Source of the DNA: a virus
DNA length: 27,338 bases
Virus record (IMG/VR): IMGVR_UViG_3300033146_004023
Coordinates: 1 to 27,338 of that record
Direction: 5' to 3' (one strand)
Positions within the stretch are counted from its first letter, which is position 1, and the number at the start of each line of letters is the position of its first letter. Positions 1-27,338 of this stretch are shown here, one piece after another. The notes under the pieces are model-generated. The model did no database searches, was not told where the DNA came from, and was given only the letters and a program-made list of their open reading frames with translations. A program made the translations under genes and the position numbers.

Positions 1-192
1 AATATTATAACCTTCTTTTTGTAAAGTTTCTTCAAGGGATTTTGGTGTCACACAACCATCAGGTAAATCAGAAGCTTTAATTTGTTGATTAATAGCACAA
101 TCGCATGCGATATTAGCAGTAACATGATTAATTCTAATCTTCATATCTTCTGTATTTTCGCAAACACTGTTTATTAATTTGTCTAAATCCAT
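1..192 (-). CDS. C-terminal piece of VWA-associated metallopeptidase (partial, runs off left edge)
   Basis: The start codon is at 190-192, with AAGGAAAAG just upstream, and the frame is open to the window edge (64 codons). After a short head (MDLDKLIN...) the piece reads NIACDCAINQQI followed by LPDGCVTP. This resembles the segment of the DUF2201-type metallopeptidase domain that follows the HExxH helix, where family members have an 'N-I-A-x-D-x-x-I-N' stretch and then a 'LP' turn. The HExxH part (HEMMH) is on a separate gene at 1397-1794, on the far side of a GIY-YIG endonuclease. I infer one peptidase gene split into two translated pieces. The downstream VWA part, if present, lies outside the window. 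The family call rests on motif memory and order, not on a search. Confidence 0.6.
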   Translation of the reverse strand, partial: MDLDKLINSVCENTEDMKIRINHVTANIACDCAINQQIKASDLPDGCVTPKSLEETLQKEGYNI

Positions 193-206
193 TCTTTTCC
201 TTTCTT

Positions 207-224
207 TTATATTATTATAACATA
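207..224 (-). promoter_or_regulatory. Possible -10 promoter for the metallopeptidase C-piece
   Basis: On the minus strand the sequence TGTTATAATAATATAA lies between the endonuclease stop and the start of the C-terminal peptidase piece. It contains TATAAT and looks like the -10 regions upstream of other leftward operons here. No clear -35 is visible. It could let the C-piece be expressed independently of the endonuclease. Confidence 0.3.
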
Positions 225-242
225 TTTTACATAAAAATAATA

Positions 243-1265
243 TTAAACAATTTTCCTAATCCACATACCTTTTAGTCTGCCACGTTTCATGCAATTTTCT
301 CTCCTAATTCTTCCTGAAATTGTTTTATTATTCAATATTGTTTCAATTTCCACTATGGTTAAATGACATTCATTATACACTTTATCGTCTTTCATAATTT
401 GAAACCTACATATCATTTTATCAGCCATTCTTTCATAACTATTTTTGCCATTGGAATCCTTTAACAATCTTTTCTGTTTTGTTTTTTCACCAATAACTTT
501 ATTAATGCCTTTTTCTTCTCTTGTTTTCATTGCTTTCTTTGTTTGTATTTGTTTTAGAGTAAGTTCATCTTCAATTATATCTTTACTTTTCATTGCATTT
601 TGCAGTTTTTCAATATTTCCTCCACTATTTCCATACTTTTTGATGTTAGTTTTTTGTCTTTTTTCTTCAGCTGTTTGTCTAATAGTTCGTCCGTTATTTT
701 GAATGACCTCATTCATTATTTTTGTTGCTTCTTTATGAGTTTTTTTGAATTTTTCTGAATTTTTTAACGAATATGATATTTTTTGTCCCAATTCTTTATA
801 TTCTTTTTCTGAAAGATTTTTATAAAAATTTTGTATTTTTTCTTTGATTTTATTTTTTTCTTCGGGTGTTTTATTTTGCATTATCTTACTTATCTTCTTT
901 TTTGTTTCTTTGGCGTGTTTATTTCCTTTTACATTGCCATCTAAACCATTTTCTGGTTTTTCATTGGCCCATACTTTTCTTCCTTTTCTATCCCCACTTT
1001 CATTTAATGCTCTTACTATATTATTATCTTTACTAAATTTCAATGCTATTTCTTCAACTTCTGATTTTTTATATATACCATATATCTCCATAGTAACATC
1101 ATCTCCATGTTTTTTAAGATGTTTTTTCCAATATTTACCTGAACCATGATAATATTTTTGTAGTTCTTTTTGAGTGAAGTATTTTCCTGTTTTTCCAAAG
1201 TATTTTAGACCTGTTTTATTATGCGTTCCAATATAAAGCGTGACATTAGTTTCTTGATTATTCAT
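243..1265 (-). CDS. GIY-YIG homing endonuclease with NUMOD3-like repeats
   Basis: This is a free-standing endonuclease, 340 aa, expected to cut one DNA target and promote its own spread. The N-terminus has the GIY-YIG nuclease module: LYIGTHN, then KYFGKTG, then the YHGSGKYWKKHLKKHG block that is diagnostic for phage GIY-YIG enzymes. The middle (about residues 115-250) has lysine-rich NUMOD3-like repeats such as KHAKETKKKISK, used for minor-groove binding. The C-terminus is basic. The start ATG follows TATAGGAG. Upstream lie a TATAAATA late promoter and a pseudoknot element. The gene separates the two pieces of the metallopeptidase, so it is the likely cause of that split. Confidence 0.9.
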   Translation of the reverse strand: MNNQETNVTLYIGTHNKTGLKYFGKTGKYFTQKELQKYYHGSGKYWKKHLKKHGDDVTMEIYGIYKKSEVEEIALKFSKDNNIVRALNESGDRKGRKVWANEKPENGLDGNVKGNKHAKETKKKISKIMQNKTPEEKNKIKEKIQNFYKNLSEKEYKELGQKISYSLKNSEKFKKTHKEATKIMNEVIQNNGRTIRQTAEEKRQKTNIKKYGNSGGNIEKLQNAMKSKDIIEDELTLKQIQTKKAMKTREEKGINKVIGEKTKQKRLLKDSNGKNSYERMADKMICRFQIMKDDKVYNECHLTIVEIETILNNKTISGRIRRENCMKRGRLKGMWIRKIV

Positions 1266-1287
1266 TTATAATCTCCTATAATTAATC

Positions 1288-1377
1288 TATAAGAGTGAAG
1301 ATTGACGGACTTCAGATTAAATGTATATAGAGGAAGTCCGTCACAGAGCCCTATATACACATTTAATATCTCTTATA
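1288..1377 (-). ncRNA. Structured pseudoknot element before the GIY-YIG gene (copy 1)
   Basis: Read on the minus strand, three stems can form. P1 pairs TATAAGAG (1370-1377) with CTCTTATA (1288-1295). P2 pairs 1351-1367 with 1316-1330, 15 bp with a two-base bulge. A pseudoknot pairs GACGGACTTC (1333-1342, in the P2 loop) with GAAGTCCGTC (1304-1313), 10 perfect bp. The same plan with different stem sequences occurs at 16717-16805 and 20744-20828, and a variant at 14366-14485, always just upstream of an endonuclease gene. It is followed by a shared ATTAATTATAGGAG leader containing the ribosome site. The pairing is seen directly; the function is unknown. Confidence 0.75.
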
Positions 1378-1381
1378 TTAT

Positions 1382-1389
1382 TATTTATA
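1382..1389 (-). promoter_or_regulatory. T4-type late promoter (TATAAATA)
   Basis: An exact TATAAATA octamer on the minus strand, directly upstream of pseudoknot copy 1 and just after the stop of the metallopeptidase N-piece. In T4-like phages this octamer alone is the late -10 element. A transcript from here would carry the whole pseudoknot and then the GIY-YIG gene. Confidence 0.6.
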
Positions 1390-1396
1390 AAATTAA

Positions 1397-1794
1397 TTAT
1401 GTCAAATAATAATATAGTTCTTTTAAATCTTTAAATTTTCGTTTTTTAATTGTATCTTGCAACCAAGGCCTATCTTTTAATATTTTTTTTATTTCAGTTC
1501 TAGTATCTTTTTCTTGAGAAGGAAATCTGTCAAGATGATTATATAGTATATGCATCATTTCATGCTTTAATACTCCCAAACGCTGATTCAATGGGAGCTC
1601 ATCAAAATTATCAGGATTAATATATAAACAGTATTTTGTACTCTTAAAGCCAAATCAACTTCATTTGTCAATATTACTTTACACTGAGCCAATACATGAA
1701 ACCAGAATTCATATTCTCCTTTATAAGATGCAGAGCTGAAACCATTAGCAGTAGTTTCATCGAATATATCTCTTGACCATTTACTATTACTCAT
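1397..1794 (-). CDS. N-terminal piece of VWA-associated metallopeptidase (one-base frameshift)
   Basis: The gene starts at 1794 after TAGGAG. The first frame (SNSKWSRDIFDE...CKVILTNEVD) ends early. A one-base correction of the T run near 1652-1654 joins it to a frame reading YCLYINPDNF, then LNQRLGVLKHEMMHILYNHL. This contains the zinc-metallopeptidase motif HExxH (HEMMH) with the preceding LKH, as in DUF2201/VWA-like predicted peptidases found next to MoxR ATPases. After LYNHLDR the family homology stops. A roughly 40-residue tail ends in IKKRKFKDLKEL, and the stop codon abuts the endonuclease module. The domain continues in the gene at 1-192. The frameshift is probably a sequencing error. 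Confidence 0.65.
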
Positions 1795-1803
1795 AATTTT
1801 CTC

Positions 1804-2502
1804 CTATAAAAAATATTCAGGCAAATATTCAGAAATTCTATTCTCAAGAAAAACTTCAAACTTCAAAGAAGGTCTAATATTCTCGGGATAGATAAGGACA
1901 TCAGTGATGTCCTCTCTGTCACTATAAAATTGAATTCTCCTGAAAACAAAACAATTGTTTTCGTCTAAAGGTAATGATTTTAATTTCCATAATTCCATAT
2001 TCTCTTTATTAATGAAACAAAGATTTGTTTCTGAATTATTAGCTTCCAAATGAATATAATAATTATACCATTTATCCTCGATATTTTCCAATTTGGATAA
2101 AAGTTTTTTTATATTATTTTCAAAAAGTTCCAAAATTTCTTTATAATTTATATCACCCCACAGCCGTAGTGTCCTATCTTTAGACTTAATAAAATTTTTA
2201 TCTATAAGGTGGATAAAATTATTATTATTTCTTATATTATCTACATATAACCATAAATCATTTACTTTAAAATCATCATCTTCAAAAACATCTTTGAATA
2301 CATATAATTTATTAAATTTTCTTATGACATCTATGAAATTAGCAATATAATCAGATAACTGTATACTCTTAAAATAAATAAGCATAGTGTCGGATGGAGT
2401 TTTGTTTTCTATTAGCAGTCCTTCTTTAAAATCAGGGATAAGTTCTAAAAAAATACTACATTTTCTCTCTTGCTCTCTGAATACCTCTCTTAATGTTGTC
2501 AT
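1804..2502 (-). CDS. Hypothetical protein, 232 aa, PEYFL tail
   Basis: I recognise no family. The protein is rich in Asn, Ile, Leu and acidic residues, with no membrane segment. It starts ATG at 2502 after AAAGGATTAAG, follows its own promoter-like box, and ends with LPEYFL. Two other genes of the same operon, at 2554-2793 and 2810-3205, end in YPEIWL and YPEYYI, so the three share a C-terminal Pro-Glu-aromatic tail. It lies between the MoxR ATPase and metallopeptidase genes and may belong to that system, but this is only context. Confidence 0.75.
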   Translation of the reverse strand: MTTLREVFREQERKCSIFLELIPDFKEGLLIENKTPSDTMLIYFKSIQLSDYIANFIDVIRKFNKLYVFKDVFEDDDFKVNDLWLYVDNIRNNNNFIHLIDKNFIKSKDRTLRLWGDINYKEILELFENNIKKLLSKLENIEDKWYNYYIHLEANNSETNLCFINKENMELWKLKSLPLDENNCFVFRRIQFYSDREDITDVLIYPENIRPSLKFEVFLENRISEYLPEYFL

Positions 2503-2512
2503 CTTAATCCTT

Positions 2513-2549
2513 TATATAATTATAATAATACTCAAATAATGCTTAGATA
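2513..2549 (-). promoter_or_regulatory. Promoter-like box (TCTAAGCA ... TTATAATTATA)
   Basis: The minus strand carries ATCTAAGCA, then 14 nt, then TTATAATTATA, about 10-20 nt before the gene at 1804-2502. It is a looser, shorter-spaced version of the pair of near-identical boxes at 4532-4570 and 20506-20544. Confidence 0.4.
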
Positions 2550-2553
2550 ATCC

Positions 2554-2793
2554 TTAAAGCCATATTTCAGGATAATTTTCTTCAAGCTTATCCAAATCTG
2601 GTTTTTCAGGAAAAGTAAACTCTACATCTTCTACACTAAAACGAATTGTATTCAGTGTACTTGGCTCAATACTTTTAACTACAATCCCACCAAAAGAATC
2701 GTCATTATATGTAGTTATTTTTACTATATGTGATACTGCGAAAGAATCTTTCACTAATGTATAAGAACCTTTGCTTATACCTATTTTATCCAT
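2554..2793 (-). CDS. Hypothetical small protein, 79 aa, PEIWL tail
   Basis: A short acidic protein, apparently beta-rich (KGSYTLVKDSF, IVVKSIEPS). The strand pattern suggests a small barrel, but I recognise no family. Start at 2793 after AAGGAAAA. It ends ENYPEIWL, sharing the Pro-Glu-aromatic tail of its two neighbours. It sits between the 131-aa and 232-aa genes in the MoxR operon. Confidence 0.75.
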   Translation of the reverse strand: MDKIGISKGSYTLVKDSFAVSHIVKITTYNDDSFGGIVVKSIEPSTLNTIRFSVEDVEFTFPEKPDLDKLEENYPEIWL

Positions 2794-2809
2794 ATTTTTC
2801 CTTTTGATA

Positions 2810-3205
2810 CTAAATGTAATATTCAGGATACCTATCTTCTATTATCTCATAATCAAATAATTCTGATAATTCTGAAATATTTTCTTTGTTTGTTATAATA
2901 GATTCCATATTTAATCCTGCCAGTTTACTATTAAAATTTATTCTTATTATTTTATCATTGGATCTTTTATCTAAAACCTTTTTAAAATCTTTCAATTCAT
3001 TGAGAGCCAATTTTAAGGAGAATGTGCTCATTCTAATTGGCTGTTCGTATGGAATAATATAAGCTTCAATGATAAATAAATTTAATTTTCTGAAATAATT
3101 CCTGAACTCATCCATATAAAAACTCTCTTGGGTGTCATTCATTGACACCATTAAAATATTAGAGTTTTTATTATATTCAATATTTAAGATATTTGCATTA
3201 TTCAT
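2810..3205 (-). CDS. Hypothetical protein, 131 aa, PEYYI tail
   Basis: No family recognised. The start at 3205 lies 7 nt after the stop of the MoxR ATPase, so the two are likely co-transcribed and translationally linked; no strong ribosome site is visible. The body alternates hydrophobic and charged residues and ends EDRYPEYYI, matching the tail of the two genes downstream. The three may be diverged paralogues or may bind the same partner. Confidence 0.75.
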   Translation of the reverse strand: MNNANILNIEYNKNSNILMVSMNDTQESFYMDEFRNYFRKLNLFIIEAYIIPYEQPIRMSTFSLKLALNELKDFKKVLDKRSNDKIIRINFNSKLAGLNMESIITNKENISELSELFDYEIIEDRYPEYYI

Positions 3206-3211
3206 TACTTT

Positions 3212-4507
3212 TTATTGCTTTACAACTTTACTTTTTATTTTTTTGGCTAGATTTTTATCTTTATCTTTTTTCATTAAATTATAGAAACTTGCTTTATCAT
3301 TTGCTTTTTTATCTTTAAGGAATGATGTTAGTGTTTCTAATTCAAAAGAATATAATAAACCAAATAATGGAACTAAGTCCTCTAATGATGTAAAAGGATC
3401 ATTAATAATATTTAAATTTTTATCAAATAATGTATTAACATGTTCAAGTTTGTTAATACTCTCAAGGTTTTCTAGTTTGTTGTGAAGAACTTCACCAGTT
3501 TTTTCAATATCTCCTGTTTCCATAAATGCTTTTTTAGCCATATTTTCAATATCTTCTATACTAATATTATCACTAAAATTCTTATAGAATACATAAAATT
3601 GTGATGCTAATGCAGAGCCAATTTTCCCTCTCATTATATCTAATATAAACATATCATCCAAAGAGCTATTCTGAGCCAAATCCATAAATTTACCCAATTT
3701 AGTCCATGATCTTGGCGTTGCTCCTATATCATCTTCTGAAGTGAAATGAAGTTTCGTCATATTATCAATTATAAAAGACCTTACAATATTATTGACATTA
3801 TTTTCTCTTGCCCAAACTAACCAACCTTCTGAGTCAACCTCAACATCAATAATCAAAAATCTATCCATTTTTGCAGGGTCTAACTCAGTCACATGATAAT
3901 CACTATCAGGAGGATTATCTGCAGCAATAATTTGTGTTTGTTTTCCATTTACATAAGGTAAAATATGATTATGCAATCTTTTATCTAAGATAAGTTGCAT
4001 CGTGCTATTATGAATATCTGCTCCAGCTCTTGAATATTCGTCAACGAAAAGAACAGACTCTTTAGATGATTTACACGAAACATTATCTTGATTTGTAAGC
4101 AATGGTTCAGTATAATCAGTGCCATAATAGTCATTATATAAATTATTTAGATGCTCTCTATGTAATAGATCATCAGACAGTTTTTCGGATTTTACCACTT
4201 TTTCAAAACCTTTATCAGAAAAATCTAAATCTTCGAATTTGAATTTTTTAGGCCATGCTTTATTTTGTATATTTTGTATCCAGTCTGGTGCTGCCCAAGT
4301 AGTAACCCCATTATCAATATTTGGAATACCTATAAGGTCTCCTTGATCCATTAGGCTCAAAATCAGAGTTTCTAAATAAAAATTATTTTCTTCTGCATAT
4401 TGTCTTATCTTTTCGGTTTTACCAATACCGTGCAACCCTCTCATAAGAACTACATCATTTGCATAATATGAGGCTTTTAAAATTTGATTTATTTTGGTTA
4501 TTTTCAT
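3212..4507 (-). CDS. MoxR-type AAA+ ATPase
   Basis: 431 aa. Walker A is GLHGIGKT (about residues 24-31), Walker B is VLFVDEYSRA (about 153-162), and a sensor-like stretch reads IIAADNPPDSDY. MDQGDLIGIPN after the first strand and 'ATPRSWTKL' further on are typical of MoxR/AAA_5 proteins. These ATPases usually act with a VWA-domain partner to remodel protein complexes or insert metals. Here the metallopeptidase of the usual MoxR-VWA pair lies downstream (1397-1794 plus 1-192). The gene leads its operon, behind the box at 4532-4570. The C-terminal third is helical and Lys/Asn-rich. The target complex in the phage or host is unknown. Confidence 0.85.
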   Translation of the reverse strand: MKITKINQILKASYYANDVVLMRGLHGIGKTEKIRQYAEENNFYLETLILSLMDQGDLIGIPNIDNGVTTWAAPDWIQNIQNKAWPKKFKFEDLDFSDKGFEKVVKSEKLSDDLLHREHLNNLYNDYYGTDYTEPLLTNQDNVSCKSSKESVLFVDEYSRAGADIHNSTMQLILDKRLHNHILPYVNGKQTQIIAADNPPDSDYHVTELDPAKMDRFLIIDVEVDSEGWLVWARENNVNNIVRSFIIDNMTKLHFTSEDDIGATPRSWTKLGKFMDLAQNSSLDDMFILDIMRGKIGSALASQFYVFYKNFSDNISIEDIENMAKKAFMETGDIEKTGEVLHNKLENLESINKLEHVNTLFDKNLNIINDPFTSLEDLVPLFGLLYSFELETLTSFLKDKKANDKASFYNLMKKDKDKNLAKKIKSKVVKQ

Positions 4508-4531
4508 GCTCTTAATCCTTTTTATTTCTTT

Positions 4532-4570
4532 TATAATTATAACAAAGGAAAGATTAAAGCCTGCTTAAAT
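4532..4570 (-). promoter_or_regulatory. Recurrent promoter box before the MoxR operon
   Basis: The minus strand reads ATTTAAGC AGG CTTTAAT, ten further bases, then TTATAATTATA. The same 39-nt layout with identical spacing occurs at 20506-20544 before the TelA-like gene. The TATAAT core is a plausible -10, and the TTTAAG/TTTAAT part may be an activator or sigma-contact site. Confidence 0.55.
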
Positions 4571-4603
4571 GAGGGTATATGAAGATTTCTGGCTGATTAT
4601 TTG

Positions 4604-4867
4604 CTATTTCTTTAGCTTTTTATAGAATTCATTAAAAGTATTTTTATATGCTTCAGCTATATTATCAAACTTCTCCATAATGGCTTCTAGCCTTTCTTTA
4701 TTATTATAGAAAACGAAGGAACGTCATCATTAGAAAAAGTATCATTATAATTATGAAGTAATTTTTCAAATTCAAGGGAACCATGATCAGGTTATTACCA
4801 AACCTGATCACCACAAACAGCAGATAAAAGCTCATCTATTTCTTCTTGTGCTAGTATAGCAAGCTAT
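4604..4867 (-). pseudogene. Small protein with FliM-like EIDxLL peptide (frame-broken)
   Basis: Three small lesions hide this gene: one extra base at the start (ATAG for ATG after AAGGATTTTT), a 21-nt palindromic insertion at about 4785-4809, and a one-base loss in the run at 4710-4713. Correcting them gives a protein of about 87 aa. It starts LAILAQEEIDELLSAV, continues CGDHGSLEFEKLL, and ends in the helical ERLEAIMEKFDNIAEAY...KKLKK. The first 14 residues closely match the CheY-binding N-terminal peptide of flagellar switch protein FliM (ILSQxEIDALL). The rest is not FliM. It lies just downstream of the 4876-5291 gene. The repaired reading is inference, and the FliM likeness could be chance. 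Confidence 0.45.
4785..4809. repeat. Perfect 9-bp palindrome in a 21-nt frame-breaking insertion
   Basis: GATCAGGTT, a seven-base loop, then AACCTGATC, with TGATCA present at both ends. Removing 21 nt, including one TGATCA copy, restores the minus-strand frame from SAVCGD to HGSLEFEK. The arrangement resembles a template-switch product or a read artefact. Confidence 0.6.
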
Positions 4868-4875
4868 AAAAATCC

Positions 4876-5291
4876 TTAAATATAATCTTTTTTATAATTT
4901 ATTAGAATATTTATGTCATTGCCTAAGTTTATGAATAAATCTTTAGCAATTTCCTTAGATAAAATATCATATAGCTTAATCATAAGGTCCTCTTTTTGTT
5001 CTTTATCAAAATAACTCCTTTTAGCATTAAAAGAGCCTTCTATTATTTTTGCATCTCTGGCAAATTGTTCTTCCATCCCTCTACTTACCATTGTTTTATG
5101 AACAAAATCGATTGGAACAAGCCTTAATTCATAATATGCTATATAATTTTCCCCAAAAGGATCTTCCGAAATTGGTGCTTCCTGAATAATTAATTTTCCG
5201 CTAAAATAGCCATCATCTATTTTTATTGTCTTTTTAACACTTTGTATGGTTTCTTTTCTTCAAACTCTTTTAATTTTATCGCTTCTTTCAT
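4876..5291 (-). CDS. Hypothetical protein, about 138 aa (one-base frameshift)
   Basis: The start ATG is at 5289-5291, after GGAATTAAAAAA. The first frame reads MKEAIKLKEFEEK and then breaks. Adding one base to the run at 5254-5257 joins it to ETIQSVKKTIKIDDGYF, then IAYYELRLVPIDFVHKTMV and on to a C-terminal ILINYKKDYI. I recognise no family. The mix of a charged N-terminus and the 'ELRLVPIDFVH' strand suggests a small soluble protein. It follows the CYTH gene closely, so it is probably in the same operon. The break is at a homopolymer and is likely a sequencing error. Confidence 0.55.
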
Positions 5292-5295
5292 TTTT

Positions 5296-5778
5296 TTAAT
5301 TCCATTTTATATAAGGGTTAATACTTAAATTATTGTTATAATATTTAATATCATCTGTAACTTCCATTTTTATCCATTCTGGTATAGATAAAGGGTAATC
5401 AATAGAGGGAATTTCTGCTTCTGCTACAATTAAGCCATTATTATTGCCCTCAAATACATCTACCTCCCATATATCATCAGATATTCTGAAAATATACCTT
5501 ACTTTCTCAATTATATTTTCACACATAGTTTCGATCATACGCTCTGCATCAGATAGTGGTATATCATATTCAAACTCTAACCTAGATGGGCCATCATTCT
5601 TTCCTTTGATAGTCAGATAAGCATTATCATTAGATATTCTAACTCTTACAACTTTTTCAGGACTATTCATAATATAACCTTGTTTTATGTTTATTTTATT
5701 GTTATATTTATTGGTGTATATCATATTTTTAACAAAATTCTCTTTTACCAAAAATTTTCTTTCTATTTCTATTCCCAT
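5296..5778 (-). CDS. CYTH-domain triphosphate tunnel metalloenzyme
   Basis: 160 aa, the full length of the small CYTH phosphatases. The N-terminal signature EIERKFLV (ExExK) is intact. It is followed by VRVRI and AYLTIKG (basic strands lining the tunnel), EFEYDIP, KVRYIF, WEVDVFEG, AEAEIP and WIKMEVTDD, in the family order. CYTH proteins bind a triphosphate with metal inside a beta-barrel and act on inorganic triphosphate, nucleoside triphosphates or related compounds; the exact substrate cannot be told. The start overlaps the upstream stop as TAATG, so translation is coupled to the zinc-ribbon gene. Confidence 0.88.
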   Translation of the reverse strand: MGIEIERKFLVKENFVKNMIYTNKYNNKINIKQGYIMNSPEKVVRVRISNDNAYLTIKGKNDGPSRLEFEYDIPLSDAERMIETMCENIIEKVRYIFRISDDIWEVDVFEGNNNGLIVAEAEIPSIDYPLSIPEWIKMEVTDDIKYYNNNLSINPYIKWN

Positions 5779-6158
5779 TATAAATCTCCCAGAGTTTTTA
5801 GGTCTGTTTCTGAAATACTGCTAGCTAAAATTAATGGTGGAGTATCAACCTCTTTTGTAACACCTAATTTTAGCACAGATTCCTGATGTATGTCAAAATT
5901 CATTTTGACATCCTTATCTAAATCTTTGAAGATTGACATTTTTGTTTTTGAAATCATCTCCTGAAGTTTTTCTTCTGATAATTTATTACCTATCTGGGCA
6001 ACAAAAAGCCTCCCAGCACAGGTATAACACAAATCAATACCAAATCTATTAAAATATGGCTCTTCAAAGCTTCCATCATTGCTCCTTACTCCGGAGTCAA
6101 TTAATTCTTGTTCACAAATGTCACACACAGTTGTATATTTTTTTATTTCTTTTTTCAT
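5778..6158 (-). CDS. Small zinc-ribbon protein, 126 aa
   Basis: Two CxxC pairs, CDIC near residue 12 and CYTC near residue 44, would form one zinc site. The C-terminal half is helical and charged, with no recognised domain. The start lies a few bases after the TGA of the upstream gene (6161), and the stop overlaps the CYTH start. No specific function is assigned. Confidence 0.75.
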   Translation of the reverse strand: MKKEIKKYTTVCDICEQELIDSGVRSNDGSFEEPYFNRFGIDLCYTCAGRLFVAQIGNKLSEEKLQEMISKTKMSIFKDLDKDVKMNFDIHQESVLKLGVTKEVDTPPLILASSISETDLKTLGDL

Positions 6159-6160
6159 AA

Positions 6161-6838
6161 TCAGCCTTTGTTTTCTAAAGCCTGTTTAGGATCATCATAA
6201 ATTTCTGGTATGCCCTCTTTTGCTTTGATAAGTTTGACTTCATAATAATTGTAATAAGGAGATACATCCAAAATACATACCTTAAATAATTGTTCATCAT
6301 AACAAATCTGTTTTATATCCTTATATAAATCATCCGTCTTCAAAAGCTTTTTGATAATATTTTTAGTGCTATCCTCATTGGTATATTCTTTTACTGTAAC
6401 TCCGGCTGCTTCAAAATATCTTTTTATTTTATTAAAAATATCAGAATTTGTATCCTTTGATGCTTTTGGCACTTCCGATACTTCCAATTCTTCAGATGAT
6501 AAAGGAGTTTCTCCCAATCTCTCATCAAGCATCCCAGTTAAACTAAGGTAAACATTCTTGGTGTTTCCGATATAATTAATTCCATGACACTCAAATGTCA
6601 TCTCTTCATCGTTACAAATACAGTCATAGAATAACCAATCTATGGTATCATCATTTTTTGGCAAATCAAATTCTGATTTTATGGCATCTAACATACCATT
6701 CAAAATTGAACTCCACCAATCAGTCATAACTTGAGTGCCACCCCCAAGAGCCTCCTGAATCTTAGTATCCCTGGCACAAGCCTCATCATAGAATTTCTTT
6801 AATTCGGTTATTTGTTTATCAAATGTTGCAAATTTCAT
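6161..6838 (-). CDS. Hypothetical protein, 225 aa
   Basis: No family recognised. The N-terminal half is acidic with aromatic clusters (MTDWWSSILNGML, DWLFYDCICND). A low-complexity Glu/Ser linker follows around residues 115-130, and then a second alpha/beta region with YYNYYEVKLIKAKEG. The linker suggests two small domains. It starts after TTTCCTTTG on the plus strand (AAAGGAAAA in the gene sense) and ends in TGA just before the next gene. That spacing argues that TGA is an ordinary stop in this phage. Confidence 0.72.
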   Translation of the reverse strand: MKFATFDKQITELKKFYDEACARDTKIQEALGGGTQVMTDWWSSILNGMLDAIKSEFDLPKNDDTIDWLFYDCICNDEEMTFECHGINYIGNTKNVYLSLTGMLDERLGETPLSSEELEVSEVPKASKDTNSDIFNKIKRYFEAAGVTVKEYTNEDSTKNIIKKLLKTDDLYKDIKQICYDEQLFKVCILDVSPYYNYYEVKLIKAKEGIPEIYDDPKQALENKG

Positions 6839-7005
6839 TATTTTCCTTTGCTTCTTTTATTCTACCTTCATAATCAATCATTTTCTGATTTTACCTTTTC
6901 GTTGAATTTTTTGTCTATTAATTCCCAACCATTATATTTATTTTTGGTACTTTTTATGATGCTTTTCTCTTTTTAGTATTATTTATAACATAAGATAATG
7001 GATAA
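6839..7005 (-). other. Intergenic stretch with late promoter and possible broken short ORF
   Basis: A perfect TATAAATA lies on the minus strand at 6980-6987, just after the thyX stop. Downstream, one frame encodes about 30 codons (KSIIKSTKNKYNGWELIDKK...) with no start codon, which could be a frame-broken small gene. I see nothing else. Confidence 0.4.
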
Positions 7006-7599
7006 TTATTTGCTATATTCTTTATATAATTCATCAGTAAATACCTGGGGATATTCAGAAGATAATAAATCATAAATGTTGCTTGCTAGTGCTCTTATTT
7101 CATCTTGAGCGTGAGAATCAAGTCTTAATTTAAAAAAATCATTCCACGCCTGTAAATTACCAGTAATATTCATTTTTGTGGATGTATTGGCAGGTAATAT
7201 TGCTCTTGCATCTTCTTTTTTTAGTCCTTTTCCTATAAGAGTTTTATACAACCCAATACATTTGTCAAAATGTTCTTGCATTAAATCAATCGATTCTTTA
7301 TCAATATTAGAGGGCATTATAAAATCAAATCCTCCTTTTTCTAAATCTACATACCTTTTACTCTGTACCATGAAATCAAGGTGCTTGCTCCTAACTACTT
7401 GATTTTGGCATGCCACAGAAATGCCATCCACTGATACGGTAGCATATGCAAACCTTAAACTTGCTAGGTGTTTGTGTTTATGAACTAATGTACTTGTTAT
7501 ATCTTTTCCACCTTCACTTATCAATTTAGTGTTATAACATATCTTTGCACTCTCCCCAATATTTACTTCTGGTGTATTCATTATTAATTTTACTTCCAT
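7006..7599 (-). CDS. thyX: Flavin-dependent thymidylate synthase ThyX
   Basis: 197 aa. It makes dTMP from dUMP using methylene-tetrahydrofolate and reduced FAD. The C-terminal half is classical: ARAILPANTSTKMNITGN, then WNDFFKLRLDSHAQDEIR, which holds the substrate-binding Arg and the 'AQ-EIR' helix. The ThyX signature, usually RHR-x7-S, reads VVRSKHLDFMVQSKRY. The first Arg, the Ser and the SxRY-like end are present, but the middle His-Arg is replaced by Ser-Lys. The start at 7599 follows AAGGAAAAAGGAAAG. The protein is a little shorter than many bacterial ThyX. The enzyme assignment is firm; the effect of the motif change is unknown. Confidence 0.9.
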   Translation of the reverse strand: MEVKLIMNTPEVNIGESAKICYNTKLISEGGKDITSTLVHKHKHLASLRFAYATVSVDGISVACQNQVVRSKHLDFMVQSKRYVDLEKGGFDFIMPSNIDKESIDLMQEHFDKCIGLYKTLIGKGLKKEDARAILPANTSTKMNITGNLQAWNDFFKLRLDSHAQDEIRALASNIYDLLSSEYPQVFTDELYKEYSK

Positions 7600-7652
7600 T
7601 TCTTTCCTTTTTCCTTATATAGAGCAATTTTATCTAAATTTTTCTTAAAATA

Positions 7653-7851
7653 CTAATACTTTGCTGGAACTCTTAATGTTAGCCAAACACCATTTTCTGA
7701 AATTAAAAATTTAAAGGTACTTTCTAACATTTTAACGGTATCAATTTCTAAATCTTTAGGTTTTCCAAGTTTCAGTAAGATATTTTCTGGTTCGTGTCAC
7801 AATGCAAATCTAATATATTTTTTGAGACACGGTGTAAACTTTTTTATTCAT
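7653..7851 (-). pseudogene. Small frame-broken gene, about 65 aa
   Basis: An ATG at 7849-7851 starts MNKKVYTVSQK and stops after a run of A. A different frame then reads EPENILLKLGKPKDLEIDTVK and ends SENGVWLTLRVPAKY. The second part looks like real protein, so this is probably one short gene with one or two indels. I recognise no family. It lies between thyX and the YqeY-like gene. Confidence 0.4.
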
Positions 7852-7855
7852 TGAT

Positions 7856-8266
7856 TTATTTCAGTAAATCTCTGATAATAGCCGAAGCCATTTTTCCATC
7901 ATAATCACGACCACTTTTCTTAAGCTCACCCATAATCATACCAATATTTGGATTTGGCAAAGTATCAATCATATCAGAAATAAGTTTAGTTAATTCTTCC
8001 TCTGTCATAAGTTTAGGCAAATAAGCATTGTAAATTTTAATTTCATTTAAGACTTCATCAGAAGGTTTTGCTTTTTGTACTTCCTCGGCACCTTTTTTGA
8101 ATTTCTGGATGACTTTTACAGCTTCTTTGTCTGTGGTCTTACGATTACCATCATTTTTTCCAACAATTTCAATTTCACCTATCAGACATGCCAAAATGCC
8201 CGCAGTAAATTTATCTTTATTTTTTCTAGCAGTAAGATTCTCTGCTTTTAATACATCTATAATCAT
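7856..8266 (-). CDS. GatB/YqeY-domain protein
   Basis: 136 aa. The sequence follows the YqeY-like pattern: an N-terminal helix with LKAENLTARKNKDK, the KAVKVIQKFKKGAEE helix, E-x-KIYNAYLPKLMTEEEL, and a C-terminal NPNIGMIMGELKKSG...ASAIIRDLLK. This is the tail domain related to the C-terminus of GatB, thought to bind tRNA. Stand-alone YqeY proteins have no established enzymatic role. The start follows AAGGAAAAAG. The gene is complete and of normal length. Confidence 0.85.
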   Translation of the reverse strand: MIIDVLKAENLTARKNKDKFTAGILACLIGEIEIVGKNDGNRKTTDKEAVKVIQKFKKGAEEVQKAKPSDEVLNEIKIYNAYLPKLMTEEELTKLISDMIDTLPNPNIGMIMGELKKSGRDYDGKMASAIIRDLLK

Positions 8267-8278
8267 TATTCTTTTTCC

Positions 8279-8632
8279 TTACTCTTTGTCTTTTAAGTTT
8301 TTTAAATCTTGCTCTCTCTGTAGTTCAGTTGTATTATAAAAAGTGAACCTCATGAATTTCCTAATCAATTGAGAGGGATACCAAGCTATTTTGATAAATA
8401 CAAGGCAAATGATTCCGCTAATATACATAATACCAAAAAGCAAGGCTCCCCATAATTTTCTTAATTTTGTTCTACTATAAGCATCAAATAATATTTTAAA
8501 ATATTTATCTAATTTATATTCTTCTTTCCCAAATAAAAAGCTTATGAATAATAGAAAGTTCGTCAAACATAGGATAAATAAAAAAACAAATAAATATCCT
8601 GAAACCGCTACACTAAGCATAACAGTTTCCAT
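8279..8632 (-). CDS. Small membrane protein, 117 aa
   Basis: Two strongly hydrophobic segments, residues about 5-33 (VSGYLFVFLFILCLTNFLLF...) and about 62-85 (GALLFGIMYISGIICLVFI), are separated by a basic, Lys/Tyr-rich loop. The C-terminus is charged. It is likely an inner-membrane protein with two passes. The start is preceded by AAGGAGAATAA, and the upstream stop overlaps (TAAATG). No family recognised. Roles such as superinfection exclusion or lysis control are possible but unsupported. Confidence 0.7.
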   Translation of the reverse strand: METVMLSVAVSGYLFVFLFILCLTNFLLFISFLFGKEEYKLDKYFKILFDAYSRTKLRKLWGALLFGIMYISGIICLVFIKIAWYPSQLIRKFMRFTFYNTTELQREQDLKNLKDKE

Positions 8633-8872
8633 TTATTCTCCTTCATAAACTATGTCAATTTGACCTTCATAATCTCCATCGATTTCAAAATCCTCAATGT
8701 CATATCTTGATTTAACTAAAAACTTCTCTATAGCATTAACAAATGAGATATAATTTTCTGTATCTGCTGAATCCAAATAAATAGTAATTATATTTTCTTC
8801 TGTTTTTATTGTGCACTCATCTTCACCTACACTCTCATATATTTCTTCCGCTAAATCTTCTACTAACTTCAA
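8633..8872 (-). CDS. Acidic hypothetical protein, 79 aa
   Basis: Strongly acidic (many Asp and Glu), with an N-terminal helix (VEDLAEEIYESV) and alternating strands after it. The best start is a TTG at 8870-8872, with AAGGA six bases upstream; the next ATG would lose most of the protein. It is translationally close to the membrane protein that follows. No family recognised. Confidence 0.6.
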   Translation of the reverse strand: MKLVEDLAEEIYESVGEDECTIKTEENIITIYLDSADTENYISFVNAIEKFLVKSRYDIEDFEIDGDYEGQIDIVYEGE

Positions 8873-8901
8873 ATATTATCCTTTATTTTTGTAAAAATCA
8901 C

Positions 8902-9228
8902 TTATACCACCACCCCTATATATTGCATAGCCTTATTTACCGAATAATTATCAATAAATCCTATTTTTATTTTTTCATGTATTATTTCTATGATAATAAC
9001 TTCCTTATATAATTCACAAACCCAAGCATTAATATTATCATTTAAGGTAGTTGTGCCGTTTTGTGAACTTGTTCAATACATTCGCTTAATTTCTTTTGAA
9101 TTTTGTCATAATACTAATGAGGTTATTGTATTATCTTTAATAACTCCTTGAAATAAAAATATCATACTAATCTCACAAATAAGGATTAGTATATTTATGA
9201 GGGTTATAAAACTTTCTGTTATTTCCAT
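8902..9228 (-). pseudogene. Small membrane protein gene with two compensating indels
   Basis: The ATG at 9226-9228 follows GAGGAG and starts MEITESFITLINILIL, a hydrophobic N-terminal segment (about residues 8-29). The frame reaches DNTITSLV and then hits TGA. Another frame gives YYDKIQKKLSECIEQVHK, and the first frame resumes with NDNINAWVCELYKEVIII and ends QYIGVVV. Two opposite one-base errors would explain this: one protein of about 108 aa, with an N-terminal anchor and a helical cytoplasmic part. Confidence 0.4.
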
Positions 9229-9230
9229 AA

Positions 9231-9527
9231 TTAGTTCCACTCCTCGTTAAGTTCTATATCAGAACCCCTTGAGTATACCAAGAGTCTATTTCAGTCCATG
9301 AATATGATTTATTTGCTTTAGGGCTTCTTAATCCTTCTAATCCATCTTGCCTATTTTATTAAAGAATCTCCTCTTTTTTGAGCATATTTGCCGCATTCAT
9401 ATAATTCTTCCTGGATAGACTCAATCATTTGCCCAATAGTTTTACCTTCAACTTTTAAATCTATGGCATCAATTATCAAATCTTCTTGTATTTTTTTTTA
9501 TATTTCTTTTATCATAGAATTTTCCAT
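9231..9527 (-). pseudogene. Small helical protein gene with several frame breaks
   Basis: The ATG at 9525-9527 follows ATAGGAG. The frame reads MENSMIKEI, breaks at a run of nine identical bases (9491-9499), then gives KKIQEDLIIDAIDLKVEGK and IESIQEELYECGKYAQKRGD. After another shift come GLEGLRSPKANKSYSWTEID and SDIELNEEWN. Together about 98 aa, helical and acidic, with no known family. It is the first gene behind the promoter box at 9557-9599. Confidence 0.4.
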
Positions 9528-9556
9528 TGTAAACTCCTATATCCTCTTATGTCTTT

Positions 9557-9599
9557 CTATAATAATTGAGGCCAAAGAGACATTAAAAGGCACTTAAAC
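9557..9599 (-). promoter_or_regulatory. Promoter-like box (TTTAAG ... TTTTAAT ... TTATTATAG)
   Basis: The minus strand has GTTTAAGTGCC, TTTTAATG, then CAATTATTATAG. It shares the TTTAAG and TTTAAT elements, at the same mutual spacing, with the boxes at 4532-4570 and 20506-20544, but has a longer gap to the -10. Confidence 0.4.
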
Positions 9600-9609
9600 T
9601 ATATAAGAA

Positions 9610-9909
9610 TTAAAAAGTGTCCCAGCTTGTGGCCTGTTTCTTTACTGGTTCTTCCGTGGCTTTGGCATTTTCTTTCTTAGAATATGACTTAGTTGGTCTA
9701 TCACCATCTTCGTCAAGAACATCAAGTGATGCAACTTCTTCCAAATCTTCTGCATCTGAAATTCCAGCTAAAGTTTTATAATAACCAGTTTTAGCAACAA
9801 GAGCCAAACCAACATTTATAAGTGAATCTCTGTGAATACTATCCACTTTTTTAAGAATCTCAATAGATTTACTATCAAGATTGATTCCTAAATTCTGTGC
9901 TTCTGCCAT
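9610..9909 (-). CDS. Hypothetical protein, 99 aa
   Basis: The N-terminal half is a helical region (DSKSIEILKKVDSIHRDSL, LALVAKTGYYKTL). The C-terminal third is acidic then Lys-rich and disordered, ending ATSWDTF. The first residues, MAEAQNL, nearly repeat the start (MAEARNL) of the gene directly upstream. The start overlaps that gene's stop as TAATG. No known family. Confidence 0.72.
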   Translation of the reverse strand: MAEAQNLGINLDSKSIEILKKVDSIHRDSLINVGLALVAKTGYYKTLAGISDAEDLEEVASLDVLDEDGDRPTKSYSKKENAKATEEPVKKQATSWDTF

Positions 9910-10349
9910 TACATAATCTCCCTTATCACTTCTAACCTTTCATCATCATTTAACACACCAATCATCTCTATTTCTTTCATTACAATATTAGCATATTCAG
10001 TTTCAACCCTTCTAAATATTTTATAATTTTCTAAGATATCCTGAACACCATATATATTAGTATTTAATCTTAACATTAGTTCAATGATGTATATATATTC
10101 AAATTCCAAAGCTGTTTTAAAACTTTTTAACTCATTACCTTTTGGTAATTCACCCTTTTTAAGGTATTTTTTTATTCTTTTTTTATTCGTCAAATTTCTT
10201 ATATATAAAGAGTTTATAATTTCATCTGTATCTACTCTTAATAACTCTTTACCAATATAATACTCTTTCACTGATTTCTCTTGGTTCCTCATTAAATCAT
10301 AAATTTTATATTCAATTGATTTTTGACTTAAATTCCGCGCTTCTGCCAT
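9909..10349 (-). CDS. Hypothetical protein, 146 aa
   Basis: A mostly helical, basic-to-neutral protein beginning MAEARNLSQKS. KKRIKKYLKKGELPKGNELK is a conspicuous basic stretch near residues 56-75. No membrane segment and no recognised domain. It starts in a TAATG overlap with the preceding open frame and is translationally coupled to the 99-aa gene. The shared first seven residues of the two proteins may be a small duplication. Confidence 0.72.
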   Translation of the reverse strand: MAEARNLSQKSIEYKIYDLMRNQEKSVKEYYIGKELLRVDTDEIINSLYIRNLTNKKRIKKYLKKGELPKGNELKSFKTALEFEYIYIIELMLRLNTNIYGVQDILENYKIFRRVETEYANIVMKEIEMIGVLNDDERLEVIREIM

Positions 10350-10512
10350 TATTTATCCTTCTTTGGTGTTTTTAAGTTCCTTTTTTTCCAAGTTTTAGGC
10401 AGTTTAGTTTCTTTGCCTCCTGGAACTAATTGTTGAGTTTGTTATGCCAATATTGTTTAACTTTTTGTTTCTTTAACAGATTTAATAACTTTCCTGTGTT
10501 TCCTTAGTATTT
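10349..10512 (-). pseudogene. Remnant or frame-broken small Lys-rich ORF
   Basis: One frame ends QQLVPGGKETKLPKTWKK, then a Lys-rich tail, with its stop overlapping the next start (TAATG). Upstream, other frames carry KNTKETQESY and VKETKK-like pieces. It looks like a small basic protein of about 50 aa broken by indels, possibly an extension of the gene at 10513-10704. Confidence 0.3.
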
Positions 10513-10704
10513 TTAAGCTGTCGAATGTTGATGTTCATCAGAATCTTTTTTAGTCTTAGTGATATTGACATTTAAAGTCTCACCGACATTATTCCCAAAT
10601 TCTTCTTTAATGTTCAAAGTTTGAACATTTCCCTCTATTTGTTCCTCTTTAAGTTTTTTCGTGTTTTGTAAAGATTTGAAAAAACATTTAACCTTTGTCC
10701 ACAT
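10513..10704 (-). CDS. Hypothetical small protein, 63 aa
   Basis: It starts with a short amphipathic basic helix (MWTKVKCFFKSLQNTKKL) and continues as a polar segment (GNVQTLNIKEEFGNNVGETL). The end (DEHQHSTA) may be a false end, because another frame continues with plausible coding sequence. The start at 10704 has TTTCCTT-type spacing (AAGGAAA in the gene sense). No family recognised. Confidence 0.5.
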   Translation of the reverse strand: MWTKVKCFFKSLQNTKKLKEEQIEGNVQTLNIKEEFGNNVGETLNVNITKTKKDSDEHQHSTA

Positions 10705-10735
10705 TTTTATTAATTTCCTTTTATTTTTATTTTGT

Positions 10736-11836
10736 CTAAATATAACTTAATATTTCGTCTTTTGAAATACTACACTTTCTATTTTTACTTAAGTTTTGCC
10801 CACTTTGTAACATTTCTAAATTATTTATGCCTCCTATTACCTTTGCAGGAATATTATCCTTAAATCCTTGAAATATAGAATATTTATGGTCAAGGTGATA
10901 ACCTTCCTTTGTATGTGCTCGTTTATCAAAATTTTCTAATACTGTTAGATCATTTTGATTCGTATATCTCCAAACTAATTTCGTATAGTCTCTAAAATTC
11001 TTGACTTGTTCTTCTGTTATCCAATTTCCATTTTGTTCATTTATTTTCCTAATTTTACTTTTAATCATTTTATTACTAGAAACAAAAGGTACACCATATT
11101 TTTCTAAATTAGTATTTTTCATTTTTTCTAGGACCTGTTTATTTTTCATTGGATGCATTTCACCGAATCTTTCTAAATAAGTAGATACCCTTTTTTCCTT
11201 AAGAGCTGGAATAAAATTATTTTTTAGAAAATCTTTAGAAAACATTGGATTACTTACTCCATAATTTTTTATAAATGTATTTTTAACTTTGTCCTGTATT
11301 TCTTTTTTTCCAAAAGAGGTCTTATATCCATATTCTTTAAGATTCTTTTCCATTTGTTTTTCAATAAATTCTTTGGAAGAAATAATTGCATTTCCTCTTT
11401 TCCTGCCATCTTTTATTTCTAATGGATCTCTAGTCCCATATTTTTCTTCTAATGTATCGTTTATTTTCTTTTTTACTTCTTCATTCCTCTGTACACATTT
11501 TGGTGAACAAAAATTATAAAAACCTTGATCCAAAACCTTTTCTTTAATAAATTCCTTTGTTATACCTTCTTTTCTAACATTTTTATATATACTATATTTT
11601 GAATTATTTTTAGAATATAAACCAGAACATTTGCTACTACAAAATGTCGAAAAACCTTTTGAAAAACCCTGAAATTTTATTTCATTTTTACAATTTTTAC
11701 ATCTTGGTTTTTCAACATTATTATATTTTATATATACTATCTCCTCAGAAATATTAAGTTCTTTTAATTTTTTTCTTTTTAATCTTCCTAGAGGTGATAA
11801 TAATTCTTTTTCTATAAATTTTTTTGTAATTTCCAT
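10736..11836 (-). CDS. HNH homing endonuclease with KYG repeats
   Basis: 366 aa. The N-terminus has Cys pairs (CKNC, CSSKC, CSPKC) that look like zinc-binding fingers. The middle has repeats built around 'LEKYGV-x-NP' (EEKYGTRDP, IKNYGVSNPMF, LEKYGVPFV), typical of DNA-binding arrays in phage endonucleases. The C-terminal nuclease motif is YHLDHKYSIFQGF, then NLEMLQSGQNLSKNRK, giving the H-D-H and N residues of the HNH fold. It is a close relative of the gene at 15820-16692. The start codon sits in a hairpin that overlaps the late promoter. It lies between the actin-like gene and a small gene, without visibly splitting either. Confidence 0.85.
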   Translation of the reverse strand: MEITKKFIEKELLSPLGRLKRKKLKELNISEEIVYIKYNNVEKPRCKNCKNEIKFQGFSKGFSTFCSSKCSGLYSKNNSKYSIYKNVRKEGITKEFIKEKVLDQGFYNFCSPKCVQRNEEVKKKINDTLEEKYGTRDPLEIKDGRKRGNAIISSKEFIEKQMEKNLKEYGYKTSFGKKEIQDKVKNTFIKNYGVSNPMFSKDFLKNNFIPALKEKRVSTYLERFGEMHPMKNKQVLEKMKNTNLEKYGVPFVSSNKMIKSKIRKINEQNGNWITEEQVKNFRDYTKLVWRYTNQNDLTVLENFDKRAHTKEGYHLDHKYSIFQGFKDNIPAKVIGGINNLEMLQSGQNLSKNRKCSISKDEILSYI

Positions 11837-11861
11837 AAATAATTCCTTTTTAATTATTTAT
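11835..11861 (-). promoter_or_regulatory. Start-codon hairpin overlapping a late promoter
   Basis: On the minus strand ATAAATAATT (11852-11861) pairs perfectly over 10 bp with AATTATTTAT (11835-11844), which contains the first bases of the start codon. The 7-base loop is AAAAAGG, the ribosome site. The 5' arm is part of the late octamer TATAAATA (11855-11862). A read-through transcript would form the hairpin; one started at the late promoter would lack the 5' arm. Confidence 0.6.
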
Positions 11862-11872
11862 AAAATTATGAA

Positions 11873-13007
11873 TTATAGCAAATATCCACGAACATTTGAG
11901 AACTCCATTGGTGCTTCAACAAAACTAACATTAAGATTTTAATTCTATAATTTTTTCTGCAATTTCATGTTGAGGTTCCCCATTGTATTTGAACTCACCT
12001 TTAACAAAAACCCCAATAGCTTCTTGTTCACTAAATGTAACAGCAAATTTATTTTCCATAAACGAAGTAAATGGTTTTATAATACTTGAAACTCCGTGTC
12101 CAGGATAACTCTTCATATTTTTTCTGACAGGTTTTCCTTCCTCGAAATTTACAAGGTTGATTGTATTATATCCAATATCAACAATGGTTAATTTATCTGG
12201 ATATTCAGAATTATTATTGTAATAAGTCCAATCAATAGCACAACCCGCGCCTTGAGGAATAAGAATAGGCTGAACTTCAATAGTTTTTCCATTAACTTTG
12301 ATATTACTTATTCTTTCCATAAATTCTTCTTTTTTTACCCAATCGACAATTGCTAAACCAGTTTTCACTATAATTGGCTCATCTAAATCAGCTTTCTCAA
12401 ACTTACTAAGAATATGGAAAATTAGCAATGGAGCAAATTTATATAAAAATTTATATTCTGATGTAGTAAAAGCTTCAGCATCTGCTGCTTCTTTGCCGAC
12501 ATGATATTTATCTCCTTCAAATTCATATATATTTTCTTCACCATACGCGGTTCCTATATCTGTTGCAAAACTAATTGCAGTTGGGAACTTGGCAATTTTG
12601 TCTTTGTAAGCAACCTTTGAACTTGAATCGTTATGGTCACCAAAAATCGTTACTTTTTGGCAGTTCGCTTATGAACTTCAATATGTCTCCATATTGACCA
12701 GACTATATCTTCATCCTTAACCTAATATTAGGATGCCCACCACTTCCACTAGACTTCTAGTGTACTCCTTTTCAGGATAGTCGTTGAACCTTCTTCGTAT
12801 TATATATATACTATATAACTTAGAAGCTTGGCTGCTGATTGTCTTTACCTTATATTTTTCAAACGTTCATATAGTGATTTCTCCTATATTGTAGTATATA
12901 AGTATTATCCAGATGTCCCAGCAATTCAATGGGTTATCTTTATATATTTCTATATAAAGGACCAATTGAGTTTAGCCTAAATCTATCGCTATTGTATTTT
13001 CTTTCAT
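11873..13007 (-). CDS. Actin-like ParM/StbA-type protein, interrupted by a group I intron; C-terminus out of frame
   Basis: Exon 1 starts at 13007 after AAGGAAAATAA and reads MKENTIAIDLG, the phosphate-1 motif of the actin fold. Exon 2 (from about 12667) continues SNCQKVTIFGDHND if spliced as proposed, then KFPTAISFATDIG, KYHVGKEAAD, IVKTGLAIVDW, IPQGAGCAIDW and LTIVDIGYNTINLV (the phosphate-2 region), down to EKIIELKS and a stop at 11931. A ParM-like C-terminal peptide, VSFVEAPMEFSNVRGYLL, follows in another frame and ends at 11873. Roughly 30 residues, including the usual 'GGGA' segment, appear to be missing at about 11930. Such proteins form ATP-driven filaments that move plasmid or phage DNA. 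A late promoter lies just upstream. Confidence 0.75.
12668..12973 (-). mobile_element. Group I intron (IA-like) in the actin-like gene
   Basis: The conserved core is visible on the minus strand: P element AATCAGCAGCCAAGC (12826-12840), R element GTTCAACGACTA (12778-12789) and S element AGATATAGTCTG (12699-12710). P7 can form as GACTAT with ATAGTC. Further pairings are P2 (CTTTATAT with ATATAAAG), P8 (CATCC with GGATG), a P7.1-like hairpin (ACTAG with CTAGT) and P9 (CAATATG with CATATTG). The ends are chosen so that exon 1 ends in GGCT (P1 with a U-G pair) and the frame is kept with a terminal G; they may be off by a few bases. The intron is about 306 nt and carries no open frame. Confidence 0.88.
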
Positions 13008-13027
13008 TTATTTTCCTTATTTATTTT

Positions 13028-13035
13028 TATTTATA
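13028..13035 (-). promoter_or_regulatory. T4-type late promoter for the actin-like gene
   Basis: TATAAATA on the minus strand, about 20 nt before the start codon and just after the stop of the upstream HNH gene. It would give the filament gene its own late transcript with a very short leader. Confidence 0.5.
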
Positions 13036-13038
13036 GTA

Positions 13039-14343
13039 TTATATACTAATTTTCCTTAATATTTCTGAATAATCTTTTTCAGTTAATTCCTCAATATAGG
13101 AATTCCTGAATCTATTTTTAACCTCTTCACTAGCCTTACTTTGACCAAAAGCTATATCATTACATAAATATCGCTTGTTATAAGATGAATTCATAATACT
13201 TTTAATCTTTAGTTTTTCAAAATATTTTTTTGTGAAAAAACCTTTAAAATCATCATTTATATATAGTTTGACCAATCTATTTCTTTTTCTGATAGGTTCA
13301 TACATATATTTTATATATTCTATAAATGTTTTTTCGCTCTTTCTCATTAACTTCAGATTTATTTTATTGTTGGTAACTCTTTCCATTATTTTTATCATTT
13401 TCTTTTCATTTTCTTTTAAATTAAAATCTTTATTTATTTTGTTATATGCATCATTTTTTCTTGTGAATTTTTTGCCTCCTAATCTATACCCCTTTTCTAA
13501 ATATTTACTAATATTTTCTTTGAGCACCCTTTGAGATGTTCGACCATTATCATTTGTCATAGACACTTTTCCGAAGTTTCCATTTTTCTTGCCAACAAGT
13601 GCTTTTTTCATATTTAACTTTTTATATTCTTCTTCTGATAACTTTTTCTTCAATGTTTCTGCAGCTTTATGGCCAGTTCTTTGTGAAATATTTAATCCAT
13701 CTGGACCAACTTTTTTCTTAGTCCTTTTTTCTTTTTGTATTGATTCCCCATTTCTTTTCACTCCTGTTTTATGAAAGTGATGCTTATCTCTATTATAATT
13801 CTCTTTATTGATATATATTTTATCACCTGTCTCTTTATTAATTACTGATAATTTACCTTCAGTATTTCCTAAATATAAGTGTCTATTTTTATTATACTCC
13901 ACTTTTTCGACAATCAAACTTTTCTCCGGGTCTGTTTTTAGTCTACATTGAACTTTTCCTTTCATTCTCTTTGATTGCTCCATTTGTGCTTTCTTAAGTA
14001 ATTCAGAATATTTTTCCGGTCCTATTACATCCAAACCATTAATGCCTTTATTTCTGTCTTTATTATTCATACCCCACCAAGCTCCTATAATAGAAGGATT
14101 ATTTATGGCAAGTGCTAACAAAGCATGAGCTATATAATGGTTCTCAAAACTTAAATAACTTCCATTCCATTTATTGCTTATTAGATCACTATATTCAGGA
14201 AATACTTTGGATGGTAAAATGTGGTGCAGGGCGATTCCTTTTCCTTTTGATCCTATATTATTCTCCTTGCAAAAGTATATATACTGCTCTAGGAATGAAT
14301 TATTGTTTACATCTAGCTTTTTTAATTCTTGTTCTATTTTCAT
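13039..14343 (-). CDS. HNH homing endonuclease, N-terminal nuclease type
   Basis: 434 aa. The HNH motif is near the N-terminus: IALHHILPSKVF, then WNGSYLSFENHYIAHALLAL, with His-His, Asn and a final His as in the beta-beta-alpha-metal fold. After it come AWWGMNNKDRNKG and a long Lys-rich region with repeats typical of modular DNA-binding arms (GHKAAETLKKKLSEEEYKK, KNGNFGKV, GYRLGGKKF). The broken gene at 23709-24205 is a relative. It is preceded by a GGAG ribosome site and a large stem element (14366-14485). It sits directly upstream of the intron-bearing actin-like gene, so it may promote spread of that intron; this is speculative. Confidence 0.85.
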   Translation of the reverse strand: MKIEQELKKLDVNNNSFLEQYIYFCKENNIGSKGKGIALHHILPSKVFPEYSDLISNKWNGSYLSFENHYIAHALLALAINNPSIIGAWWGMNNKDRNKGINGLDVIGPEKYSELLKKAQMEQSKRMKGKVQCRLKTDPEKSLIVEKVEYNKNRHLYLGNTEGKLSVINKETGDKIYINKENYNRDKHHFHKTGVKRNGESIQKEKRTKKKVGPDGLNISQRTGHKAAETLKKKLSEEEYKKLNMKKALVGKKNGNFGKVSMTNDNGRTSQRVLKENISKYLEKGYRLGGKKFTRKNDAYNKINKDFNLKENEKKMIKIMERVTNNKINLKLMRKSEKTFIEYIKYMYEPIRKRNRLVKLYINDDFKGFFTKKYFEKLKIKSIMNSSYNKRYLCNDIAFGQSKASEEVKNRFRNSYIEELTEKDYSEILRKISI

Positions 14344-14365
14344 AACTATTCTCCGAATTTAATTC

Positions 14366-14485
14366 AGATAAGTCGAATTGCGACGTTCTTGCTTATCTTT
14401 TAATTATTTATAGATACTAGAATTAAGAATTATATAGCCCAGAACGTCGCATGAACAAACTATATAATTCTTAATTCTAGTATCT
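14366..14485 (-). ncRNA. Structured element before the HNH gene (variant copy 2)
   Basis: On the minus strand a perfect 26-bp stem forms between 14460-14485 and 14412-14437. Its loop carries GCGACGTTCT (14441-14450), which matches AGAACGTCGC (14380-14389) further downstream over 10 perfect bp. That partner lies inside a third stem, AGATAAG (14392-14398) with CTTATCT (14366-14372). A late promoter octamer, 14405-14412, lies between the first and third stems, so a late transcript would keep only the third. The plan resembles the elements at 1288, 16717 and 20744, but the order of promoter and stems differs. Confidence 0.7.
14405..14412 (-). promoter_or_regulatory. T4-type late promoter (TATAAATA) before the HNH gene
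   Basis: The minus-strand octamer begins exactly at the end of the 26-bp stem. It would start transcripts that lack the long stem and leave the GGAG ribosome site of the HNH gene downstream. Confidence 0.55.
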
Positions 14486-14645
14486 ACCTAGAAAAATCTA
14501 TCAGATATTGATAAGTTTTCATATCAATATTGTCAAGAATTTTAATAAAATTTTTAAGTCTTTCATAATTTATACTAAGATTATCCATCTTATCTATAAT
14601 AATGGCTATTTCTGAATATGTATAGTCATCTATTTTGATCTCCAT
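14484..14645 (-). CDS. Hypothetical small protein, 53 aa
   Basis: The ATG at 14643-14645 follows AAGGATAAATA. The product begins MEIKIDDYTYSEIAIIIDKM and ends YQYLIDFSR. It is helical and acidic, with no known family. Its stop codon falls at the outer edge of the structured element, so the endonuclease module begins where this gene ends. It could be a complete small gene or an N-terminal piece. Confidence 0.55.
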   Translation of the reverse strand: MEIKIDDYTYSEIAIIIDKMDNLSINYERLKNFIKILDNIDMKTYQYLIDFSR

Positions 14646-14681
14646 TATTTATCCTTAATTTATTACTATTATACTATATGA

Positions 14682-15014
14682 TTACTTAATAATCCCAAGC
14701 TTAATAGCCACTCTCTTCACAATGGACTTCTTTTCCTCATATAATTCACACTTTAACTCTTTATTTTTATCCTGAGGATTCCAAGCCGCATGAGAGTGTC
14801 TGCCTGCATGAGAGTATGTATATGAAACATTTTCTGGGTGAGAGCATGATTCATATGTTTCCCAACCATCAACATCATAGATAGACTCACTAAAGAATTT
14901 ACAATTTTTGCAGAAAACTCCTTTTCCCGGAAGTTCATATCCTTCTATAGGAGTTCTTTCAGGCTCTTTATTTGATGTCTTAGAATAAAATTCTGTTTCT
15001 GTGATATTAATCAT
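14682..15014 (-). CDS. Small zinc-ribbon protein, 110 aa
   Basis: The chosen start (MINITETEF) overlaps the TGA of the upstream gene as ATGA, implying coupled translation. CKNCKFF near residue 36 and later CSHPEN and KCELYEE supply four cysteines, plus His-rich SHAGRHSHAAW between them; a zinc or iron-sulfur site is likely. The C-terminus is basic (KKSIVKRVAIKL). No precise family recognised. Confidence 0.72.
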   Translation of the reverse strand: MINITETEFYSKTSNKEPERTPIEGYELPGKGVFCKNCKFFSESIYDVDGWETYESCSHPENVSYTYSHAGRHSHAAWNPQDKNKELKCELYEEKKSIVKRVAIKLGIIK

Positions 15015-15808
15015 TTTGTGCACCCCCACTCTTTATTTAGAACACTTAATAAGAATTTATTTACCTTATCAGCATCTGGTTTTTCAGGAAGATTTGATTT
15101 AAGCAAAAGAATATCTACTTCATCAAGAATATCACTTACCTCATCAATAATTTTCTGTGTACTATGTTTGCCTTCTTTGATCTCCCTAATGTAATCTGCA
15201 TTTTTAAGGGGAAATTTAATGAACTCTGTTTTCAGAAGCTCTTTGACTTCTAAACTTATGCGTAAACTATGACTGAGGGACTTAAAATCCGTTTTTGATT
15301 CTGTCTGTGCTGTAGATTTTGTCCTATTTCCAAATTGATTGTATAACTTCATAACTCTCTCAATAAAATATTGACCCGAAACATTCCCCTCAAACATTTT
15401 ACCCAATATAGATACATATTCTACATCATCATATGTGCCTGAACCCCTTGGTCCTGGAGCCATGACAAATTTGATATACTTATACTCTTTAGCATTGATA
15501 AATTTTTTCATATCATCAAACAAAAACTCACCAATTTTGTTTGATTTGCCAATGGTTTCAATTGGTGATTTTTCTAAAAAATCTTTTACAAAAGTATCTA
15601 ATTCATTGTATCTAGCACCTTTAATCCCAAACTTTTTGGTTTGACCTAAAGCGTAACCCACGAAAGATTTCATATTTCTATTTAGAAATAATTTATAATT
15701 ATCTTTAATATTAGAAACAACCTCATCTTTTTTATAAATTATAGTATCTTCATAATCCATAATTCCTTTAATTTCATATTTTCTTAGTAATTTTTCTGTT
15801 TCTGACAT
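15011..15808 (-). CDS. C-terminal piece of COG3541-type nucleotidyltransferase
   Basis: 265 aa from the ATG at 15808, preceded by AAGGAAAG and only 11 nt after the HNH stop. The body matches the C-terminal half of the predicted nucleotidyltransferase family that includes YcgL: NRNMKSFVGYALGQTKKFG, then GARYNEL, and later KSLSHSLRISLEVKELL followed by FPLKNADYIREIKEGK. A head of about 20 residues (MSETEKLLRKYEIKGIMDYE) precedes the homologous part. The catalytic GS...DxD region is on the gene at 16809-17270. I infer that the two products associate to give one enzyme. A C-terminal stop overlaps the next gene. Confidence 0.75.
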   Translation of the reverse strand: MSETEKLLRKYEIKGIMDYEDTIIYKKDEVVSNIKDNYKLFLNRNMKSFVGYALGQTKKFGIKGARYNELDTFVKDFLEKSPIETIGKSNKIGEFLFDDMKKFINAKEYKYIKFVMAPGPRGSGTYDDVEYVSILGKMFEGNVSGQYFIERVMKLYNQFGNRTKSTAQTESKTDFKSLSHSLRISLEVKELLKTEFIKFPLKNADYIREIKEGKHSTQKIIDEVSDILDEVDILLLKSNLPEKPDADKVNKFLLSVLNKEWGCTK

Positions 15809-15819
15809 TCTACTTTCCT

Positions 15820-16692
15820 TTATATTATATCTTTTAACTCCACCGAACACTTTTCTCTTTTTGAACAATTATCTTTATAATAAAGCATTTCCAAATTCTT
15901 AACTCCGCCAATGATATAAGGTAATATACCGTTTTTAAAACCTTCTAATTTACTATATCTATGGTCTAAATGATAAGCATTTTTGTTAAATTTATTATGA
16001 CCTCTCAACTCTATATTTTTAACAAATTTGGAATTCTTCTCTGTTTCTTTGCGAACCAATCTTAAATATAAATTAAAATCTGATAGCTCTTCTTGTTTTA
16101 ACCATTTACCATTATCTTCGAAATAAGTTCTTCTTGTTTCAGAACTCAAATAAAACTCTGTTCCAAATTTTTTAATACTTGTTTTTTTAGATTTTTCTTT
16201 CTTATCTTCTGTTTGTAAATAAAATTCTTTTCCATATTTATCCAAACAAGTTGCTTTTGATTTCTCTTGAATTACTTTTGATTTTAATGGATTATCAACA
16301 CCAAAATTTTTAATACAAGTTTCTTTCTTTTTCTGCTTTACTTTATCTGAACCACTTACATTTTTGCACCCATATTTCAATAAACAAGTTTCTTCACTCT
16401 TTTTCCTATTATTAAAAGTTTCACTACCATATTTTTCTAATTTTGTTTTCCTCTTTCTATCTTGAACACCTTCAACTTTCTGAGCACAAGAATTATCACC
16501 ACAACTATTGGTGTACCCTACTTTGAAGTTGATAAATTTTCTATTTTTATTACAGATAGGACAACTTACATCTTCTATACTATGGTATATTTTATATAAT
16601 TCTTCTGGTATTAGATTTAATTTTTTCAAATTAACGGATATAATACCGCCATTTTTATTTAAGAAATTTTCTTTTATGTATTGTTGAGTCAT
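15820..16692 (-). CDS. HNH homing endonuclease with KYG repeats
   Basis: 290 aa. The N-terminus has a zinc-finger-like set (CPIC, SCGDNSC). The middle has repeats around 'EKYG/KNFG' (LEKYGSETF, LKYGCKNV, IKNFGVDNP, LDKYGKEFYL, IKKFGTEFYL). The C-terminal HNH reads YHLDHRYSKLEGF, then NLEMLYYKDNCSKREK. It belongs to the same family as the gene at 10736-11836. It lies exactly between the two pieces of the nucleotidyltransferase and carries its own pseudoknot element and late promoter upstream. The start at 16692 has only a weak AGGGG ribosome site. Confidence 0.87.
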   Translation of the reverse strand: MTQQYIKENFLNKNGGIISVNLKKLNLIPEELYKIYHSIEDVSCPICNKNRKFINFKVGYTNSCGDNSCAQKVEGVQDRKRKTKLEKYGSETFNNRKKSEETCLLKYGCKNVSGSDKVKQKKKETCIKNFGVDNPLKSKVIQEKSKATCLDKYGKEFYLQTEDKKEKSKKTSIKKFGTEFYLSSETRRTYFEDNGKWLKQEELSDFNLYLRLVRKETEKNSKFVKNIELRGHNKFNKNAYHLDHRYSKLEGFKNGILPYIIGGVKNLEMLYYKDNCSKREKCSVELKDII

Positions 16693-16716
16693 TTGATGAA
16701 CCCCTATAATTAATTT

Positions 16717-16805
16717 TATAAGAGTGTAGATTTGACGGGTCTACATTATATATACACTATTAGAGACCCGCCAGAGCAAATAGTGTATATATAATATCTC
16801 TTATA
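16717..16805 (-). ncRNA. Structured pseudoknot element before the HNH gene (copy 3)
   Basis: Minus strand: P1 TATAAGAG (16798-16805) with CTCTTATA (16717-16724). P2 is a perfect 17-bp stem, 16779-16795 with 16745-16761. The pseudoknot pairs GGCGGGTCT (16764-16772) with AGACCCGTC (16734-16742), 9 bp with one G-U. P1 is identical to copy 1, while P2 and the pseudoknot stem differ in sequence and keep pairing. The P2 loop shares GCTCTG with copy 1, and the leader to the gene is also similar. Confidence 0.75.
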
Positions 16806-16808
16806 TAA

Positions 16809-17270
16809 TTATTTATATTTTAGTTTTTTGAGTAAATCCTTAATATTATCTCCTTTTTTAATAACCTTTTTAATATCTTCAATAGAAAAATTTTCTTCAA
16901 TTTCAATTAATTCTTTTGATTTAATACCTTCGGTAAACATTGAGTGAAGAACATCAATAGCACCTGTTTCAGAATTCTGTAATTGATTAAAAAAGCTGTA
17001 AATACTATGTAAAGTAAAATCAATATCTTCTGCCGAGTTTCTCACTTTTGAGTTATTGGTATCTCTAACATAAGAGCTTAAATCTTTTTTCAGCATCACC
17101 GATTCTTTAGAAGGAATGAAGATACCTTTTAGGTCTGTATCTGAATTTTCATTATCTGTTCCATATAATTTTGAACCACTCACAGTAACATAGATTACTG
17201 TGGCTCCTGTTTTTTCCTCAAACTCCTTAATATAGAGTTCCATTTTATTTTTTAAATCTAATTTGGTCAT
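16809..17270 (-). CDS. N-terminal (catalytic) piece of COG3541-type nucleotidyltransferase
   Basis: 153 aa. It starts at 17270 after AAAGGATTAAAA. Catalytic residues are clear: VSGSKLYGTDNENSDTDLKG holds the GS motif and the two metal-binding Asp (DTD) of the polymerase-beta fold, followed by IFIPS. DIDFTLHSIYSFF and AIDVLHSMFTE also match the family. Homology ends there. A tail of about 40 residues follows and finishes VIKKGDNIKDLLKKLKYK. The stop abuts the endonuclease module. The remainder of the enzyme is at 15011-15808. The tail end resembles that of the metallopeptidase N-piece (TIKKRKFKDLKEL), the other split gene here. Confidence 0.8.
   Translation of the reverse strand: MTKLDLKNKMELYIKEFEEKTGATVIYVTVSGSKLYGTDNENSDTDLKGIFIPSKESVMLKKDLSSYVRDTNNSKVRNSAEDIDFTLHSIYSFFNQLQNSETGAIDVLHSMFTEGIKSKELIEIEENFSIEDIKKVIKKGDNIKDLLKKLKYK
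16810..16817 (-). promoter_or_regulatory. T4-type late promoter overlapping the N-piece stop
   Basis: TATAAATA on the minus strand covers the last sense codons and stop of the nucleotidyltransferase N-piece. It would drive the pseudoknot and HNH gene late. Confidence 0.5.
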
Positions 17271-17317
17271 TTTTAATCCTTTAAATTTTCTTTCAAATCA
17301 AATACAGACTTTTAATT

Positions 17318-17591
17318 CTATAATTCTTTCAAGTATTTTTTTGGGTAATTCTTAATAAAATTTAATAAAACTCTTTCTGTTTCTTCATAATGCTTTTTCT
17401 ATTTTGTCGTTTTCTGAACAATTCCAGCATAATAATTTGTTTTCGTGACCAGCTTCCACATCAAAGATTTCATTAAATCCTCTTAAATCTTCCATTGATG
17501 TTACCATTAATGATTTATTACAACAATCACAAATATATTCTAAGCTATCAAATACTGTATATTCACAATCACTTTCTTTTGAAATTATCAT
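17318..17591 (-). CDS. Small zinc-ribbon protein, about 90 aa (one-base frameshift)
   Basis: It starts at 17591 (MIISKESDCEYTVFD). ICDCCNKSL and LLCWNCSEND provide two cysteine pairs for one zinc. As read, the frame ends at 17385. Removing one base from the five-base run at 17394-17398 extends it with IEKHYEETERVLLNFIKNYPK and a stop at 17318. The extended end is helical and convincing, so I take it as the true end. It precedes the nucleotidyltransferase N-piece. Confidence 0.6.
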
Positions 17592-17592
17592 A

Positions 17593-17658
17593 TTAGGCTA
17601 CCTTTCTTCTCTCAAATTCTTTCTCGAATTTGGTATAATCCAATTTCTGAACTTGCAT
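17593..17658 (-). CDS. Possible 21-aa peptide ORF
   Basis: MQVQKLDYTKFEKEFERRKVA, with a stop four bases before the next gene's ATG. The composition is plausible for a short leader or small phage peptide, but no strong ribosome site is visible. Confidence 0.3.
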   Translation of the reverse strand: MQVQKLDYTKFEKEFERRKVA

Positions 17659-17684
17659 TTTATTTAATCTTTTTCTAATATATA

Positions 17685-17706
17685 TATAGGAGCTTCTTCT
17701 CCTATA
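17685..17706 (-). promoter_or_regulatory. Hairpin containing a ribosome-site-like sequence
   Basis: TATAGGAG pairs perfectly with CTCCTATA around a six-base loop (AAGAAG on the minus strand). It lies in the leader between the 17746-17779 promoter and the small genes. It may act as an RNA control element or processing site; the role is unknown. Confidence 0.4.
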
Positions 17707-17745
17707 AAATATGAGCAAAGTTTTTTATAATATTTCCTTGTTTCT

Positions 17746-17779
17746 TTATATAATAGTTATACCATAAAGAATCTTAAAC
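17746..17779 (-). promoter_or_regulatory. Promoter-like box (TTTAAG ... TATTATATAAAG)
   Basis: The minus strand has GTTTAAGATTC, TTTATGG, then TATAACTATTATATAAAG, resembling the TTTAAG plus -10 arrangement of the boxes at 4532-4570, 9557-9599 and 20506-20544. Confidence 0.4.
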
Positions 17780-17784
17780 ATGCA

Positions 17785-18048
17785 TTAATTTGTTTTTTCA
17801 AGCTCTTCAATTATTTTTTCATACCTTTCTACATTAATCCTATTTTGTTCTGTTAAGTTCATAATTGTCTCCTCACTTTGTTTACTGGCCATTTCAAAAC
17901 CTAATATATAGTTAAACATTTCATCACTCGTGTTTGTTATGTGAATTGGTTTATTTTCTTTCACAAGTGTATAGTGCTCACCATTATAATCAATGAAAAA
18001 ATTATTTTCTTCAAGAAATTTTCTGAATATCTCTGCTCTATTAGTCAT
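17785..18048 (-). CDS. Hypothetical protein, 87 aa
   Basis: A compact start (MTNRAEIFRKFLEENNF) is followed by strands (GEHYTLVKENKPIHITN) and a C-terminal coiled-coil-like helix (QNRINVERYEKIIEELEK). The start overlaps the upstream stop as TAATG, making it the last gene of the TelA-like operon. No family recognised. Confidence 0.7.
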   Translation of the reverse strand: MTNRAEIFRKFLEENNFFIDYNGEHYTLVKENKPIHITNTSDEMFNYILGFEMASKQSEETIMNLTEQNRINVERYEKIIEELEKTN

Positions 18049-18848
18049 TAATAATCTCCTTTATATTGATATTTTACCACAAAATCTTTATTTTTATTAT
18101 TTATCCTATTTAACAATTTTATAAGTACATTACCATTTTTGGGAGCATAGACATAAATGACTTCTTTCATTCCTATTTTCAGAATATCCGGATTATCAAT
18201 ATAAGGTCTTAATCCTGAAACAAGGTTTAACCTATCCTTCATAGTATATACATTGTGCCAATGGTCATCTTCTCCTTCGAGACCACTAAAAATAAATTCT
18301 TGAATAAGTTGTTCATTTCCTTTAAAAAATTTAGAGAATTTAATAATCTCTTGCTTCATTTTTTCGTTAGCTAACCTATGAATTAAGTTTTTTCCTTTTC
18401 TATTCAGCTTATTGGATTTTATATTAAGAAATTTCGAGGCCATATTAAAAGTTTCAAGGTATTGAATATAAAAAATACCCTCATCTATTCTATTAAGGTG
18501 TGTTTTATGAACTTTATCTTTTGATGCCAATGAACAGGAACTTAGTAGCATATCTGATGATATAACACTAGGAGATGTTCCCTGAATATTAAAATAAATT
18601 CCTTTTTCTATATCATCATCTGTATTTTTGAAGCCACCCTCTATATCTGCAGTTTTTCCTAACATAGCAAGATTATTGATTAATATTTCTTTTTGTGTTT
18701 TGGTCAGTTCTGGCACCTCTGATTCATTATCATACTTCTCAATTATTTCTATTCTTTTATCATTAAGTCGAACAATATTATAGAAGTCTTTTCTGATTTT
18801 ATTTAGTGTTTTTTGCTCTTTACTAAATTTCTTTAAGAAATTTAACAT
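18048..18848 (-). CDS. Hypothetical protein, 266 aa
   Basis: No family recognised. The N-terminus is helical and basic (MLNFLKKFSKEQKTLNKI). The centre has SPSVISSDMLLSSCSLASKD, and a mixed C-terminal region contains EGEDDHWHNVYTMKDRLNLV and VIYVYAPKNGNVLIKLL. No membrane segment. The start at 18848 follows AAGGATAAAA. It is the third gene of the TelA-like operon and is coupled by overlap to the 87-aa gene. Confidence 0.75.
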   Translation of the reverse strand: MLNFLKKFSKEQKTLNKIRKDFYNIVRLNDKRIEIIEKYDNESEVPELTKTQKEILINNLAMLGKTADIEGGFKNTDDDIEKGIYFNIQGTSPSVISSDMLLSSCSLASKDKVHKTHLNRIDEGIFYIQYLETFNMASKFLNIKSNKLNRKGKNLIHRLANEKMKQEIIKFSKFFKGNEQLIQEFIFSGLEGEDDHWHNVYTMKDRLNLVSGLRPYIDNPDILKIGMKEVIYVYAPKNGNVLIKLLNRINNKNKDFVVKYQYKGDY

Positions 18849-18857
18849 TTTTTATCC

Positions 18858-19412
18858 TTAATCTTTTAATAATACTTCAAAAGCAGATGCTATTGTTTCC
18901 ATTTGCTTCATTATTTTATCGAATTTATCAACATCAACAGAATTCAAAGAGTCAATTCTTTTATTCCAATTCCCTAATGTTTCAGCAACTGTATTACTCA
19001 ATTTGGCAATATCATCATTGGTTTTTTTCTGGATAGATTTAACCATTAATTCAAAGTTTTGCTCTTGAATATTAATTTGTTTATGAACTTCTTGCATTTG
19101 CTCAGCTATATCTGATTGAACTTGCTCATAAAAGGCTCTATGTTCATCTTGCTCAATATTATGACGCTCTAATGTTTTTACAATTAAATCATAACGAGAT
19201 TTACCATTCTTAATTTTACTGATAATTCTATCGTTTTTGGTATAAATTTCTTCATTGTTATTAAGGGTAATACAGCACTCCCCATTATCTTCAGAAATTT
19301 TATTAATTTCTGAGTAATAGTAGTTTGTGTCTTTCCCTCTAAATGAAGTAATTTCTTCAAGTTCTTCAGAAGTTAGTTTCCCTAACTCCTCAGCTGTATA
19401 AAAGTTCTTCAT
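18858..19412 (-). CDS. Coiled-coil protein, partner of the TelA-like gene
   Basis: 184 aa. The N-terminus is FYTAEELGKLTSEELEEITS, then a short strand region (CCITLNNNEEIYTKNDRI). From about residue 75 to the end it is a long helical coiled-coil (EQDEHRAFYEQVQSDIAEQ, KRIDSLNSVDVDKFDKIMK). The start overlaps the TelA-like stop as TAATG, so the two are made together and probably interact through their helices. No enzyme motif. Confidence 0.72.
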   Translation of the reverse strand: MKNFYTAEELGKLTSEELEEITSFRGKDTNYYYSEINKISEDNGECCITLNNNEEIYTKNDRIISKIKNGKSRYDLIVKTLERHNIEQDEHRAFYEQVQSDIAEQMQEVHKQINIQEQNFELMVKSIQKKTNDDIAKLSNTVAETLGNWNKRIDSLNSVDVDKFDKIMKQMETIASAFEVLLKD

Positions 19413-20482
19413 TATTCTGCTCCTGATGCTGAATTTTCTTTAATTTGAGCCTCTTGAATTCCTTCAATCTGCATTTCTAATGCTTTTGCTTCAGCATTTC
19501 TTCTCATTTCAATTTGATTGCTTGTGTCAACCTCAATTTGTTTTAGAGTTTCATAGTTACTTACAGTCGTCTTAATATGTTTAACTCTTGCTTGAGTTAA
19601 TGTTTTATTGAATTCCTCATTTCTTTTTGCAGATTCTCTATAAAATTCAATATCTGTTCCATCTGAAAGAGATTTGGTAACATCCACAATAAGATTTTGA
19701 ATATTGTTTGTGCTTGTTCTGGTAATTTCATTACTTAAATCTTCCAATGTATTCATCATTTCAACAGCATCTTTAATACTGTTGATTGTTCCTACAATAT
19801 TAAGTGAGTTGCTTAATGTGTTTTTAAGAGTTGGCAATGTTTTACTAATCTTAATCATTAAGTTTTCCATAAGTTCAATAATAAAATTAATTTGGTTGTA
19901 AATCATTTCTTTTGAAATGCGGTCTTGAGATTGAGCAATAATTGACATATCTAATGCTCTCATTTTGTCTGCAACTGATGGAGGATTAGCTATAATAGTA
20001 TCTAATTGCTCAATATACTTTCCTAATTGCATTTCTTGTGAAATTAAGTTGTCTCTCATTTCTTCAGCCATAATAGTCAATTCAACCAATCTTTTTTTCT
20101 TAGTTTCAAAACTTTCGAAAATATCCTCAAGGACCTCTTTAACCCCAGAATCTTTCATATACTGAACATGTACTTCTTGAACTTTTTCTTTAGCCCAATT
20201 TCCTATCAAAGGAAGTGATGTTAGTTGATTATAAGCCTGTTCTCTAACTGATTTCTTTTCTCCGTTGGCAAATGAAGTGAGATATTGTTTAGCTCTAATG
20301 ACTTCATCTGATATTTCATTTAACTCATCCATTTGAATTTTGCCAGTAACAGATTCATTAGCAACTTCCATTTCTTTGATAAAAGCATTAAATTCAACTT
20401 CTAATTCAGTAATGGTACTTTGAGGAAGATTTGATTCCTCTGTCAACTTTACTTCCACAATATTTCCTTGTTTCTTTGACAT
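19412..20482 (-). CDS. TelA-like (toxic anion resistance family) coiled-coil protein
   Basis: 356 aa, all helical. The overall plan fits TelA/KlaA-type proteins (PF05816): a helical repeat region with FETKKKRLVELTIMAEEMR and an LGKYIEQLDTII helix, then NQINFIIELMENLMIKISKTLP, where family members have an 'L...I..TiP.wk' stretch. It then continues helical to a Glu-rich end. TelA members occur in tellurite-resistance and phage-inhibition loci, but their biochemistry is unclear. The start at 20482 follows AAGGAAAG and the promoter box at 20506-20544. It leads a four-gene operon. The family call is from pattern only and could be wrong. Confidence 0.5.
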   Translation of the reverse strand: MSKKQGNIVEVKLTEESNLPQSTITELEVEFNAFIKEMEVANESVTGKIQMDELNEISDEVIRAKQYLTSFANGEKKSVREQAYNQLTSLPLIGNWAKEKVQEVHVQYMKDSGVKEVLEDIFESFETKKKRLVELTIMAEEMRDNLISQEMQLGKYIEQLDTIIANPPSVADKMRALDMSIIAQSQDRISKEMIYNQINFIIELMENLMIKISKTLPTLKNTLSNSLNIVGTINSIKDAVEMMNTLEDLSNEITRTSTNNIQNLIVDVTKSLSDGTDIEFYRESAKRNEEFNKTLTQARVKHIKTTVSNYETLKQIEVDTSNQIEMRRNAEAKALEMQIEGIQEAQIKENSASGAE

Positions 20483-20505
20483 ATTCTTTCCTTCTTATTT
20501 TGTTA

Positions 20506-20544
20506 TATAATTATAATCTAACAAATATTAAAACCTACTTAAAT
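20506..20544 (-). promoter_or_regulatory. Recurrent promoter box before the TelA-like operon
   Basis: The minus strand reads ATTTAAGT AGG TTTTAAT, ten further bases, then TTATAATTATA. Layout and spacing match the box at 4532-4570 exactly, with most differences in the ten-base spacer. Confidence 0.55.
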
Positions 20545-20549
20545 CTGAA

Positions 20550-20678
20550 CTAAATATAAGTTTTCTTCTTGAATCCTTTTGATTTATTCTTTTCAATTTT
20601 ATTATAACTCTTACCCATTAATATAAACAGGGCACCGATAGTAAATAGAAAAATTGTAATTATCATAAACTGTATCAT
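20550..20678 (-). CDS. Small single-pass membrane protein, 42 aa
   Basis: The ATG at 20676-20678 follows AAGGAATT. MIQFMIITIFLFTIGALFIL is one membrane-spanning helix, followed by a basic tail (GKSYNKIEKNKSK...). It is typical of tiny phage membrane proteins. A GGTATAATAAA -10-like sequence lies just upstream. It is the first minus-strand gene left of the divergence point. Confidence 0.55.
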   Translation of the reverse strand: MIQFMIITIFLFTIGALFILMGKSYNKIEKNKSKGFKKKTYI

Positions 20679-20729
20679 ATAATTCCTTTTTTATTTTTAT
20701 TATACCTTAATCGAGCTTAATTTTGTGTT

Positions 20730-20737
20730 TATAAATA
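20730..20737 (+). promoter_or_regulatory. T4-type late promoter, start of the rightward block
   Basis: TATAAATA on the plus strand, at the divergence between the leftward and rightward arms and directly upstream of pseudoknot copy 4. Confidence 0.6.
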
Positions 20738-20743
20738 ATAGTA

Positions 20744-20828
20744 TATAAGGGGTTTTTCTGCTATATACTATACTCTCACGCCAGACTGTATAGTATATAG
20801 CAGAATTAAGTCTGGGGAGACTCTTATA
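20744..20828 (+). ncRNA. Structured pseudoknot element (copy 4)
   Basis: Plus strand: P1 TATAAGGG (20744-20751) with CTCTTATA (20821-20828), one wobble. P2 is a perfect 18-bp stem, 20756-20773 with 20788-20805. The pseudoknot pairs CCAGAC (20781-20786) with GTCTGG (20810-20815). It has the same order of stems as copies 1 and 3, on the other strand and with different stem sequences. The leader after it (ATTAATTTTATAGGAT) is also similar. Confidence 0.75.
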
Positions 20829-20851
20829 AATTAATTTTATAGGATAAAAAT

Positions 20852-21914
20852 ATGAGAAAACTAACTAGAGAAGAAGCTCAGAAAAAATTACCCGACCATG
20901 TTGAATTATTAGATTATGTGCCTCACGGAGTGTGCCCATTTTATTGTGAAAAGCATAATCATGAGTTTAAAGGAAGTTTAGGCAAACAATGTAAATTCTG
21001 TTTGGGCAGATTGGTGGACGAAGAAGTATATGTAAATAGATTAGAAGAAATGAATCATATATTATTTCCTATTGAAAAATTTATAGACAATAAAACACCC
21101 ATTAACCACAAATGCTCTTGTGGATGTGGCAATATTTACACAAAATCTCCTCGTAAAGTTATAGCAAATAATCAATGTGGAGGAAGAGGTTTTTTCTCAT
21201 AAAGAAGGTAGTGATATGATTACTGATTCCAACTGCAGTATTATAAAAATTACTAATAATCATAGGACTTATACATTTCGATATGGCACTTGCAATAAAG
21301 ATTTTATTGATATACCTAAACATGGTGCAAATAGAAAAATGTGCAAAGATTGTAAAGCAAAAGAAATAGAAGAAAATCCTGTCAATAGAATAAAATATGA
21401 AGATTTTATATTATTATTGAAAAATAAAAATCTTAAAACAAATCTAATTGGTGAATACTTGTCTATGGGAACAGGCACTGAATTCAAGTGCCAATATTGT
21501 TCAAGAATATATGTGACTGCTCCTCGAACATTTCTGAATGATGTATCGTGTGGATGTCAAAGTTATTACTATCATGATAAAAAATATTACAAAAACAAAA
21601 AGACAATATTATATCTTATAAAGTATAATGAGTATTTTAAAGTAGGATTGACTATTTTTGCCAAAGAACCCTCTTTTGACATATTAAAAAAGCGATTTGG
21701 ATATGATATAAGGAGAGGCAATAAAGTCGAAATTATAGATTATATTATTCATGATAATGGTGCTTTATTGTATAGCATCGAAAACAAAATAAAAGCAAAA
21801 ATACCTCCGAACTTAAGAATAAAAAAGAGTGAAGTACAGATAAAGTCAGGATATAGTGAGATGTTCAAAGAAAACTTTATAAATAATCTTAAAGAGTATA
21901 AGGAGATAATATGA
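20852..21914 (+). CDS. Zinc-ribbon plus GIY-YIG-like homing endonuclease (one-base frameshift)
   Basis: The first frame (MRKLTREEAQKKLPDHVELL...) carries cysteine pairs such as CKFCLG and CSCGCGNIYTKSP, and stops at 21202. The frame resumes at the six-base run at 21190-21195 as FSHKEGSDMITD and continues with CKDCKAKE, CQYCSRIYVTAPRTF, and a C-terminal module: ILYLIKYNEYFKVGLT then LKKRFGYDI. The latter resembles GIY-YIG/T5orf172-type nucleases ('Y-L-I-K-...-KVG-T...RF'). The repeated 'C..C-x-I-Y-T-x-P-R' segments are those of phage Hef-like endonucleases. The whole protein would be about 354 aa. Its TGA overlaps the next ATG. Confidence 0.6.
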
Positions 21915-22252
21915 AATTTTTAAATGAACACTTTCAACCATTAGATGAAGATATTCGATTCGAAGCATTGAGTATGCTAAGAGAAACACAAGCATCTTTA
22001 GTTGGTGTATCATTTTTGCCAGTAATTGCTATAATGAAGGAAGAGAATCCTCTAAAAAAGGATGTGCTAAAGTTCCAGGATGATTTAGATGAACTAACAA
22101 TGAGAATTCAAAACTTTATCTCAAAAGCAAAAAATGATGTAGAATATATGCCTGAAGAAGATGAAGTACCCGAAGAAGATGAAAAGATGAAAAAAAGTAA
22201 AGATAGCGAAGAAGTTGAAGATTCATCTGAACCAAAGAATAAATATAAATAA
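21911..22252 (+). CDS. Hypothetical acidic-tail protein, 113 aa
   Basis: It starts at 21911 after AAGGAGATA, overlapping the endonuclease stop. The helical N-terminal two thirds read FLNEHFQPLDEDIRFEALSML and FQDDLDELTMRIQNFISKAK. The C-terminal 35 residues are low-complexity acidic then mixed charge (PEEDEVPEEDEKMKKSK...). It may be a virion assembly or terminase-related protein by position, but nothing confirms this. Confidence 0.7.
   Translation: MKFLNEHFQPLDEDIRFEALSMLRETQASLVGVSFLPVIAIMKEENPLKKDVLKFQDDLDELTMRIQNFISKAKNDVEYMPEEDEVPEEDEKMKKSKDSEEVEDSSEPKNKYK
22244..22251 (+). promoter_or_regulatory. T4-type late promoter before the 199-aa gene
   Basis: TATAAATA overlaps the end of the upstream gene and lies about 20 nt before the ATG at 22272, with AAAGGAG in between. 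Confidence 0.5.
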
Positions 22253-22271
22253 ACCAAAAGGAGAATACACA

Positions 22272-22871
22272 ATGATAAAATTTAAAGAATTTAGTGAGAG
22301 TTTAAAAAATAAAGGTCTTAGTGAGGAAATGCAAGATAAAATTGCTTTATTAATGTATATATCAGAAAATGAAAATATGATTAATGAATCTTATGATTTA
22401 GAAAATCTCACAGAAGCACAAGAGGAGCTTATTATAGAAAGTGTGAATGACTGGCTTGAAAAAGTTGGTATGAAACTTCATAAAGGAAACGGGATAATTG
22501 ATTATTTAGCCTCATTCACAAAAGGAGTAGGAAAACTAATAATGGCGGCAATAAGTAAAGATAAAGAGGAAGTAAAAAAAATTGCAAGCAATTTCAAAAA
22601 AGAAGAAGTTGTTGACTTTTTGCTTAAAATGGACATGGCCACTATGCATATAGTTACTGGTCCTATACATTTTGTTGATGCTGTAACTGGATGGGATTTG
22701 ATGGCTAACATTAAACATGCTGCAGAAGGCGCAAAAGATAAATTAAAATTATTTTATGGTGCAATGCAAAAAGTTAAAGGTATTATACAAGCTGTACTTG
22801 ATGGTAAGAAAAAAGAGAGAATGTTAAAAGTTGCAAATAAACTAGAATATAATATGCCTGACCTAAAATAA
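22272..22871 (+). CDS. Hypothetical late protein, 199 aa
   Basis: The start ATG at 22272 is chosen because AAAGGAG lies just before it; a longer frame to 22215 has no ribosome site. The N-terminus is MIKFKEFSESLKNKGLSEEM, with a charged helix after it. The centre has GIIDYLASFTKGVGKLIMAA, a weakly hydrophobic amphipathic region. The end is helical and basic. The 'FKEF' opening recalls phage virion proteins, but I recognise no family. Confidence 0.72.
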   Translation: MIKFKEFSESLKNKGLSEEMQDKIALLMYISENENMINESYDLENLTEAQEELIIESVNDWLEKVGMKLHKGNGIIDYLASFTKGVGKLIMAAISKDKEEVKKIASNFKKEEVVDFLLKMDMATMHIVTGPIHFVDAVTGWDLMANIKHAAEGAKDKLKLFYGAMQKVKGIIQAVLDGKKKERMLKVANKLEYNMPDLK

Positions 22872-22873
22872 TG

Positions 22874-22899
22874 ATATATATATATATATATATATATAT
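22874..22899. repeat. (AT)13 dinucleotide repeat
   Basis: An uninterrupted alternating AT run just after the stop codon of the 199-aa gene. It can extrude a hairpin or act as a weak terminator. Its length is uncertain because such runs are error-prone in sequencing. Confidence 0.7.
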
Positions 22900-22941
22900 T
22901 AAATGATGATACAAAAAATGAGTCAGATATAAAAAAATTTT

Positions 22942-23037
22942 ATGGAAAAATCTGGTGCGATAGACTGTATAGTGGATTCAGGAACAAGAATTTTTGAAGA
23001 AATGGATGCTTATAGAAATTACTTTAAATTAATATAA
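22942..23037 (+). CDS. Possible 31-aa ORF, or fragment of a broken gene
   Basis: MEKSGAIDCIVDSGTRIFEE... ends at TAA inside the late promoter. Another frame over the same DNA gives DIKKFYGKIWCDRLYSGFRN, so this may be a frame-broken small gene. No ribosome site seen. Confidence 0.25.
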   Translation: MEKSGAIDCIVDSGTRIFEEMDAYRNYFKLI

Positions 23038-23040
23038 ATA
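23033..23040 (+). promoter_or_regulatory. T4-type late promoter for the endolysin
   Basis: TATAAATA about 45 nt upstream of the endolysin start. The leader contains GGAGTTAAAAAGCTCC, a small hairpin, before the TTGGAG ribosome site. Confidence 0.6.
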
Positions 23041-23084
23041 TCATTGGAGTTAAAAAGCTCCACAAATTAATATTGGAGAATAAA

Positions 23085-23549
23085 ATGTACAAATTTGGGA
23101 AAAGAAGTAGAAGCAGATTGGGAACTTGTCATCCTGATTTGATTAAAATTATGGAAGAGGCAATTAAGGTTTTTGACTTCTCAGTTTTAGAAGGATTAAG
23201 AACACTTGAAAAACAACAAGAGTATTACAAAACAGGCAGAAGCCAACTTGATGGAATTCATAAAAAATCTAAGCATCAAGGTGCAGAATTTAATGGCAAA
23301 TTAGTTTCTATGGCAATTGATATAATGCCTTATTATAAGGGGTTCAACCCATTCCAATCTGAAAACGGTCCAAAATCATTTTATTATTTGGCTGGATTGG
23401 TTCAAATGACAGCGTGGAATTTGTATAACGAAGGTAAGATTGAACATATAATAAGATGGGGTGGGAATTGGGATTCCGACATGGACTTTTTTAGTGATAG
23501 TTCATTTTTCGATTTACCTCATTTTGAGCTCATAAAACCCAAGAGATAA
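23085..23549 (+). CDS. Endolysin, M15 (VanY/T5-type) peptidase
   Basis: 154 aa from the ATG at 23085, chosen because TTGGAG lies seven bases upstream; a TTG start at 23073 is less likely. Zinc ligands of the M15 fold are visible: SKHQGAEFNGK (His), MAIDIMPYY (Asp) and DLPHFEL (His), with VLEGLRTLEKQQEYYKTGRS before and IRWGGNWDSD between, as in phage peptidoglycan peptidases. It cleaves peptide cross-bridges or stems of the host wall at lysis. No signal peptide is present, so a holin would be needed; none was recognised nearby. It is driven by the late promoter at 23033-23040 and ended by a hairpin. Confidence 0.9.
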   Translation: MYKFGKRSRSRLGTCHPDLIKIMEEAIKVFDFSVLEGLRTLEKQQEYYKTGRSQLDGIHKKSKHQGAEFNGKLVSMAIDIMPYYKGFNPFQSENGPKSFYYLAGLVQMTAWNLYNEGKIEHIIRWGGNWDSDMDFFSDSSFFDLPHFELIKPKR

Positions 23550-23559
23550 TCTCTTGGGT
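23537..23559 (+). terminator. Terminator-like hairpin overlapping the endolysin stop
   Basis: A perfect 10-bp stem, ACCCAAGAGA with TCTCTTGGGT, with the TAA stop codon as its three-base loop. The downstream T-rich tail is weak, so it may be a terminator or an mRNA 3' end stabiliser. Confidence 0.6.
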
Positions 23560-23705
23560 ATACCATCCTATAAAATTTCTATTTTTCATTGACATTCTTT
23601 TCTTTAGAATAATTTTTGAATATGTTAAATAGCTATTTCTAAATAAATGACTGGGTGGTAGTTTATTTTCTTTACAAACTCTTGAAAAATTACCCTCACA
23701 AATAT

Positions 23706-23747
23706 AAATTAATATATATTTTCATTATCGAAAATATATATTAATTT
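23706..23747. repeat. Perfect 18-bp inverted repeat at the 3' end of the HNH relic
   Basis: Two 18-base arms (23706-23723 and 23730-23747) are exact reverse complements around a six-base loop. The left arm contains the stop codon of the minus-strand relic. It may be a terminator for that gene or a scar. Confidence 0.65.
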
Positions 23748-24205
23748 ATCACTTGGATTATTTATCCCACTTGTGTCATAATGATTATCAGATGTTCTCT
23801 TCTTATGTTCTTCTGATAAAGGTATATTTTTCTTTGATTTTGCTATTTTCTTTTTTGTTTCTTGACTAGGAGGTATTTTGTGATGCGCCTTTCACTTGTA
23901 ATTGTGGACATATTTTCCTTTTATTCCATGGTGTTCTCCCTTTCGTTTTTCTCCCATGCGAAATACATTTTTTTCTTCCATTTTTACTAGTTTCATATCG
24001 CATTTGTGCATAGCATAGAAAGCACTACTAAGTTGTGTGTAGTCATCTATTGCCTCAGTAAGTAACCAATGAGCATAGTAATGATCAGAATGTCTTAAAT
24101 GAGTTCCATTCCATAGATTTTCTTTGAGATTGCTCTATATTTTTCAAATAGTTTTCTAGGTAGGATATGATAAGCAGTTTTATATTTGAGTTTAAGGACC
24201 CTATA
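23709..24205 (-). pseudogene. Degraded HNH homing endonuclease
   Basis: On the minus strand, fragments in two frames line up with the intact gene at 13039-14343. TAYHILPRKLFEKYRAIS corresponds to its ALHHILPSKVFPEY; after a one-base shift at an A run, LWNGTHLRHSDHYYAHWLL corresponds to WNGSYLSFENHYIAHALL. A TGA follows after VHNYK, and the frame then gives HHKIPPSQETKKKIAKSKK, a NUMOD3-like repeat, ending at 23709. The N-terminus and the long C-terminal DNA-binding arm are missing. The combination of truncation, shift and stop suggests true decay, with sequencing error possibly adding to it. Confidence 0.6.
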
Positions 24206-24210
24206 GTGAT

Positions 24211-24474
24211 ATGAAAGGCTCTAAAGTTTCTGAAGATAAAGATTGGGATAGAATTTATACTCTTGATGAATATAAAGACCACGACAAAGCAAGCAAAAAA
24301 TGGCTATTTTTGTTGCTCATAATAGTATTTGGAAAACTGATTACAATAAAGATAAATTACAAATATTTATTAGATTTGAAAAATAAGGATTTAAAAATGG
24401 AAAAATACAATTTTTGTGGCAATGAAAATACAGAAGCATCTATATACAAATTTAAGCCTGTTTCTATATCATGA
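24211..24474 (+). CDS. Doubtful ORF, 87 aa, possible membrane segment
   Basis: It starts MKGSKVSEDKDWDRIYTLDE without a ribosome site. WLFLLLIIVFGKLITI could be a membrane helix. The next frame also has protein-like stretches, so the reading may be wrong. After its TGA another 35 codons are open (WIGYIITFGLLKHRL...). It lies between the HNH relic and the nuclease gene and may itself be a frame-broken remnant. Confidence 0.3.
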   Translation: MKGSKVSEDKDWDRIYTLDEYKDHDKASKKWLFLLLIIVFGKLITIKINYKYLLDLKNKDLKMEKYNFCGNENTEASIYKFKPVSIS

Positions 24475-24571
24475 TGGATAGGTTATATAATAACTTTTGG
24501 ATTACTTAAACATAGATTATGTCAAACATATGCTTCAAAATTATTTAGAAACTTTAAGAAGGGGGGTGTAA

Positions 24572-24926
24572 ATGTACGAATATAAAGTGTTAGATATTGT
24601 GAGTATTTATGATGGAGATACCATGAAGGTAATTCTTGATTTGGGATTCTCAATAACATCAAGACAAAACACTAAGATTATATGGGATAAATGCTCCGGA
24701 GATGCACGGCAATGATAAAGCAAACGGGACAATTTCAAGAGATTGGTTAAGAAATAAGATTTATAATCATATAGATAATGGTGGCAATATATTGGTCAAG
24801 ACCATAAAAGACAAAAATGGAAAATATGGTCGTTTATTAGCAAAAGTATATTTAGATAATGAAAATATCTCTCTAAATGAACAAATGATAAATGAAGGCT
24901 TGGCCATAGAATACATGAAAGTATAA
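24572..24926 (+). CDS. Thermonuclease (staphylococcal-nuclease-like), one-base frameshift
   Basis: The ATG at 24572 follows AAGAAGGGGGG. The first frame, MYEYKVLDIVSIYDGDTMKV, gives the 'DGDT' calcium-site motif. After one extra base in the run at 24666-24669 the frame continues as LRLYGINAPEMHG, holding the catalytic Arg and Glu equivalent to R35 and E43. YGRLLAKVYL then provides the second Arg (R87 equivalent), and LNEQMINEGLAIEY ends the domain. About 117 aa when repaired, the size of a single SNase domain. It may degrade host DNA or process nucleic acid. The late promoter of the terminase overlaps its end. Confidence 0.75.
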
Positions 24927-24929
24927 ATA
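24922..24929 (+). promoter_or_regulatory. T4-type late promoter for the terminase
   Basis: TATAAATA overlapping the stop of the nuclease gene, about 50 nt before the terminase ATG at 24976. Confidence 0.55.
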
Positions 24930-24975
24930 CATATAAAGGAAACTATATGATCATAAAATTCGGATTGGATATATA

Positions 24976-26098
24976 ATGAATAAAGTTGTAGGAATATTTG
25001 ATGAATTAAGAGAAGCCAATGGCGGCACCGAAATATCAGATACTCTCAAAGACAAGTTTTTGGCACAAATCGACACGCCAAAAAATCAAGAGGGATATTA
25101 TCTTGATGCGTATGGTGAAAGGATATCTTTCAATGGAATACGCCAGCTAAAAAAACCCTATACAAAATTAAATCTAAATAATAGACAACAGCGAGAAATA
25201 TTAGCCTGCCATCAAGATTATTTCTATTTTAGAAGAAACTACTGTAAAATTCTTACTAAAAGTGGAATAGGTAGGCCTGAACCAAGGGAATATCAAGTAA
25301 GGCTCGAAAACGAGCTCGTAGAAGGGGATGATGTTCTTGCTTTTTTTCCAAGACAGTGTATACACAAAGATACTATTATTAACAAAGAAAACAATGAAAC
25401 AATAAAGGATTTATACGATAGGTACTCTCATAGAAGCACTTTCATAAAAGATGATTTATTTATAGATACAATTGAAATACTTGACAAAAATGAATTTGTT
25501 TATAATACTAAAGGAAAAGTAAAAATAAATTATTTGCACAAAACAAAAAAATTACCTCTATATGAAATTATACTAGAAAATGGATTATCATTAAAAGGAT
25601 CAAATAAACATATTATTATAGATGAGAATTATAATGAGATAACTTTAGAAGATTCGCTAAATAAAAATATTATAACTCAAAAAGGAATCTCAAAAGTTAC
25701 AAAGGTAATAGATCATAACACAGAAATGAATATGTATGATATAGGTATAGGTAGCACAGATGAGTTATATTTTAGTGATGATATATTAAGTCATAATAGC
25801 GGCAAAACTGTTACGATAGCCATGTACCTTTTACATTGTGCACTGACAAGACAAAATATTAATATAGGAATTGCCGCAAATGTTGTTTCGCTTGCTCAAG
25901 AGGTTCTTGATAAAATTAAAAAAATATATATTGAAATGCCTATATGGTTACAACCAGGTCTCAGATGCTTTTAGGGGTTTTTCATTAAGTATTTTATATT
26001 GTTCTCATGAAGATGAAATGGTAACAGTGAGAGATAAAGAAACAGGTGAAATAAAAGAAATTTCACTGAAAGAATTAAATGATGAATTAGAAGCATAG
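24976..26098 (+). CDS. Terminase large subunit, N-terminal gene: ATPase part with mini-intein and split-intein N-half
   Basis: The T4 gp17-like packaging motor. N-terminal extein residues 1-127 end in EGDDVLAFFPRQ. A cis intein follows (25357-25797). The extein then resumes SGKTVTIAMYLLHCALTRQ, so the ligated Walker A is FFPRQSGKT, equivalent to T4 SRQLGKT. It continues to IYIEMPIWLQPG, then breaks: the frame stops at 25974, while the next frame gives SDAFRGFSLSILY, equivalent to T4 PDAVRGNSFAMIY. About 20 residues between LQPG and SDAF seem to be missing, together with the frame. ILY is the first half of Walker B and is followed at once by a 32-residue split-intein N-half (26000-26095) and a stop. 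The rest of the protein is at 26637-27338. The ribosome site is weak. Confidence 0.85.
25357..25797 (+). other. Cis-splicing mini-intein in terminase Walker A
   Basis: 147 residues. It starts with Cys (CIHKDTIINKENNETIKDL, block A). A block-B-like NKHIII follows within LSLKGSNKHIIIDENYNE. YDIGIGSTDELYF (block F) comes near the end, and the last residues are ILSHN, with Ser as +1. No endonuclease domain is present. The insertion splits the P-loop between Gln and Ser, a typical intein site because it cannot be lost by imprecise deletion. Confidence 0.88.
26000..26095 (+). other. Split intein, N-terminal half (32 aa)
   Basis: It starts CSHEDEMVTVRDKETGE, continues IKEISLKELNDELEA and stops. This is only block A of an intein, much shorter than the usual split-intein N-half of about 100 residues. 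It lies after terminase ILY. The short-N, long-C arrangement matches the atypically split TerL intein known from Ace Lake metagenomes (AceL-TerL, 25 + 104 residues). Confidence 0.85.
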
Positions 26099-26118
26099 TG
26101 TATATAAAATCAGAATAG

Positions 26119-26166
26119 ATGAAACATCTTTTATAAATAATATAAAAGGAGAGATAAATGTTTCAT
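26119..26166 (+). promoter_or_regulatory. Hairpin hiding the GIY-YIG start codon, with late promoter in its loop
   Basis: ATGAAACAT (26119-26127) pairs perfectly with ATGTTTCAT (26158-26166), which starts with the endonuclease ATG. The loop contains TATAAATA (26132-26139) and AAAGGAGAG. Read-through transcripts would mask the AUG; transcripts started at the late promoter lack the 5' arm. This parallels the known control of T4 I-TevI. Confidence 0.65.
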
Positions 26167-26614
26167 ACAGTATATAAAACCACAAACATGCTAAATAATT
26201 TTGAATATATAGGTGTGCGTACTACAGAGAATATAAATGATGATTATCTTGGTTCCGGTAAACATTTAAAGTGAGCAATTAAAAAATGCGGTAGAGATAA
26301 TTTTAAAAAAGATATTCTTTATGTTTGTGACACCAAAGAAGAATGTTATGAAATTGAGAGAAGATTGGTTACTGAAGATTATGTATTGAGAGAAAACGTT
26401 TATAATATTAAACCTGGAGGTTACGGGTCACTAAACTTGAAATGGACTGAAGAACAACAGAGTACAATCAAAAAAATATTATGCTTCTTTTGAAAATGAA
26501 ATTTTTGATATTACCAAAGGATATTTAAGTGAATTTTGCGATGAAAAAGATTTAAAATACATAACTATGTATAATACATTAAAAACAATAACCAGAGGAA
26601 ACAAAAAAGGTTAG
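26158..26614 (+). pseudogene. GIY-YIG homing endonuclease between split terminase halves (one stop, one shift)
   Basis: It starts MFHTVYKTTNMLNNFEYIGV, then YLGSGKHLK, an in-frame TGA, and AIKKCGRDNFKKDILYVC, the classical GIY-YIG core. EIERRLVTEDYVLRENVYN and IKPGGYGSLNLKW follow. A shift at the seven-base A run at 26470-26476 leads to YYASFENEIFDITKGYLSEF and a short DNA-binding C-terminus ending in GNKKG. Repaired, it is about 151 aa. Such enzymes sit between split-intein gene halves in other 'fractured' phage genes. Whether it is active cannot be told: the shift looks like sequencing error, but the TGA may be real. Confidence 0.7.
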
Positions 26615-26636
26615 CAACTCTTTGAAGGAACATATA

Positions 26637-26951
26637 ATGACAAAAAATAATAAATATGAAATATTAACAAAGGACGGTTTTAAAGATTTTGATGGATTAC
26701 TAGAGTCACGACACTCCGAATATGTTAGTATAACTTTTAGTGATGGCACCGACTTCACATGTTCAAAGGACCATAAATTATATAAAGATGATGACTATAT
26801 TAATGTTCTTGAATTGAAAGAATCGGATATAGTATCAAATAAAGTAATATCTAAAATAAGTATTATAAAAGGAAAAGAGGAAATTTTTTATGACCCAGTA
26901 AATGTCAAGGATAATTCATCTTATATTTCAAGTGGTTTGGACTCACATAAT
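26637..26951 (+). other. Split intein, C-terminal half (105 aa)
   Basis: It begins MTKNNKYEILTKDGFKDFDG. It contains the block-B-like SKDHKLYKDD, the block F region EEIFYDPVNVKDNSSYISSG, and ends LDSHN before Cys. Length and several stretches (NGF/DGFxxFxG, YDPxNV, SLYITxGxxSHN-like end) fit the C-half of AceL-TerL-type inteins. Confidence 0.87.
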
Positions 26952-27338
26952 TGTGATGAGGTTTCATTTATCCGAAATAATCTTTGGGAAGAGTTTATGG
27001 ACTCAGTTATGCCAGCAATGGCGGCAATCCAAGACTCACAAGCCATTTTTAGTTCAACAGCCAATGGTTTGAATCATTTTTATCACATGGTTGAAGGTGC
27101 CAGAAAGGAAGAAAATGGGTATAAGCTTTGTGAGGCAAGTTGGAAAGAGGTTCCTCGTTGGCATAAAGATGGGAGATTAAAAACTTCTGAAGAATTTATG
27201 GCTGAGCAGGTGGCCAAAAATGGGCTTACCCATTTTAATCAGAATTTTGGTAATGAATTTTTAGGTTCTTCCCATACACTAATAAATGGAACAGTACTAA
27301 AAAACATAAGCTACATGAAAGATGAAGATATTATTTTC
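26637..27338 (+). CDS. Terminase large subunit, C-terminal gene with split-intein C-half (partial, runs off right edge)
   Basis: The ATG at 26637 follows GAAGGAACATATA. Residues 1-105 are the intein C-half, ending SGLDSHN with Cys as +1. The extein then reads CDEVSFIRNNLWEEFMDSVM: the Asp-Glu completes Walker B (ILY-CDE, against T4 IYIDE). IFSSTANGLNHFYHM follows (T4: TTTPNGLNHFY), the motif III coupling region. Further extein resembles gp17 (THFNQNFGNEFLGSSHTLING) to the edge, where the nuclease domain should begin. Trans-splicing of the two products would rebuild the motor. The frame is open to the last base (234 codons). Confidence 0.9.
   Translation, partial: MTKNNKYEILTKDGFKDFDGLLESRHSEYVSITFSDGTDFTCSKDHKLYKDDDYINVLELKESDIVSNKVISKISIIKGKEEIFYDPVNVKDNSSYISSGLDSHNCDEVSFIRNNLWEEFMDSVMPAMAAIQDSQAIFSSTANGLNHFYHMVEGARKEENGYKLCEASWKEVPRWHKDGRLKTSEEFMAEQVAKNGLTHFNQNFGNEFLGSSHTLINGTVLKNISYMKDEDIIF

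What the first reader, a model, noticed from the sequence alone, without database searches (positions are those of the whole stretch)
15011..17270. Nucleotidyltransferase turned into genes-in-pieces by an HNH module
The catalytic half (GS...DTD) and the 'KSFVGYALGQ' half of a COG3541-type nucleotidyltransferase are separate genes with their own ribosome sites, separated by a complete HNH gene plus pseudoknot. Family homology stops at HSMFTE in the first and resumes near NRNMKSFVGY in the second. Both carry extra residues at the break (about 40 at the C-terminus, about 20 at the N-terminus). This parallels the phage Aeh1 NrdA case, where an endonuclease insertion made two subunits held together by acquired tails.
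Basis: partly seen in the sequence, partly recalled or inferred. Interest (0 to 1): 0.7.

Follow-up and report, generated by a model that had tools for sequence, protein, structure and literature searches.

The report
Phage nucleotidyltransferase split by HNH gene
In an uncultured phage, a selfish DNA-cutting gene sits exactly inside a nucleotidyltransferase gene and has turned it into two neighbouring genes with added end-pieces, most likely giving an enzyme built from two chains; this is a clean new case of a rare but already known phenomenon.

Summary
On the minus strand, a 153-aa gene (17270-16809) and a 265-aa gene (15808-15011) are the N- and C-terminal halves of one phage nucleotidyltransferase (PF10127/phrog_388, the T4 NrdC.11 family), separated by a complete HNH homing-endonuclease gene (16692-15820). 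Nothing is lost; the 1180-bp insert adds a 39-aa tail and a 20-aa head. All 23 residues invariant in 12 intact homologues survive. Both extra pieces carry real codon signal. The insert has no group I or II intron core (a group I intron elsewhere in the window is found by the same search) and lacks every intein splicing residue. A relative of this HNH splits the terminase gene of a related virus in the same way; another sits inside a split-intein ribonucleotide reductase. Best reading: an Aeh1-NrdA-like two-chain enzyme made by HNH insertion. That the tails hold the chains together is inferred, not shown. New member of a known kind.

The parts
16929..17270 (-). Gene 1 core: N-terminal half of the nucleotidyltransferase, with GSKLYGTDNENSDTD and the third acidic residue in EDIDF
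   Evidence: phrog_388 E 1e-23, RlaP E 2.3e-10; aligns to L010 residues 13-112
16809..16928 (-). 39-aa C-terminal tail of gene 1 plus stop; not in intact relatives
   Evidence: no counterpart in homologues; codon score +18.2 bits in frame against -10 and -25 in the others; AlphaFold2 predicts three short helices, pLDDT about 74-81
16736..16795 (-). H-type pseudoknot (S1 16779-16795/16745-16761, S2 16764-16770/16736-16742) between gene 1 and the HNH gene
16701..16725 (-). Leader ACTCTTATAAAATTAATTATAGGGG before the HNH start, near-identical to the leaders of two other endonuclease-like genes in the window
   Evidence: sequences; other two copies; 0.02 expected by chance
15820..16692 (-). HNH homing endonuclease gene, 290 aa (DUF7487 / phrog_3339; YHLDHRYS motif)
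   Evidence: 37% identical to a second HNH in the window at 10736-11836
15749..15808 (-). 20-aa N-terminal head of gene 2; its SD (AAAGGAAAG) overlaps the HNH stop codon
   Evidence: codon score +9.0 bits in frame against -1.5 and -10.2; SD context
15011..15748 (-). Gene 2 core: C-terminal half of the nucleotidyltransferase (DTIIY...KSFVGYALGQ...)
   Evidence: phrog_388 E 1.5e-38; aligns to L010 from residue 113 on

Best explanation
An HNH homing endonuclease gene with its own leader inserted precisely into a single-chain nucleotidyltransferase gene of the T4 NrdC.11 family. The host gene now makes two polypeptides that reassemble by themselves into one enzyme. Chain A carries the catalytic carboxylates. 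Chain B starts at the next strand of the fold and supplies the helical C-terminal part. The ribosome stops at the end of gene 1, the HNH gene is read from its own start, and gene 2 starts from a Shine-Dalgarno that overlaps the HNH stop codon, probably coupled to it. The tail and head were acquired or evolved as coding sequence at the break and probably help the chains dock. Shown: the exact split, intact relatives, kept residues, coding character of the extra pieces, no detectable intron core, no intein chemistry. Inferred: assembly, activity, docking role and translational coupling.
For: Exact one-residue break with nothing lost against intact relatives at 50-64% identity. Eight IMG/VR relatives are uninterrupted, and 1382 of 1461 matching phage records cover at least 80% of the intact protein in one place. 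All 23 residues invariant across 12 intact homologues are present. The window branch is no longer than the closest intact sister overall (0.35 against 0.39). Tail and head have codon signal only in the used frame; none of 51 open out-of-frame stretches reaches the tail's score. The group I model finds only the parM intron (94 bits) and nothing in the insert; group II finds nothing. A related HNH (32% identical) splits TerL of another virus at GASKK|ENGY with a 30-aa tail and a 26-aa head; TerL is normally essential, so such splits must be tolerated. The phage precedents Aeh1 nrdA and phage 25 gene 43 make working two-chain enzymes (PMC2988022).
Against: There is no expression, binding or activity data. 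No second virus with the same nucleotidyltransferase split was found, so persistence of the split through evolution is not shown and a very recent insertion would look the same. In the N half alone the window branch (0.28) is longer than that of L010 (0.19). A two-chain structure prediction could not be run.
Confidence: 0.62

Rival explanations
1. The insertion broke the gene recently. The nucleotidyltransferase is accessory, the two open halves are non-functional or only gene 1 does something, and decay has not started.
For: Only one virus with this split was found. The enzyme is probably dispensable for the phage (inference from its being an accessory gene). Homing endonucleases do land in non-essential genes.
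Against: Gene 2 has its own start and SD, and both halves gained extra coding sequence with codon signal, which a fresh insertion would not need. All invariant residues are kept and the branch is not lengthened overall. The same architecture exists in the packaging gene of a related virus.
Confidence: 0.18
2. The insert is removed from RNA by an intron type not recognised here, giving a full-length protein. The HNH would then be intron-encoded.
For: The precise junction is what an intron would leave. The same window has a group I intron in a parM-like gene, and phage ICP1 splices an HEG-interrupted gene (PMC10448857).
Against: The group I model scores the parM intron at 94 bits and nothing in the insert, and group II finds nothing. 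Only about 240 and 70 nt lie outside the HNH gene, and most of the first part is codon-structured tail plus a pseudoknot. The group I splice-site rule (U before the intron, G at its end) cannot give the exact homologous joint (read from the sequence).
Confidence: 0.07
3. The tail and head are the decayed halves of a split intein (a fractured gene) that lost splicing and now serve only to dock the chains.
For: The same arrangement with true split inteins exists in relatives: TerL of the L010 virus and NrdA with an HNH of this same family (L048). The tail fits the first 12 intein positions in exact register from residue 1 (LIEIEE; p about 0.007).
Against: Allowing any register p is 0.18, and the head does not fit intein C-terminal blocks. 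No Cys1, no terminal Asn, no +1 nucleophile, and most of the intein is absent. The tail is predicted helical, whereas intein N-termini are strands.
Confidence: 0.09

Closest known systems
Aeh1 NrdA-a/NrdA-b split by MobE
   Same: HNH homing endonuclease inserted in a nucleotide-metabolism gene without an intron, giving two genes; extra residues at the break (the tails of Aeh1 are from own knowledge); RNA structure before the endonuclease (PMC2988022)
   Different: Different host gene and a different endonuclease (MobE against a DUF7487-type HNH; not compared directly here); two-chain activity has been shown only for Aeh1
T4 topoisomerase genes 39/60 (MobA) and phage 25 gene 43A/43B (Seg43)
   Same: Endonuclease-associated fission of a phage gene; phage 25 also has a stable RNA structure upstream of the endonuclease RBS that does not sequester it (PMC2988022)
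   Different: Other genes and other endonucleases
T4 mobD next to nrdC.11
   Same: An HNH homing endonuclease abuts and overlaps the same gene family in T4 (mobD 57208-56429, nrdC.11 56445-55435)
   Different: In T4 it lies upstream of an intact gene; here it is inside the gene
Fractured genes with split inteins (Dassa et al. 2009, cited in PMC10448857)
   Same: N-half gene, endonuclease gene, C-half gene, with added sequence at the break; HNH of the same family in NrdA of L048
   Different: Here no splicing residues remain and the added pieces are not significantly intein-like

Membership tests
NrdC.11 / RlaP-type nucleotidyltransferase (PF10127, phrog_388) | Profile match across the two products | tested here: met
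   phrog_388 E 1e-23 (gene 1) and 1.5e-38 (gene 2); RlaP E 2.3e-10 (gene 1), only 0.065 (gene 2)
NrdC.11 / RlaP-type nucleotidyltransferase (PF10127, phrog_388) | GS...DxD plus third carboxylate and the conserved C-terminal residues | tested here: met
   23 of 23 invariant columns present
NrdC.11 / RlaP-type nucleotidyltransferase (PF10127, phrog_388) | Nucleotidyltransferase activity | not testable with these tools
   substrate unknown; fold matches to ANT/KNT enzymes and HalB are weak (E at least 0.0066)
Genes-in-pieces by homing endonuclease insertion (Aeh1 NrdA type) | Endonuclease ORF between two halves that are one gene in relatives, with no residues lost | tested here: met
Genes-in-pieces by homing endonuclease insertion (Aeh1 NrdA type) | No self-splicing element in the insert | tested here: met
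   RF00028 and RF00029 negative in the insert; the parM intron is the positive control for RF00028
Genes-in-pieces by homing endonuclease insertion (Aeh1 NrdA type) | The two products assemble into an active enzyme | not testable with these tools
   needs co-purification; no two-chain prediction available
Group I intron-encoded HNH | Group I catalytic core around the HNH gene | tested here: not met
Split intein (fractured gene) | Cys/Ser/Ala at intein position 1, Asn at the end, Cys/Ser/Thr after it | tested here: not met
   the positions are G, E and D at the two junctions; profiles negative
HNH homing endonuclease (DUF7487 / phrog_3339) | Family profile and HNH-type motif | tested here: met
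   DUF7487 E 2.7e-16, phrog_3339 E 4.4e-12, YHLDHRYS
HNH homing endonuclease (DUF7487 / phrog_3339) | Cleaves the uninterrupted allele at the insertion site | not testable with these tools
   needs an in vitro cleavage assay

The most novel reading that the evidence does not exclude
A family of phage HNH elements fractures host genes through split inteins that later lose splicing, so that former intein halves survive only as docking tails of two-chain enzymes (nucleotidyltransferase here, terminase in L034).
Probability: 0.09. Interest if true: 0.75.

Novelty: new member of a known kind. Interest (0 to 1): 0.45.

Why it matters
Only a few host genes are known to have been turned into two-chain enzymes by homing endonucleases. 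Here is a case mapped to one residue in another enzyme family, with a parallel case in terminase for the same HNH family, and intein-joined versions of the same arrangement in relatives. Together they give a comparative set for asking how a fresh gene break becomes a stable two-subunit enzyme, and where the added tails come from.

Tried and rejected
Group I or II intron in the insert: rejected. The Rfam scans also missed the parM intron, so their silence was not used. Split intein, active or decayed: splicing residues absent; remnant similarity not significant over all registers. Tail or head as a duplication of the neighbouring half or of HNH sequence: no significant protein match. Another virus with the same nucleotidyltransferase split: not found with the queries tried in viral contigs or genome contigs. 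HNH relatives generally preceded by a pseudoknot: only 1 of 49 loci, so the pseudoknot is not a family-wide feature. The solved-structure sequence search gave no relative.

Full report
Observation. The window is a 27.3-kb fragment of an uncultured virus. Genes at 17270-16809, 16692-15820 and 15808-15011 on the minus strand are as described. The outer two match one family, phrog_388, which is the T4 NrdC.11 family; PMC1524935 reports that NrdC.11 orthologues match COG3541.

Where the break lies. Relatives in other IMG/VR viruses (L002, L009, L010, L011, L021, L024, and the more distant L004 and L026) are single uninterrupted genes. In public phage records 1461 match the intact protein and 1382 cover at least 80% of it in one place. 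Aligned to L010, the window's first gene runs to residue 112 (window 16929) and the second resumes at residue 113 (window 15748); the alignment around the break is gapless. The insert is 1180 bp and not a multiple of three. In a predicted model of intact L010 (pLDDT 81, pTM 0.72) the break falls in the short turn between helix 100-108 and strand 115-118, so the catalytic chain keeps all acidic residues but gives up the following strand.

Are the halves still constrained? All 23 residues invariant in 12 intact homologues are present. On a tree of the homologous parts the window branch is 0.35 against 0.39 for L010; by halves 0.28 against 0.19 (N) and 0.39 against 0.34 (C). There is no sign of decay, but a recent split would look alike.

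The added pieces. Tail and head have no counterpart in relatives and match neither half nor the HNH. Codon usage marks them as coding: +18.2 bits in frame for the tail (-10.2, -24.7 in the others) and +9.0 for the head (-1.5, -10.2); none of 51 open out-of-frame stretches of similar length reaches the tail's value. AlphaFold2 predicts the tail as three short helices at moderate confidence.

How is the insert handled? Not by a known intron: the group I model finds the ORF-less intron in the parM-like gene (12983-12679, 94 bits) and nothing in the insert; group II finds nothing. Not by protein splicing: intein positions 1, last and +1 are G, E and D. I also tested whether the pieces are dead intein halves, because relatives carry true fractured genes: TerL of the L010 virus has CVGYDTLIDIENLGSIKIGDLYNLL, then an endonuclease, then an intein C-half ending ILSHN|T, and NrdA of L048 has intein halves around an HNH of this same family. 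The tail fits the intein start in exact register (p about 0.007) but not when all registers are allowed (p 0.18), and the head does not fit. I keep this as a low-probability alternative.

Parallel case. In L034 an HNH 32% identical to this one splits the terminase gene: the first part ends ...VTGASKK plus a 30-aa tail, the second begins with a 26-aa head and resumes at ENGYNLCEASW, where the L010 virus reads GARKKENGYNLCEAKW. Its HNH start overlaps the upstream stop and the downstream gene begins 3 nt after the HNH stop, leaving no room for an intron core outside the coding sequence. An upstream junction of the same gene carries intein C-half sequence, so both kinds of split occur in one gene.

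Expression cassette. The HNH gene is preceded by an H-type pseudoknot and the leader ACTCTTATAAAATTAATTATAGGGG. The GIY-YIG-like gene at 243-1265 and the gene at 20852 have pseudoknots and near-identical leaders (0.02 matches expected). By analogy with T4 endonucleases, whose upstream RNA structures and late promoters restrict expression (PMC2988022), this is probably a shared control region; that is inference.

Judgement. The event is the known genes-in-pieces type (Aeh1 nrdA, phage 25 gene 43, T4 39/60; PMC2988022). It is notable that T4 mobD, also HNH, abuts nrdC.11, so this gene family has attracted HNH elements at least twice. Assembly of the two chains and the docking role of the tails remain untested.

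Noticed in passing
window 12983-12679 (-): ORF-less group I intron (RF00028, 94 bits) interrupting a parM-like gene just after MKENTIAIDLG; the Rfam scans missed it, one search found it.
   Followed up: partly
window 11960-11870 (-): The parM-like gene appears to end early at TCT TAA, while the +1 frame continues with NVSFVEAPMEFSNVRGYLL: a frameshift, a sequencing error or programmed frameshifting.
   Followed up: no
window 24976-27338 (+): Terminase large subunit with an intein at the Walker A site (PRQ|C...HN|SGKT), a frame break with missing sequence near 25960, and what looks like a split intein at the Walker B site (SILY|CSHEDE... and ...SHN|CDEVSF).
   Followed up: partly
window 1343-1282 (-), 14486-14379 (-), 16795-16736 (-), 20756-20815 (+): H-type pseudoknots directly upstream of four endonuclease-like genes; three of these genes also share the leader ACTCTTATA(A)RATTAATTATAGG.
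   Followed up: partly
L034 1926-4534: Terminase gene in pieces: intein C-half at one junction, plain HNH insertion with tail and head at another.
   Followed up: partly
L118 709-1728 and L113 1189-2367 (virus of L010): Terminase fractured by a split intein with a 25-aa N-part and an endonuclease with a DUF559/MTES_1575-type C-terminus between the halves.
   Followed up: partly
G012 81000-92100 (record of L036), G009, G010: Up to ten group I intron matches within 11 kb of one viral contig, near an HNH gene.
   Followed up: no
L032 2380-2495: HNH relative with a 16-bp plus 11-bp pseudoknot upstream, the only one of the 49 related HNH loci scanned that has one.
   Followed up: partly
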